Assembly (NCBI GenBank): GCA_945946765.1
Contig: CAMEWS010000002.1
Span: 1-64,000, forward strand
Direction of reading: 5' to 3'
Length of the DNA: 64,000 nt
Source: an uncultured Clostridia bacterium
GTDB taxonomy: Bacteria; Cyanobacteriota; Vampirovibrionia; Gastranaerophilales; Gastranaerophilaceae
The position numbers and the translations under genes are program-made. Under the pieces are notes generated by a model, which was not told the origin of the DNA, did no database searches, and saw only the letters and a program-made list of their open reading frames with translations. Shown here in pieces: positions 1 to 64,000 of the stretch. How positions within the stretch are numbered: position 1 is the stretch's first letter; each line of letters opens with the position of its first letter.

Positions 1-38
1 TTCATAAATGTATCGGGACGGCGAATGAGATATTTCAT
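1..38 (-). CDS. N-terminal fragment of a CDS running off the window start (MKYLIRRPDTFM...)
   Basis: ATG (reverse complement) preceded by AAGGAG-like RBS at about 44-51; only 12-13 codons visible. Confidence 0.4.
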   Translation of the reverse strand, partial: MKYLIRRPDTFM

Positions 39-257
39 ATTTTTCTCCTTTTTTAAATAAACTGTCTGATAAGGTTATGCTTTAGACAAACTGAAGTTAT
101 TATAAGCACTTGATACATGCATAGTTGATTAATTAATATTGTTTTCTTCTTTTATATAGGCAAATAACCAATTGACCTATAAAATATATTCTTTACAAAA
201 AAATGATACTTACATTGCCTGTAAGTATCATTTTGAGGTTGTATTTTCGTATAAAAT

Positions 258-566
258 TTATTCTTCTTTAAAAACAGCTTCGTAATCGTCAAGTTGTTTT
301 TTCTTTAAGTTATGAACAACTGCATCTACAAGAAGTTCATATGATTTCATATTTTGAATTTTGGGAGAAAATTCTCTAATTAGAGAAGCTCTGACAATAT
401 CTTCAAGACTGTTGTTTGCTTCAACAACATCATTGTCGGAACAAATCATGTCGATATATTTAGAGTTAATTTTGTAATCCTGCATTTGAGAGAACATAAG
501 CCATTTAAGTCTGGGTTTAATGGATTTTAGTTCTTTAACAATTTTAAGATTTTTCAAATTAAACAT
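258..566 (-). CDS. hypothetical protein, 102 aa
   Basis: ORF with ATG start and RBS-like GGTGGG upstream; no recognised family. Confidence 0.55.
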   Translation of the reverse strand: MFNLKNLKIVKELKSIKPRLKWLMFSQMQDYKINSKYIDMICSDNDVVEANNSLEDIVRASLIREFSPKIQNMKSYELLVDAVVHNLKKKQLDDYEAVFKEE

Positions 567-768
567 AATTTAACCCACCTGTTATACACTTTATTTTTCA
601 TTCACATTTAAATAAACATGTATGAAATTTTTTAATTTACTATTTACTCCATGTTCTTAACAATTTGTTACTAAACAGGGTAATTAATAGTATTGTCCAA
701 TTTTTTAGACAATTTGTCAATTGTTGGTGGACGAAATGAAATTTGTATATTTGCAATTTGATATGCAA

Positions 769-792
769 AAAGCCGACAGTTAAGTCGGCTTT
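769..792. terminator. intrinsic terminator-like hairpin
   Basis: AAAGCCGAC-AGTTAA-GTCGGCTTT perfect inverted repeat followed by A/T-rich run. Confidence 0.7.
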
Positions 793-827
793 AAAAATAA
801 ACTATTCAATTGTTTTATAGATTTGGG

Positions 828-1082
828 TTATTCCCAACATAATTTATTTTTAAATTTTTTCTCCTTTTTTCTTTGTTTAAAACAAGTTTTTTCATTGAAC
901 ATAAGTTTGATACCGTCAAGCTCCTCTTGTAGTTCTTCTAATGCCAAATCATTTTCCATGTCCAAGTGCATGTTTTTTGTAATCACGAGTACGCCTCCAT
1001 TTGTGTATTGTCGAACCGTAAAAAATTCATCCCTTCGGTTCACAAATATAATTACGGCATTTTTTTTAAAAACTTTAGTCAA
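828..1082 (-). CDS. hypothetical protein, 84 aa
   Basis: ORF only (TTG start); overlapping + strand ORF looks less protein-like. Confidence 0.3.
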   Translation of the reverse strand: MTKVFKKNAVIIFVNRRDEFFTVRQYTNGGVLVITKNMHLDMENDLALEELQEELDGIKLMFNEKTCFKQRKKEKKFKNKLCWE

Positions 1083-1288
1083 ATTATGTAAATCTTTATA
1101 AAAAGTTTTCTTTTCTTAACAAAAGAAGATAAAATAATATAAGAACGATTGCTTACATATTGTAAAAATGACTTCTTTTGCTTGTAGCGGGTGTTTGTAA
1201 TGCTAATTTAAGTTTATTTTATCGTATCACCTGTTCATTGTTAAAACGGATTCAATTGACAATATGAAAACATACGGAGGATTTTACA

Positions 1289-2404
1289 TTGGAAAAAAGT
1301 GATTTAATATTTGATATAAACGGCTTTTTAAAAAAGGCGGTACAAGAAGGTGTTTCTGATGTTCACTTAAGAATAGATGAAGTACCTGTTGTAAGAAAAG
1401 ACGGGAAAATCATTAAAACAAATTACCCAATAATTAAAGAAAAAGATATTTCCCATGTATTAAATATAGTTTTGCCCAAATATCTTAGAACAAAAGTTCA
1501 GTCTGCATTTGATCTTGATTTTTCTTATGAAATTAAAGGTGTATCCAGATTCAGAATCAACCTTGCACGTCAAATGGGTAATACATCTTTGGTTTTTCGT
1601 ATTATTCCTTACGAAATTCCTACATTTGCAGAATTACATTTGCCTCCTGCAATTAATTCTTTTGCAAGGTTTAATAGCGGTATTGTTTTGGTGACAGGTC
1701 CTACCGGTGCCGGTAAATCTACAACCATTGCTTCTTTGATTGACTTGATTAACAAAAATGAACGCAAACACATTGTTACAATTGAAGATCCTATCGAATT
1801 TATTTATTCAAACAAAAATTGTATTATCACGCAAAGACAAGTAGAAATTGATACTACATCCTTTCATGAAGGGGTTAAATATGCATTGCGTCAAGACCCT
1901 GATGTTATATTAATCGGCGAAATCAGAGATATAGAAACTCTTACAAGTGCAATGAAAGCTGCCGAAACAGGTCACCTTGTAATTGCATCTTTACATACAA
2001 ACGATGCCATTCAAACAGTAAACCGTATAGTTGGTATGTATCAACCTTCTGACAGGGATAATGTAAGAAAACAACTATCTGAAACTTTGAAGGCATGTGT
2101 TTCACAAAAACTTTTACCGATGAAAAACGGTCAAGGTCGTATTCCTGCTTGTGAAATTATGGTGGTTACTCCTGCTATTAAAGACTTTATTGTGAAAGAT
2201 GAACTGGAACAAGTTTATGACCTTGTTAAAAAAGGTTCTTATAACGACATGATTACAATGAACATGTCTTTACTGCAGCTTATTAAAGAAGATTTGGTAG
2301 ACAGGGAAGTTGCTATAGATATAAGTGACAACAAAGTAGAAATCGAACAAATGCTAAGAGGGGCATATCACGGAACTAAAGAAACCATTGATATTCAATT
2401 CTAA
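1289..2404 (+). CDS. pilT: type IV pilus twitching motility ATPase PilT
   Basis: Walker A GPTGAGKST, GEIRD and HLVIASLHTN motifs characteristic of PilT; TTG start preceded by GGAGG. Confidence 0.95.
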   Translation: MEKSDLIFDINGFLKKAVQEGVSDVHLRIDEVPVVRKDGKIIKTNYPIIKEKDISHVLNIVLPKYLRTKVQSAFDLDFSYEIKGVSRFRINLARQMGNTSLVFRIIPYEIPTFAELHLPPAINSFARFNSGIVLVTGPTGAGKSTTIASLIDLINKNERKHIVTIEDPIEFIYSNKNCIITQRQVEIDTTSFHEGVKYALRQDPDVILIGEIRDIETLTSAMKAAETGHLVIASLHTNDAIQTVNRIVGMYQPSDRDNVRKQLSETLKACVSQKLLPMKNGQGRIPACEIMVVTPAIKDFIVKDELEQVYDLVKKGSYNDMITMNMSLLQLIKEDLVDREVAIDISDNKVEIEQMLRGAYHGTKETIDIQF

Positions 2405-2467
2405 GCGGATTCCCTAACGAGCGTGAAGGGAATACAAGACTAGAGCTGAATCAATAGATATATTAAC

Positions 2468-3229
2468 ATGCAAAACTTTACCACTAACGCCATAAACCTA
2501 AAATCATACAACTTGTCCGAAACTGACAAGATAGTTGTTATGTATTCAAAGGACAAAGGGATAATTCGTGGGGTTGCGAAAGGGGTTAAAAAAACCACAA
2601 GTAAACTCGGCGGCAGAATGGATATGCTTGTTGCCAACAAACTTATGCTACGTCATGGCAGAAACCTTGATACAATCTGTCAGGCAGAAGCCATAAACAC
2701 GTTTAAAAATACCCGCAGTAATATGGATAAACTTTTTTACTCCATGTATTGCAGCGAAGTTGTCCACTGTTTTGGCATAGAGAATGACCCTAACAGCGTG
2801 GAAATTTATGAACTTTTCTATAAAACATTAAAATCAATATCGGATTCGGTGAGCAAAACAGAATTATTGCTTTCAGTTTTAAAATTTCAGCTTAAAATAA
2901 CTCATATTGCGGGTTATTCTTTGGAAATGGAAACCTGTGCCTGTTGTGGCGGGGTACTTGATAAGGAAAACATATATTTTTCAGCCGCAAACGGCGGTAC
3001 GGTTTGTGCCGAATGTAAAAAGAAAATCGTTAAAGCAACAAAATTACATTACAAAATAAGAGATTTTTTAAATACACTCTTACAACTCGATTTTGATGAA
3101 AAAACAAGATACGATGAGTTGGCAACGGAAAAGATTTGTGAATTTTGTTTTAACTTGCTAAGTTTACACGTAGAGCAGTTTTCACCAAAAAAAATAAAAT
3201 CCGCTCAAATGTTAGCGGCAATAAGATAA
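2468..3229 (+). CDS. recO: DNA repair protein RecO
   Basis: N-terminal OB-fold pattern (NLKSYNLSETDKIVVMYSKDKGIIRGVAKGVKK) and CACCG...CAEC zinc-binding cysteines. Confidence 0.85.
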   Translation: MQNFTTNAINLKSYNLSETDKIVVMYSKDKGIIRGVAKGVKKTTSKLGGRMDMLVANKLMLRHGRNLDTICQAEAINTFKNTRSNMDKLFYSMYCSEVVHCFGIENDPNSVEIYELFYKTLKSISDSVSKTELLLSVLKFQLKITHIAGYSLEMETCACCGGVLDKENIYFSAANGGTVCAECKKKIVKATKLHYKIRDFLNTLLQLDFDEKTRYDELATEKICEFCFNLLSLHVEQFSPKKIKSAQMLAAIR

Positions 3230-3308
3230 ATTGCCACAGTAATGGCGTATAAAAAGCAGGTCGGCTTTCCTAAGCCTACAATATATTTTATTAGTAAAGG
3301 AAACAATC

Positions 3309-3959
3309 ATGACAGAAATTTCAAAATACATTGAACATACTCTTTTAAAACAAGATGCAACGCATGCGGATTTTGTTAAACTTTTTGATGAAGCCAAAAA
3401 GTATAATTTTCTTGGGGTTTGCGTAAATCCTTTGTATGTATCTTTAGCAAAAGAAAATTTAAAAGATTCAGACGTGAAAATTGTTACGGTTGTCGGGTTT
3501 CCGCTCGGTGCAAACAGAAGTGACGTAAAAGCATTTGAAGCTCAAAAAGCAATAGAAGACGGTGCTGATGAAGTGGATATGGTCTTAAATGTTACAAAAA
3601 TGAAAGACAAAGACTATGACTTTGTACAAAAAGATATTGAAGCTGTTAAAAAATCCTGTAAAGACAAACCTTTAAAAGTTATTTTGGAAACAGATCTTTT
3701 GACAAATGAAGAAATCGCAAAAGCATGTGAGTTATGTATAAAAGCAAAAGCTGATTTTGTAAAAACATCAACGGGTTTTGTAAAAAACGGTGTTGGCGCA
3801 CAAGTCGAACACGTTAAACTAATGGCAAGTATTGTAAAACCCTATGGACTTGGAGTAAAAGCTTCTGCAGGAATACGTGACAAGCAAAAAGCGTTAGAAA
3901 TGATAGAAGCCGGTGCAGACAGACTGGGAACAAGTTCCGGCGTGGCAATTGTCGGATAA
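3309..3959 (+). CDS. deoC: deoxyribose-phosphate aldolase
   Basis: IEHTLLK, VVGFPLG, KVILETDLLT, FVKTSTGF, VKASAGIR motifs of DeoC. Confidence 0.97.
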   Translation: MTEISKYIEHTLLKQDATHADFVKLFDEAKKYNFLGVCVNPLYVSLAKENLKDSDVKIVTVVGFPLGANRSDVKAFEAQKAIEDGADEVDMVLNVTKMKDKDYDFVQKDIEAVKKSCKDKPLKVILETDLLTNEEIAKACELCIKAKADFVKTSTGFVKNGVGAQVEHVKLMASIVKPYGLGVKASAGIRDKQKALEMIEAGADRLGTSSGVAIVG

Positions 3960-4007
3960 TAAAATTTGTTAGTCCAAAAGCCTTACAATCAAATTATATA
4001 CAAACAA

Positions 4008-4037
4008 AAAGAGGTTGGTGTTTTTACCAACCTCTTT
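4008..4037. terminator. intrinsic terminator between convergent deoC and pyk
   Basis: AAAGAGGTTGGT-N6-ACCAACCTCTTT perfect inverted repeat. Confidence 0.85.
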
Positions 4038-4068
4038 ATAAATTTGTGGAAGTGACCCCACATACTTG

Positions 4069-5508
4069 TTATTCAAATGCGCACATTCTGTGTACACGCA
4101 AGAAGTTTGTTCTGCCTGTAATAAGTTTTGGAATAGAACCGATAATGATAACTCTGTCATCTTTTTTGTATTCGGTTTTTTCCAAAAGCAATTTGTCAAT
4201 CTTTTTCAATAATTCATCATTGAGAACAACATCCCAATCTTGTTGATATGGGTGCATATCCCAGTACAAATTCAATCTTCTGCAAGTTTTTTCCTGATCG
4301 GAAATCGCAATTACAGGAACAGACGGTCTTAATTTTGAAAGAAGTTTGACTGTATAACCTGTATGAGTGAATGCAAGAATAGCTTTTGCGCCAAGGTCTT
4401 TAGCCATTTTAACCGCAGCACCTGCAACAGCTTGAGGAGTAGGCTCATAGCTTTCACACATAGGCAAATCAAGATTGTAATTTACAAAATTGCTTTGTTC
4501 TACATCGTGAGCAATCATAGCCATCATTTTTACTGCTTCTACGGGATATTTGCCTGCTGCAGTTTCGCCTGAAAGCATTACTGCGTCAGCACCGTCAAGG
4601 ATTGCATTTGCAACGTCAGAAGCTTCTGCTCTTGTCGGAATAGGTTCTTCAATCATGGATTCCAACATTTGTGTTGCAACAATACAAGTTTTTCTGTGTG
4701 AAAATGCTGCATCTACGATTTGTTTTTGAACCATAGGTACTTTTTCAGGTGCAAGTTCAATACCCAAATCGCCTCTGGCAACCATTACCGCATCAACAAC
4801 TTCTAATATTGAATCAATATTTTTAACGGCTTCAGGTTTTTCGATTTTTGCAACAATAGGAATATCAGCACCAAAATGGCTCAAATATTTTTTTGCAAGC
4901 ATAACATCGTCTTTATCTCTTACAAAAGATAATGCAAGATAATCAACATTGTTGTCTACCGCAAATTTGATAAAATCAACGTCACGTTCCGTTATAGCGG
5001 AAACACTCTTTGTTCCTCCGGGGATATTAATACCTTTTCTCGGTTTTAAAAGTTCACCGTGAAGAACTTTAACATGAACCTTTGTGCCTTCTTTTTTGAT
5101 TACTTCTATTTTTATTTTACCGTCATCAAGAAGAATACATTCACCTTCGTGAACATCTTCGGCAACGCCTTTGTAGTCAACGGGGACAATGTTCGGGTCT
5201 GTTTGTTCAAGGCCGTATTCTAATACAAGCTCTTGACCGACTTTAAGTTCAATAGGTTTAATTAAGTTTCCCACTCTGATTTTAGGGCCTTGAAGGTCAA
5301 CCAAAACAGGAATAAATGTTTTTAATCTTTTTTCAACATTTCTTATTTTTGCAATTGCTTCCGCATGTTCTTCTGCAGTGTTGTGCGAAGTGTTGATTCT
5401 AAACATTGTTGCACCGGCAAGTATAAGTTCTTCAATGGTTTTTTCATCACGACTTACGGGACCTAATGTAGCAACAATTTTTGTTTTGTTCTTTTTAAAG
5501 TTAATCAT
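4069..5508 (-). CDS. pyk: pyruvate kinase
   Basis: KIVATLGP, LVDLQGPKIRVG, MVARGDLG, PTRAEASDVANAILDGADAVMLSGETA motifs. Confidence 0.98.
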   Translation of the reverse strand: MINFKKNKTKIVATLGPVSRDEKTIEELILAGATMFRINTSHNTAEEHAEAIAKIRNVEKRLKTFIPVLVDLQGPKIRVGNLIKPIELKVGQELVLEYGLEQTDPNIVPVDYKGVAEDVHEGECILLDDGKIKIEVIKKEGTKVHVKVLHGELLKPRKGINIPGGTKSVSAITERDVDFIKFAVDNNVDYLALSFVRDKDDVMLAKKYLSHFGADIPIVAKIEKPEAVKNIDSILEVVDAVMVARGDLGIELAPEKVPMVQKQIVDAAFSHRKTCIVATQMLESMIEEPIPTRAEASDVANAILDGADAVMLSGETAAGKYPVEAVKMMAMIAHDVEQSNFVNYNLDLPMCESYEPTPQAVAGAAVKMAKDLGAKAILAFTHTGYTVKLLSKLRPSVPVIAISDQEKTCRRLNLYWDMHPYQQDWDVVLNDELLKKIDKLLLEKTEYKKDDRVIIIGSIPKLITGRTNFLRVHRMCAFE

Positions 5509-5647
5509 ATTTTTGTCCTTATTAATGTTTCGTTTTAATTTATAATTTTTCGTTAATATTTTGAATAATGAAAAATAAAAAAACTAAAAACTTTTATGTG
5601 TAAAAAATTTGCTGTAATAACAGTCGGCAACTATTAAATTAAATCAA

Positions 5648-5677
5648 AAAAGGGAAAGTGTAAAGCCTTTCCCTTTT
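5648..5677. terminator. intrinsic terminator downstream of fabI
   Basis: AAAAGGGAAAG ... CTTTCCCTTTT inverted repeat. Confidence 0.8.
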
Positions 5678-5687
5678 AAATTGTAAA

Positions 5688-6506
5688 CTATGCTTGATGT
5701 TCTTTTTGATAAGAATATGTTGCTTCCATTTCATCAATAGATGCGTAAACACTGTGACAGCCGCAATCTACGTGAACAATTTCACCGGTAACGCCGGAAG
5801 CGAGGTCAGAAACGAGGTACAAGCCTGTTTTACCAACATCTTCAAGAGAAACATTTCTTCTTAAAGGTGCTTTTAAAATAGCAGCTTTTAACATTCTGTC
5901 AAATCCTGAAATACCTTTTGCAGCAAGAGTTTTAACTGCACCTGCAGAAAGACAGTTTACTCTTACACCGATTTTACCAAGGTTGTCAGCAAGATATCTT
6001 GCGGAAGATTCCAAAGCAGCTTTTGCAACACCCATTACATTGTAGTTAGCAACAACTTTTTCCGAACCGAGATATGTTAAAGCAAGTATTGCACCGCCTT
6101 CGTTGAATAAAGGTTTTGCGTTTCTTGCAAGAGTTACCAAAGAATATGCGCTTACACCAAGAGCTGTATCCCAACCTGCTTTTGATGTGTCAATAAAATC
6201 ACCCATAAGGTCTTCTTTTTGAGCAAAAGCAACAGCGTGAATAACAAAATCCAATTTACCGTAGATTTTTTCATATTGAGCAAAAACTTCTTTTACTTGT
6301 TCTTCGTTAGTAACATCACATTCGGCAATCATTTTTGCGCCCATTTCTTCTGCCAAAGGACGTACTCTTGATTCCATAGCTTCGTTAGCATATGTAAAAG
6401 CTATATCTCCGCCTGCTTCATGGATTTGTTTTGCTATAGAGTAAGCAATACCTCTTGAATTGGAAACTCCAAAAATAATACCTTTTTTACCTTCCATCAA
6501 TTTCAT
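5688..6506 (-). CDS. fabI: enoyl-[acyl-carrier-protein] reductase (NADH)
   Basis: GVSNSRGIAYSIAKQ, SAYSLVTLARNA, YNVMGVAKAALESSARYLA motifs of FabI. Confidence 0.96.
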   Translation of the reverse strand: MKLMEGKKGIIFGVSNSRGIAYSIAKQIHEAGGDIAFTYANEAMESRVRPLAEEMGAKMIAECDVTNEEQVKEVFAQYEKIYGKLDFVIHAVAFAQKEDLMGDFIDTSKAGWDTALGVSAYSLVTLARNAKPLFNEGGAILALTYLGSEKVVANYNVMGVAKAALESSARYLADNLGKIGVRVNCLSAGAVKTLAAKGISGFDRMLKAAILKAPLRRNVSLEDVGKTGLYLVSDLASGVTGEIVHVDCGCHSVYASIDEMEATYSYQKEHQA

Positions 6507-6705
6507 AAAAAACTCTCCTTAATTTTAACTTGGTTCTGCAAGTAGCGTTTATTGTCCGTAATGGTTACTTACTTCCCCCTTTAATAGGTCTTTTTAATTT
6601 TGTTTATATTTTATAACAAATTTTATTCGGACAAATTATCATAGTTATAATAGTATCAAAAAACTATGCTGTCCAGATTTTAACAATTAAAGAATCCAAA
6701 ATGTG

Positions 6706-7476
6706 TTATTGAAGATTACCTTCTTTTATTAATTTTTTAATTTTCATTACAGGATCTAATATATACCAAGGAGATGGCAACTCCGACGCTTCATAACCGT
6801 TATACATAGCAATATCATCAAACAAACTTAATAATAATCTATCTTCATTGCAAATAGAATTATTAACGGCTTTTTGATGTTTATTTATAGCAAGTATTAA
6901 ATCGGGTCTTAATTTTGCAATTTCTGTTATAATTTCCAGTAATGTTGGTTTATCGGAAAATTTAGGTAATTTTTCAATTCCTTGAACATTATTGCCTAAG
7001 TGAAGTTCAAAAGTGTATAAAGTTTCAAGATATTGGGTTTTGTTTTTTTTATACAATTCAAAATTAAAATGAGCAACACAATTTCTTAATTGTACCAATT
7101 CTTGAATATGTTTATCTAAATCATGAATATCAGCAGGAATCTTGGTATAAAAAGATTCTAATATTTTGGGCTGATTAAATTGTTGTGTTTGCAAAGTCAA
7201 AACAAGTAAATCAGACAGATATAAAATATTTACTAAAGCAACAAATTTACCATTATCATCTAAATTAGAATTTAAAATTTTATCAAATCTGCATATTTTA
7301 TTACCGGTATATCTTTCACGACGTCTTTTATTGTTGAAAAACCTAATCATAGTACTAAGCGTGTTTGCACCATAATATTGGGTAAGAGCATAAACTGCAG
7401 AATGCTTAATTTTGTGCTCAAGCCTCATTAAACGTGCATATAATTTTGAAAACTCATACCAATATTTGTCAATCAT
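6706..7476 (-). CDS. Abi-like / HEPN-domain protein
   Basis: RNCVAH (Rx4H) HEPN motif in LVQLRNCVAHFNF and an overall layout resembling Abi_2 (AbiD/AbiF) family proteins; assigned by eye. Confidence 0.6.
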   Translation of the reverse strand: MIDKYWYEFSKLYARLMRLEHKIKHSAVYALTQYYGANTLSTMIRFFNNKRRRERYTGNKICRFDKILNSNLDDNGKFVALVNILYLSDLLVLTLQTQQFNQPKILESFYTKIPADIHDLDKHIQELVQLRNCVAHFNFELYKKNKTQYLETLYTFELHLGNNVQGIEKLPKFSDKPTLLEIITEIAKLRPDLILAINKHQKAVNNSICNEDRLLLSLFDDIAMYNGYEASELPSPWYILDPVMKIKKLIKEGNLQ

Positions 7477-7501
7477 AAGTAAAGTTTATCACAAAAAATT
7501 G

Positions 7502-7524
7502 CACACCCCATAAATGGAGTGTGC
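7502..7524. terminator. hairpin, probable terminator
   Basis: CACACCCC-ataaat-GGAGTGTG inverted repeat (one G-T) between operons. Confidence 0.5.
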
Positions 7525-7793
7525 TTTCCTGCTTTTGTACCTAAGGAGCTGGTCTTTCACAGCCTACGCCTTATAAATTGCATAACAATAGTACTACTTA
7601 TATTATTCCCACTTTAATAAATTTTTAAACACCCTAATTGTACGATTTTTACAAAAGTTAGTAATTATTTTGTATGACATAAACTTAGCATTAATATAAT
7701 ATATAATCAACAATTTTGTGAAATTATTTTCAAGAAATAAACCCCACAACAAACTAATTGCAAAAATTATATTGAGTCCGCTAAAATATATTC

Positions 7794-8762
7794 ATGCAAA
7801 TTCTTGTTTACATATTAAAAAGACTTTTACAAGCAATACCGCTTTTGTTTTTGGTATCTTTAATAAGCTTTTTTATAATTCGTCTTAGCCCTGTTGACCC
7901 GCTTGGCGAATTAAGGTTAAACCCTGCAATTTCTCAAGAAACATTAAAAGCCGAACAACAAAGACTGGGCTTGGACAAGCCCAAAATCGTGCAATACGGA
8001 TTGTGGCTGAAAAGTTTTGTTAAAGGCGACCTTGGTGTAACCGTTACAGGCGAAAAAGTCAGCACAAAACTTATGGAACGCATACCAAACACACTTCTTT
8101 TAACTGTGGTTGTAATTTTATTAACGTGGCTTGTGGGTATACCGTTAGGGATTTATGCCGCATTAAATTGGAAAAAACCCATAGACAGACTGTTAACGGT
8201 TATAACAAGTATTGGTATGGCTATCCCTTCCTTCTTTTTTGCGCTTTTGTTATTAATTTTTGCCGTAAAAACAGGTTGGTTCCCGACAGGGGGCTTAACC
8301 TCTTACAATTTTTCAAACCTCGGCTTAGGCGGCAAGATTCTTGATATTACTCATCACCTTGTATTGCCTGTAATAGTGCTATTCACAATTTCTTTATCGG
8401 GCTTGCAAAGACAAATGAGGGGCAATTTGCTTGATGTTTTGGGTTCTGATTACGTAAAATTTGCTCGTGCTAAGGGTTTGAGTGAAAACAAAGTTGTTTA
8501 CAAACACGCATTAAGAAACGCAATCAACCCTATGGTCACGCTTTTGGGTTTTGAATTCGCTTCTCTTTTAAGTGGTGCAGCGCTTACGGAATATGTTTTT
8601 CAGTACCCCGGTTTGGGCAGATTGATTTTGGAAGCGGTCATGAAATCTGACATAAACCTTGTTATGGCATCGTTAATGATGGGTACGGTTATGCTTGTAT
8701 TGGGCAATCTTCTTGCCGATATTTTGTTAAAATTGGTTGACCCGAGAGTGAGCGTGAACTGA
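7794..8762 (+). CDS. ABC transporter permease, oligopeptide/dipeptide (OppB/DppB) family
   Basis: N-terminal ILKRLLQAIPLLFLVSLISFFIIRLSPVDP and EAA loop; overlaps next gene by ATGA. Confidence 0.93.
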   Translation: MQILVYILKRLLQAIPLLFLVSLISFFIIRLSPVDPLGELRLNPAISQETLKAEQQRLGLDKPKIVQYGLWLKSFVKGDLGVTVTGEKVSTKLMERIPNTLLLTVVVILLTWLVGIPLGIYAALNWKKPIDRLLTVITSIGMAIPSFFFALLLLIFAVKTGWFPTGGLTSYNFSNLGLGGKILDITHHLVLPVIVLFTISLSGLQRQMRGNLLDVLGSDYVKFARAKGLSENKVVYKHALRNAINPMVTLLGFEFASLLSGAALTEYVFQYPGLGRLILEAVMKSDINLVMASLMMGTVMLVLGNLLADILLKLVDPRVSVN

Positions 8763-9832
8763 TGAAAAAAAACAGCGTACTCTCACAAATTTTTAAAGAC
8801 AAATACACAACAACCGCAATGGTTGTACTTTTGATATTGTATTTGGGAATATTGTTTGCGGATTTTCTTGCGCCTTATTCAAAAGAATTTTCTGATCGTC
8901 ACAGAGCTTATGTTCCACCGTCAAAAGTTTTTACTATTGATGAAAACGGAAAATTTTCACGTCCGTACACGTACAATTACATACGTTTTTTCAATCCCGA
9001 TGAACTCAAAATAACTTACAAACTTGACCGAAGTAAAAAGTATTATTTAAAATTCTTCTCTAAAGGTGAAAAATATAAATTTCTCGGGCTTATTCCAATG
9101 GAAAGACACCTTGTAACTGTTGAAAAAGACGGCAGATTGTTTTTGCTCGGAACGGATATTAACGGCAGAGATGTATTTTCTCGCATACTTTTTGGCGGAA
9201 GAATATCTTTAACAATCGGTTTTCTTGCATTGTTTATATCGTTCCCTTTGGGAATGTTATACGGCGGTATTTCGGGGTACTTAGGCGGTGTTACGGATAA
9301 TATTATGATGAGAATATCCGAAGCAATTATGTCGATTCCGAGTTTTTACCTTTTGATTATTCTTGCGGCAATTTTGCCAAATAACATGACAAGCATACAA
9401 AGATTTACTCTTATTACTGTTATTCTTGCATTAATAGGCTGGGCGGGTTTTTCAAGGGTTGTAAGGGGTATGGTGCTTTCCGTAAAAAATCAGGAATTCG
9501 TTCAAGCCGCAGAGTCTGTAGGTGCATCAAAGTTGAGAATCATTATAAAACACTTGCTGCCTCAAACTTTGAGCTATGTAATAGTTGCAATGACTTTGTC
9601 CGTACCTTCTTATATTCTTGCGGAATCGGGTTTAAGCTTTTTGGGTTTGGGTATACAACAGCCTGATGCAAGCTGGGGTAACATGCTCAAAGAAGCACAA
9701 GAGTATGTGAATATTATTTATCGACCTTGGCTTTTAGCTCCCGGATTTTTAATTTTTATTGCGGTCTTATCTTTTAACCTAATAGGTGATACAATAAGGG
9801 ATATACTCGACCCTAAGAGTAAGATACGGTAA
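8762..9832 (+). CDS. ABC transporter permease, OppC/DppC family
   Basis: LGTDINGRDVFSRILFGGRISLTIG and ESGLSFLGLGIQQPDASWGNML motifs. Confidence 0.93.
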   Translation: MKKNSVLSQIFKDKYTTTAMVVLLILYLGILFADFLAPYSKEFSDRHRAYVPPSKVFTIDENGKFSRPYTYNYIRFFNPDELKITYKLDRSKKYYLKFFSKGEKYKFLGLIPMERHLVTVEKDGRLFLLGTDINGRDVFSRILFGGRISLTIGFLALFISFPLGMLYGGISGYLGGVTDNIMMRISEAIMSIPSFYLLIILAAILPNNMTSIQRFTLITVILALIGWAGFSRVVRGMVLSVKNQEFVQAAESVGASKLRIIIKHLLPQTLSYVIVAMTLSVPSYILAESGLSFLGLGIQQPDASWGNMLKEAQEYVNIIYRPWLLAPGFLIFIAVLSFNLIGDTIRDILDPKSKIR

Positions 9833-9979
9833 GATATTAGTAAAAAATAAAAATTTTATTTTTTGTTTTTTGTGCCATTTTGAATTTATTTTGGAATCGC
9901 CAAGTTTTTGCGATATTGAAACAAGTTCAGCAAGACAAGTAAAAAATACTAAACTTTAATAAAATGGAAGAGAATACGG

Positions 9980-10690
9980 ATGGAAGATTTTGTAGCAAGT
10001 CATATATTAATTCAAAAAAGTATGCTTTTGGACATACTGTTGGCAATAGTTCTCGGTTTTGCAATCGGGTTTGAACGTGAAATCACAAATAAATGGGCCG
10101 GTTTAAGAACGCATATGCTGGTTTGTTTGGGTTCTTGTATATTTACATTGCTGTCAATCCACGCTTTCCCCGTATTTGCGCACAGCCCGCAGGCAGACCC
10201 CGCAAGGATTGCAGCACAAATATTAACAGGTATCGGTTTTATAGGTGGTGGCACGGTTCTAAGACATGGGTATTCAATTTATGGACTTACTACAGCTGCT
10301 ACTTTATGGATTACCGCCAGTATAGGTATGGCTTGCGGTTGTGGATTTACAACTTTGGCAACTGTTTGCACAGTTCTTGCCGTAGGCACGCTCGTTTTAA
10401 TCAGGTTGTTTGAAAAACATTATATTCACAAAGGCGCAAAGAATATTAAAAGATTTAAAATAAGCTTTTATGCACCGATTGAAAAAGCTGATGATATATA
10501 TTCAAACATAATAGAAAAATTCCATTCTATATTTGAAATTAGTAAAAAAGATTCTACTGCAAATCCGACACTTGTTAAAATAAGTTTTAAATTGGATGTT
10601 ATAGATAAAAGTCCGGTACAGGCGTTACATTCCAAATTAAATGATATAAAAGAAATTGAATCTGTTTCAATTCAGGAACTTTTTGAATGA
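9980..10690 (+). CDS. MgtC/SapB family membrane protein
   Basis: LAIVLGFAIGFERE, GLRTHMLVCLGS, GIGFIGGGTVLR, GLTTAATLWITASIGMACG motifs. Confidence 0.92.
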   Translation: MEDFVASHILIQKSMLLDILLAIVLGFAIGFEREITNKWAGLRTHMLVCLGSCIFTLLSIHAFPVFAHSPQADPARIAAQILTGIGFIGGGTVLRHGYSIYGLTTAATLWITASIGMACGCGFTTLATVCTVLAVGTLVLIRLFEKHYIHKGAKNIKRFKISFYAPIEKADDIYSNIIEKFHSIFEISKKDSTANPTLVKISFKLDVIDKSPVQALHSKLNDIKEIESVSIQELFE

Positions 10691-11964
10691 ATATAAATAA
10701 AACCGTAATTTTAGAATATGTTCGTACAGTTGTAATATCCTTGTTTGTTGCCTTAGTGTTAGCAGGGATTGCTACTGCGTGTTCAAAAGTTATTGCGGAA
10801 CATCACGCAAGAATGCTTGCTAAAATTTCAAATACTGCAAAAGACAATGAAATTATTTTGTATTTAATTGATAAATATACTGAAATGGCAAACAAAAACC
10901 CGGGAAATTATTCATATAATGTAAAATTGGGTAATTTATATGAACTAATGTTTAATTATCAGGAAGCTGAGGAACAATATAAAAAAGCTATTAATAAGTC
11001 ACCGTATGGTGTTTATAGTTCTTATTTAGGGCTTGCTAATTTATATATAAAACAAGGAAAGTACAAAGATGCATTAAATATTGTTAAAAAACTTAAAAAC
11101 ACCGACCACAAACCGCTTTTGCTTGCAAAAGGTGATTTTTATATGAACCTTGGTGATGTTCTGTGGCAAAAACAAGATTATGACGATGCGGTAACACAAT
11201 ATAAAATAGCGTTCTTTTACTATAAAAAAGTAGATTCTAAGAAAAAAGCCATAGCAATTACGAGTATTTTAGATTCTTACAACAAAATAGCTGATAGATA
11301 TTACGAACAAAACAAAGTTGATAAAGCGGTACAAAGTCTTGAAACAGCACTTTTATACAAAGAAACACCAATTTTATTATACAAGCTTGCATTGTTATAC
11401 AAAGATTTTGATCCGCTTGCTGCCAATAAATATATGGAAAAGACATACAAACTTGACCCGGGTTTGATTAATTTCGATATTTATGAAGAAATTCTTTTTA
11501 ATCTTGTAAAAATGTACTACGTAAACGGTAAAGATTTAGAAGCAGACTTATACAAACACAAACTTAAAGCAATAAAAGATTTTCAAAAAAGATATGTTAT
11601 TACTGAAAAAGATGTAACTGTTGATATAATCAAATACGGTTTAAAAAAGAATTTGTTCAAAACAAAAAATAATGCATATGTAAAATTTAAAATTGATAAC
11701 ACCTCAAAATATGATTTTAACAAATTGTATTTAATAGTTAAATTAAGACATGACAACGGCTCTAAAACAGTTTTTGAAAAAAAATTATTCTCTAAAAAGA
11801 ACCCGTTAAAATCACGCACAGCCTCTGATACATACAAAATAGAATACCGATTTACAGATAAAGACGAAATATTTTTATCAAAAGAGTTGTATTTTGATTT
11901 TTATGCAGGGAAAAAGGAAAATATGAGAAAAATACCTGTGTATTCTTTAAAAATTAAAAATTAA
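10687..11964 (+). CDS. TPR-repeat protein with N-terminal transmembrane segment
   Basis: N-terminal hydrophobic helix followed by repeated tetratricopeptide pattern; overlaps mgtC-like gene stop. Confidence 0.75.
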   Translation: MNINKTVILEYVRTVVISLFVALVLAGIATACSKVIAEHHARMLAKISNTAKDNEIILYLIDKYTEMANKNPGNYSYNVKLGNLYELMFNYQEAEEQYKKAINKSPYGVYSSYLGLANLYIKQGKYKDALNIVKKLKNTDHKPLLLAKGDFYMNLGDVLWQKQDYDDAVTQYKIAFFYYKKVDSKKKAIAITSILDSYNKIADRYYEQNKVDKAVQSLETALLYKETPILLYKLALLYKDFDPLAANKYMEKTYKLDPGLINFDIYEEILFNLVKMYYVNGKDLEADLYKHKLKAIKDFQKRYVITEKDVTVDIIKYGLKKNLFKTKNNAYVKFKIDNTSKYDFNKLYLIVKLRHDNGSKTVFEKKLFSKKNPLKSRTASDTYKIEYRFTDKDEIFLSKELYFDFYAGKKENMRKIPVYSLKIKN

Positions 11965-12180
11965 AATGTAAATAAATTATTAAAAACCTTCAAAAATTTA
12001 TATTAACAAGGTACAATAATATTGTCTGAGGCGTTTTCGCTTATAATAATCGGAAGTGACCTTATTGGGGTTGTTGCAAGTGCAAATGTTAGTTAGCTAA
12101 TGTTAAACTCGTTGCATATGCTTGTTTAACAATTAATCGGTGTCAGTTTACTATATAAAGAATTAAGGAGTAAATTTATA

Positions 12181-13017
12181 GTGTCCACATCGTTACACAA
12201 AGAGAATCAGGAATTATATTCTAATGTGCCGCCCACAAAGCTGCGCAATAAAAATGAAAAGTTCCGTCCGGCTGCTCCTACTCCGTTTTGGAGATGGGTT
12301 GCTGACAGATTTTTTTATAACATGTTGGAAAATAGGTTTTTCTCTTTAAAAATAAAAAACAAAGAAAATTATGACAAACGTGACCCACAGTTTGCAAGTA
12401 TTCTTTATGCCCCGCACAACAACTGGTGGGATGGGATTGTAGGCTACAATTTGTGCCGAAGAATCTTCAATACCGATATCAGAATGATGATTGAAGAAAT
12501 GAACAGATTCCCTATTTTGGCAAAAGCCGGAGCATTTCCTGTTAACAAAAAATCGGCACAAGCTTCTATGAGAGCTTTACAATATGCGGCAGATGAACTT
12601 TGTGACAACAGTAAATCACTGTGGATTTTCCCTCAAGGTATTATCAGACCACCAATGTATCGCCCGATAGAATTTCAAACAGGCATGGCTTATATTGCAA
12701 AAAATGTTGTTAAAAAAGCCGGCGGTATAAATCTTATTCCTGTTGCAGTAAACTACCCTTTTTTACGTGAAGACAAACCTGAAGTGTTGTGCGAGGTCGG
12801 AGAGCCGGTTGTCTTAACGGATTATAATTTTGACCGAAAAGAGTTTACTCATAATCTCGAAAAGGCTTTTGAGCATTTGTGTGACAAGCAGTTTGAGGAT
12901 ATCAGACACGGCAACATTGACGGATATGAATACTTGTACAAACAAAAACTTAAATGGTATAAAAAACTGGAAAAAAGACTTAAAAAAATAGATATTAAAC
13001 CAAATTCAGGTGTATAA
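12181..13017 (+). CDS. lysophospholipid acyltransferase (PlsC-like)
   Basis: HX4D motif in APHNNWWDGIVG; FPQG motif; GTG start with AAGGAG RBS. Confidence 0.8.
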   Translation: MSTSLHKENQELYSNVPPTKLRNKNEKFRPAAPTPFWRWVADRFFYNMLENRFFSLKIKNKENYDKRDPQFASILYAPHNNWWDGIVGYNLCRRIFNTDIRMMIEEMNRFPILAKAGAFPVNKKSAQASMRALQYAADELCDNSKSLWIFPQGIIRPPMYRPIEFQTGMAYIAKNVVKKAGGINLIPVAVNYPFLREDKPEVLCEVGEPVVLTDYNFDRKEFTHNLEKAFEHLCDKQFEDIRHGNIDGYEYLYKQKLKWYKKLEKRLKKIDIKPNSGV

Positions 13018-14393
13018 TGTTCGATTCTTTATCAGATAAATTACAAGAAATAATCAGAAAAACGTCAGGCACAGACAAACTGACCGAAGATAACATGTCC
13101 GAAGCTTTACGAGAAATCCGCCGTGCTTTATTAGAAGCAGACGTTAACCTTCGTGTTGTAAAAGCGTTTGTTTCTTCAATACGTGAGCGTGCTGAGGGTG
13201 AAAATGTCGTGCAAGGCGTAAATCCTGCACAACAGCTTATAAAAATAGTAAATGATGAATTAGTTAAGCTTTTGGGTTCAAAAAACGAACCGCTCAATCT
13301 TAGCGGACATCCTTCCGTAATAATGATGCTTGGTTTGCAAGGCTCGGGTAAAACAACCTCGAGTGCAAAGCTTGCCTTAAAATTAAAAAAAGACGGCAAG
13401 AACCCCTTGCTTGTTGCGTGTGATGTTTATCGTCCAGCAGCAATTGCACAGCTAAAAACTCTTGGTGAACAAACAAATACTACTGTTTTTTCAATAGACA
13501 ACTGTAATGACGTTCAAAAAATTGCTCAAGATGCAATTCAATATGCAAAAGATAATGGCTTTAACGTTGTAATTCTTGATACGGCAGGTCGTTTGCAAAT
13601 TGATACGCAAATGATGGCAGAGCTATTGATTTTAGACAGGACTGTTCATCCTCAGGAAAAACTGCTGGTTATTGACTCTATGACAGGTCAAGAAGCTGTT
13701 AACGTAGCGGAAAACTTTAACGAACAGCTTGAAATTACAGGTTTGGTTTTAACAAAACTGGATGGTGATTCCAGAGGCGGTGCGGCATTAAGTGTTGTTT
13801 ATTGTACCAACAAGCCCGTAAAATTGACGGGTGTAGGCGAAAAACTTGATGCACTCCAAGATTTTCACCCCGACAGAATGGCAACAAGAATTCTTGGAAT
13901 GGGTGATATTGTTTCTCTTGTTGAAAAAGCTCAAGAAAATTTTGATGCAAAACAAGCAGAAGAACTAGAAAGGAAAATGCGCAAAGCTGAGTTTTCTTTT
14001 AATGATTTTTTGAATATGCAAAAAACCTTGAAAAACTTTGGTTCTATGGACCAATTACTTGGTATGCTTCCAATTCCGGGGTTAAAAAAGGATGACAGAC
14101 AATTGATTGCCAACGAAGGCGAGAAACAGTTGAAAAAAATTGAAGCTTTTATTCAAAGCATGACACCTGAAGAAAGAGATAATCCTGCCATTATCAATTC
14201 AAGTCGCAAAAAACGTATTGCAAAAGGTTGTGGTATGGAACTTTCTCAAATAAATCAGTATATCTCTCAATTTGAACAAATGAGGAAGATGATGCAAGGT
14301 TTTACAAAAATTTCCGATAAAGTTAAATCAGGTAAAATGAAACTGCCCAAATTGCCCAAAGGTTTTGGAAAACACGGTAAGTTACCGTTTTAA
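13017..14393 (+). CDS. ffh: signal recognition particle protein Ffh
   Basis: GLQGSGKTTSSAKLA, DVYRPAAIAQL, DTAGR, LTKLDGDSRGGAALS and Met-rich M domain. Confidence 0.98.
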   Translation: MFDSLSDKLQEIIRKTSGTDKLTEDNMSEALREIRRALLEADVNLRVVKAFVSSIRERAEGENVVQGVNPAQQLIKIVNDELVKLLGSKNEPLNLSGHPSVIMMLGLQGSGKTTSSAKLALKLKKDGKNPLLVACDVYRPAAIAQLKTLGEQTNTTVFSIDNCNDVQKIAQDAIQYAKDNGFNVVILDTAGRLQIDTQMMAELLILDRTVHPQEKLLVIDSMTGQEAVNVAENFNEQLEITGLVLTKLDGDSRGGAALSVVYCTNKPVKLTGVGEKLDALQDFHPDRMATRILGMGDIVSLVEKAQENFDAKQAEELERKMRKAEFSFNDFLNMQKTLKNFGSMDQLLGMLPIPGLKKDDRQLIANEGEKQLKKIEAFIQSMTPEERDNPAIINSSRKKRIAKGCGMELSQINQYISQFEQMRKMMQGFTKISDKVKSGKMKLPKLPKGFGKHGKLPF

Positions 14394-14410
14394 TTGCAGA
14401 ATTAAACAAT

Positions 14411-14467
14411 GCAAGGTTTCCTTGCACGCCGTAGGTGTAATACGGTTTTGTCGTTGTGGTTTTGATT
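14411..14467. repeat. 57-bp dispersed repeat, copy 1
   Basis: See 35775-35831. Confidence 0.85.
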
Positions 14468-14516
14468 AAACACAGCTGCACCAAGGCTTCACTTCGGCTT
14501 ACGCATGCAAAAAAAA

Positions 14517-14536
14517 GCTCTAATTTTCATTAGAGC
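14517..14536. terminator. intrinsic terminator downstream of ffh
   Basis: GCTCTAAT-TTTC-ATTAGAGC perfect inverted repeat. Confidence 0.75.
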
Positions 14537-14785
14537 AATACTTTTAATAGGAAGGGAAGGTTAGGAAGTTAGGTAGGTAGGTTAGTGTTAAGTGTTTAGT
14601 GTGAAAGTCTCATCTTATTTAAAACTTGTGTTTATTTAATGTTCGATTGAACTTTGTTTATTTGTCTTACATATATATAAAGTATATACAAACTTTAGAA
14701 TTTCACATTTTAGTATATACTGTTACATTTCTTTACAATTAAGTATTTAATACAACTTCAAACTTCGCTTGTGTATAATAATCAT

Positions 14786-15697
14786 ATGAATTTATTAAAG
14801 ACTCTTGATGAACAAAAAATTTTTAAATTGGTTTTAGGGCTTGGAAATCAAGACCTTGAGAATATAGAACACCTTGTGAAAATTTATTGTGAAGCAGGTG
14901 CTGATATGTTTGATATAAACCCTTCAAAAGAAGCTGTTGAAACTGTTTTTAATACAATTGAAAAGTCGGGTAAAAATATCAAGAATTTTTATTATTCCAT
15001 TAGTACAGGGCTTACGGGTGATGTTCATACACAAAAATGTTCTATAAACACTGATAAATGCAAGCGTTGTGGTAAATGTGTTAAAAAATGCCCACAAAAT
15101 GCAATTGTTTTTGAAGATAAATATCCCAAAGTTGTTACTACAAAATGCATTGGCTGTCGCAGATGTGACAATTGCAAGGCTATAAGCTTTAATGATACAA
15201 AAATCGAAATTGAAAATATTGTAAAAATTGCCACAGATTACAAGCTTGATTGTATAGAACTTCACCTCTCTGCAAAAAAAATTCCCGATGATGAAATAAA
15301 ATATATAATTAAAAATTTTGACGGAGTTTTAAGTCTTTGTTTGGATAGAAAGCATTATTCCAACGAGAGAATAAAAAAGCTTGTTAATAAAGTAATTAAA
15401 TGGAACGGTTCGGCAAAATTTATTATTCAAGCTGACGGTGTGCCGATGTCAGGTGGGGATAATTCTTTTGAATCTACTTTACAGGCTGTTGCTATGGCAC
15501 ATCTTGTGCAGTCGTATGGAACATATATACTACTGTCGGGCGGTACAAACGAAAAAACAGCAGAATTGGCGAAAATGTGTTCACTCGAATATAATGGAAT
15601 TAGTGTTGGTTCTTATGCAAGAAAAATTGTTAAGGATAAAACTAAAGAAGAAGCGATAATTGAAGCTAAAAAACTGATAGAAGCTTGTAAAAAATGA
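14786..15697 (+). CDS. LdpA-like iron-sulfur protein (2x4Fe-4S cysteine motifs plus DUF561/LdpA C-terminal-like domain)
   Basis: Cysteine motifs CKRCGKCVKKCP and CIGCRRCDNC; LdpA-like features FKLVLGLGNQDL, IIQADGVPMSG, LSGGTNEKTAEL, GISVGSYARKIV. ATG at 14786 preferred to GTG 14771. Confidence 0.75.
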   Translation: MNLLKTLDEQKIFKLVLGLGNQDLENIEHLVKIYCEAGADMFDINPSKEAVETVFNTIEKSGKNIKNFYYSISTGLTGDVHTQKCSINTDKCKRCGKCVKKCPQNAIVFEDKYPKVVTTKCIGCRRCDNCKAISFNDTKIEIENIVKIATDYKLDCIELHLSAKKIPDDEIKYIIKNFDGVLSLCLDRKHYSNERIKKLVNKVIKWNGSAKFIIQADGVPMSGGDNSFESTLQAVAMAHLVQSYGTYILLSGGTNEKTAELAKMCSLEYNGISVGSYARKIVKDKTKEEAIIEAKKLIEACKK

Positions 15698-17052
15698 TTA
15701 ATGAAGTAAAAAATTTTTTAAAAAAATATAACCTTCTTGCCGAACAAAAAACCTTTGTGGTAGGTTTTTCGGGCGGATATGATTCCATGTGTATGTTGGA
15801 TGTTTTGCACAGGATTTCACAAAAAACTTCGTTTAGACTTATTGCTTTACACATAAATCACAATTGGCGTCCGAAAGAAGCAGAAGTTGAGCAAGAAAAT
15901 TGTGAAAATTATTGTAGGTCAAAAAATATAGAATTGATTGTGGAGAAACTTGATGATTCTGTTGCAAAAACAGAAACAGCCGCACGTGACAAAAGACGAG
16001 AGCTGTTTAAAAAATATTATAAAAAATACAATGCGGATGGACTGTTTCTTGCTCATACAAAATCAGACAATACGGAAACGGTTTTGTATCGCCTTTCGAA
16101 AGGTACAGGCGTAAAAGGTCTTTCCGGTATTTTAGAAAACTCTGAGTTTGATAACGTTCAAATTTTTCGCCCGTTAATGTGCTTTTCAAGAAAAGACATT
16201 ATGCGTTATTGTCATATAAACAAGCTTGTGCCAAATAACGATTCCAGTAATTTTGATACAAAATATGCACGTAATTTTTTGCGTCATCAAATTATATCGG
16301 AACTAAAAAATATAAATCCCAATATTGATGATGTAATTTTGAACTTGTCTAAAATTGCACAATCAGAACAAAATATTATCAAAGAATATTTAAATCAGAT
16401 AAAAAAAGATATAAAAAAAGATGATTATGTTTTAACTCAAAAGTTTATAGCTTTGTCTAAAGACGTTCAAAACAAGTATATTTTAGACTTTTTGGTAGAA
16501 AACAATTTGGATTATGACTCAAAAAAAGTTGAAGAAATTTTTGAATTTGTAAATAAAAATGCTCATTCAAAGGCCGGTAAAACCTTATCGTTAACAAAAA
16601 ACTTGTGGTTGTTTGTTTCAAAGGAAAAAATTTGTAAATTAAAACTAAATAAAGCAAAACAAAAAATAAAAAAAATAAAAATAAATAAATGCGGAGTTTT
16701 TGAAGCAAACGGCAAAATTTTTAGTATAGAAAAATACAACAAAAAAGAAGTCCCTAAATTCCCTAAAGAAAATGAATTAAAAGCTTATGTTTCATTGCCT
16801 GACTCATTTACGTTAGAACTCCGTACACGCAATGAAGGGGACGTTATTCAACCTTTTGGTATGCAAGGTTCAATGAAATTAAAAAAACTTTTCATCAATA
16901 AAGGGGTAGAAAAATTTAAAAGAGATGATATTATTCTTTTATGTGAAGACAATGAGGTGTTATGGGCGGCAGGTGTCTGTCTTAATGAAAAATTAAGAGC
17001 AAAAACACTTCCTACTCATGTGCTTAAAATAGAGGAAAAAAATTATGCCTGA
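15694..17052 (+). CDS. tilS: tRNA(Ile)-lysidine synthetase
   Basis: SGGYDSMCMLDVL PP-loop, LIALHINHNWR, LAHTKSDNTETVLYRL motifs. Confidence 0.93.
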   Translation: MINEVKNFLKKYNLLAEQKTFVVGFSGGYDSMCMLDVLHRISQKTSFRLIALHINHNWRPKEAEVEQENCENYCRSKNIELIVEKLDDSVAKTETAARDKRRELFKKYYKKYNADGLFLAHTKSDNTETVLYRLSKGTGVKGLSGILENSEFDNVQIFRPLMCFSRKDIMRYCHINKLVPNNDSSNFDTKYARNFLRHQIISELKNINPNIDDVILNLSKIAQSEQNIIKEYLNQIKKDIKKDDYVLTQKFIALSKDVQNKYILDFLVENNLDYDSKKVEEIFEFVNKNAHSKAGKTLSLTKNLWLFVSKEKICKLKLNKAKQKIKKIKINKCGVFEANGKIFSIEKYNKKEVPKFPKENELKAYVSLPDSFTLELRTRNEGDVIQPFGMQGSMKLKKLFINKGVEKFKRDDIILLCEDNEVLWAAGVCLNEKLRAKTLPTHVLKIEEKNYA

Positions 17053-17581
17053 TAAAAGAGTTGAAGATTTAAAAGTTTTATTTTCTAAAGAAGATATTGA
17101 AAAAAGAATCGAACAACTTGCGCATCAAATTAACAAGGATTTTGGTACAAAAGACGATTTAACTTTGATATGTGTGTTAAAAGGTTCAAGTATTTTTTGT
17201 TGTGATTTGTCAAAACACCTTAAAATGCCTGTACAAATGGAGTTTATACGTGTTTCAAGCTACGGCAACGCTCAAGTATCATCAGGACATGTTCAGGCAT
17301 TGGACTTAACATTGCCCAATTTAGAAAACAAAAACGCTCTTATTGTTGAAGATATTATTGATACAGGCTGTACATTGAAATTTTTAACCGATATTTTGTG
17401 CCGAACTCATGGACCCAAAAATTTGAAAGTTGTTACACTTTTAAATAAAAAAATAGCACGCAAAACGGACATTGAGCCTGATTACTACTGTTTTGAAGTT
17501 GATGACAAATTTGTTGTCGGTTATGGTTTGGATTATGAAGGATATTTCCGCAATCTTCCGTATGTCGGATATTTTGAGTAG
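17045..17581 (+). CDS. hpt: hypoxanthine phosphoribosyltransferase
   Basis: VLKGSSIFCCDL, VEDIIDTGCTL PRPP-binding motif, FVVGYGLDYEGYFRNLPYVG. Confidence 0.95.
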   Translation: MPDKRVEDLKVLFSKEDIEKRIEQLAHQINKDFGTKDDLTLICVLKGSSIFCCDLSKHLKMPVQMEFIRVSSYGNAQVSSGHVQALDLTLPNLENKNALIVEDIIDTGCTLKFLTDILCRTHGPKNLKVVTLLNKKIARKTDIEPDYYCFEVDDKFVVGYGLDYEGYFRNLPYVGYFE

Positions 17582-17636
17582 GCTTTAAGTATGTTATTGC
17601 GAAAGTTATAAATTGGGATTTTATTCCAACATAATA

Positions 17637-17886
17637 AATTGATCGTTGGGGTGGAGAATTTCTGAGGCGGCTTCGCTTTTAGAAGTGTAACGGAGTGCGA
17701 ATGACGCAAAGTCTAGCATTTTGCACTCTGCCGAAAAAATGATTAAGTATCATTTTTGAGAGGGGTGACCCCATGCACTTGTTGCCTGTGCCGAACTTGT
17801 TAATAAGAATGAACTTGTTTTTTGCACAGGTTCAACAAGTAGTAGGAGTCAGTTGACAATATGAAATTGATCGTTGGGGTGGAGAA
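17637..17886. repeat. 22-bp direct repeats (AATTGATCGTTGGGGTGGAGAA) flanking a structured dispersed-repeat copy
   Basis: Exact match of 17637-17658 and 17865-17886. Confidence 0.85.
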
Positions 17887-18002
17887 ACTTCAATTTATGA
17901 GATTACTTTATTATCAATCTTTATCAATGTTACATCATGTTAAAACCCTTTAAAAAACCATGGTTGGCAGTTTTCATGTTTGATATATAATTATTTTGTA
18001 GT

Positions 18003-18115
18003 AGTAAGAGGAATCCGTACGGAACACGCAAACGACAGCCGAAACAAGCAAAACTCGTTTGCCCAGTAGGTCGGAATCCCTGCAGCAATCAGGTAGACTG
18101 TTGCAGAAGAAAGAA
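18003..18115 (+). promoter_or_regulatory. candidate structured leader of rpsB
   Basis: CAAACGA ... TCGTTTG pairing and CTGCAGCA-N11-TGTTGCAG hairpin immediately 5' of rpsB RBS. Confidence 0.4.
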
Positions 18116-18126
18116 AGGATAAACAG

Positions 18127-18894
18127 ATGCCGGTAGCATCAATGATTGATTTACTTGAAGCAGGTGTACATTTCGGACACCAAACACAAAGATGGAACCC
18201 CAAAATGAAACCGTATATTTACGGTGCAAGAAACGGAATCTACGTTATCGATTTAAGAAAAACTTCCGATAAATTAGATGAAGCTTACAACATTGTAAAA
18301 GAATTTGCCGCAAGAGGAAAAAATGTTCTTTTTGTAGGTACAAAAAAACAAGCTACAGAAGTTGTTGCTGAAGAAGCAACAAGATGTGGTATGTACTACA
18401 TCAACAGAAGATGGCTTGGCGGTTTGTTAACAAACTTTGAAACTATCAGAGGCAGAGTTAACAAATTAAGAGAATTGGAAGAATTTGTAAATTCAGGTCA
18501 CATTGACAAACTCCCTAAAAAAGAAGTTGTTCAAATGACTAAAAAACTCGAAAAATTATCAAAAACTTTGGGCGGTATCAAAGAAATGCGCGGTATGCCC
18601 GATTTAATTTTCGTAGTTGACCAGAAAAAAGAAGATATTGCTATTGCAGAAGCTAACAAATTGCATATTCCTGTAATTTGTCTTGCTGATACAAACGCAA
18701 ATCCTGACGGAATTGATTACATCATCCCCGGTAACGATGATGCTATTCGTTCTATCAAATTGATTGCAGCAAAACTTGCAGATGCAGTTCTTGAAGGCAA
18801 ACAATTAAGAGAAAACAAAGCCGTTGGCGCTAAAGCTGAAGCTATTAAAGCAGAAGATGCAGGCGTAACGGAAGAAGTTACAACAGAAGCTTAG
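18127..18894 (+). CDS. rpsB: 30S ribosomal protein S2
   Basis: [38 protein letters not shown]. Confidence 0.98.
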
Positions 18895-18905
18895 TCAATA
18901 TTTTT

Positions 18906-18935
18906 AAAGTCGGCGAGCAACTGCCTGCCGACTTT
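18906..18935. terminator. intrinsic terminator downstream of rpsB
   Basis: AAAGTCGGC ... GCCGACTTT followed by TTT. Confidence 0.75.
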
Positions 18936-19067
18936 TTTAAAAATAAATTAATCGTCATCTTGAACTTATTTTAAAGGCTGTATAGTTTACGGATGCTGAA
19001 TTGAGTTTTGCATGACGTCAGATTTTAAAGTAACACTTACAAAAATCAAACAGAGAGGATAAAAATT

Positions 19068-19931
19068 ATGACAGTAACTGCTGCTATGGTAAAAGAGCTT
19101 AGAGAAAAAACCGGTGCAGGTATTCTCGATGCTAAAAAAGCATTAACTGAAAACAATGGCGATATGGAAAAAGCGATGGAATTCCTTCGTCAAAAAGGTA
19201 TTGCATCTGCTGAAAAGAAAATGGGCAGAATTGCTGCAGAAGGTTTAGTAGGTTCTTACGTAGAAGGTAATGTTGGTGCTATTATCGAAGTTAACTGTGA
19301 AACAGACTTCGTTGCTAAAAACGATGAGTTTAAAGAACTAGTTGCAAACTTAGCAAAACAAGTTGTTGCAACAAAACCTGCTGATGTAGATACTTTATTG
19401 GCTTCTACTTGTGCAGCTTGCGGCAAAAAAATCGAAGATCTTATTAAAGAAAAAGTTGCAACTATCGGTGAAAAAATTACCGTTAGAAGATTTGAAATTG
19501 TTGAAGGTAACCCTGCAACGTACATCCACAACGGTAAAATCGGTGTATTGCTTAACACTGACAAAGCTGATGAAACTCTTGAAAAAGATATTTGCTTACA
19601 CATTGCTTCTAATGCTCCAGAATTTGTTTCAAGAGAAGAAATTCCTCAATCAGTAATTGATGAAGAAACAAGAATCGAAATGGGTAAAGAAGATTTGGCT
19701 AAAAAACCTGAAAATATCAGAGCTAAAATCGTGGAAGGCAGAATCAACAAACTTATGGCTTCAAAATGCTTGTTGGAACAACCGTTTGTTAAAAATCCTG
19801 ACCAAACAGTTGCTCAACTTTGCGAAGGCAAATTGGCTGTAAAATCATTCATCCGTTACGTATTGGGTGAAGGTCTTGAAAAAAGACAAGACAATTTTGC
19901 AGAAGAAGTTGCAAGCCAAATGGCAAAATAG
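19068..19931 (+). CDS. tsf: elongation factor Ts
   Basis: VKELREKTGAGILDAKKAL, VEVNCETDFVAKN-like IIEVNCETDFVAKN. Confidence 0.98.
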   Translation: MTVTAAMVKELREKTGAGILDAKKALTENNGDMEKAMEFLRQKGIASAEKKMGRIAAEGLVGSYVEGNVGAIIEVNCETDFVAKNDEFKELVANLAKQVVATKPADVDTLLASTCAACGKKIEDLIKEKVATIGEKITVRRFEIVEGNPATYIHNGKIGVLLNTDKADETLEKDICLHIASNAPEFVSREEIPQSVIDEETRIEMGKEDLAKKPENIRAKIVEGRINKLMASKCLLEQPFVKNPDQTVAQLCEGKLAVKSFIRYVLGEGLEKRQDNFAEEVASQMAK

Positions 19932-19989
19932 CATTTGTGTGAAAGCTTTTTGGTTTTGTAAAGCTAACATACTTGTTGAAAGAATAATA

Positions 19990-20017
19990 AAAAGCCCTCA
20001 ATTTCTTGAGGGCTTTT
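19990..20017. terminator. intrinsic terminator downstream of tsf
   Basis: AAAAGCCCTCAA-N4-TTGAGGGCTTTT. Confidence 0.9.
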
Positions 20018-20055
20018 TTATTGGAATAATTTTTAGCGGTAATGATTTGACAAGC

Positions 20056-23000
20056 TTACTCATCCAATGATTTTACGGAAATGTCAACTTTGCCCGCAAA
20101 ATTATTGTTAACAGCATGGATAAGTTCGTTATCTGCATTCACCCAAAAATGTGAATCTGATAGGATTCGGGTAATTTTTCCGTCAGGCTCTTTTAGTTGA
20201 ATAACCAGCGGGTCACTGCCTTTAAAATGCGCAAGCATATCTTTTAAGCCGACAAGTTCTTCAAAACGCATTTCTTCTTTTAATTCAAGTGTGACAATAT
20301 TGCTGTTGTCTACGGGTTTTACGCTGTCTACAATAATATTGTATTGGTCTTCGTCACGGCGTTGAATTTTTCCCGAAAGGATTACTTTCTTTTCTGTTTC
20401 AATAAATGAATTATAGTTTATAAGCGTTTTGTGAAAAGCAACAAATTCAACATTCCCTGTTAAATCCTCAATTATCCCTGATTTTAAGAATTTTGTCGGG
20501 TCTTTTTTTGTGGGAATTTGACGTACTTGCGATAAAAGTCCGCAAATTGTTACAGGTTTGTCGTTTGGAATATCTTTAAGTTCGGCAATGCTGTGAGTGG
20601 TCAAAAACGGAAGTTTGTCTTCAATGCTTGACAGAGGGTGGCTTGTAACGTAAAAGCCAAGATATTCTTTTTCAAATGCTTGGATTTGTCTGTCGTCAAA
20701 TTCTTCGTCACTACCCGTAAGAGTGTATGTATCAAGGTCAACACCCGTACTTGTTGTCATGCCTGCAAACAGACTGCCTTGACCGAGCATTTTGGCTTCG
20801 TTTTGTCTTTTTGCCGAAGACATTAAAGACTCAAGGTTTTCAATTAACTGTTTGCGGCTTTTTTCAATGTTGGTAAATGCACCTGATTTAATCAAACTTT
20901 CCATTGTCCTTGTGTTAAGGGCTTTTGAGTCAATACGAGTGCAAAAATCGTATAATGATTTAAATTCACCGTCTTCGGTTTCACGTTCTTTTTCGATAAG
21001 TTCAATAACGCCTTCACCAACGTTTTTGATAGAGGCAAGTCCAAAACGGATGTTGTCACCGTCAGGGGTAAATTTTGCGTTAGATTTATTGATATCGGGC
21101 GCAAGAACTTTTATTCCCATTTTTTGACATTCCGCAATATAAAGCTGAGTTTTGTCCTGATCACTTGATACGCTGGACAACAGAGCTGACATGTATTCTA
21201 CGGGGTAGTGTGCTTTTAGGTATGCGGTTTGATAAGATACAAAGGCATAAGCTGCAGAGTGGCTTCGGTTAAAGCAGTAAGACGCAAACTTTTCTATTTG
21301 CTCAAATAACTCTGTTGCGCCTTTTTCCGTCATACCATGCTTTGCGGAGCGTTCTATAAACACACCTTTTTGTTGAGCCATTTTTTCAAGCTGTTTTTTA
21401 CCCATCATACGGCGTACATTATCCGCTTCACCCAACGAGTAATCCGCCAATGTTTGGAACACCTGCATAATTTGTTCCTGATAAACAATTGTGCCGTAGG
21501 TGTCTTTTAAAATAGGCTCTAAAAGCGGGTGAGCGTATTCAATCTTTTGTCTGCCGTGCTTACGGTCTACAAAGTCTTGCACCATACCTGAACCAAGAGG
21601 CCCCGGACGGAACAGTGCCACTAATGCGCCTAAATCTTCAAAAACGGAAGGTTTTAGGTCTTTTACAAGTTTTTTCATACCCGAAGATTCCAACTGGAAT
21701 ACACCGTCAGTTTCTCCTCGAATAAGCAGTTCAAAAGTTTTTTCGTCATCCAACGGAATGTTGTTGATGTCAACGTGTTCGCCAGTTCTTTTTTCGATCA
21801 TTTTAAGAGCATTGTGGATGATAGTTAAGTTCCTAAGCCCCAAAAAGTCCATTTTTAACAAGCCGATGTGCTCGTCTTCAATCATTGTATATTCCGTTAC
21901 AATGTTCCCTTCTTTTGAAGGTTCAACGGGTACAACATCCGACAACGGCAATTTGGAAATGATTACACCCGCAGCGTGCATACCTGTATTGTTTTTCAAA
22001 CCTTCTATGGATTTTGCCATGTCCACAAGTTTTTTAACAGTCGGGTCTGTGTCATAAAGCTTTTTAAGCTCCATGCCTTCTTGCAAAGCATCATCAATTT
22101 TAACTTTAGGTTCTCCTGGGATAAGCTGTGCCCACTGGTTGCTTTGCGCATAAGGAATATCATAAACTCTTGCAACGGATTTCATAGCGTTACGTGCGGC
22201 AAGTGTACCAAACGTAACGATTTGACAAACTTTATCCGCACCGTATTTTTTTGTTACGTAATCAATTACTTCGCCACGGCGTTCCACACAAAAATCCACG
22301 TCCACATCAGGCATGCTTACACGTTCGGGGTTTAAGAATCTTTCAAACAACAGATTGTGCTTGATAGGGTCAAGGTCTGTAATTTCAAGTACGTAAGAAA
22401 CCAAACTTCCCGCTGCCGAACCACGACCGGGCCCTACGGGTATGTCGTTGCGTTTTGCATATTGGATAAAATCGGATACGATTAAAAAGTATTCGGCAAA
22501 CCCCATTTTGTTGATAACGCCAAGCTCGTACTCCAAGCGTTCTTTCAGTTCCGGAGTCAATTCGCCGTACCTTTTTTTAATACCTTTCATGCACATATAG
22601 TCAAGAAAAGTTTCTGATGTATGACCTTCAGGAATTTCAAAATAAGGAATGTGGTATTTGCCCATTTCGATTATCAAATGGCACTTTTCTGCAATTTCCA
22701 CAGTGTTTTTAATACATTCCTCAAACATGTCCGCTTCCATCCATTTAAAGGAATCTCGCAGTTGCTCGGGAGTTTTTACGTAAAACTCGTTGTTGGGGAA
22801 TCTGAAACGGTCATTGCTTTCTTTAAGCGAGTTTGTTTGAATACAAAGCAAGGTGTCATGCCAGTCGGCATCTTCTTTTTTTAAGTAGTGGCTGTCATTT
22901 GTGATAACCATTTTTATGCCAAGTTCTTTAGCCAGTTCAATCAATCCGGGGTTGGCTATCTTTTGTTTTTCCAAGCCATGGTCTTGCAGCTCTATATAGT

Positions 23001-23502
23001 AGTCATCTCCAAACAACCCTTTATAAAACTTTGCGGCTTCGTAAGATGCTTCTTTGTCTCCACGAATAAAGCCCTGTGCGACTTCGCCTTGAACGCAAGC
23101 CGAAAGACAGATTAAACCTTCGTGGTGTTTTTCAATATAGTCGTGGTTTATTCTGGGTTTGTAATACATACCTTCGCATTTTGCGATAGATACAAGTTTT
23201 ACCAGATTTTTATAGCCTGTTTGGTCTTTTGCTATCAATACAAGGTGATAGGGGTGAGTTTTTGCAGGATTTTTTTCCGTAATGTCACCGTCATATACAT
23301 AAAATTCACAGCCAATAAGCGGTTTTATTCCCATTTCTTTGGCTGTTTCGTACATTTGAATTGCACCGTACATGTTGCCGTGGTCTGTTAATGCAACTGC
23401 AGGCATGTCGTTTTCTTTTGCAAATTTGCAAAGCTCTTTTATGCGGATAGCACCGTCAAGTAAGCTGTTTTCCGTATGTAAATGTAACGGTACGTATTGC
23501 AT
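20056..23502 (-). CDS. dnaE: DNA polymerase III alpha subunit
   Basis: PHP domain (PLHLHTENSLLDGAI), PDVDVDFC catalytic motif, full length 1148 aa. Confidence 0.98.
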   Translation of the reverse strand: MQYVPLHLHTENSLLDGAIRIKELCKFAKENDMPAVALTDHGNMYGAIQMYETAKEMGIKPLIGCEFYVYDGDITEKNPAKTHPYHLVLIAKDQTGYKNLVKLVSIAKCEGMYYKPRINHDYIEKHHEGLICLSACVQGEVAQGFIRGDKEASYEAAKFYKGLFGDDYYIELQDHGLEKQKIANPGLIELAKELGIKMVITNDSHYLKKEDADWHDTLLCIQTNSLKESNDRFRFPNNEFYVKTPEQLRDSFKWMEADMFEECIKNTVEIAEKCHLIIEMGKYHIPYFEIPEGHTSETFLDYMCMKGIKKRYGELTPELKERLEYELGVINKMGFAEYFLIVSDFIQYAKRNDIPVGPGRGSAAGSLVSYVLEITDLDPIKHNLLFERFLNPERVSMPDVDVDFCVERRGEVIDYVTKKYGADKVCQIVTFGTLAARNAMKSVARVYDIPYAQSNQWAQLIPGEPKVKIDDALQEGMELKKLYDTDPTVKKLVDMAKSIEGLKNNTGMHAAGVIISKLPLSDVVPVEPSKEGNIVTEYTMIEDEHIGLLKMDFLGLRNLTIIHNALKMIEKRTGEHVDINNIPLDDEKTFELLIRGETDGVFQLESSGMKKLVKDLKPSVFEDLGALVALFRPGPLGSGMVQDFVDRKHGRQKIEYAHPLLEPILKDTYGTIVYQEQIMQVFQTLADYSLGEADNVRRMMGKKQLEKMAQQKGVFIERSAKHGMTEKGATELFEQIEKFASYCFNRSHSAAYAFVSYQTAYLKAHYPVEYMSALLSSVSSDQDKTQLYIAECQKMGIKVLAPDINKSNAKFTPDGDNIRFGLASIKNVGEGVIELIEKERETEDGEFKSLYDFCTRIDSKALNTRTMESLIKSGAFTNIEKSRKQLIENLESLMSSAKRQNEAKMLGQGSLFAGMTTSTGVDLDTYTLTGSDEEFDDRQIQAFEKEYLGFYVTSHPLSSIEDKLPFLTTHSIAELKDIPNDKPVTICGLLSQVRQIPTKKDPTKFLKSGIIEDLTGNVEFVAFHKTLINYNSFIETEKKVILSGKIQRRDEDQYNIIVDSVKPVDNSNIVTLELKEEMRFEELVGLKDMLAHFKGSDPLVIQLKEPDGKITRILSDSHFWVNADNELIHAVNNNFAGKVDISVKSLDE

Positions 23503-23691
23503 AATTCTTCCATTCCCCTTTTCTTATAAATATTAAACCATAGGCGAAGAACTTTTTCAGTAACAAAATAAGTTACGTTTTGTAAAGAATAATTATATTT
23601 GTATAAAGTTTTTGCTTAAAACTGTCGAAATAACTAAGTGTGAAGTTTAAACATTTTGCGGAATGGAAAAGGAATAAAAATGGACAACAAT

Positions 23692-26600
23692 ATTAACGGT
23701 GATTATGCACATTTAAGGGTTCAACAGGCTCAAGTGCAAACCTCTCAAGAGTCATCAAAATCCGATGTACAGCCAAGAGAACATTCCGCTCAAATGCATG
23801 ATGACGCTGCTGCCGAACAATTGGGCAGAAGCCAGCTTTTGCATATAAACTTACCTGCTGCTCAAGAGCCTGTAAAGCTTTTGGGAATAAAGGATATTTT
23901 GAGTAATGAACATATTAATGACGAAACCGCAGACAAAATACTGTTAGAATTTGGTTTTTCGCCGGAAGAATGTACCGAATTAAGAAAAAAATATCCGTTT
24001 ATAAATATTGTTGCGGAATCTTTTGATGTTGTTAAAAATAATGCAACTACATCTTATGGGTTAGAAATGTCTAAAGAAGGCATTTTAAAGGCTTTGGAAT
24101 ATTCTCTAAAAAATCCTAAAGAATTGGAGGCGGTTGATTATATCACTCAAAAAAATATTGATTTATTATTTGAACAATATGGTTTAAAAAAAGAGGATGC
24201 TTTGGATGTTTTAAATAGTTTTTCAGAAGATGTTAGTTTGGCTGATACAGCGTTAAAAATTACACAATTAACAGACGATTCGCTTGAAACTGTCTATCGC
24301 ACTATTTCGTATAATAATGAAAATTCCTGCTATCCTAATGACAAGCAATTGCTTGCGATGAAAAAACTTAATGATGAATTGGGTGATGAGTTTAGTGTTT
24401 ATTCGGCTGACTTGTTGGAACATCCCGAACAGGTTACACCTCAATTTATTGAAAAATTAAAAAAAGAAATAAAATTAATTCATGATAATAATATTAAATT
24501 TGTTACGGTTAAACAAGACCCTGTTGTTTTGTTGGATGAGTTAAAAAAGATTAATGCCGATATAAAAAAATACGGTTTTGATTTTTCTAATATAACACCA
24601 ATGAATATGGAACGTTATATTGATGTTATTAACCTGCCTTTTGCTCAAGCATCGTCAGATTTTATTCGTCAGTGTGCCGACAAAGTAAAAATTAGTCATT
24701 CAGATGTAATAATGAAAATGGCAAAAGATAAAGATTTTATGGAAAATCCGAAAGCTATGGCAAATTTGCTCAACACAATTGCCAAAATTCCTAAAAATCA
24801 AAGTATATATAGTGATTTATCTAAATGGTTAAAACAAGATAAAAACGTTGATTTAGAAGGCATAACAAAAGTTGCACAGGCATTTGCAGAGGTTGGAGGT
24901 TGTCCAAAAGATACCGGCGCTTATGCTTTGCTTGCTCACGATTTTACAACAAATGAGCCAAAATATGATGATTGTGTAAACTTTATACACAAGCTTCAAG
25001 AATTTTACGGCGGAAAAGATTCAAAATATTCAGTGGATGATTATATGTCACAAGTTTGGCGTGGAATTGATTATGCAAATTATGAAAGTTGTTTTGACAA
25101 ATTAAAAGAAAAAGGTTTGTACGGGCAAATTCATCCGCAAGATTTAAGACGTAGTCTTGAATATTCTCAAAACCCCGATATTTTGGATGCAGCAATAAAA
25201 CAAAAAAATAATCCTATTGTTTCAGGTGCATTATATCTTTTTGACGAATTTAGTGATGAAGCAATTAACAATGAGTATAAATCAGTTTGTGAATCCGTAA
25301 AAAATTTGAACCCCGAATACAGTGATTTAGATATTAATGATTGTGTAGCAATATTGGATTGTTACACAAATCTTAAACCCAATTTTTATAATAAATTGCA
25401 GTTTGGATACAATATTGACGATAAAATATTAAATATTAACGAAACATTACAAAAAAATAAACTTTTTGATTGTAAAGAATATGCACACAAATTTTTTACA
25501 ACCGATTTCCCTAATATAGATATAAAAGATAAAGTAAGACTTTTTCAAGGTATAACAGAAATCAACAAAGATGCGGTTTTTGACATACTTTTAAAAGGTA
25601 ATATACCCCCTCAAAATCTTATAGAGATGATGAAACAAGAAAGCACATTGTGGCTTGCTTTAAGAGATTACAAGCCGGCTGAAAATATTGTTGAAAATCA
25701 GAAAAATATTGTACTTGAACATCCTGACAGATATGTTAACGGCGAAAATTTGACAGAAGAAGAAATGAAAATTACCGTTAATAACTTTTTTCACAAGAAC
25801 AAAAACAATTTAATGGTGCTTTCCTCAGCAACTGACAAAGAAGCCGTAAATCATCTTTTAAGAATGCGTTTTGATGATGCAAGAGAATATCTTGGTATAA
25901 TTCAAGAATTTGGTTGTGCGGATTTGGATTTGTTGTCAGGTTTAAATAATTCCGTAAATATTGACGGAAAGCCGTTTTTGCCTGCTCAAAAAATCGGGTT
26001 TATTGATTTATTGCAAGCATACAAAGACAATAATCTTTCTACCGATAAAATAAAAGCTATGGTTGATTCCGGCAAGGTTGATTTTGCCCGATTAAATATT
26101 GATTTGTTCAATCAAATAATGAAAAATGCAGGTTTAACGGAAGAAGAAATTGTGTCTATTCCCAAAGAAAAGCTAACGGGTTGGGATACAAGGTATATTC
26201 ACCTTCTTTCAAAAGAAATTCAAGAAGAAAAAGACGAAGCATTTTCGGATATTTTACGAGTCGGGAATTTATCCGATTTTAGACAATATATTCAAGATAC
26301 AAGTAATGTTTACGGTCAAGCAAACGCTGTTACCCGCAAAAAATTTGCGGATTTGGGCATGAATTATGACAAATGGTTAAAGCCTTCTCAAGAAAATGAA
26401 GTTGTTTTTAAAGCAAAAGATGATAACAAAGAGCAGCTTTCGCAAATACAAAAACAATTCTTGGAAGACATAGAAACCTTGCGTCAAGGTCCTGTCAAAG
26501 GCTTTATTGACAAACAATATGCCAAGTATATTAAAGACAACAAATTCTTTATTCCACAAGACTGTGTTTCAAGCAAAGCAAAAACAAAAGAATTTATTTC

Positions 26601-27306
26601 AGGTGTGATAAAAGCGCTTGACCCTGTATGGAAAAGAGCACAGGGCAATGCGCAAAACCCTGACCCCAAACGTGCTGCTGCAGCAGGGAATACTTTAACA
26701 ATTTTAGACCACTTTAACCAAAGAGTAAAAGATATAGAAAATGTATCCGATACAGGCGGAGCTAAAAACATAGATGTAAAAATAAAAATGTGGGACAGAG
26801 TACCTCAAAAAGATATTTTTCAAGGTAATTATTCTACCTGTTGTATTGGTATGGGTGGCGGAAACGGAACCGCAATGCCTTATTATCTTATGAATACAGC
26901 CTTTAATATGATTGAGCTGGTTGACAATGAGTCAGGTAAAACAATCGGTAATGCTCTTTGCTTTTTTGAAAAAGATGAAAACGGAAAACCAATATTTGTT
27001 ATAGATAATATTGAAATTAATAATGCCCAAAAACCTTCTGATAAAGTAGGTTTGCAACTTAGGGATGCAATAACTCAATATGCGGCTAATGTTGCAAAAG
27101 AAGTAACGGGTCGTGATAATATTCGAATTGTTATGGGCGGACAATACAATGACGTCCCTTGTGAAGACTTGCCAAAACGTACACAAAAGATAGAGTTTGT
27201 CGGAGATATCTCAAGAGAAGATATTTATTCTGATTTGTACACAGATTGGCCTGATAAAGAAGACCTCTTAAAACCAACAAAACTACAAACTTGGATTTTA
27301 AAATAA
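23692..27306 (+). CDS. orphan giant protein (~1200 aa), helical, C-terminal GNYSTCC domain of unknown function
   Basis: Long uninterrupted ORF (listed from 23656); most likely ATG at 23680 or 23692 given the upstream GGAAAAGGA; no recognised family over most of its length. Confidence 0.75.
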   Translation: MNGDYAHLRVQQAQVQTSQESSKSDVQPREHSAQMHDDAAAEQLGRSQLLHINLPAAQEPVKLLGIKDILSNEHINDETADKILLEFGFSPEECTELRKKYPFINIVAESFDVVKNNATTSYGLEMSKEGILKALEYSLKNPKELEAVDYITQKNIDLLFEQYGLKKEDALDVLNSFSEDVSLADTALKITQLTDDSLETVYRTISYNNENSCYPNDKQLLAMKKLNDELGDEFSVYSADLLEHPEQVTPQFIEKLKKEIKLIHDNNIKFVTVKQDPVVLLDELKKINADIKKYGFDFSNITPMNMERYIDVINLPFAQASSDFIRQCADKVKISHSDVIMKMAKDKDFMENPKAMANLLNTIAKIPKNQSIYSDLSKWLKQDKNVDLEGITKVAQAFAEVGGCPKDTGAYALLAHDFTTNEPKYDDCVNFIHKLQEFYGGKDSKYSVDDYMSQVWRGIDYANYESCFDKLKEKGLYGQIHPQDLRRSLEYSQNPDILDAAIKQKNNPIVSGALYLFDEFSDEAINNEYKSVCESVKNLNPEYSDLDINDCVAILDCYTNLKPNFYNKLQFGYNIDDKILNINETLQKNKLFDCKEYAHKFFTTDFPNIDIKDKVRLFQGITEINKDAVFDILLKGNIPPQNLIEMMKQESTLWLALRDYKPAENIVENQKNIVLEHPDRYVNGENLTEEEMKITVNNFFHKNKNNLMVLSSATDKEAVNHLLRMRFDDAREYLGIIQEFGCADLDLLSGLNNSVNIDGKPFLPAQKIGFIDLLQAYKDNNLSTDKIKAMVDSGKVDFARLNIDLFNQIMKNAGLTEEEIVSIPKEKLTGWDTRYIHLLSKEIQEEKDEAFSDILRVGNLSDFRQYIQDTSNVYGQANAVTRKKFADLGMNYDKWLKPSQENEVVFKAKDDNKEQLSQIQKQFLEDIETLRQGPVKGFIDKQYAKYIKDNKFFIPQDCVSSKAKTKEFISGVIKALDPVWKRAQGNAQNPDPKRAAAAGNTLTILDHFNQRVKDIENVSDTGGAKNIDVKIKMWDRVPQKDIFQGNYSTCCIGMGGGNGTAMPYYLMNTAFNMIELVDNESGKTIGNALCFFEKDENGKPIFVIDNIEINNAQKPSDKVGLQLRDAITQYAANVAKEVTGRDNIRIVMGGQYNDVPCEDLPKRTQKIEFVGDISREDIYSDLYTDWPDKEDLLKPTKLQTWILK

Positions 27307-27345
27307 AATTTACAAAAAAATTTGTTTGCGTTATGATGATTTTAA

Positions 27346-27482
27346 GACAATTTAATAATGCGTCCAAGAACTCTGTTTTGAGTTGACTAAATGTCAAGTC
27401 AAATAGAGGCAAGCTAAGTGAGAAACGAAGTTTCTCCGTGCTGTATAGGGATTGCTTTATATCGAAATGACAATTTAATAAT

Positions 27483-27488
<6 letters not shown>
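27346..27488. repeat. direct repeat GACAATTTAATAATGCG(T/C)CC, copies at 27346-27365 and 27469-27488
   Basis: Read directly; second copy runs into the 5' end of tRNA-Arg. Confidence 0.85.
27359..27470 (+). repeat. left arm of an imperfect inverted repeat flanking tRNA-Arg
   Basis: GCGTCCAAGAACTCTGTT...AGAGGCAAGC..GAGAAACGAAGTTTCTC...GTGCTGTATA; matches reverse complement of 27590-27700. Confidence 0.7.
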
Positions 27489-27549
<61 letters not shown>

Positions 27550-27556
<7 letters not shown>

Positions 27557-27752
27557 TTTCTTATTTTAATAATTGTTAATTTTATGCCGTAGAGATTCGA
27601 TATTAATTATTATACGGCACACAGAAACTTCGTTTCTGATTTTGCCTGCCTCCATTCAAAATGTGTCACAGACACATTTTTAACGGAGTCCTTGGGCGCG
27701 TTTCTTATTTTATTAAAAAAACATTTTCTGCCGTCGAGATTCGATATTAATT
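27550..27752. repeat. ~60-bp imperfect direct repeat with 144-bp offset (27550-27609 and 27694-27752), first copy overlapping the 3' end of tRNA-Arg
   Basis: GGGCGCGTTTCTTATTTTA...GCCGT(A/C)GAGATTCGATATTAATT in both copies with constant 144-nt offset. Confidence 0.85.
27590..27700 (-). repeat. right arm of the inverted repeat flanking tRNA-Arg
   Basis: Reverse complement CGCGCCCAAGGACTCCGTT...GGAGGCAGGCAAAATCAGAAACGAAGTTTCTGTGTGCCGTATA. Confidence 0.7.
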
Positions 27753-27757
27753 TTATA

Positions 27758-30700
27758 TTAGTCTTGATTAGTCAACCATTCATGATTATTAAAAGTATCA
27801 AATATAAACTCTTTGTCGATATCTTTTAGGCATGAATCATATAAAGAGGAATCAGCTGATGTTGAATATAGCCGCCAATCGCTAAATTCCTGACCGCCTT
27901 TGATTTTTATTTCATTAAAGACACTTTTTTTGTTTGTAATGCTTTTTATTCCGCCGGAGCCAAATTCCTGTTTTGCCCATTTAGAAGCACTTTCATAGAA
28001 TTTGTCCATAAAATCATAAAATCTTTTAAATGCATTTTGGTTATAATGTTCAACGCAATATTGCCAACATTCATATTTAGCTTTTGGAAGGATTGCGCAC
28101 TTCATCATTTTTCCGCTGCGGGGGTGATAAAATTCAATAATTGAAACATTATCAATATCACAGAATTTAATTTTTTCTTCCAATTGTTTAATTGTATTAC
28201 TAAAAGTCTTGCTGTTGTATTTATTGTGTTGTTTTGCTTCATTTAATAATAGAGGTTTAAATGTATCAGAAATGTTGTTATAGATTTCTAATAATTCTAC
28301 AGCTTTTGGATAGTTATTGTTACCTTTATCGATTAATTTACTTTTTATAATATTTACATATTCACGATAATTTTCATCTGATTCATCATTAGTTATTTCT
28401 ATAAACCTTTGAACGCTTAATATGTATTCTCCGGCTTTTGTTTCATCAATAGAACCTTCATTTACAGAAGCAAATTTTTCAGCATATGGTAAAATTTCAT
28501 CTTGGTTGTTTTTTGCTTCCCAATAAGTTAAAATTTTTACTGCAATTTGGATATCATCATATTTGTCAATAGTGTTTAAAATATATTTTGCTTTTGATAA
28601 ACTTTCATCTTCTGTCGAATGTGGGATATATTTGTTTAAAATATTAGATAATTCTTTGTTTGATGACTGAGAAATTTCTTCTTGAATTCTTTGCTGCAAA
28701 TATTTTAAATAATCTTCCTGCTTTTGTTTTGTTTCAGCATCTTGTTGCATTAAAAGATAAAATTTATTAACTGTGTTATTGTTTAAACTATCGTTTATTG
28801 AAATAGAATTATTATTGATTTTTTCTAATAATTTAATTAAATTTACGATTAATATTTTGCTTTCATCAGTGAAATTTTGACCTAAAGCAAAATAAATAAT
28901 ATCTTCAAAAACATGTTCTTTTTCAGGGTCTAAATTTTGGGGCATTGTTTCCAGCAGTTTATTTTTTAATTCTTCTTCCGAAAAATTTTCATAATCCTTA
29001 CCTTGCGGAATTTGTGTTTGAGAAGGATGTATTTTGAATTTTAACATTATTCTGTAAACAGATGCCGTTGATATATTTAGGACTTTGCTTGCAGCATAAG
29101 GACTCATTTTATCTAATAATGCTTCAAGTTCTTTTTGCGAAATTTGTGCAATATTTTTTCTTTCTTGAATTTTACGGTTTGGAATTTTAAATTTTTTCAT
29201 TAATTTAGTGTAACTTCCGCTTGAAATATCTAACATTTCGCAAATGGTTTCTTTTTTGTAACCCTGTTCAACCAACAAACTAAGTTCTTCTTTGGTTATG
29301 GAATTAACATGTTCATTTATTGCTGTTTGAGGCGTGATAATACCGTATTTGCTTAAAAGACGTCGATACATATTTTTTGAAATATTTAGTCGCATACATA
29401 TTTCGCTGCGTGAACAATTTTTATTAATTAACTCTAAAAATTCTTCTTTTGACACATCATTAATGTCATTTTTAGAAGAATTTAAAGTTGTTGATAAATT
29501 TAGTTTATAAATCATGTTATAATAGGTATTTTCTGAAATATTAAATTCCTCTTTTATATCGGATTTAGAAAAACCTAATTTAACCATTTTAGTAAATTTT
29601 TCTTTGTCAATTGATGAGATATTAGAATGGATTTCTTTTTTCGGAGTAGTTATGGAAAATTTGTCAATAAAATTGTGTAATGATGAATAAGAAATATTCA
29701 ATTCATTTGCGATATCTTTCATTGTTTTATTTTGGGCAAGGAGCGTTTCTATTCTGCTTTTTAAAGCAAGTTCCTCTTGTGTTAATTGTTTTAGCCCCAT
29801 TTTGTACAATAAGTTTAAGTAAGTAGTTACACCAATATTTAATGCTTTGGCTTTTTCTTTTATTGTAAGGTCTGAATTTTCCAGTTCTTTTAATTGTTCG
29901 ACACTTATTTTTGCAATAATTTCTTGTTTGTTTTCTAATTCCGATTTAATTGGGAGTCCGAATTTTACAATAAGCCTGTCTATTGTTGTAACTGCTACGC
30001 CCAGTTCTTTTGCGGCAATACTTCGTGTTTTTTTTTGTTCGATTAATAAATCTTTGAGTTGTTCTTCTGTGATAGCGGCTGCACGTTCTTTTACCAGTGC
30101 AGCTTCTGTTTTAATACCATATTTATTACAAAGAGATACATATTGTTTTTCTGTAATACCAAGTTCAGCGCAAACGGCTTTGCGGCTTTTTAATCTTTCT
30201 ATTGCATCGGTTAATTGCTCTTTGGATATAGATGCTAATTTTTCTTTTGCTTCAAGGTGTTTGGTTTGAATCCCGAATTCTCTGCATTTAGCTATAAAAG
30301 TGCTGTGCGAAATACTTAAATCTTTGCAAATCTCGATAGACCCCATATTTTTATTTAGGCGGGTTGTTATATCTTCTTTTGTTATATTTCGGCATGTTTC
30401 GTTAGCGGATAATTGGGAAGTTTTTATTTCAAATTTATGCAGCAGTTTTTGATAAGTGCCGGCACTTATTTTTAAGTCTTTTTGTATTTGTGCTGCAGAC
30501 ATACCGGAATCCAATCGGGATTGTATATCTTCTTTTGTTAAAGATGCTATATATTCTTGTTTTTCTTTTTGTGACATTGTAATACTAGCAATACCAATTG
30601 ATGAAATAGCATTGCTTGCCAATTTTAACCCATTGTCATCAGTTTTTTCTGCTGTTTCTTCGGAAGGTTTAGCTTTGAAGGCGACATGATTACTGTTGGG

Positions 30701-30760
30701 AATTATATTAGGATTGTTTTTATTTAATGTATAAGGGTTAAATAAATATTTCATTAACAT
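27758..30760 (-). CDS. orphan ~1000-aa protein with about ten tandem HTH-like repeats and a unique C-terminal domain
   Basis: Repeated (I/V)(T/S)KEEL...I...LNIS..TY..L..KFGI units, ~52-aa period over residues ~73-590. Confidence 0.85.
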   Translation of the reverse strand: MLMKYLFNPYTLNKNNPNIIPNSNHVAFKAKPSEETAEKTDDNGLKLASNAISSIGIASITMSQKEKQEYIASLTKEDIQSRLDSGMSAAQIQKDLKISAGTYQKLLHKFEIKTSQLSANETCRNITKEDITTRLNKNMGSIEICKDLSISHSTFIAKCREFGIQTKHLEAKEKLASISKEQLTDAIERLKSRKAVCAELGITEKQYVSLCNKYGIKTEAALVKERAAAITEEQLKDLLIEQKKTRSIAAKELGVAVTTIDRLIVKFGLPIKSELENKQEIIAKISVEQLKELENSDLTIKEKAKALNIGVTTYLNLLYKMGLKQLTQEELALKSRIETLLAQNKTMKDIANELNISYSSLHNFIDKFSITTPKKEIHSNISSIDKEKFTKMVKLGFSKSDIKEEFNISENTYYNMIYKLNLSTTLNSSKNDINDVSKEEFLELINKNCSRSEICMRLNISKNMYRRLLSKYGIITPQTAINEHVNSITKEELSLLVEQGYKKETICEMLDISSGSYTKLMKKFKIPNRKIQERKNIAQISQKELEALLDKMSPYAASKVLNISTASVYRIMLKFKIHPSQTQIPQGKDYENFSEEELKNKLLETMPQNLDPEKEHVFEDIIYFALGQNFTDESKILIVNLIKLLEKINNNSISINDSLNNNTVNKFYLLMQQDAETKQKQEDYLKYLQQRIQEEISQSSNKELSNILNKYIPHSTEDESLSKAKYILNTIDKYDDIQIAVKILTYWEAKNNQDEILPYAEKFASVNEGSIDETKAGEYILSVQRFIEITNDESDENYREYVNIIKSKLIDKGNNNYPKAVELLEIYNNISDTFKPLLLNEAKQHNKYNSKTFSNTIKQLEEKIKFCDIDNVSIIEFYHPRSGKMMKCAILPKAKYECWQYCVEHYNQNAFKRFYDFMDKFYESASKWAKQEFGSGGIKSITNKKSVFNEIKIKGGQEFSDWRLYSTSADSSLYDSCLKDIDKEFIFDTFNNHEWLTNQD

Positions 30761-30829
30761 CTACCTTTGTATATTGGTATAAAAACATTTATTGCCCAAA
30801 AATTGATTAAATTATCGAAAATAATTAAG

Positions 30830-31114
30830 TTATGCCATAATTTTTATATTATTTTTTTTGCAATAAGCATAATAATCGTTAAATTCTTTTACAAGTTGTT
30901 CCGGTGAAACCTCTTTGCCGTCATCAACAAAAGTATCTTTTGGAAGCTCTGTTTTTGTTCCCCACGCATTTGAAACGCAAGAAGCACTGCCATCTTTGTT
31001 AAAAGTATAAGTACATTCTTCATCTCTCATATTTGGATTGTCATATTGAATTATAGTTGAGCCGTTTTGACCTTTCATAACCGTATACATAGGGTTTGTT
31101 GAAACAATTTGCAT
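30830..31114 (-). CDS. hypothetical protein, ~94 aa
   Basis: ATG at 31112-31114 with AAGGAAGG upstream; longer ORF start at 31192 less likely. Confidence 0.6.
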   Translation of the reverse strand: MQIVSTNPMYTVMKGQNGSTIIQYDNPNMRDEECTYTFNKDGSASCVSNAWGTKTELPKDTFVDDGKEVSPEQLVKEFNDYYAYCKKNNIKIMA

Positions 31115-31311
31115 ATACACACCTTCCTTTTTAATATTGATATGAATATAAAAGCAAAAAAAACAAAAATTTGTCAGTTTGTTAAAAAACATTACGTTTA
31201 TTTTTTAAAAATGATTTATTTTATTTCTTAATTAAGAGAATGTCGTTACCTTAGAAATTTTTATGCTAAATTAGTAAAATAATTAACAAAAAAACAGTAA
31301 AAGGATAAATT

Positions 31312-32256
31312 ATGAACGATAATTATGCAAAATTTTTTGAAGCAGAACCGCAAGCATTAAAATATGGCTCTAACCCTCATCAAAAGGCTTTTTTGTATCA
31401 CAACGAAGGCAATGCCGAATTTGAAAATTTATCACAAGTAGAGCTTTCATACAACAATTTTTTGGATATAAATTGCGCAACAAAACTTGCGGCAGAGTTT
31501 TATGATGTAAATGCAGTGGTTATCGTAAAACACAATACGCCTTGCGGAGTCGCTTTGGATAAAAGTCTTAACGGCGCATATTTAAAAGCTTTTGACACAG
31601 ACCCTATTAGTACGTTCGGTGCTACGGTTGCTTTTTCAAAACCCGTAGATAAAGACATCGCAAAACACGCTAGTGCTGTGTGCCTTGATACAGTTATTGC
31701 TCCTGAGTTTGATGATGAGGCTGTTGAAATTCTTAAAAAGAATGAAAATCTTAGAATTATAAAATTAATAACGCCTTTAAAAACAATCAGAACAATGCAG
31801 GAAGAAGAAATTATCGTTACTCCTTTCGGCACGCTTGTGCAGGAAACCGATAATAAAGAGTTGGACAAAGATACTTTTAAAGTTGTGACAAAAACAAAGC
31901 CTGATGCCGAAATGATTGAGGATATGGTTTTTGCTTGGAAAATCGCAAAACACGTAAATACTAACGCTGTTGTAATAGCAAAAGATTTTAAAACACTTTC
32001 TATTGTTGGCGGACAAACAAGCAGGGTGGATTCCGTTGAAACCGCATTGAACAGAGCTTGTGACGGTGCTAAAAAAGCCGTTATTGCGTGTGACGGCTTT
32101 ATCCCGTCAGTTGATAGTATTCTTGCTGCAGCACAATGCAGAATCAGCGGTATTATTCAATCGGGTGGAAATATTAAAGAAAAAGATGTTATTGCCTGTG
32201 CAAATAAATACGAAATTGCCATGATTACAACAGGAATAAGGCATTATAAACATTAG
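31312..32256 (+). CDS. AICAR transformylase domain protein (PurH C-terminal domain only)
   Basis: LKYGSNPHQKAFLY, SYNNFLDINCA, VIVKHNTPCGVA motifs; no N-terminal IMP cyclohydrolase (MGS-like) domain. Confidence 0.9.
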   Translation: MNDNYAKFFEAEPQALKYGSNPHQKAFLYHNEGNAEFENLSQVELSYNNFLDINCATKLAAEFYDVNAVVIVKHNTPCGVALDKSLNGAYLKAFDTDPISTFGATVAFSKPVDKDIAKHASAVCLDTVIAPEFDDEAVEILKKNENLRIIKLITPLKTIRTMQEEEIIVTPFGTLVQETDNKELDKDTFKVVTKTKPDAEMIEDMVFAWKIAKHVNTNAVVIAKDFKTLSIVGGQTSRVDSVETALNRACDGAKKAVIACDGFIPSVDSILAAAQCRISGIIQSGGNIKEKDVIACANKYEIAMITTGIRHYKH

Positions 32257-32306
32257 AAGTTTATAGTTCACAAGAATAATAATTTTAAACTTGATACTTC
32301 ATTCAT

Positions 32307-32374
32307 ACAGAATCTAATTTTCACCCGAGCTCGATAACTCGGGCTATAAAAAGGCTTAGGGTGTGTTCTTCGGA
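32307..32374. repeat. left end of MITE-like element (ACAGAATCTAATTTT...CTCGATAACTCGGGCTATAAAAAGGCTTAGGGT)
   Basis: Ungapped similarity to 55598-55662. Confidence 0.75.
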
Positions 32375-32492
32375 GCTGGTAGGTTGGGGTTTCTACCCCA
32401 ACATCTTAAAATATCCGCACCTAACCTATTGAACATTTTTTATGTCTGTGATAAAAGTAAGGTTATCCTAACATTTAATTAAAGGTTACATT

Positions 32493-33683
32493 ATGCCGCA
32501 AGAAAACACAGAAGATTTAAACATACAGGAAAATAAAAAAGCCGTTGCGTGGCTTACACTCGGGCATGGAGTTGTAGACAGTTATTCGGGTTTTATAAAT
32601 CCGATTTTGCCGTTTATTGTAGCAAATATAGGCACAACCCTTGCGGCGGCAACATGTGCGCTTAGTGCTTCGCAGTTGTTTTCTTCTATGATGCAGCCTG
32701 TGTTTGGTTTTATTGCGGACAAATGGCGCAAAAGATTTTTTATTTTTTGGGGAATCATCATGGCGTCGGTGTTTTTGTCGTTAACAGGACTTGTTCGCAA
32801 TATCTGGCAATTGGCATTATGCTTGATTATAGGCGGAATTGGCGTAGGGTTTTATCATCCTCAGGCAACAGGATTTGTTGTAAGGTTTAGCGGTAAAAAA
32901 CTTGCCAAGTACATGAGTATTTTTATTGCGGCGGGAACAATCGGGTATTCTGTAGGACCTATAATTTCTTCAACAATTACGCAGTTTTTCGGAATATCAA
33001 AATTGCCTTTTTCTGCTATTTGGGGTGTATTGTTTGCTTTTGCTGTTTTTGTTTGTGTTCCGAAAGTCAGTGACAAAACGGAAATTAAAAGCGAGTCTTC
33101 TTTTAAACAAGCTCTTAAAGATATTTTTTCCAATAAGACAATAAGAATACTTATCATGGTATCAGCTTTAAAATCACTTGTAGCTTCAAGTTTTAGCGTA
33201 CTTTTACCGTTTTATTGGAAGGATTTGGGCTATAATGCTTTTCAAATCGGGATTGCGGTGTTTGCGTTTTTGACGGTTGGAGCTTTAGGGACTTATGTCA
33301 GCAGTAAGTATGAAAAAATTATCGGTTACAAAAATGTATTTTATACATCACTGATTGTACCGTTCATTTTAACTACGATTTTTGCGATGTTGGTAAAGAT
33401 TTTGCCTGTTGTATCTTTTGTAATATATGTCTTAACAGGGTTTGTGACAATGCTGTCTGTTTCGATAAATATGGTTATGGCGCAAAAGACCATGCCTCAG
33501 TATAAAAGTATGATTTCAGGTTTTATAGGCGGTTTTAGCTGGGGGATTGTAGGTGTAATGCTGCCCTTAATCGGATTTTTTGCTCAAAATACGGGTATTA
33601 TAAAGACATTGCTTGTGATTTCAGCAATCCCTGCAGTACTTTCATATTTTGTTAAATATCTTCCCGATAATAAAAATGATTAA
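32493..33683 (+). CDS. MFS transporter, fosmidomycin-resistance (Fsr)-like
   Basis: 12-TM MFS pattern; LGHGVVDSYSGFINPILPFIV and GFYHPQATGFV typical of Fsr. Confidence 0.8.
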   Translation: MPQENTEDLNIQENKKAVAWLTLGHGVVDSYSGFINPILPFIVANIGTTLAAATCALSASQLFSSMMQPVFGFIADKWRKRFFIFWGIIMASVFLSLTGLVRNIWQLALCLIIGGIGVGFYHPQATGFVVRFSGKKLAKYMSIFIAAGTIGYSVGPIISSTITQFFGISKLPFSAIWGVLFAFAVFVCVPKVSDKTEIKSESSFKQALKDIFSNKTIRILIMVSALKSLVASSFSVLLPFYWKDLGYNAFQIGIAVFAFLTVGALGTYVSSKYEKIIGYKNVFYTSLIVPFILTTIFAMLVKILPVVSFVIYVLTGFVTMLSVSINMVMAQKTMPQYKSMISGFIGGFSWGIVGVMLPLIGFFAQNTGIIKTLLVISAIPAVLSYFVKYLPDNKND

Positions 33684-33788
33684 AAAGTCTTAATTAATAA
33701 GTTATGTAAATTAACCTGCCTGAACTAGCAAAAAATATCATGTTCTGCTTTACAATAAGTGTAGCAAATTATAAAAGGAACTTTTAAT

Positions 33789-34193
33789 ATGGCAATTCAA
33801 GCAGTTTCATTCGGTAAAACAGCAGTTACAAAAAACGGTAATGAATATCAAAGAACAAGTAAAGCAACAAAAATCGGTGCAGGCGTTGGAGCAACATGGG
33901 GTCTGCTCAGTGCAACAACAACAGCTTACAAAGCAGTTAAAAATGATATGCCTCAACAATTTAAAAACATATATTTAAATACATATAAAGCATTAAGAGA
34001 AAATAATTTTACCCGAGAAATAGCTAAAAATACAGTAAAAAGGTCTGCTAAAGCTGCAATTGCAATTGGTATTCCTATGGGTATTGCTGTGGTAACACTT
34101 ATAGGTCTTGGTATTGGTGCTGCAGTTAACAAAATTATCAATCATAAAAGAGCTGCAAAGGCTGATGCAGTTGCTAATGCAATTGTAAAATAA
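33789..34193 (+). CDS. hypothetical membrane protein with N-terminal AVSFGK motif
   Basis: ATG preceded by AAAGGA RBS; C-terminal Gly/Ala/Ile-rich hydrophobic segment. Confidence 0.65.
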   Translation: MAIQAVSFGKTAVTKNGNEYQRTSKATKIGAGVGATWGLLSATTTAYKAVKNDMPQQFKNIYLNTYKALRENNFTREIAKNTVKRSAKAAIAIGIPMGIAVVTLIGLGIGAAVNKIINHKRAAKADAVANAIVK

Positions 34194-34352
34194 GCATAAG
34201 CCGGAGCAAGATTTATGATGTCGGGTAAAATCCCAATTATCTGAATTTTAAGTAAATTTTAAAAATTGAAAGCAGGTGCAATATTAAAAATTGTTACCTG
34301 TTTTTTATTGGCATGGTTGCATTTAAAACATGTTTTGAATATTATTACATGT

Positions 34353-34437
34353 ACGAACCGCAGACAACAGGCGGGGGAATGGTAAAGGTAATTATTTACA
34401 GACTGCCGAACTCCCTTAAATATACCTGTCGAGGTCA
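34353..34437 (+). ncRNA. ribosomal protein L10 leader
   Basis: ACCGCAGACAACAGGCG...TTAAATATACCTGTCGAGGT consensus just upstream of rplJ-rplL. Confidence 0.85.
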
Positions 34438-34587
34438 GGAATCTGCATAAGGCAGAGCTTTATTGCAGAAAACAACTTAAATTGTTTATTTCTGATGATT
34501 TTGCGGTTTACGTGGAGTCATTTTTTTATGCTAATTTTAAAAATGATTTAGGTCGACACAATTAGAGAAAACATAAAGGAGCAAATC

Positions 34588-35109
34588 ATGGCAACAAAAG
34601 CCTTTAAAGAACAAAAAATTGCACATATCAAAGATTATGCGCAAAAGGCTAAAGTAGCTGTTGTAACTAACTACAAAGGTCTTACCGTAGAAGAAATCAC
34701 AAACTTAAGACGTGAACTTCAAAAAGTAGGTGCAGATTATACGGTTACAAAAAATACATTAGCCAAAATAGCTATGAAAGGAACTGATTTTGAAGTTCTT
34801 GCTGATTCTATGAAAGAATCCACAGCTATTGCTTTCGGTTTTGATGACGAAGTTTCTGCAGCAAAAGTTGTTGCAAAATTCATCAAAGATAAGAAAAAAG
34901 CAGAAGTTATTTGCGGTGCTTTAGACGGTCAATTGCTTGATGCAAAACAAGTTGATGCATTGGCTAAAACACCTTCAAAAGAAGAACTTTACGCAAAAAT
35001 GCTTGGCTGCGTAAATTCACCTGCTACAGGTATTGTTGGCTCTGTAAATGCTGTAATGAGCAGCTTGGTAAGAGCTATCGACGCTGTGGCTAAGAAAAAA
35101 TCAGCGTAA
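34588..35109 (+). CDS. rplJ: 50S ribosomal protein L10
   Basis: VVTNYKGLTVEEITNLRRELQKVGADYTVTKNTL. Confidence 0.97.
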   Translation: MATKAFKEQKIAHIKDYAQKAKVAVVTNYKGLTVEEITNLRRELQKVGADYTVTKNTLAKIAMKGTDFEVLADSMKESTAIAFGFDDEVSAAKVVAKFIKDKKKAEVICGALDGQLLDAKQVDALAKTPSKEELYAKMLGCVNSPATGIVGSVNAVMSSLVRAIDAVAKKKSA

Positions 35110-35264
35110 GTCGGTGTGAAGGTGTGACGGAGGTCACGTAGGTGATCGACACAACACCGTAACATTATATCAGCGACGTTGTGAATAAAACGAAGCTGTA
35201 GGTTGGGCTTTCAGCCCAACATCAATCTAAGTACAAAATACTCAACAATATAAAGGAGAAAATC

Positions 35265-35639
35265 ATGAGTGTAGAATCTATTTTAGAATCAATTGAAAAA
35301 TTAACTTTGTTAGAAGCAGCTGAATTAGTAAAAGCTATGGAAGAAAAATTCGGTGTATCTGCTGCTGCTCCTGTTGCAGTTGCTGCTGCTCCTGCTGCCG
35401 GTGCTGCTGAAGGCGGTGCTGAAGAAGCTTCTGAAGTAAGCGTTGTATTGGCATCTGCAGGTGCTAACAAAATCGCTGTATTGAAAGAAGTAAGAGCTAT
35501 CACAGGTCTTGGCTTGAAAGAAGCTAAAGATTTAGTTGATGCTGCTCCTAAAGCTATCAAAGAAGGCGTTAAAAAAGAAGACGCTGAAGCTATTAAAAAA
35601 CAATTAGAAGCTGCAGGCGCTACAGTTGAATTGAAATAG
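35265..35639 (+). CDS. rplL: 50S ribosomal protein L7/L12
   Basis: Ala-rich hinge and [33 protein letters not shown]. Confidence 0.99.
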
Positions 35640-35658
35640 TTTTTTTAAACTAAAATTT

Positions 35659-35690
35659 AAAATCCTGTCCTTATGCAAGGACGGGATTTT
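35659..35690. terminator. intrinsic terminator downstream of rplL
   Basis: AAAATCCTGTCCTT-ATGC-AAGGACGGGATTTT. Confidence 0.9.
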
Positions 35691-35774
35691 TTATATATTG
35701 ATAATATGTGTTATGTAAAAACCTATATCCTTATATTTAAATATGAAATAGGGAAGGTGTGATGGTAACTCACA

Positions 35775-35831
35775 GCAAGGTTCCCTTGCACGCCGTAGGC
35801 GTAGTACGGCTTTGCCGTTGTAGTTATGATT
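35775..35831. repeat. 57-bp dispersed repeat, copy 2 (copy 1 at 14411-14467)
   Basis: GCAAGGTTYCCTTGCACGCCGTAGGYGTARTACGGYTTTGYCGTTGTRGTTWTGATTA shared ungapped. Confidence 0.85.
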
Positions 35832-36157
35832 AGAGCTTTTTAAGGATTTGAAGAAAATTTACTCGGTCTTGTGCCGAGAAATTTTCGAACAAAGACTTTA
35901 AAAGCTCTTTTGATAATGCCGAGTTTCTTTCTTTTGGTTCGTTTTCTTTCTTTGCCTGCAAAACAAAGAAAGAAAATGAACGTAAGAAAAAAAACTATGC
36001 AAGTTGATAAAATTTATAAAAAAATCACCCTCTGAACAATAATTTTACATAACACATATTATCGTTACATAGAAATCAAAATTAACTATTTGAATAAATC
36101 ATCAAAATGCTGTAAAATAGTGCTATTATCACTATCGAATTGGGGAGAAATACACTA

Positions 36158-37186
36158 ATGGCAGTAAAAGAAAAAGATACAGAAACAGTTGCCGTTTCTG
36201 AAGAAAAAAATAAAGCGTTAAAACTTGCGATTGAAAAAATTGAAAAAGATTTTGGTAAAGGCTCAATCATGAAGCTTGGCGACAAAACTACGGTCGCTTG
36301 TGATGCTATTCCTACGGGCGCATTGGCACTAGACCTTGCATTGGGCATAGGCGGTGTACCCAGAGGACGTGTAATTGAGGTTTATGGTCCTGAAGCATCA
36401 GGTAAAACAACATTGGCACAGCATATTGTTGCTGAATGTCAAAAAAAAGGCGGTATCGCTGCATTTGTGGACGCAGAACATGCGCTTGATCCTGAGTATG
36501 CTCGTGCATTGGGCGTAAATGTTGATGAACTTTTAATTTCACAACCCGATACAGGTGAACAGGCACTCGAAATTGCAGAAGAACTTGTTCGTTCGTCGGC
36601 TGTTGATGTTGTTGTAATTGACTCTGTTGCGGCACTTGTTCCAAAAGCGGAAATCGAAGGAGCTATGGAAGATCAACAAATGGGCTTGCAGGCACGTTTG
36701 ATGAGTAAGGCTTTGAGAAAATTGACGGGTATTGTCGGCAAAACCAACACTACTGTTATTTTTATCAACCAGTTACGTCAAAAAATCGGTGTTATGTATG
36801 GCAACCCCGAAACAACAACAGGCGGTAACGCATTGAAATACTATTCTTCCGTACGTTTGGATATCAGAAGATGTGATTCAATCAAAAAAGATGACAAGGA
36901 TATCGGAAACAGAGTAAGAGTAAAAGTTGTAAAAAACAAAGTTGCGCCTCCATTCAAAACTTGCGAATTTGATATTATTTTCGGCAAAGGCATATGCAAA
37001 CTCGGCTGTATTCTTGATGTTGCCGTTAGCATGGAAATTGTAAAAAAAGCAGGTGCTTGGTTTAGTTACAATGAAGAAAAACTTGGACAGGGACGTGAAA
37101 AAGCAAAAGAATATTTTGAAGCACATCCCGAAGTTCTGGCGGAAGTGGAAGCAAAAGTTAGAGAAAAACTTTCTGCGGAAAGATAG
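36158..37186 (+). CDS. recA: recombinase RecA
   Basis: [56 protein letters not shown]. Confidence 0.99.
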
Positions 37187-37228
37187 AGCGAAATTTTATA
37201 TGAAAAGTTATAACAAGTTCAGCCTGAC

Positions 37229-37302
37229 GAATGTATTTGTTATAATTAAATAGCCCTCAGACAAATCTTGCTCATTGTTGTTCGAATACATTCTCTAATT
37301 TT
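37229..37302. repeat. short inverted-repeat element related to the right end of the MITE-like element
   Basis: GAATGTATT/AATACATTC termini; CCTCAGACAAATCTTGCTCATTGTTGTTCGAATA resembles 55738-55780. Confidence 0.55.
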
Positions 37303-37368
37303 ACATATAAGGTAAATTTAAAACTTTGTATTCAACATATTCAGCAGGTTTTGATAAAAGGAATAATC

Positions 37369-37866
37369 ATGTTTGATTGGGTTAAAGTAGAAACAGACGA
37401 ACAAATAAAAGAGCTTTGCGTACTGGCAAGGGATATTTGGAATGAATATTCCGTCTGTTTTATTACGCAAAATCAAATTGATTACATGCTGGAAAAATTC
37501 CAATCGGAAGAAGTAGTTAAATCTCAAATTGCTTTTCAAAAATACCAATATTATTTTTTGGAAGAGGACGGAGAAAATTTTGGTTATTTTGCCGTTCAAA
37601 AACAAAAAGATAACTTGTTTTTGTCAAAATTTTATATAGACAAAGACCATAGAGGCAAAGGCTATGCTCGTAAAGCTTTTAATAACGCAATCACCAAGAT
37701 AGCTGCAGAACTGGAATTGCCTAAAATCACATTGACGGTAAACAAATACAATATTCCTTCTGTTTGTATTTATGAAAAACTTGGCTTTGTAAGAACGGGT
37801 TCGGTTGAAACAGATATTGGTGGCGGTTATATTATGGATGACTATATATACGAATTTATCTTATAA
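37369..37866 (+). CDS. GNAT family N-acetyltransferase
   Basis: KFYIDKDHRGKGYARKAF acetyl-CoA binding motif and YEKLGFVRTG. Confidence 0.88.
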   Translation: MFDWVKVETDEQIKELCVLARDIWNEYSVCFITQNQIDYMLEKFQSEEVVKSQIAFQKYQYYFLEEDGENFGYFAVQKQKDNLFLSKFYIDKDHRGKGYARKAFNNAITKIAAELELPKITLTVNKYNIPSVCIYEKLGFVRTGSVETDIGGGYIMDDYIYEFIL

Positions 37867-37889
37867 AACAATCGGAGATTAGCAGTTAT

Positions 37890-38876
37890 ATGAATCATAA
37901 ATATCAAAAAATACTTATAATAAGACATGGTGCAATCGGTGATGTTGTCCACACTTCAAATATTTTCAGAAGTATAAAAAATTACAACCCTAATGCTCAA
38001 ATTGATTATGTTACGGGTAAAGTGCCGGCTCAACTTATTGAACATGATTCTCGTTTGAACCATGTCTATGTACTTAAAGGTAAAGATTATAAATACCTTA
38101 CAAAATTGGGATTGGAACTTCGAAAACAAAAATACGACCTGATTGTTAATTTACAGCCGTCAATCAGGTTCAGGTATTTGGCATTTTTGGCAGGTGCAAA
38201 ATCTCAGGTTGTTTACAAAAAAACCTTTAAGCTCCACGCAGTAGAAAACTTTTTTGAAACGGCAAGAAAGAAAATCAAAGAGCTTGAAAACCCTCAAAAC
38301 CTTGAACTGGAGCTTCCTCAAGAGGTTGTAGACAAAGTTAGGGCAGATTTTCCGACAGATAAAAAAATTGTTATCTTAAACACCCAAACAAGTGCAGCAC
38401 GCCACGGCAGAAAATGGCCAATGGAGTATTTTAAAGAACTTGCGCTTGATTTAATAGAACAATACAATTGTTTAATTGTTGTTTCGGGTTCAAAAGAAGA
38501 TATTAAAGCTGTTAAGGTGTTTGAGAATCTTCATCCCGATATTGTTGTTACGGCAGGAAAGTATAGTATTTTAGAGTCTGCTGCGCTGTTTTCTTTGGCT
38601 GATGTAGTTGTTTCCGGTGATACAGGTCCATTGCATATTGCAACAGCCGTTAAAAAACCTTTCTGTATCGGGCTTTATGGTGCTTCAAGTGTTGGAAGAA
38701 CAGGCCCATGGGGTATAAATCATTTTGCAGTCAGTGCCGATTTAGACTGTATTCCTTGTGACAGAAGAAAATGTAAGATAAAAGAATACAACGGCAAAGA
38801 AATTAATCCTTGTCTTATGGCAATAAAACCGGAACATATTTTGCGTGTTATCAAAGATAACGATTTGCTTGTGTAA
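37890..38876 (+). CDS. glycosyltransferase family 9 (heptosyltransferase-like)
   Basis: ILIIRHGAIGDVVHTSNIFRSI and VVSGDTGPLHIATAVKKPFCIGLYG. Confidence 0.9.
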   Translation: MNHKYQKILIIRHGAIGDVVHTSNIFRSIKNYNPNAQIDYVTGKVPAQLIEHDSRLNHVYVLKGKDYKYLTKLGLELRKQKYDLIVNLQPSIRFRYLAFLAGAKSQVVYKKTFKLHAVENFFETARKKIKELENPQNLELELPQEVVDKVRADFPTDKKIVILNTQTSAARHGRKWPMEYFKELALDLIEQYNCLIVVSGSKEDIKAVKVFENLHPDIVVTAGKYSILESAALFSLADVVVSGDTGPLHIATAVKKPFCIGLYGASSVGRTGPWGINHFAVSADLDCIPCDRRKCKIKEYNGKEINPCLMAIKPEHILRVIKDNDLLV

Positions 38877-38889
38877 AGGCGGCAAAAAC

Positions 38890-41436
38890 ATGATTGAACA
38901 TGTCCAGAAAAATAAAACAGACAATAAAAACCATTCGTTTTTTGCTTTAAATATTTTAAAAACAAAAGCCAAAGAGTTTTTTGCAGAGGACAAAACTCTC
39001 TTTTGTCTTACAAAATCCGATATATTTTTCCATGATTTATTGAATACTTTTAACGGATTGTATGTTTTAAAAATTTCTCCAAAAATATTTGAACAAACTG
39101 TACAAACAGTTGATATTTCAACTATCGATAAAGCCCGTTTGCAAATTTGTTCAAAGCTTTATGAAGCTTACATTGAAACAATGGAGCAAAACGGATTTAA
39201 ACTTCCTTTTTATAAAAATAATAGCAGTCAAACCGTGTCTTTAGCGGATATCAGCGCCAAAATAAAACAACACAAGAATTGTGAATGTATAGAATTTCCC
39301 GATGTTCAAAGCGAATGTGCTTATATTATTGAAGAAATAAAAGATAAAATTGAATCAGGACAAGCCGATTACAAAGATATTGCAATTTTTGCCGACAAAA
39401 CTCAAATGAGAGAAAAAATCCAAGATATGCTAAAAGCCGCAAAAATCCCCGTAATCAGCGCTGTTTATCATGAAGAATATGAAAACATTAAATATAAAAT
39501 TTCCGTATATCACAAAATGGCAGAAATTCTTAAATTACTAAATATAAAAGAGTTTTCCTCTGCCGAGTTTAAAAATATCACTTGTTTAAAAGCTTTAAAA
39601 GAAATTAAACTTGCGGAATTTGACGAAGAAGTAAAAAACGTTGCAACCGAAGTTGTCAGCAATGTTTATGTGTTGGACAAACTTGTTGCGACAAAAGAAA
39701 ATTCCTCAAAATCTTTGGTAGAATTGATTTTTGCAAACATACAAAAATTTGACGAGAAAGACAGAGAAAGTTTGAACAAAGAGTTCGGATTGTTTAAGCA
39801 TTTTTACGAATTGTACTTAAATAACAACTATGCCGAAGCGGTAAAACTTGTTATTAACAGCAAAATTGCAAAAATTGATGATAGTGAAGTCCAAAAAATG
39901 ATTTTTCAAAAAATCAAAAGTTTGGAAGAAATTCAAAATCTTTATGATGTTATATTACAAGCACAGCCTGATTTTGAGGCTTTTAAAGAGTTTTTAAAAC
40001 AGGTCGGGAAGCTGCAAAAAGACAATGCCGTTTCGCTTCAATCAATTACTTCGGATTTTACAGAAGAAAAAAATTATAAATACGTTTATGTTGCAGGTTT
40101 GACCGAGAACAATTTCCCTGCACAAAACCCTTCTTACCCTTTTATTTCCGAACAGGCGAACAATATTTTCTCCAATGCTTTAAAAGCACTAAACCCTGAG
40201 TTTGACAGCTTTATAAAGGTTGATGAAATATTTTTTGCAAACAAGTACGAAGCTTTTTTGCGTGTAATTAATTTGGAAAACAAAAAATTGACCCTTAGTA
40301 CACACGCTTATGAATCTCAAAAACAGGTACAGCCTTCCGTTGTGTTTAAAACCGCTGTTCAGGCTCAGGACAAAACAGTAGCGGAGCAAAACAAAGAATT
40401 TTCGAAAAACGATTCTTTAAAATTGCAAAACAATGTGGAAAATCCAAAATCGCTTGTTCACAATGATGAATCTAAAACTGAAATATGTGTGCAAGACTGT
40501 CAAAAAGTTGTTAATGATAAGGATATTTTAAAGCTCAACCCTTCCGCAATTAATACATTTTTGAATTGTCCTCGCAAGTATTATTACAAAAATCTTTTGA
40601 ATCTTAAAGAGCCGTCTGCGTTTGCGGCAAGTTACGGAAGTGTTGTTCACGCTGTGTTTGAGGTAATGAACAAAAGATTTTTAAACAAGTATACAAAGGA
40701 TACGGCGCTTTCTTTGTGCGAGGTGCTTTTAAATGCTCAGGAAAATCCGCAAGCGGCATTTGATATAGGTTTTAGTCAAATTGATGTTGATTTGGTTGAG
40801 GCATCTTCAAAACTTGCCTTAGAGGAAATGAAAAACAATTTTAAAGATGCAATCGAGGATTATGACATGTCGGGCGGATTTGACAAACCGCCTGTTGAGG
40901 CTGTATGCGAAAAATCTTTTGCTTTTCAACTCGAAGAAATTCCGAACATTGTTTTTAACGGTAGAATAGACGCTGTTTTGCGTGACAGTGAAGGAAATTA
41001 CAAAATTGTAGACTACAAAACGGGCTTAAACAAAACCAATACGCTAAGCTATGCAATCAGCGAAAACGGTGTAAATTTTCTTACCAAAACAGGTAAAGAG
41101 CCAACAAACAAGGAGTCTTTATACAAAGCCTACGATTATCAGATACCTTTGTATTATTTGGCATGTCAAAACAGCAAGGATTTAGAAGAATTTAAAGGTA
41201 AAATTTCTAAACTCGGGCTTGTGTACATAAGACCAAAATCAAAAGATAACGGCTGTGATGAAGATTTTATCAATGCCGAAGAAATTGAGTTTTACAAAGA
41301 TAAAATTCTTCAAAATTTAAAAGAAACGGTTATTGATAAAATCGTGAACGAAACAGAGTTTAAACCCGCAAAAAGCTTTTCTTGTGAACTTTGCGGCTAC
41401 AAATTCCTTTGTGACGGGGAGGATACCAATGAATAA
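38890..41436 (+). CDS. AddB-like PD-(D/E)XK nuclease with Fe-S cysteines
   Basis: GRIDAVLRDSEGNYKIVDYKTG nuclease motif; FLNCPRKYYYKN and CELCGYKFLC cysteines; no N-terminal Walker A recognised. Confidence 0.8.
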   Translation: MIEHVQKNKTDNKNHSFFALNILKTKAKEFFAEDKTLFCLTKSDIFFHDLLNTFNGLYVLKISPKIFEQTVQTVDISTIDKARLQICSKLYEAYIETMEQNGFKLPFYKNNSSQTVSLADISAKIKQHKNCECIEFPDVQSECAYIIEEIKDKIESGQADYKDIAIFADKTQMREKIQDMLKAAKIPVISAVYHEEYENIKYKISVYHKMAEILKLLNIKEFSSAEFKNITCLKALKEIKLAEFDEEVKNVATEVVSNVYVLDKLVATKENSSKSLVELIFANIQKFDEKDRESLNKEFGLFKHFYELYLNNNYAEAVKLVINSKIAKIDDSEVQKMIFQKIKSLEEIQNLYDVILQAQPDFEAFKEFLKQVGKLQKDNAVSLQSITSDFTEEKNYKYVYVAGLTENNFPAQNPSYPFISEQANNIFSNALKALNPEFDSFIKVDEIFFANKYEAFLRVINLENKKLTLSTHAYESQKQVQPSVVFKTAVQAQDKTVAEQNKEFSKNDSLKLQNNVENPKSLVHNDESKTEICVQDCQKVVNDKDILKLNPSAINTFLNCPRKYYYKNLLNLKEPSAFAASYGSVVHAVFEVMNKRFLNKYTKDTALSLCEVLLNAQENPQAAFDIGFSQIDVDLVEASSKLALEEMKNNFKDAIEDYDMSGGFDKPPVEAVCEKSFAFQLEEIPNIVFNGRIDAVLRDSEGNYKIVDYKTGLNKTNTLSYAISENGVNFLTKTGKEPTNKESLYKAYDYQIPLYYLACQNSKDLEEFKGKISKLGLVYIRPKSKDNGCDEDFINAEEIEFYKDKILQNLKETVIDKIVNETEFKPAKSFSCELCGYKFLCDGEDTNE

Positions 41437-43981
41437 AACGGTTTCAATTGTTCAAGGCTTGAATGAAGCACAAACAACGGCGGTTTTGAATCCTTTGGCT
41501 TCCTGTACAAAAATTGTTGCCGGTGCGGGCACGGGCAAAACAAAAATTATTTCAAAACGCTTTACCAAGCTGGTTTTTGACCTTATTGAACAAGGTGAAA
41601 CCTTACCGTATTCAAAGATTCTTGTTATTACTTTTACGGACAAAGCCGCTAATGAAATGCGGGAAAGAATTGTAAAAGAGCTGGAGGAAAACAGTATTAA
41701 TGTTCTTAATGCGCAAGATTTGTGGGTGTCAACGTTTCACAGCTTTTGTATCAGAATTTTGCGTAAATATTCTATCGAGGCGGGGCTTTCGCCTTCTTTT
41801 AAAATAGGTGATGAACAACATCTTGAAGAAATTTATAACAATCTTGTGAAATACATAAAATACGGAGAGGCGCAAACTATTGACAACATTGATGATGTTC
41901 TTTTAAAAACGGGTTTGGATAAAAATATTCTCTCTGTTGAAAGTCTTGGTAAACTTACTGTTTTAACAGACATTGATGTATTGTTTGACGACATTTTTGG
42001 GGTTATTAAAAAAATTAAAGCTTTGGGGTTATCGCCCAAAGAGTTTTTGTCCGTATCTTTGGGGGCAATTGATGGGTATTCAGAGTGTGTTCAAAGCGTT
42101 CCGTTTAAATTTGAAACCAAAGAAGATTATGCAAGTGCGTGGGCAGAGCATTTTAGAAAGTATACGGATGATAGCTGTACTTTTGATGAAAATGTGTTTG
42201 ATTCGATTGCAAAAACAAAATTGATTTTGGACAAATTCGGAAAACGTAAAGCTATTGAATACGGAATGGCACAAGGATTTCTGGAAAACATTGCACCTGT
42301 TTCGCAGGTGGAAAAGCTTGCGACAAAAGTAATTGCGGCAATTTATGCGCTTTATCAAGCAGAGCTTGAAAAGTACGATATGGTTGATTTTGATGACCTT
42401 ATCAACAAAACTATAGGCATTTTTAAAAAGAATGAACTTATCAAAAAATATTATCAAAATTATTTTAAACAAATTATTGTAGATGAATTTCAAGATACAA
42501 ACGGAGCGCAACTGGAGCTTATTGAACTTTTGTTAAATCCCGATTATCCTGATTTGACGTACGTTGGTGACAGAAAACAGTCAATTTATGCGTTTAGGTA
42601 TGCGCAAACGGAAAACCTTGAGGTTTTACACCAAAATGTGGAAAGACGTTATTCTCAAAAATTTGAACCGATAAACCTTTCCATAAATTATCGTTCAACA
42701 CCCGAAGTGCTGCATGCGGTAAATTACGTGACAACAAACGAACTCAATTTGAAAAACGAAAATTTGTCCGCAAACCCGAATTTGACTTATCCCGACACTT
42801 CAAAAGATGTCAAAGTTACGACAATAAAAGATTTTGACGGGGCTTATGATTTGCGAGTGAAGGAAGCGGAATATATTGCAAATGAAATTCAAGAGTTAAT
42901 TGAGCGTGACGGTGCACAGTACAAGGATTTTGCAGTTCTTGTCAAATCTCACTCCCAAGCTGATATGATAGAAAAAGAACTTTTGAAAAAAGACATTCCC
43001 GCAGTGAAAAAGGTTAATACGGGCTATTTTGAGCACCCCGTTGTAAAAAATCTCATTGCCGCATTTTCTCTTGTCAAAAATTCTCAGGATGAGCAGGCAC
43101 TTTTTAGGCTGTTAAAGGTAAAATTGAATGATTCGCAAATTTATTATCTTAAAAAACAACTGGATGAAGAACTTTTAAAAACTATGGAGTTTGATGAAGT
43201 TAAGCGTCTGAACTTTGCGCAAAAATACAATGCCGTTGCCGCTAACAAGTCGGATTTGTCAGACAATGGATCGGCGCTACCAAGCCGTCAGCAAGATGAA
43301 ATTACGGCGGATGACTTGTTTACGCATATTGATTCCGTGTACAAAACCGTAAATTACATCAAAAAAAATCAAAGTACACTTAAATTAATGCAGATTTTAG
43401 AAATTTTAAAAACAGAAATCCCGCTTTTTAAAACAACTCCAAATACAAAAGAATACGAATTTGCACAAGCGCAAAACAATATTAAAACTTTTGAAAAAAT
43501 AACGGACGATTATGCCCAAAATGAGGCAAATATCAGCGTTTCGGCTTTTGTTAATTACCTTTTAAAAATCAAAGATGACAAAAATTTTGAACTCCCTTCA
43601 GCGGATGTTTTAGAGGTGAACGCCGTTCAATTGTTGACAATTCACGCTTCTAAAGGGTTGGAATTCCCGTATGTGTTTGTGTTAAGTATTACAGCCGCTT
43701 CTAAAAACACTGACAAATCAAGCATAATTTTTGATATGCAATACGGCGATAAGTCGGGTTTTGGGATAATTGCAAACAAATATAAGGGTAAACCGACTCC
43801 AAAAGCCTTAGTTTATAAACAGGTATGGCAAAAACCCCGTGAAGAAAGCGAAACCCTTAGACTGTTCTATGTTGCTGTAAGCCGTGCCAAAAAGTATCTT
43901 AATGTGTTGAATTTTGAATCGTATTCTTCCGTCAAGCCTGCTGAATATGTTGAAAATTTGAACGTGTATTTAAATTTATGA
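41429..43981 (+). CDS. UvrD/AddA-like superfamily 1 helicase
   Basis: GAGTGKTKIISKRF Walker A, VDEFQDTNGAQ, YVGDRKQSIYAFRYA, TIHASKGLEFPYVFV, LFYVAVSRAKKYL. Confidence 0.93.
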   Translation: MNKTVSIVQGLNEAQTTAVLNPLASCTKIVAGAGTGKTKIISKRFTKLVFDLIEQGETLPYSKILVITFTDKAANEMRERIVKELEENSINVLNAQDLWVSTFHSFCIRILRKYSIEAGLSPSFKIGDEQHLEEIYNNLVKYIKYGEAQTIDNIDDVLLKTGLDKNILSVESLGKLTVLTDIDVLFDDIFGVIKKIKALGLSPKEFLSVSLGAIDGYSECVQSVPFKFETKEDYASAWAEHFRKYTDDSCTFDENVFDSIAKTKLILDKFGKRKAIEYGMAQGFLENIAPVSQVEKLATKVIAAIYALYQAELEKYDMVDFDDLINKTIGIFKKNELIKKYYQNYFKQIIVDEFQDTNGAQLELIELLLNPDYPDLTYVGDRKQSIYAFRYAQTENLEVLHQNVERRYSQKFEPINLSINYRSTPEVLHAVNYVTTNELNLKNENLSANPNLTYPDTSKDVKVTTIKDFDGAYDLRVKEAEYIANEIQELIERDGAQYKDFAVLVKSHSQADMIEKELLKKDIPAVKKVNTGYFEHPVVKNLIAAFSLVKNSQDEQALFRLLKVKLNDSQIYYLKKQLDEELLKTMEFDEVKRLNFAQKYNAVAANKSDLSDNGSALPSRQQDEITADDLFTHIDSVYKTVNYIKKNQSTLKLMQILEILKTEIPLFKTTPNTKEYEFAQAQNNIKTFEKITDDYAQNEANISVSAFVNYLLKIKDDKNFELPSADVLEVNAVQLLTIHASKGLEFPYVFVLSITAASKNTDKSSIIFDMQYGDKSGFGIIANKYKGKPTPKALVYKQVWQKPREESETLRLFYVAVSRAKKYLNVLNFESYSSVKPAEYVENLNVYLNL

Positions 43982-44143
43982 GCTTAAAGTAATTGTTAAG
44001 TTTTGTTAAATCCTTTCCAATTTCTTTGAGAGGACTCTTTACAGGTACTTAAAAAAAATGTTACATGTTAATCGGTTAGCAATAAATTTTAAAAAAATGT
44101 TTTTATATTTTTATAAAAGTGTTTGTTAAGGAAAGGAATGTTT

Positions 44144-44983
44144 ATGACTAAAATTAACCCCAACATGCACGTTAATGTTGTTCGTGCAAATAATACTGAC
44201 AAAGCTCAAGAAACACCGCAAGCTAATGTTCCGTCTTTTGCGGGACAAGTTTCCGATTTAAACGGTGCGGATGCAATTTTGGGTGCATCACAGGTAAAAC
44301 ACGTTACTCATATTGCTCCGGGTAGTCCGATTTTAGACAAAGCTGCACCAATTATCAGCAAAGACGTCCCTGCTCAACTCAGAGTTGCATTACAAGACGG
44401 TACAGTCACTGATGTTTGGAGCGGAAGAGAAGTTCCATACTCTAAAGGCGATATTGTAATGTATTATGGCGAACAACAATTCGATTGGGGGGTAAATGCT
44501 GATGTTGCAGAAAAATGCAGAGCAGAAGGCAAAGAAACAGCCTCTGACTGGAACAGATCCGTTGACCCTGATTTAATGCGTGAAACCTATGTTGATAAAG
44601 AAACAGGTAAATATTTAAGTGAAACAGGACAACTTGAAGCGGGTAAACCTCCGGTTGATGCTATTAAAAGAGCAAAAGGCGGTTGTTTGATTATGCCTGA
44701 AGGTACAAAAGTTCATTCACTTGAAACCATTGAACACAATTTACCGCCTGTTACTGTGGCTGTAGGTCAAGTAGTGGCATTAGACCACAAAGGTAATCCT
44801 TATGTTCAAGATGTAACACAAATGCTTAAACGTAACAAACCAACAAACGATGAATCCGCTGTTTTATTTGAAAAAATGCAAGCTTTTGTAGATACTAGAA
44901 AAGAAATTCAAGCAAAATACGGTGAATCTGACCCTGAACTTGCAGAAGCAAAAATTGCCGAAGCATGGCATGAGTTGGTATAA
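44144..44983 (+). CDS. hypothetical protein, ~280 aa
   Basis: AAGGAAAGG RBS; no recognised family; N-terminal VPSFAGQV segment. Confidence 0.7.
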   Translation: MTKINPNMHVNVVRANNTDKAQETPQANVPSFAGQVSDLNGADAILGASQVKHVTHIAPGSPILDKAAPIISKDVPAQLRVALQDGTVTDVWSGREVPYSKGDIVMYYGEQQFDWGVNADVAEKCRAEGKETASDWNRSVDPDLMRETYVDKETGKYLSETGQLEAGKPPVDAIKRAKGGCLIMPEGTKVHSLETIEHNLPPVTVAVGQVVALDHKGNPYVQDVTQMLKRNKPTNDESAVLFEKMQAFVDTRKEIQAKYGESDPELAEAKIAEAWHELV

Positions 44984-45000
44984 AATATTTTTTAAATTTG

Positions 45001-45029
45001 AAAAGCCCTCAATTTTTGAGGGCTTTTTA
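45001..45029. terminator. intrinsic terminator
   Basis: AAAAGCCCTCAA-tttt-TGAGGGCTTTTT. Confidence 0.85.
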
Positions 45030-45044
45030 CATTTATAAATCTAA

Positions 45045-46058
45045 TTACAAAATAATTGTTTTATACAAAAAGTAAATTATTCCTGAAATCATCATACAAA
45101 TAGGAATGGTTAAAACCCAAGCCCAAACGATGTTTCCAATCACACCCCATTTTACGGCATGTGCTTTGTAAGTTGTACCAACCCCCATAATTGCCGTAGA
45201 GATTACGTGGGTTGTGCTTAAAGGTACACCAAAATGAGAGGCAAGAAGGATAATGGATGCTGCAGATGATTCTGCGGCAAAACCGTTAATAGGTTTGAGT
45301 TTGATGATTTTGCTGCCCATTGTTTTGATGATTTTCCAACCGCCTGACATAACGCCGCAGCACATTACGGTAGCACAAGCCAAAATTACATAAACAGGGA
45401 TTTCAAAATCTCCGTTAGTACCGCCTTTAATTACACCGCCCGCAAGTAATGCAAGAGTAATAATACCCATTGTTTTTTGTGCATCGTTAGAACCGTGACT
45501 CAACGCCATTAAACCTGCCGAGAAAAACTGACATCTTCTGAATCGTCGATTGATTTTGTCAGGAGCAACCTTATAGAAAATCCGCAAGAGTATTGCCATT
45601 ACGATTAACCCCGTAAAGAAGCCGATTAAAGGTGCCATAAACATCGGTGCAATAACTTTGTCTACGAGTTGTAGCACTCTTACACAACCCCATCCTGCGT
45701 TTACGACAGCCGCTCCGATAAGCCCGCCGATAAGTGCATGCGAAGAACTGGACGGCAAGCCGAAAAACCATGTAATCAAATTCCAAATAATCGCCGCACA
45801 TAATGCGCAGAAAATTACATGTAACGTAATTGTTGAAGCATCAATAATCCCTGCACCAATCGTTTTTGCAACGTGAGTACCCGTTAATGCCCCCGTAAAC
45901 TCTAACACCGCACCGTATACAACAGCCTGACGAGGCGTTAAAACCTTTGTGGACACAACTGTTGCAATAGCATTTGCCGCATCATGAAATCCGTTAATGT
46001 ATTCAAATACCAGTGCTCCGATTACTACTAAGGCTAATAATACTATTGAAACTGTCAT
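45045..46058 (-). CDS. inorganic phosphate transporter, Pit family
   Basis: FEYINGFHDAANAIATVVSTKVLTPRQAV and GSNDAQKTMGII signature. Confidence 0.95.
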   Translation of the reverse strand: MTVSIVLLALVVIGALVFEYINGFHDAANAIATVVSTKVLTPRQAVVYGAVLEFTGALTGTHVAKTIGAGIIDASTITLHVIFCALCAAIIWNLITWFFGLPSSSSHALIGGLIGAAVVNAGWGCVRVLQLVDKVIAPMFMAPLIGFFTGLIVMAILLRIFYKVAPDKINRRFRRCQFFSAGLMALSHGSNDAQKTMGIITLALLAGGVIKGGTNGDFEIPVYVILACATVMCCGVMSGGWKIIKTMGSKIIKLKPINGFAAESSAASIILLASHFGVPLSTTHVISTAIMGVGTTYKAHAVKWGVIGNIVWAWVLTIPICMMISGIIYFLYKTIIL

Positions 46059-46082
46059 ATAAATCTTTTTCTTCCTTTTTTT

Positions 46083-46182
46083 GTCGGCTTGGTAAAACCG
46101 ACCTACTTTGTTTTTGTTAGGTGTCGGCTTGAGAATTCCGACCTTTTTGTTTTTTGTTGTCGGGTTGGTAATGCCGACTTAC
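46083..46182. repeat. three tandem short hairpins (GTCGG...CCGAC)
   Basis: Starts at 46083, 46123, 46159; separated by T-rich spacers. Confidence 0.8.
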
Positions 46183-46245
46183 AATCTATAAGCTGTCATT
46201 CTGAATTTATTTCAGAGTCTCCGGCAATGCCGATCAAGGCTAAAC

Positions 46246-46887
46246 TTAGCTTTGTTTAAGTACAACGTTTACAACCGCATCAGAAACCGAAAAACAGCTA
46301 TCCAGTGCGTTTTCAATATCTTTGTGGATATCTCTAAGCTTGATAACTGTTAATGCATCATATTTTCCGGAAAACAATTCATCTATTGCGTGGTAATGAA
46401 TTTCGTCACCATGAGATTCGATTTCTTTCATTTTAAGGTTGTTTTCCGTCATTTCTTTGATAGAACTGGATTTTTTAAAATTGTGAATGATTGTTTTTAA
46501 TTCTTCTGTTGCCTTGTAGAGTGTTTCTGCCTGCTTTTGCATATTTTCCGTAAAGGTGTCCAAGCGGTATACTTTAAGGTTTAATGAAGCTTTAACAATC
46601 CTTTTTGTAATTTTATTCAACAAAGATGCAATTGCTTGAATATCTTCTCTGTCAATAGGGGTAATTAAAGTAACATTCAATTGGTGCAATGTTTCTTTTA
46701 AAAGGTCGTTGCTTTTGTGTTTTAGTCTTTTTGCAGTAATTGCGTGGTCTTCGTTCATTTCTGTTGTAACGATTTGTTTGTACAAATTAGCTACATCGTT
46801 GCAGACCTGTGCGCTTTCTTCAAAAAGTGTATAAAAAACTTTTTCTTCAGGAGGAAGAATGTACGCTAATAAATTGAATTTACTCAT
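46246..46887 (-). CDS. DUF47 / PhoU-like phosphate transport regulator
   Basis: Helical PhoU-like pattern (HKDIENALDSCFSVSDAVVNVVLK); adjacent to pit transporter. Confidence 0.85.
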   Translation of the reverse strand: MSKFNLLAYILPPEEKVFYTLFEESAQVCNDVANLYKQIVTTEMNEDHAITAKRLKHKSNDLLKETLHQLNVTLITPIDREDIQAIASLLNKITKRIVKASLNLKVYRLDTFTENMQKQAETLYKATEELKTIIHNFKKSSSIKEMTENNLKMKEIESHGDEIHYHAIDELFSGKYDALTVIKLRDIHKDIENALDSCFSVSDAVVNVVLKQS

Positions 46888-47078
46888 ATTAAACCCTTTC
46901 GCTAAACCGTGTGTCTTATCCGTAAAAAGGCACACACAACAACTCTACCATAAAAAAGTATTTTTCATGGAGTATTAAAACATTTTGGTAACGAAATTAT
47001 TACAAAAAAACTTTAAATATCAATTTTAGTTTCAAAAAAGTTTTTATATAAATAAGGTTAGGTATTAAAGGTATTTTT

Positions 47079-48302
47079 ATGGGATTTTCAATATCAGCTT
47101 TTAACAAAGCAGGGGCAAGACTTTTACAAAAACAAACAGGTATAAAACTGGAAAAACAAATAATAAATTTGGGTGGGGAACCAATGTCACTTGGCTTTAA
47201 ACGTGTACAAGGTGTTAAACCGCCTGAAAATGCTGCTACTGCCTCATTTGTACAAGGTGAACGCAAATTCGGTCAAGAAAGTTTTGATATTGTCACATTC
47301 TTTGACAAAGAAGGTAAAATTATACAAAGGCACAGATTTGTTAAACCGACTAATGAACAAAGCAGACGACTTGAAAGTGTTTCTGATTACAAAAGAACAC
47401 CTATATCCACAAGTACATATCAAGACAAAACAACCGTTTTGTCGGAATCTTTTCAATGTCGTACGCAAGCCTTTAAACCTGACGGAAAAATAAAATCCGA
47501 TTCTTTTTCCGCTCTTGGGATAGATTATCAAAAAGGTGTTTATACAAAAACGAATTCTGATTTATTGCCGGCTTGCATAGGTTTCTTTGAATCGGCAGGC
47601 AGAAATCCAAAAACACCTGCAACTTTGCACCTTGCGGATGTATTTAAAACTAAAATCCAACAATGGAGTAAACAATTACCTAAAAAAATATACGAAACAG
47701 AAGTTATTTATAATCCTTCAACGGGAACTTTTGCTCCAATTTATTCAAAAGGTCAAAATTTGACAAAAAGTGAAATTGATTTGTTAAAACAAGACAAATA
47801 TATTCCTTTAAGATTTCATCCAAAATTAAATAGTGTTGAATATATGAAAAAAGATGCCTTTGCACAACAACAAATCCCGTTAGATACCAAAATAGAATTT
47901 GAGCAAATAAGTAAAGAAACAAAAGAAATGGCAGCCGCATATGTGCCTGACAATGATCCGACAACAATACATATAATATATAGAGAAGGATGCCAACAAC
48001 ATCCTGCTACTATTCATGAAACAGCAAACATTCTTAATCATGAAGGGCGCCATGTTTGGCACCACCAATTGGTAGAAGCATTAGACAAAAATCAAATTAC
48101 CGACCCGCATTTAAAGAAATTGGCAGAAAGTTTGAAAGAATCTTATAGCAAACCAAGAATAAGACCTGACAAAGATTTAGACGGATATAAGAATCAAGTT
48201 CATGAAAAGGATGCGTATAATATAGGAGATGCTGCCGGTGATGTTGTTTATCAAGGATATGATAATCTTCGTCAAATATTTAAAAATATAACTTTAACAT
48301 AA
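47079..48302 (+). CDS. orphan predicted zinc metalloprotease-like protein
   Basis: HEGRH (HExxH) motif at codons 48039-48053 within ANILNHEGRHVWHHQ, downstream HEKDAYNIGD. Confidence 0.65.
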   Translation: MGFSISAFNKAGARLLQKQTGIKLEKQIINLGGEPMSLGFKRVQGVKPPENAATASFVQGERKFGQESFDIVTFFDKEGKIIQRHRFVKPTNEQSRRLESVSDYKRTPISTSTYQDKTTVLSESFQCRTQAFKPDGKIKSDSFSALGIDYQKGVYTKTNSDLLPACIGFFESAGRNPKTPATLHLADVFKTKIQQWSKQLPKKIYETEVIYNPSTGTFAPIYSKGQNLTKSEIDLLKQDKYIPLRFHPKLNSVEYMKKDAFAQQQIPLDTKIEFEQISKETKEMAAAYVPDNDPTTIHIIYREGCQQHPATIHETANILNHEGRHVWHHQLVEALDKNQITDPHLKKLAESLKESYSKPRIRPDKDLDGYKNQVHEKDAYNIGDAAGDVVYQGYDNLRQIFKNITLT

Positions 48303-48332
48303 TTTTATGTTTTTATAATTATTAGTATAGTT

Positions 48333-48695
48333 TTATATATTATGAAAAGCTCTGTTATATGTTGCTTGTTGTTGGAAAAATGCATCTTGCTGTTGTATAA
48401 AATTTGAAGATTCATTTTGAGCAAAATTATCGCTGTTAAATTTTGGTGATTCTTCTTGAGGTGTCATTGCAGGTGCAATTTCAGGAGTAATTTCAGAAGA
48501 AGGGCCGAATTCAACTTCATTCAATTTTGATTCGAGCGTTGCAATTTTCATTTGTGCTTCGTCTTGCGAAATCAATCCCATTTTGGCTTCATTTTTAACT
48601 TGTGCAATTTCCATTTTTATTGCATTAATTTTTGCACCCCTGCTTTGTGCAACGGATAATGAACGATTGTTTACGCTAAATTGAATTTTAGACAC
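48333..48695 (-). CDS. hypothetical protein, coiled-coil with Q-rich C-terminus
   Basis: ORF with low-complexity tail; no family. Confidence 0.5.
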   Translation of the reverse strand: MSKIQFSVNNRSLSVAQSRGAKINAIKMEIAQVKNEAKMGLISQDEAQMKIATLESKLNEVEFGPSSEITPEIAPAMTPQEESPKFNSDNFAQNESSNFIQQQDAFFQQQATYNRAFHNI

Positions 48696-48779
48696 AACTT
48701 TGTACCTTCATAACTTCACAATTATATAAACAATTTTTTTTGTGCATTTTGTCACTTTTTGGGAATTTTGTTACAAAAG

Positions 48780-50543
48780 TTAAATATATTCTTTTAGTAA
48801 TTCTGTGAGTTTTTCTACTGCTTCGTCAGGTTTTAATGTCACAAGCTCGCCTGTTTCACGTACTTTAAACTCTACAAGACCGTCATTAATGGTTTTTCCG
48901 ACAGTTATTCTGTAAGGGAAGCCGATTAATTCGGAATCTTTGAATTTTACACCCGCACGTTCGTCCCTGTCGTCCAAAACAACTTCGACACCTGCTTTTT
49001 TAAGCTGTTCATATATTTCGTTAGCTGTTTTCATTTGCAACTCATCTTGAATGTTAACAGGTACTACAACTACGTGATATGGTGCAATAGAAACAGGCCA
49101 TTTGATACCGTGTTCATCGTGGTGGCGTTCAACGGCGGCAGCAGCTGTTCTTGAAATACCTATACCGTAACAACCCATTATAAAAGGTTGTGTTTTGCCG
49201 TTTTCATCAAGATAAACAGCATTCATTGCTTTTGAATACTTTGTTCCGAGTTGGAAGATGTTGCCTACTTCAATACCTTTTGTTACGTACAAAGGTTCTC
49301 CGCAATCGGGGCATTTTTCACCAGCTTCAACAAGTCTGATATCTGCAAAAATCGGTTCTTCAAAGTCGGAAAGATTTGCCCCGACAAAGTGTTTGTCTGT
49401 TTCGTTTGCACCGATTACAAAGTTTTTCATTTCTTTTGCTGTCAAATCGGCTACAACAGTGATTTTATCGCCTTCGTATTCTTCAGGAATTTTTACCTGT
49501 TCAATATCTTTCGGTCCTACAAAACCTTTGCTTGCACCAAAAATCGCTTCAAGTTCAGATGGTGCGGCACTTCTGATTTCGTTTGCACCTACTGCGTTCA
49601 TAACTTTTGTTTCTTCAAAAGTTTTGTCCGCTCTGATTAATGCCATAACAATTTTGTTGTCTGCAACATAAATCATGGATTTTAAGATGATAGTTTGCGG
49701 AATTTTTAAGAAATCAGCAAGTTCTTCAATTGTTGTTGTATTTGGTGTCTCAACTTTTTTAAACTCGCTAAAATATTTTGTTCCGTCAACTTCTGCGGGT
49801 TCTAAAACAGAAACGGCATGGTTTGCGTTTGCAGCATAACCGCAGGATTTATTTTTACAGAAGAATACATCATTTTCGCCTGCATTGTTTTCCGTATCAT
49901 CAATTAAAACCATGTATTCGTGAGAAACTGCACCGCCTATTGCTCCGGAATCGGATTGTACGGCTTTTGTTTCCAAACCGCAGCGGTCAAAAATTTTGTA
50001 ATATGCTTTTGCCATATCAGCATAAGATTTTTCCAATCCTTCTTGAGAAGAATCAAAGCTGTATGCATCTTTCATAATAAATTCACGACCACGTAACAAG
50101 CCGTATCTCGGGCGGACTTCGTCACGGAATTTTGATTGAATTTGATAAAGGTTTACGGGCAATTGTTTGTAAGATTTTATACCTTCACGAGCAATTGAGG
50201 TGATAACTTCTTCGTGTGTAGGTCCAAGACACATGCCTCGTCCGTGACGGTCTTTTAATCTCATTAATTCTTTGCCGTATACATTCCACCTGCCTGATTC
50301 CTGCCAGAGTTCTTCCGGCTGAACAAACGGCATAAGAAGTTCTTGAGCGCCTGCGGCATCCATTTCTTCTCTTACGATATTTTCAACTTTTTTTAAAACT
50401 CGCCACATTAAAGGCATATAGTTGTATACACCTTGTGCAAGTTTTCTTATATAACCCGCTCTAACAAGCAGTTTGTGGCTCATAACCTCCGCATCAGAGG
50501 GGAATTCTCTAAGTGTTTGTACAAACAGTTTTGACATTTTCAT
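48780..50543 (-). CDS. proS: prolyl-tRNA synthetase
   Basis: Class II motifs (CLGPTHEEVIT, RDEVRPRYGLLRGREFIMKDAYSF) and INS domain. Confidence 0.98.
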   Translation of the reverse strand: MKMSKLFVQTLREFPSDAEVMSHKLLVRAGYIRKLAQGVYNYMPLMWRVLKKVENIVREEMDAAGAQELLMPFVQPEELWQESGRWNVYGKELMRLKDRHGRGMCLGPTHEEVITSIAREGIKSYKQLPVNLYQIQSKFRDEVRPRYGLLRGREFIMKDAYSFDSSQEGLEKSYADMAKAYYKIFDRCGLETKAVQSDSGAIGGAVSHEYMVLIDDTENNAGENDVFFCKNKSCGYAANANHAVSVLEPAEVDGTKYFSEFKKVETPNTTTIEELADFLKIPQTIILKSMIYVADNKIVMALIRADKTFEETKVMNAVGANEIRSAAPSELEAIFGASKGFVGPKDIEQVKIPEEYEGDKITVVADLTAKEMKNFVIGANETDKHFVGANLSDFEEPIFADIRLVEAGEKCPDCGEPLYVTKGIEVGNIFQLGTKYSKAMNAVYLDENGKTQPFIMGCYGIGISRTAAAAVERHHDEHGIKWPVSIAPYHVVVVPVNIQDELQMKTANEIYEQLKKAGVEVVLDDRDERAGVKFKDSELIGFPYRITVGKTINDGLVEFKVRETGELVTLKPDEAVEKLTELLKEYI

Positions 50544-50683
50544 AGCGGTAAATCCTTAAATTTGTCCAAAAGTCCTTATTTCCTTTTAATTTAATTTAAT
50601 ATTATCACAAAAAACTTGATAATAATTTTTTAGCGGTCTAATATTATATTACTTAAGTAACACTAAAGAAGGGAATGAAAGAA

Positions 50684-50884
50684 ATGAAACAAGATATCCA
50701 TCCGGAATATAAAAAAATGAAAATCAAATGCGTTTGCGGCAACGAAATTGAAACAGGTTCTATCGAAGAAAACATCACTGTTGAAATTTGCAACAAATGT
50801 CATCCGTTCTACACAGGTAACCAAAAAATTATGGATACTGAAGGTAGAGTTGAAAGATTCAAAAAAAGATACGAACAAAAATAG
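50684..50884 (+). CDS. rpmE: 50S ribosomal protein L31
   Basis: [21 protein letters not shown]...[10 protein letters not shown] zinc-binding L31. Confidence 0.93.
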
Positions 50885-50905
50885 TTCTTATCAAACAAAA
50901 TTTAA

Positions 50906-50936
50906 AAAACGAGCCTTTGTTTCATTGGCTCGTTTT
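50906..50936. terminator. intrinsic terminator downstream of rpmE
   Basis: AAAACGAGCC ... GGCTCGTTTT. Confidence 0.85.
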
Positions 50937-50998
50937 TTGTGCATAAATAATTGATGTTGGGGTAGAAACCCCAACCTAAGGCTTATTTCAAGTGCCCC

Positions 50999-51946
50999 TC
51001 AGAATTTTACAAACTCAAAAAACAGATTATCCAAAATCAATTGAGGCTTTATGTAAGCACGGGTTTGTTTTTTTGCTTTTTGGATATTCAAAATATCTTT
51101 TTTGATTTTATGGATTAAAATTTTGTTGTCAGGGTTTCTTTTTATAATTTGTGCAAAATAAAACTCCATACAATCCAACACATAGGGAAGTTTTAAGTTT
51201 TGCTCCGTAATGGTTGTTAAAAGTTTTTGTACGGTGTCGAGCACATCAATTTTTTTTATTGCGGGATAATCTGCGAGGATATCCGACAAAAAATCCGTAT
51301 TATAATTTGTGGTATTTATGCTTGGCACATAAAAACTTTGCGAACGGGAAATAATTGTTTCTATTATGTCTTCTTTGTCCTCTGTGAGGAATATAAACAA
51401 GGTTCTTTCCGGCGGTTCTTCTATGGTTTTGAGCATGGAATTTGCGGAGGCGGCAATCAAGACCTCTCTGTTTAAAGGTTTTGGAATCCAATTTTCCTGC
51501 GGAAACTTAAATTTTAAGTCGTTAAGTTCGTTTAGGCTTTGTGTCTCAAAATCTGACATTTCTTCGATTTCGGAATCACAAAATATAAAAACTCTGTAAT
51601 AATCAGAGGAATTTACAAGGCTGTTGTTAACCATAGAGGTCTGTTTTACGGAAATAACTTTGTTTGATGTGTCATCAGACGGTTTGTTGTCGTTTTTTGA
51701 AATTGTTAAAACGGCGGGATGTTGATTGTTTCTAATCCAGTTACAATTTATGCAGTCGCAGTCGTAAGCACCGTCTTTTTTGCAGTTTAATTGTCTTGCA
51801 ATTTCTGTTGCAAGACAGTATTGTGCAACGCTGTCTTGTCCGTAAAAAACCAGTGATTGAGGGAATCCTCGTTTTGTATTGCTGAATGCGGACTCAAAAT
51901 AGTTTGTTAAATATTCAAATTTTCTTTTTAATATCGGATGAAACAT
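50999..51946 (-). CDS. holB: DNA polymerase III delta prime-like subunit
   Basis: SLVFYGQDSVAQYCLATEIARQLN, CDCINCNWI zinc cysteines, LKTIEEPPERTLFIFLTE. Confidence 0.75.
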   Translation of the reverse strand: MFHPILKRKFEYLTNYFESAFSNTKRGFPQSLVFYGQDSVAQYCLATEIARQLNCKKDGAYDCDCINCNWIRNNQHPAVLTISKNDNKPSDDTSNKVISVKQTSMVNNSLVNSSDYYRVFIFCDSEIEEMSDFETQSLNELNDLKFKFPQENWIPKPLNREVLIAASANSMLKTIEEPPERTLFIFLTEDKEDIIETIISRSQSFYVPSINTTNYNTDFLSDILADYPAIKKIDVLDTVQKLLTTITEQNLKLPYVLDCMEFYFAQIIKRNPDNKILIHKIKKDILNIQKAKKQTRAYIKPQLILDNLFFEFVKF

Positions 51947-51948
51947 TT

Positions 51949-52920
51949 TTACCCCAACAATGCCAATTCTACTGGCAATTCATAAAAAGCTATTTCGCCG
52001 GTTTTTACTCTGTATTCCGCCTCAAGCAGGTTTTGTCTGATTTTTATCAGTCTGTCCATTGGTACGTTTTTTAATTTTTCGAGTTGTTTTTTTACGATAA
52101 ACTCGGGTACTTTGGTTTTTGAAGCTATTTCAAAAGAATTTTTATTAACGGAATCAACTTTCATAGCGGCAAGACGGGAAAAGTTTGTTTGTAATACAGC
52201 AAGAATCTCCAAATAATGTTTGTTTGTGCAAAGTTTTTCAAATTCCAAAAGGGCATTGTCTTTTTGACCTGCTAATATGTAATCCGTCAAGAGAAAAATG
52301 TCTTCCGTCGAAGAACAAACGCTTTGTATGTGTTCTTTTTTCACCATTTTTTCGGGATGAATCGCAAGTTTTAGTTTGTCCAACTCGTTGTTTATTACAC
52401 GCAAATTCACTCCGAGTCGTTCAATCAAAAATTGAACCGTATCGGACGACATTATCAATTCTTTTTTCTTAACCTGTTTTTGAATCCACGTTGCAAGTTC
52501 TTTTTGATACGGTTTGTATTCGGGAAACTCCGTTACCGTTGCATGTTTGGAAATTATTTTAAACAATTTACGCCTTGTGTCAATTTTTTTTGGGTTTGTT
52601 CTGTCGATTTTACAAACAAGCGCTACATGCAGAGTTTCGGGCATAAGTTCAATGGCGTCTTCAATTTGTTTTAATTCTTTGTCATCAAAATTGATTTTGC
52701 CTTTTGTGTCGAAAAAATATTTTTCGCAGTTGATAACACACAGTACACTGCCGAACATCAACGAAGGAGTGCGCAAAATATCAATAAACTCCTGAAACGG
52801 CGGATTGTCATATATACGGTAATTTGTAGCTAAAAAAGCTTTGTCTACGACTTTTGACTTGAGTTTTTGAAGCTCAAGCTCGATATTAAAATCTTCCTGT
52901 CCGTGAAAAAGGTATAGCAT
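51949..52920 (-). CDS. holA: DNA polymerase III delta subunit
   Basis: LYLFHGQEDFNIELELQKLK start and HolA-like layout; ATG at 52920 preferred to 52992. Confidence 0.8.
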   Translation of the reverse strand: MLYLFHGQEDFNIELELQKLKSKVVDKAFLATNYRIYDNPPFQEFIDILRTPSLMFGSVLCVINCEKYFFDTKGKINFDDKELKQIEDAIELMPETLHVALVCKIDRTNPKKIDTRRKLFKIISKHATVTEFPEYKPYQKELATWIQKQVKKKELIMSSDTVQFLIERLGVNLRVINNELDKLKLAIHPEKMVKKEHIQSVCSSTEDIFLLTDYILAGQKDNALLEFEKLCTNKHYLEILAVLQTNFSRLAAMKVDSVNKNSFEIASKTKVPEFIVKKQLEKLKNVPMDRLIKIRQNLLEAEYRVKTGEIAFYELPVELALLG

Positions 52921-52945
52921 ATTTTTATTGTAGCACGGGTAAGAT

Positions 52946-53956
52946 TTAATTAATATTTTTGCATTTAACTTGGTTAACAGTTGCGGTTGCACTAAATTTT
53001 ATAAAGATTATAGCTGCTATAATACAACTTAGCGGTTTAAAACCTGTTATACACATAACGCTTAACAAACCGCAACCTGTATAAAAAAGTATGTTTTTGC
53101 ATATTTCATTAATTTTGCCAAAAGCTTTTAAACTAAAACTGTTTTTGAAATGTTGTATTAAAACACAAACACCAAAAATAAAAGAGGTGAAAATGCCAAT
53201 ATAAAAACTTAGATGTTTAATTTGTCTTAGGATATTTGTGTCTACATTGAATTTTTTTAATAAAAATACAAACAGACATGTCATAATTACAGCGGAAATA
53301 TATACAAAAAACTGCATAACATTTGCACAGCCACGGTTTTTTTCAACTATTTGCGCTATTTCTTTGCCGTCTTTTTGTATTTCTTCATCAATTTCTTGGT
53401 TTTGTTTTTGTAATTTTTGCTCTGTTTCTTCTAGTTTGTCTATAATATTTTCATTTTCTTTTGATTTTTCTTGCGCAAAATCATCTATATTTGATTGGTT
53501 GAGAGCTTTGGCTTTTGTATCCAAATCAAACGCACCTTTTAGATACATTTCTTCAATATATATTTTCCAATCTTCATTGACATGGCTCTCTATGACTTGT
53601 AGTAAGTCTTGTTGGGGAAGCTTTTGATTAACTCCTTCTTTTGCTGTTTCGAAGGTATTAAATGCGAATTTTTGTAAGCCTGCATCCCAAAATTCTTTAG
53701 GAATATTCGACTTTATAAGGTCAATAGCTTTGTGAAATGTCCATTCGGCAACAACTTGAGAAATAAAAGTTTTGTTATCATATGTGTACTTATATTCTAT
53801 ATCTTGGTCGAGAGCTTCAAAAGCTAACTTTGTAAATTCATACAAAGTATCGGCAACATATTCTTTATTTTCTTCCGAAAGATCTTCAGGCATCAAATCG
53901 TAAGACTGCACTTTCATTGATGCGGCAAACTGCGTCGACGTGTATTCTTCTGACAT
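52946..53956 (-). CDS. hypothetical membrane protein (helical cytoplasmic region, C-terminal TM helices)
   Basis: ORF with about 3-4 hydrophobic helices at the C-terminus. Confidence 0.6.
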   Translation of the reverse strand: MSEEYTSTQFAASMKVQSYDLMPEDLSEENKEYVADTLYEFTKLAFEALDQDIEYKYTYDNKTFISQVVAEWTFHKAIDLIKSNIPKEFWDAGLQKFAFNTFETAKEGVNQKLPQQDLLQVIESHVNEDWKIYIEEMYLKGAFDLDTKAKALNQSNIDDFAQEKSKENENIIDKLEETEQKLQKQNQEIDEEIQKDGKEIAQIVEKNRGCANVMQFFVYISAVIMTCLFVFLLKKFNVDTNILRQIKHLSFYIGIFTSFIFGVCVLIQHFKNSFSLKAFGKINEICKNILFYTGCGLLSVMCITGFKPLSCIIAAIIFIKFSATATVNQVKCKNIN

Positions 53957-54023
53957 AAAAAACTCCAATTTATAATGATTATTATAAATTATATGTTAAT
54001 TAGCTTTATTATATATCATCTAA

Positions 54024-54773
54024 TTATTTTAATTTTAAAATCACATATACGGGGTTGTAGGTTAAAATAACTTTGTTTGCAACAGAAAAATTGTCTTTGT
54101 AAAACTTTTCAAATTCTTTGAGTTTTGACACTGTCCAATGAGTAGCGGCAATACCGTTTGTGCCCGATTGTTTTATGTGTTTTAAAACATCAAGCGGAGT
54201 ATCAAAATACAAGGTTTGGACATTTTCATCATAAGAAATAATCTCAAAATATTTTTCGCATTTTTCTTTTAATGTTTCCGACTTAAGGTAGTTTAAAGAT
54301 ACACCTGTTGTTTCTTTAATTTCTTTATAATTTTGTTCGCCAAAAGTTGTAAATGCAAAAAAACCGTTTTGTGTTGTGCAGTTTTTAATTTTAAAAAGCA
54401 ATTCATCAACATCCGTAATCCATTGCATTACGGCGTTAGACACAACAAGGTCAAATTTGTGGTTTAACTCTATTTTTTCAATATCACCCGCAAGAAATTT
54501 TGCGTTGTCTATAATATTTTTTATACAAAATTCTGATTCTTCGATAATATCATTTGCGTAATATTCTTCAAACGTGATTTTATCAAGTATATTTTTTGAC
54601 AAAAAACCTGTACCGACACCGAATTCAAAAACTTTGCGGAAATTTTTTCCGCAATCGGTCAATATTTTATCAATCAAAAGCGTTGCCATTTCTTTTTGCA
54701 CAACGGCTGTATTATCGTAAGAATTTAGGCTTTTTGAAAATCTGTATTTTACTAAATCTTTATTGATAAGCAT
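54024..54773 (-). CDS. bioC: malonyl-[acyl-carrier protein] O-methyltransferase
   Basis: SAM motif VFEFGVGTGFLSKN; KYRFSKSLNSYDNTAVVQKEMA typical of BioC; next to BioG. Confidence 0.85.
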   Translation of the reverse strand: MLINKDLVKYRFSKSLNSYDNTAVVQKEMATLLIDKILTDCGKNFRKVFEFGVGTGFLSKNILDKITFEEYYANDIIEESEFCIKNIIDNAKFLAGDIEKIELNHKFDLVVSNAVMQWITDVDELLFKIKNCTTQNGFFAFTTFGEQNYKEIKETTGVSLNYLKSETLKEKCEKYFEIISYDENVQTLYFDTPLDVLKHIKQSGTNGIAATHWTVSKLKEFEKFYKDNFSVANKVILTYNPVYVILKLK

Positions 54774-54793
54774 AATTTTTGTTTTATTACTTT

Positions 54794-54865
54794 TTACGTC
54801 ATTTCGAACCCTGAAATATGATGAATCACTATGACTTTGAGATTCATAGCTAACGCTCTGAATGA
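54794..54865. repeat. REPIN-like inverted element CGTCATT...AATGACG
   Basis: Terminal inverted CGTCATT/AATGACG; intergenic. Confidence 0.6.
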
Positions 54866-55530
54866 CGTTGAAAAGTAAAGAATTCCTCTAACGAATTATA
54901 ATTGTAAAACGGAAAATGACCCGTTTGTAAGTTTATTATATTAGAATGTTGAATTTCATTCCAGAAATTTATTTGATTTCTAGTCGGCACACATCTGTCA
55001 TGCTCTGCCAGATAAACCGTATCAAATTTTCGAGTGGGTAAGGGCAAAGCGGGAACATATTTTTTCATTCCGATAAGTTCCTCTGTACAGCTTTGTGCAC
55101 TTCTTTGAGGTAGATTTTGTTCAAAGATTTCAAAATGTTCTTTTGCTTTTTCTCCGCCAAAAAGACGTTCTCTAAATTTTACAACAGTTTTGGAGTCCAT
55201 TTTTTCCGTAAGTTCAAATTGCCTTATAGGTACTCCGTATTTGTCATTTACAGGCATGAGTGTTCCGTTGATTGCAATTGATTTTGTTATTTTTAAATCT
55301 TTTGGAAGTTGTGCAATACCTGAAGCGTAAACACCGTAGGAAAAAGCAAGCAAATTTACATTTTTGTACGGCGAAAAATCAAAATTTGGAAAATCCGGTG
55401 TGGTGTAGTCGTATACGTACAAAATGTCGCAGGTGTTTTTTAGAATGGAGAAAGGGGTTTTGTCCATCCCCCATCCGCAAAAGAATATAATTATATTTTC
55501 ACTGTTGTTGTTTTGTAATTGTAGTTTCAT
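54850..55530 (-). CDS. bioG: pimeloyl-ACP methyl ester esterase BioG (DUF452)
   Basis: FFCGWGMD start and FSYGVYAS nucleophile elbow. Confidence 0.85.
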   Translation of the reverse strand: MKLQLQNNNSENIIIFFCGWGMDKTPFSILKNTCDILYVYDYTTPDFPNFDFSPYKNVNLLAFSYGVYASGIAQLPKDLKITKSIAINGTLMPVNDKYGVPIRQFELTEKMDSKTVVKFRERLFGGEKAKEHFEIFEQNLPQRSAQSCTEELIGMKKYVPALPLPTRKFDTVYLAEHDRCVPTRNQINFWNEIQHSNIINLQTGHFPFYNYNSLEEFFTFQRHSER

Positions 55531-55597
55531 GGTTTATGTCAAATTTTATTTTTAATCAAGTCTGCTTTTAAAAAAACCGACCTGCTGTTTTATTCAC

Positions 55598-55780
55598 ACA
55601 GAAAGTAATTTTTACTCATGCTCGATAACTCGGGCTATAAAAAGGCGTAGGGTATATTCTTCTTCGTTCCGATAGATGCCTCCGGCACTTATAGTCACTC
55701 CGAAGAACATACCCTACGCCTTTAATAATTACATAGACCTCATGCAAATCTCACTTATGATTGTTCAAATAACTTTCTGT
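55598..55780. mobile_element. MITE-like non-autonomous element, ~183 bp
   Basis: Terminal inverted repeats ACAGAAAGTAATTT / AAATAACTTTCTGT; internal 22-nt inverted stem 55641-55662 with 55702-55723; partial relatives at 32307-32374 and 37229-37302. Confidence 0.6.
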
Positions 55781-55830
55781 AATTCATTACACAAAGGTCT
55801 TTTATTAATAATTTTTGTAAAAAAGGGTTC

Positions 55831-57279
55831 TTACACAGCTGCTTTGATTCTTTTAACAACTCTGTCTTTGCCAAGCAAGACAAGTGTTGCCACCATATCA
55901 GCACCGTGAGTTCTGCCTGTAACAGCAGCTCTGATTGCCCACATAGTTTCTTTTGGCTTGATTCCTTGTTCTTTAAAGTAAGTTCTTAATTCCGCAAGTT
56001 GTTCGTGAAGTTTTTCTTCATCATCAAAAGCCCACTTGTCGAGTTCGTTTTCTATTACGTAAGGAAGAACTTTCTTGGCGGCTTCGCCGTTAAGAACTTT
56101 TTCTTTAACTTCTTCTTCGATTTCAACATCTTCACCAAAGAAATATTTTGTGTCGTTTGTTAATTCGGAGAGAATTGTAATCGGTTCTCTTGTAATTTCA
56201 ACAATTTTTTGAAGTTGTTCTTCGCTGTATATGCTAAGGTCATAACAAGACAGGTAAGGTTTTACAAGCTCCGTTAATTTTGCCAAATCCATTTTTTTGA
56301 TGTATTGACCGTTCATCCAGTTAAGTTTGTCGTATTCAAAAATCGAGTTTGAAGTTGAAACTTCGTGGATTCTGAAATCTGCGGCAATTTCATCAAGTGT
56401 TTTGATTTCCTGACTGTCGGAAGGTGCCCAACCGAGAAGTGCAACAAAGTTAACCAGTGCTTCTGTTAAATAACCTTTTTCGACAAATTCCGAAACAGCA
56501 GTTGCACCGTGCCTTTTTGACAATTTACTTCTGTCAGGAGCAAGAATCATGCCTAAGTGACCGAATTTTGGTACTTCCGCACCCAATGCATTGTAAATCA
56601 TGATTTGTTTTGCAGTGTTGGAAATGTGGTCTTCACCTCTTATAATGTGCGAAATTTTCATTTCCATATCATCAATTACAACAGCAAAGTTGTAAGTCGG
56701 TGTTCCGTTTGATTTCATAATTACAAAATCACCGATAAGTGAATTGTCAAAATGCAAATGACCTTTAACCATGTCATCGTAAGAAGTTTCGCCTTCGGGA
56801 ACATGGAAACGAATAGAAGGTTTTCTGCCTTCGGCTCTGAGTTTTTCTTTTTCTTCTTCCGTCAAATGCTGACATCTGCCTGAATATTTGTGAGGTTTTT
56901 TGTTTTTTATGGATTCTTCTTTTTCTGCATCAAGTTCTTCTTGTGTACAGAAACACTCATAAGCATAACCCATTTCTACAAGTTTTTGAGCGTATTTTGG
57001 GTAAATATCAAATCTGTCGGATTGTTGATAAGGACCGTAAGGACCGCCTACATCAGGACCTTCGTCCCAATTTAAACCCAAAGCTTTTAAGCTGTCATAA
57101 ATGTTGTCGATATAAGCCTGACTTGAACGGTCAAGGTCTGTATCTTCAATTCTTAATACATATTTGCCACCATTTTTTTTGGCAAACAAATAGTTGAACA
57201 AAGCAGTTCTTGCTGTACCGATGTGTAAGTTTCCGCTCGGAGAAGGAGCGATTCTTACTCTAACATTATTATCTGTCAT
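55831..57279 (-). CDS. gltX: glutamyl-tRNA synthetase
   Basis: RIAPSPSGNLHIGTARTALFNYL, KLSKRHGA motif. Confidence 0.98.
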   Translation of the reverse strand: MTDNNVRVRIAPSPSGNLHIGTARTALFNYLFAKKNGGKYVLRIEDTDLDRSSQAYIDNIYDSLKALGLNWDEGPDVGGPYGPYQQSDRFDIYPKYAQKLVEMGYAYECFCTQEELDAEKEESIKNKKPHKYSGRCQHLTEEEKEKLRAEGRKPSIRFHVPEGETSYDDMVKGHLHFDNSLIGDFVIMKSNGTPTYNFAVVIDDMEMKISHIIRGEDHISNTAKQIMIYNALGAEVPKFGHLGMILAPDRSKLSKRHGATAVSEFVEKGYLTEALVNFVALLGWAPSDSQEIKTLDEIAADFRIHEVSTSNSIFEYDKLNWMNGQYIKKMDLAKLTELVKPYLSCYDLSIYSEEQLQKIVEITREPITILSELTNDTKYFFGEDVEIEEEVKEKVLNGEAAKKVLPYVIENELDKWAFDDEEKLHEQLAELRTYFKEQGIKPKETMWAIRAAVTGRTHGADMVATLVLLGKDRVVKRIKAAV

Positions 57280-57418
57280 TTTTTCAACTCCATTAATGGT
57301 TACTCGCATTTATAATTTTACATCAAAAATTTTTTGTGTAACAGCTTTATTGGGGGTAAACACCCCAACCTACTTTCAAGTGTAGGTGGGCTTTACAAAG
57401 CTGACAAAACACATTAAA

Positions 57419-57817
57419 TTATTGATTTTCGTATTCGGAATAATCTTTTGATTCTGCTTCCCAGTCTTCTCTTTCAATTTTGTGAGCATGCGACCAGAAT
57501 TTTTCTATCGCATAAGTTTCTCTTTCTTCTCTGTGAAGCACATGTACAATTACGTCACCGTAATCAAGGAGATTCCATCTGTTTTTTAAATCGTTTTCTT
57601 CACCGCAAGGGATACGTTCAAACAAATGTTTTACTCTGTCACGAACATAACCTGTGAGTGATTTTACTTGCGTATTTGTGTCTGCCGAGCAGATTACAAA
57701 ATAATCCGCAAGAACAGATACGTTGCTGATGTTTAAAATGGTGATGTCTTTTGCAAGTTTGTCATCAAGGATTCTTGCTACAACGCTTGCCAATTTGTAT
57801 GATGTGAGTTCTTCCAA
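57419..57817 (-). CDS. rsfS: ribosome silencing factor RsfS
   Basis: DITILNISNVSVLADYFVICSADTNTQV, WNLLDYGDVIVHVLHREERETYAIEKFWSHA. Confidence 0.95.
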   Translation of the reverse strand: MEELTSYKLASVVARILDDKLAKDITILNISNVSVLADYFVICSADTNTQVKSLTGYVRDRVKHLFERIPCGEENDLKNRWNLLDYGDVIVHVLHREERETYAIEKFWSHAHKIEREDWEAESKDYSEYENQ

Positions 57818-57874
57818 CTTTCTTTCCTTTTTATTAGTTATAGTTTAATTTTATCATGAAGATTTTTCGGCTTT

Positions 57875-58741
57875 TTATTTTCCTTCATTCATAATATGAA
57901 CCGTACGTTGCGGAAATGGAATTTCGATACCTTTTTCATCAAATTTCTTTTTAATAAAGCCGTTAAATTCCCTTCCTACAGCCCACTGTTTTATAGGTGT
58001 TGTTTTAATTCTTGCTTTAATAACAATTGCGGAATCATCAAATTTGTCTATTCCAAAAATTTCTAACGGTGCAAGCACGTAGTTTTTGGAATTTGCTGTA
58101 TTTTTAAACTCTTCATCAATCTCTTTTAAAGTATTTATAACAAAATCAATATCTGTATCGTAAGATACACCTATATCAAATACGTAATAAGAAAATTCAC
58201 GTGAATAATTTATAATAGTATCTACCATTCCGTTACGGATATAATGTACTCTGCCTTGCATATCTCTAAGTTGAATAAGTTTTATATCAACGTTTTCTAC
58301 CACTCCCTGATGTGAAGAAATTTCGACATAATCTCCTACTCTTATTTGTCCTGACAAAAGAAGGGATAAACCTGTAATAATATCTTCAAAAAATCTTTTT
58401 GCCCCAAAACCTACGGCAACACCCAAAACCCCTGCCGCTGTCATAATAGGTCTGATATCTACGCCGAGATTATTTAAAATGTACATTACTCCAAAAGCAA
58501 AAATAACTGTGTCCACAATTGATTTAATAATTGATTTTAAAGTTATTAACTGTTTTTGAACTTCAAAATCGTCTTTGTATTTACAGACTTTATTTAAGAA
58601 TTTTTCTATAAAAAAGTTTGCAGTTTTTATGAGTAAAACAAAAAATACTATGTTATAAAAGGTTATCAACCATTTGTTACGCAAAAAATCAGGTAAAATA
58701 TTGAATAAAAAATGGTTGTGTTGTTCGATAAATTCAATCAT
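57875..58741 (-). CDS. mechanosensitive ion channel, MscS family
   Basis: TAAGVLGVAVGFGAKRFFEDIITGLSLLLSGQIRVGDYVEI. Confidence 0.95.
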   Translation of the reverse strand: MIEFIEQHNHFLFNILPDFLRNKWLITFYNIVFFVLLIKTANFFIEKFLNKVCKYKDDFEVQKQLITLKSIIKSIVDTVIFAFGVMYILNNLGVDIRPIMTAAGVLGVAVGFGAKRFFEDIITGLSLLLSGQIRVGDYVEISSHQGVVENVDIKLIQLRDMQGRVHYIRNGMVDTIINYSREFSYYVFDIGVSYDTDIDFVINTLKEIDEEFKNTANSKNYVLAPLEIFGIDKFDDSAIVIKARIKTTPIKQWAVGREFNGFIKKKFDEKGIEIPFPQRTVHIMNEGK

Positions 58742-58758
58742 AAAAATTCCCTTTTGTT

Positions 58759-58840
58759 TGTCTGAGGAGGTATTCTTGAAGTCGTTGGAAGTGACCTCAT
58801 GTGCTTGTTAAGTAATCGGAGTCAGTTGACTATATGAAAT
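58759..58840. repeat. dispersed repeat (TCTGAGG...GGAAGTGACC...CTTGTT...GGAGTCAGTTGAC(T/A)ATATGAAAT), minimal copy
   Basis: Relatives at 12023-12160, 17660-17868 and partial 4046-4075. Confidence 0.65.
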
Positions 58841-59042
58841 ATGTTATTAAATAATTTTAATAAAAACAATATGTTATGTTGTTCAAGTTAATATAAAATG
58901 TCAATGTGGTATATGTTCATCAATAACGAGATTATTGTCATTGCAAAAACTAAACAAAATTTAAGTTTAATTAAGAATTAGGTTTTATAAAATATTGGGG
59001 TAAAATATTATCATATATTGAAAATTTCTATTGTGGGAGAGT

Positions 59043-59804
59043 ATGAAAAAATTTAAGACTTTTATAAAGCTGTTTGGTGCAATGATTGCACTACTTTTCA
59101 CAAATACTGCGGTACAAGCAGCAGTGGCGTTTCCGACAATATCTGTCGGCATGACACAGGCAAACACTCCGCAAGAATTTACTCAAGGTGTACAAATTCT
59201 TATTTTGCTTACGGTTTTGACACTTGCTCCGAGTATTTTCATTATGTGCACGGCATTTATCAGAATAATTATTGTACTTGCGCTTACACGTCAAGCAATC
59301 GGTACGTCTACATTGCCGCCAAATCAGGTGTTGGCAGGACTTGCTTTACTTTTAACATTTTTTGTAATGGCGCCGACCTTCAATCAAATTAACGAAACGG
59401 CATTTAAGCCATATATGAACAATCAAATTACGCAACAGGTTGCAATGGATAAAGCCATAAAACCTTTAAGAGAGTTTATGATAAAACATACTGATGAAAA
59501 AGAACTTGGATTGTTTTTGAGTATGGCAAAGATAGAAAAGCCTAAAGATTGGCAAGATGTTCCTACTTATACGCTTATCCCTTCTTTTGTTTTAAGTGAG
59601 CTTAAAACATCGTTTAAGATAGGTTTTGTAATCTTTTTGCCTTTCCTTGTAATTGACCTTGTTGTCGCAAGTATACTTGTATCAATGGGGATGATGTTTT
59701 TGCCGCCTACTACGGTTGCAATGCCGTTTAAGTTGATACTTTTTGTGATGATTGACGGGTGGTATCTTGTTACCAAATCCCTTTTGGAAGGGTTTGTCGT
59801 GTGA
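59043..59804 (+). CDS. fliP: flagellar biosynthesis protein FliP
   Basis: LTLAPSIFIMCTAFIRIIIVLALTRQAIGTSTLPPNQVLAGLALLLTFFVMAP signature; signal peptide. Confidence 0.96.
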   Translation: MKKFKTFIKLFGAMIALLFTNTAVQAAVAFPTISVGMTQANTPQEFTQGVQILILLTVLTLAPSIFIMCTAFIRIIIVLALTRQAIGTSTLPPNQVLAGLALLLTFFVMAPTFNQINETAFKPYMNNQITQQVAMDKAIKPLREFMIKHTDEKELGLFLSMAKIEKPKDWQDVPTYTLIPSFVLSELKTSFKIGFVIFLPFLVIDLVVASILVSMGMMFLPPTTVAMPFKLILFVMIDGWYLVTKSLLEGFVV

Positions 59805-59831
59805 CAAATATAATGTAAAAAAGGACTATTG

Positions 59832-60101
59832 ATGGACGATACAGTATTTTTAACACTTACACAAAATGTAATGATTCTTGTATTAATGTTGGTTACACCC
59901 GTATTGATTGTAAGTATGGTTGTCGGGTTGTTAATCAGTGTTTTTCAAGCAGTTACACAAATTCAAGAATCAACTTTGACATTTGTGCCAAAAATTATAA
60001 TATGTATTCTTACAATTATCATTTTAATGCCGTGGATGTTAAATTTATTTACTTCACGAACGGTTGAAATGTTTGACTATATAACATCAATTATAAAATG
60101 A
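59832..60101 (+). CDS. fliQ: flagellar biosynthesis protein FliQ
   Basis: VVGLLISVFQAVTQIQESTLTFVPKI. Confidence 0.96.
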   Translation: MDDTVFLTLTQNVMILVLMLVTPVLIVSMVVGLLISVFQAVTQIQESTLTFVPKIIICILTIIILMPWMLNLFTSRTVEMFDYITSIIK

Positions 60102-60120
60102 AAAGAGGACGGAGTTACTG

Positions 60121-60906
60121 ATGCAGCCTGATTTACTGACATTGTTATCACCGTCTAATATTATTATTTTTGTGCTGATTTTTACAAGATTAAGCGGCAT
60201 GATTTTTTCCATGCCTTTGATTTCCACATACCCTATTCCTCAACAGATAAAAATTTGGTTGTGTGCAATAGTTGCTTTTATTCTTTTCCCTATGGTTGCG
60301 GCAAGTTCCTCTATTGTAGTGCCTTCGAGCATGCCGGAGCTTATGGTGTTTATGTTCAGAGAGTTTGCGATAGGTTACATAATTGGGTTTTGTGCAACAT
60401 TTTTGTTTGCCGCGGTACAGGTTGGTGGAGAGTTTGTTAGTATTCAAATAGGTATATCAATGAGCCAAGTGCTTGACCCTACTACGGGCGAACAAACACA
60501 GGTTTTGTCACAGTTTTATACATATATTACAACGCTTGTGTTTATAGGTTTGAATGCCCACCAATGGCTTTTTGCGGCACTGTATAAAAGTTTTCAGGCT
60601 TTCCCATTAAGTTCGGAATGGATATTGTCAGGCAGTCTTGTTTCCCACGTATTGCATATGTCCTCATCAATATTTTCTATCGGTATAAGTATGGTTTTAC
60701 CTATTTTCTGTGTTATGTTTATATCAGAGGTACTTATGGGATTTATGTCAAAAATGATGCCGCAAATGAACATATTTATGGTAGCAATCCCTTTAAAAGT
60801 ATATGTTGGTATCGTTTTGATACTGATATTTTTATCACCGACTATTACATATCTTTCTACGGTTATAGAAAAATATTTGAAAGGAATAATGGAAATCTTT
60901 ATATAA
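60121..60906 (+). CDS. fliR: flagellar biosynthesis protein FliR
   Basis: RLSGMIFSMPLIS, EFAIGYIIGFCATFLFAAVQVGGEFVSIQIG; position after fliQ. Confidence 0.95.
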   Translation: MQPDLLTLLSPSNIIIFVLIFTRLSGMIFSMPLISTYPIPQQIKIWLCAIVAFILFPMVAASSSIVVPSSMPELMVFMFREFAIGYIIGFCATFLFAAVQVGGEFVSIQIGISMSQVLDPTTGEQTQVLSQFYTYITTLVFIGLNAHQWLFAALYKSFQAFPLSSEWILSGSLVSHVLHMSSSIFSIGISMVLPIFCVMFISEVLMGFMSKMMPQMNIFMVAIPLKVYVGIVLILIFLSPTITYLSTVIEKYLKGIMEIFI

Positions 60907-60914
60907 GGTAAAAT

Positions 60915-62036
60915 ATGGCAGACGAAAAAACGGAAGAGGCGACCCCCAAGCGGCGGGAAGACGAACGAAAAAAAGGGAATATTTCCAAAAGTCAGGACAT
61001 GTCCTCTGCCCTGACAATTACTGCCGGCTGCGGTTTTTTGTTTGTGCTTGCTCCACATATTTTAGAAAAATTAAAAAACCTTATGCATTATTCACTTACG
61101 CACATAAGTCCTTCTGAGATAGAAACAAATGATATTATTACAATTCTCGGACCTTATGCAAAAATTACGGGCGAGATAATGTTGCCGTTTTTGTTGGGTA
61201 TTGCGGCTGCAACAATTTTGATTATGCGTTTACAAGTGGGTTCGTTGTTTACTTTGGAAAAAATTAAACCTAAGATAGACAAACTTACTCCGCAAAGTAT
61301 TGTAAATGGGTTAAAAAAAATGGTGAATCCGTTTGAGCCAAAGAATCTTGTAGAGCTTTCAAAATCGTTTCTAAAAGTTGCTATTGTCGGTTATGTAGGC
61401 TTTTCTACGGTAAATGCCAGAATGGATGAATTGTTGGGACTTTTGGGGATGGATATTCCAACTGCATTTGCTGTGCTTGCAAGCATTTTAACGCAAATGA
61501 TTTTAAACATTATTGTCGCAATGCTGATTATCGGTTTTTTGGATAAAAAATATCAAGATTACGAATACAATAAATCTATTAAAATGACCAAGCAAGAGAT
61601 TAAAGATGAATGGAAAAACATGGAAGGGGACCCAATCATCAAATCTAAAATTAAATCTGCACAAATGCAATTTATGAAACAAAAAATGATGAGCGCCGTG
61701 CCAACTGCGGATGTTGTAGTTGCAAACCCAACTCATTTTTCCGTTGCATTAAAATATGATAAAGATATTGCACCTGCGCCTATTGTTGTCGCAAAAGGTG
61801 TGGATTATATGGCTTTTAAAATCAGAGAAATTGCCAAGGCGAATAATGTCCCGATTGTGGAAAACAAACCGCTTGCACGTTCTTTGTACAAGCTTGTTAA
61901 AGTCGACCACGTTATTCCTGCAGAGCTTTATGTTGCGGTAGCCGAAGTGCTTGCATTTGTATACGGAAAAGACGGCCCGCCTAAGATGAAAATTAACAAC
62001 CCGAATTTGAATCAAAACCCTAATGCAAGAAGATAG
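60915..62036 (+). CDS. flhB: flagellar biosynthesis protein FlhB
   Basis: EKTEEATPKRREDERKKGNISKSQD and VVANPTHFSVALKYD autocleavage motif. Confidence 0.97.
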   Translation: MADEKTEEATPKRREDERKKGNISKSQDMSSALTITAGCGFLFVLAPHILEKLKNLMHYSLTHISPSEIETNDIITILGPYAKITGEIMLPFLLGIAAATILIMRLQVGSLFTLEKIKPKIDKLTPQSIVNGLKKMVNPFEPKNLVELSKSFLKVAIVGYVGFSTVNARMDELLGLLGMDIPTAFAVLASILTQMILNIIVAMLIIGFLDKKYQDYEYNKSIKMTKQEIKDEWKNMEGDPIIKSKIKSAQMQFMKQKMMSAVPTADVVVANPTHFSVALKYDKDIAPAPIVVAKGVDYMAFKIREIAKANNVPIVENKPLARSLYKLVKVDHVIPAELYVAVAEVLAFVYGKDGPPKMKINNPNLNQNPNARR

Positions 62037-62112
62037 TTGTCTGTCGGCAAGTATGTCGACCTACTGTGTTGGATTATCGTAAAGCCAATGACTTTTTAAC
62101 TCGTAATGGCAC

Positions 62113-63177
62113 TTACTTCCCTGCATTTTCCAATTTCAACAACTGTTCGTACAGTTTAATTTGTTCGTCAGAAATATTCTTTGGAACGGCAAGACTGATT
62201 TTTACATTCAAATTTCCGTATCCGCCCGATTTTTTGGGCAAGCCGAGTTCTTTCAACCTTAACACCGCACCGCAAGAAGTTTTTGCAGGGATTTTAATAT
62301 TAATTGTTCCATGCAAAGTTTGAAGTTCTTTTTTTGTACCTATAACAGCTTCGGCAGGAGTAACTTCTATTGTTTTTGTAAGGTCTGAACCGTTAATCGT
62401 GTATTCTTTGTCACTAAATTTAACTATCAGATACAAATCACCTTTAGTACCGTTACTACCTGTTTTACCTTCTCCTTTAAGTCTGATTTTTTGCCCTTCT
62501 TTTACTTCTGCGGGGATTTTTACATTCAAACTTTTGGAATAAGTAACAAACCCTGTTCCGTGACATTGACTGCAAACAGAACCTACACCCGAACAGTTTG
62601 TACATTTTTCAAGATTGTTTATGCGTACCGTAACAGGCTTTTGGTTAAATATATCTTTTGCACTGACTTTAATATCTTGGGTAATATTAAGGTCTTGAGC
62701 AGGCTTTTGTTTTGCATTGGAACGATTTGCACGAGATGAGAATCCGCCTTGAAAATCGTCATAAAAAGAACCTGCACCTCCACGAGCAGAACGTGTACCA
62801 CCGCTTGAAAATCCACCGCCGAAAAGGCTGTTAAAGAAGTCGGAAAAACCGCCCAAATCTTCAAAGTTTATGCCGGAGGAGCTGTATTGATAAGAATTTG
62901 CCCCACCGCCAAAATTAAAGTTTTCAAACCCCGGAGGCGGTGTATAATTTGCGCCTGCCTGCCAGTTTGAACCAAGGCTGTCGTAGCGTGCCCGTTTGTT
63001 TTGGTCGCTTAAAACTTCAAATGCTTCGTTAATATCTTTAAATTTTGAAGAAGCTTCGGGTGTTTTATTCACGTCGGGGTGATATTTTTTTGCAAGCTTT
63101 CTGTATGCTGATTTTATTTCTGCTTGTGTAGCTTCTCGCTTTACACCCAATATTTCATAATAATCTTTGTATTCCAT
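62113..63177 (-). CDS. DnaJ-family co-chaperone
   Basis: J domain ([32 protein letters not shown]), GF-rich linker, reduced CxxC zinc region, C-terminal domain. Confidence 0.93.
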
Positions 63178-63316
63178 TTTTTATCCGTTTCTTTATTTTT
63201 TTCGATTGAATCGTTTTTTATATTTTTATTTTAATATAAAATATGCTCCTCTTAGTTGATTTTAATTATTTATTAATAAAGTTATTCTAAATTTGTTCGA
63301 TAATATATATATCATT

Positions 63317-64000
63317 ATGTTTTATAATAAATTCATGAAAAAATTTGGTACTGAGTTATTCATAATTTTGGTAGTTTTTGCGTTGGTCTTGCCGGCACAA
63401 AATGCTTTTGCATGGCCGTTTAAAGCTAAAAATACACAACAAATGCAGCAATGTGAAGACAAAAAACAAGCCAAAACAGATACAATACAAAATGTTCCAA
63501 TACCCGAAGGTATCTTGTCACAATCTTCTTTTGTAATAAGTACTATTGATCCTTCATCGGGAGTGACATCTTCAGGCAGTTTTTACCCTGGTGGTCGCGG
63601 GGCAAACCAGTTGGTTGTTTATACTCCAAAATACGGTACGAGAACCGGCACAAACGAATTTGGCGCAGAAGCAATCGTTGTAAATGATACAGTTGTACAA
63701 ATCAGCGGTGCGGATTCTATTATACCCAAAGACGGGTTTGTAATAAGCGGTCATGGTAAAGCAAAAACTTGGATGAACGAAAATATTATTGTTGGTTCAA
63801 AAATTTATATTGATTCTAGCAATATGCTTTTAAATGCATATTTGACAAATGACAGTTTTATTTTTGCCACAAAAGAAAAAATTAAAGAAATTTATGGCAT
63901 GATGAATTATTACAAAGATAATGATATTTATTACGATGATTCTGTTGCGCATGGCTACATAACAAAAGCATTGGATAATTTGAAACGTGCAAACAGACAT
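63317..64000 (+). CDS. secreted protein, truncated by window end
   Basis: Translated by hand: MFYNKFMKKFGTELFIILVVFALVLPAQNAFA signal peptide, then NQLVVYTPKYGTRTGTNEFGAEAIVVND...DGFVISGHGKAKTWM. Confidence 0.75.
   Translation, partial: MFYNKFMKKFGTELFIILVVFALVLPAQNAFAWPFKAKNTQQMQQCEDKKQAKTDTIQNVPIPEGILSQSSFVISTIDPSSGVTSSGSFYPGGRGANQLVVYTPKYGTRTGTNEFGAEAIVVNDTVVQISGADSIIPKDGFVISGHGKAKTWMNENIIVGSKIYIDSSNMLLNAYLTNDSFIFATKEKIKEIYGMMNYYKDNDIYYDDSVAHGYITKALDNLKRANRH

Follow-up and report, generated by a model that had tools for sequence, protein, structure and literature searches.

The 64,000-nucleotide stretch of DNA analysed here, referred to as the window, encodes a 1000-aa protein in which ten helix-turn-helix (HTH) units of ~52 aa follow one another in tandem. 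This is probably a modular, sequence-specific, multi-subsite DNA-binding protein that reads a long composite site, as sequence comparison, structural modelling and analogy with known systems together suggest. Its ten HTHs, joined by short connecting helices, would be arranged along one DNA molecule like beads on a string, each reaching into the major groove with a recognition helix of its own, and the whole array would read a composite site of tens of base pairs and carry the ~400-aa C-terminal domain to this target. The line-up along a single site is drawn by analogy with Cbp1, whose three HTHs lie along the CRISPR repeat (see below).

Natural HTH proteins usually contain one to a few HTHs. 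Arrays of 7-11 HTHs in series, each with a conserved recognition helix, provide natural material for asking whether HTHs can concatenate into long DNA readers, and they bear on how linkers set the register between HTHs. Additionally, they give access to a gut lineage, for the most part uncultured, with a tagged, partly poly-G-switched protein set that, as far as searched, is apparently undescribed.

The ten-unit array, its predicted fold and its relatives

The ORF of the array protein has an ATG start and occupies exactly positions 27758-30760 of the minus strand (Table 1). Its repetition has a sharp period: when the protein is compared with itself, the mean BLOSUM62 score is +0.67 per residue at an offset of 52, against -0.84 to -0.52 at the other offsets from 40 to 69. 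The tandem units, put at about ten by an earlier reading of the sequence alone (hereafter the sequence-only reading), number ten and lie within aa 74-587, and the three sequences cited there are units 2, 8 and 9. The spans matched by the unit profile are aa 74-124, 126-177, 178-228, 230-279 and 285-331 for units 1-5 and aa 334-383, 384-434, 436-487, 488-539 and 540-587 for units 6-10, with unit length deviating slightly in units 4-6.

Table 1. Coordinates of the array protein, its parts and the upstream gene in the window, and of homopolymer tracts at short-array genes (loci named by their handles).
Feature	Position	Strand	Basis or length
Whole protein: N-terminal tag region, ten HTH units, C-terminal domain	27758..30760	-	ORF list; full-length relative G176/L055
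N-terminal region, aa 1-73	30542..30760	-	tag-type motif common to most HTH-array relatives
Tag VAFKAK, F-x-[GA]-[KR]-type, aa 26-31	30668-30685	-	same kind of motif in array and C-terminal-domain relatives
HTH unit 1, aa 74-125	30386..30541	-	unit profile, AlphaFold
HTH unit 2, aa 126-177	30230..30385	-	unit profile, AlphaFold
HTH unit 3, aa 178-229	30074..30229	-	unit profile, AlphaFold
HTH unit 4, aa 230-284, one-residue insertion between helices	29909..30073	-	unit profile, AlphaFold
HTH unit 5, aa 285-333	29762..29908	-	unit profile, AlphaFold
HTH unit 6, aa 334-383	29612..29761	-	unit profile, AlphaFold
HTH unit 7, aa 384-435	29456..29611	-	unit profile, AlphaFold
HTH unit 8, aa 436-487	29300..29455	-	unit profile, AlphaFold
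HTH unit 9, aa 488-539	29144..29299	-	unit profile, AlphaFold
HTH unit 10, aa 540-587	29000..29143	-	unit profile, AlphaFold
C-terminal domain, aa 590-1000	27761..28993	-	profile A4 search; invariant columns in last ~150 aa (A7)
94-aa gene, 69 nt upstream of the array gene	30830..31114	-	ORF list
Poly-G/C tracts in or upstream of short-array genes	L046 2020-2030; L051 5601-5613; L048 6962-6972		11-13 nt
Longer, N-interrupted poly-G/C tract, short-array gene	L050 7121-7141

The HTH nature of the units, proposed by the sequence-only reading, is borne out by the Pfam, PHROG and NCBIfam models, which are independent of these sequences, and by structure prediction. HTH families match the window protein with E-values from 1e-7 to 1e-17, among them the Pfam families HTH_23 (1.2e-17, four stretches), HTH_28 (7e-11), HTH_Tnp_1 (2e-10) and HTH_7 (9e-9), and PHROG matches to DNA-binding and HNH-associated families cover several stretches of the array. 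In line with these matches, the AlphaFold model of aa 66-592, built with 12 relatives as the alignment, shows three-helix units that each contain a helix-turn-helix and are mostly linked by connecting helices (mean pLDDT 78); its pTM of 0.27 means that the relative placement and orientation of the units are not predicted. By Pfam and AlphaFold, the units have the trihelical core of the HTH (homeodomain-like) superfamily, with the turn between helix 2 and the recognition helix. A Foldseek search with the whole array gave no significant match; many of the top 50 rows, none of them significant, are HTH proteins or DNA binders (the tandem winged helices of SelB, sigma factors, the Tc3 DNA-binding domain, Reb1 and Cbp1 2LVS), and these 50 rows include no solenoid of TPR- or HEAT-like hairpins, the fold that the sequence-only reading had named as the competing one.

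The same reading had called the protein an orphan, a description that no longer holds. A unit-profile search found HTH-array proteins in 27 of the 191 sampled genomes of the Gastranaerophilales family (11 of 41 genera), and a phylum-wide search of 386 genomes at a stricter E-value (1e-9) placed every match inside this one family. The genome of the window is assigned to this family through one member, G117, whose array protein is identical to that of 'Candidatus Gastranaerophilus phascolarctosicola'. A scan of named genomes with alignment A5 returned 12 loci, all from Gastranaerophilales/Melainabacteria MAGs or from MAGs with other or generic labels. By architecture the proteins fall into two subfamilies, with 7-11 units per array. 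Short members have ~360-500 aa and 9 or 7 units (8 in one), and the array ends the protein; in still smaller proteins (150-320 aa) the units number 3-6 and diverge further. Long members have 10-11 units followed by the ~400-aa C-terminal domain and comprise the window protein, G176 (987 aa) and G226 (at least 938 aa, at a contig end). G176, which belongs to another genus, aligns with the window protein over its full length (28.6% identity over 982 columns). No full-length match to the window gene was found in the 22 other genomes of its own genus that were searched; what matches there is the C-terminal domain or a divergent HTH protein. The window protein shares the architecture of the family, 7-11 tandem ~52-aa HTH units after an N-terminal FxG/A-K tag, and no description of such a family was found in the open-access literature (titles and abstracts of matches).

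The C-terminal region, thought unique by the sequence-only reading, recurs in ~28 other proteins. With a profile built from the three long proteins, the domain was found in 31 of the 191 family genomes, mostly in proteins of ~770-840 aa without an HTH array detectable by the unit profile, one of them elsewhere in the window's own genome (G000:C18); a further paralogue family of ~850-930 aa occurs within the genus. Helices probably make up most of the domain, which would end in a short mixed alpha/beta part, and columns of F, G, K, R, L and H are invariant in its last ~150 aa. AlphaFold, run from the single sequence, modelled it with low confidence (pLDDT 44), and Pfam and PDB profile searches of the domain gave nothing convincing. 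The pattern of the last ~110 aa might hint at a RelE/YoeB-like RNase fold; a profile-profile test of this likeness gave no support (probability below 1), but its positive control, YoeB against Gp49, likewise failed (4.8), so that the test has no power. A 733-aa ORF with a weak YoeB match was set aside, as it has no similarity to the C-terminal domain and looks amylase-like by eye.

Recognition helices and the evolution of the units

The positive surface that the sequence-only reading had expected of a DNA binder is found on the recognition helices, which are basic and poor in acidic residues: across 157 units, columns 29, 31, 33 and 34 hold almost no acidic residues, 46-68% of residues in columns 32, 35 and 36 are K or R, and the net charge of the array units is +10 to +26 per protein. 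Columns 28 and 32 may align with the base-contacting residues Ser174 and Arg178 of Hin recombinase.

Conservation of the units was compared in five 9-unit short orthologues from different species. At columns 28, 29, 31, 32 and 35, identity is 8-22% among the units of a single protein but 46-69% when the same unit is compared across species; at further variable surface positions (such as columns 8, 11, 21 and 27) it is 17-27% in these five orthologues. The contrast between the two sets of columns is marginal (p = 0.05), since unit-specificity extends to nearby helix-3 columns, to the linker and to some columns of helix 1. Individual units keep their own recognition helix: xDTYYKLLRER in unit 1, xR[TS]Y[ST]RLL in unit 5 and xxxFY[KR]LLKRL in unit 6 (5/5 orthologues each), and xxTYHEKAKxA in unit 7 (4/5). 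Such unit-to-unit variation combined with retention across species is as expected of a multi-subsite DNA reader, and these alignments suggest one. Additionally, short arrays are under purifying selection, with dN/dS of 0.08-0.19 in the five pairs that have a measurable synonymous distance. Both the selection and the recognition-helix tests cover the short subfamily; the window protein is without a close orthologue.

The order and number of units in short arrays are stable among close relatives, in which 8-9 of 9 units find their best match at the same index, and are partly kept in more distant ones (3-6 of 9). Matching units in displaced order were seen in the long subfamily only. There, none of the ten units of the window protein matches G176 at the same index, and two unit pairs between G176 and G226 (1 with 4 and 5 with 2) score 129 in reversed order. 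Since register is lost and these pairs outscore every off-index pair of the short family (maximum 127 among all 3240), the sequences make shuffling of units in long arrays likely, within a sample of three proteins.

The locus, the N-terminal tag and associated elements

The array gene is flanked by tRNA-Arg (27482-27557) on one side and a purH-like gene (31312) on the other, and the 28-30 kb interval has the lowest GC of any 2-kb bin of the window (0.267). The 94-aa gene just upstream of it was not found in the other genomes of the same genus that were searched and is possibly a co-acquired neighbour. Most sister genomes in which both flanks were recovered have tRNA-Arg close to purH with no array gene between them. 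Their tRNA-Arg is oriented opposite to that of the window relative to purH, so that no clean 'empty site' is evident and the locus is rearranged. A 59-nt repeat that includes the 3' end of the tRNA is duplicated in the window at 27550 and 27694. The site is rearrangement-prone and the array gene accessory. The tRNA-Arg region is repeat-rich both in the window (27482-27752) and in a sister genome (L131 1310-1677), where tandem ~91-nt units carry the first 23 nt of tRNA-Arg. Across most array loci there is no common neighbouring gene, shared neighbours being occasional and confined to small groups. Of bifunctional PurH, the purH-like ORF (31312-32256) encodes just the C-terminal ~300 aa, scoring 318 bits where the cut-off is 402; the open frame has ~510 aa in some species of the genus and ~320 aa in others, so that some of them may have a split or shorter gene.

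Most array proteins carry, within about their first 30-50 residues, a tag of the form [STNV]-F-x-[GAS]-[KR] (VAFKAK in the window protein; YPTFRGK, PPSFQGK, SPSFTGK and PVNFQGK in others), and many relatives of the C-terminal domain carry similar ones (ISFKAK, ISFAGK, VYFTGK). Judged by its recurrence at N-termini, the tag may be a sorting signal. Put more broadly as ~[STNPV]-F-x-[GA]-[KR] at residues ~10-60, the motif is found in this lineage on many proteins with no other kinship, from the HTH arrays and the C-terminal-domain family to CheR-like, GNAT and HNH proteins (N-termini of L102-L128; L063, L131 and L134-L138), and elsewhere in the window (VPSFAGQ at 44123-44983, AVSFGK at 33789-34193).

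About 35-70 nt before the start of several array genes (L049, L050, L054, L056, L059, L060 and L063) lies an element of the form ~TAGCAAA-(A/T)n-TT-N4-10-TTT, which from its sequence and position is possibly a shared promoter or operator; the window array gene has no strict copy of it. The element also precedes other tagged genes at that distance, and further copies lie at 44077(+) in the window and at L134 8076, L137 3092(-) and L055 4975(-). Among non-array families, the relaxed tag is present in 7/10 with the element versus 153/504 (30%) without it (p = 0.012; p = 0.026 with a stricter tag), an association that is a lead and not proof, the element having been read off array genes, the regexes chosen after examples were seen, and the base rate of the relaxed tag being near 30%.

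In two short-array genes, poly-G tracts close to the N-terminus (13 and 11 nt) place tag and array in different frames while the arrays are intact; a run of 11 C in a third gene is in frame. The frame-changing runs resemble phase variation, to judge from the reading frames; homopolymer assembly error is also possible. A 400-kb stretch of the genome of Ca. Gastranaerophilus phascolarctosicola (G117 contig C1 1-400000, L067-L086) gave 27 poly-G/C tract matches, a few of which are halves of one N-interrupted tract. Many of these tracts lie where prepilin-like genes begin, directly ahead of an FTMAEILL-like segment, and this species possibly has many phase-variable pilins.

Readings of the array and known systems

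Trihelical HTH-like folds can bind protein or RNA, and unit-specificity is as marked in linker and helix-1 columns as it is in parts of helix 3, as might be the case if the units formed a scaffold or protein-protein interaction array, or bound RNA, and read no DNA sequence. Such a role is unlikely, given that the helix-3 face is basic and acid-poor, with exposed positions kept between orthologues, and that the matches are to DNA-binding HTH families. It is quite unlikely, too, that the protein is an exported effector acting on DNA elsewhere, TALE-like in role and not in fold, with tag, upstream element and poly-G switches marking a co-regulated delivered set. Delivery would account for the tag found on the majority of array proteins and on many proteins with the C-terminal domain, for its likes on CheR-type, GNAT and HNH proteins, and for the element before several array genes and its association with the tag in other families; however, no secretion machinery was linked to the tag, which is short, loosely defined and frequent under the relaxed regex, and the window gene lacks a strict copy of the element.

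PHROG matches, among them phage DNA-binding proteins and HTH-bearing HNH endonucleases (phrog_8446, 8e-18), absence of the gene from sister genomes, the adjoining rearranged tRNA-Arg locus and low GC are all features that a mobile-element protein would show, be it a homing endonuclease or a transposase-associated HTH array. This origin is nevertheless very improbable, as the families listed for the window protein include no HNH domain and no nuclease or integrase catalytic domain, and phage, plasmid and viral-contig collections hold no match to the HTH-array proteins. A Cbp1-like protein that coats CRISPR repeats is very improbable as well. The NCBIfam model HTH_Cbp1 matches 6/6 short arrays scanned and is the best NCBIfam match of one of them (L050; 3.7e-23, 82 bits), and it matches the window protein as well (37.5 bits, 2e-9), but these scores stay below the family cut-off of 140 bits. 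Cbp1 goes with CRISPR-Cas, and a CRISPR role for the window protein is unlikely because just 2 of 12 genomes with arrays gave a Cas1 match and that of the window (80% complete) gave none.

The preferred reading, a multi-subsite DNA reader, can be tentatively extended. Each 52-aa unit might read its own subsite, the long subfamily might gain specificity by reordering or swapping units, which would make its arrays possibly re-programmable, and the array with its fused C-terminal domain might belong to a co-regulated tagged set.

Several known systems share parts of this design. TALE repeats have 33-35 aa and two helices and read one base through two residues. TAL effectors and TALE-likes resemble the window protein as long arrays of alpha-helical DNA-reading repeats, an analogy in working only, since the units here are trihelical HTHs with a period of 52. 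Of the modular DNA reader loosely likened to TALE arrays by the sequence-only reading, the HTH units and their basic, unit-specific yet retained recognition helices are supported, whereas TALE-type repeats are absent; a code of one module per subsite and TALE-like programmability would be conjecture. Myb/SANT repeats read composite DNA sites, usually with 2-4 repeats per array; they too are ~52-aa HTH repeats in tandem, but their three regularly spaced tryptophans have no counterpart here, the unit alignment containing no Trp column, and the arrays here have 7-11 units. In phages, DNA-binding proteins and HNH nucleases with HTHs (PHROG 8446, 14131 and 9129) match several stretches of the array through those HTHs; the window protein has no HNH. 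The strongest PDB profile match, the 'CAP Repeat' (PDB 8VD6), which reportedly appears in a protein-design paper, is also a repeated HTH-like sequence, but its repeats are near-identical and ~33 residues long, and it is not a natural DNA reader. The closest known natural protein is the archaeal Cbp1 of Sulfolobales (NF040595; 2LVS), of which the window protein is not a member: Cbp1 has three HTHs where the bacterial arrays have 7-11. Both consist of tandem HTH domains that arose by duplication, and those of Cbp1 line up 5'->3' along the CRISPR repeat (PMC10883916), as the units of the window protein would along their own composite DNA site.
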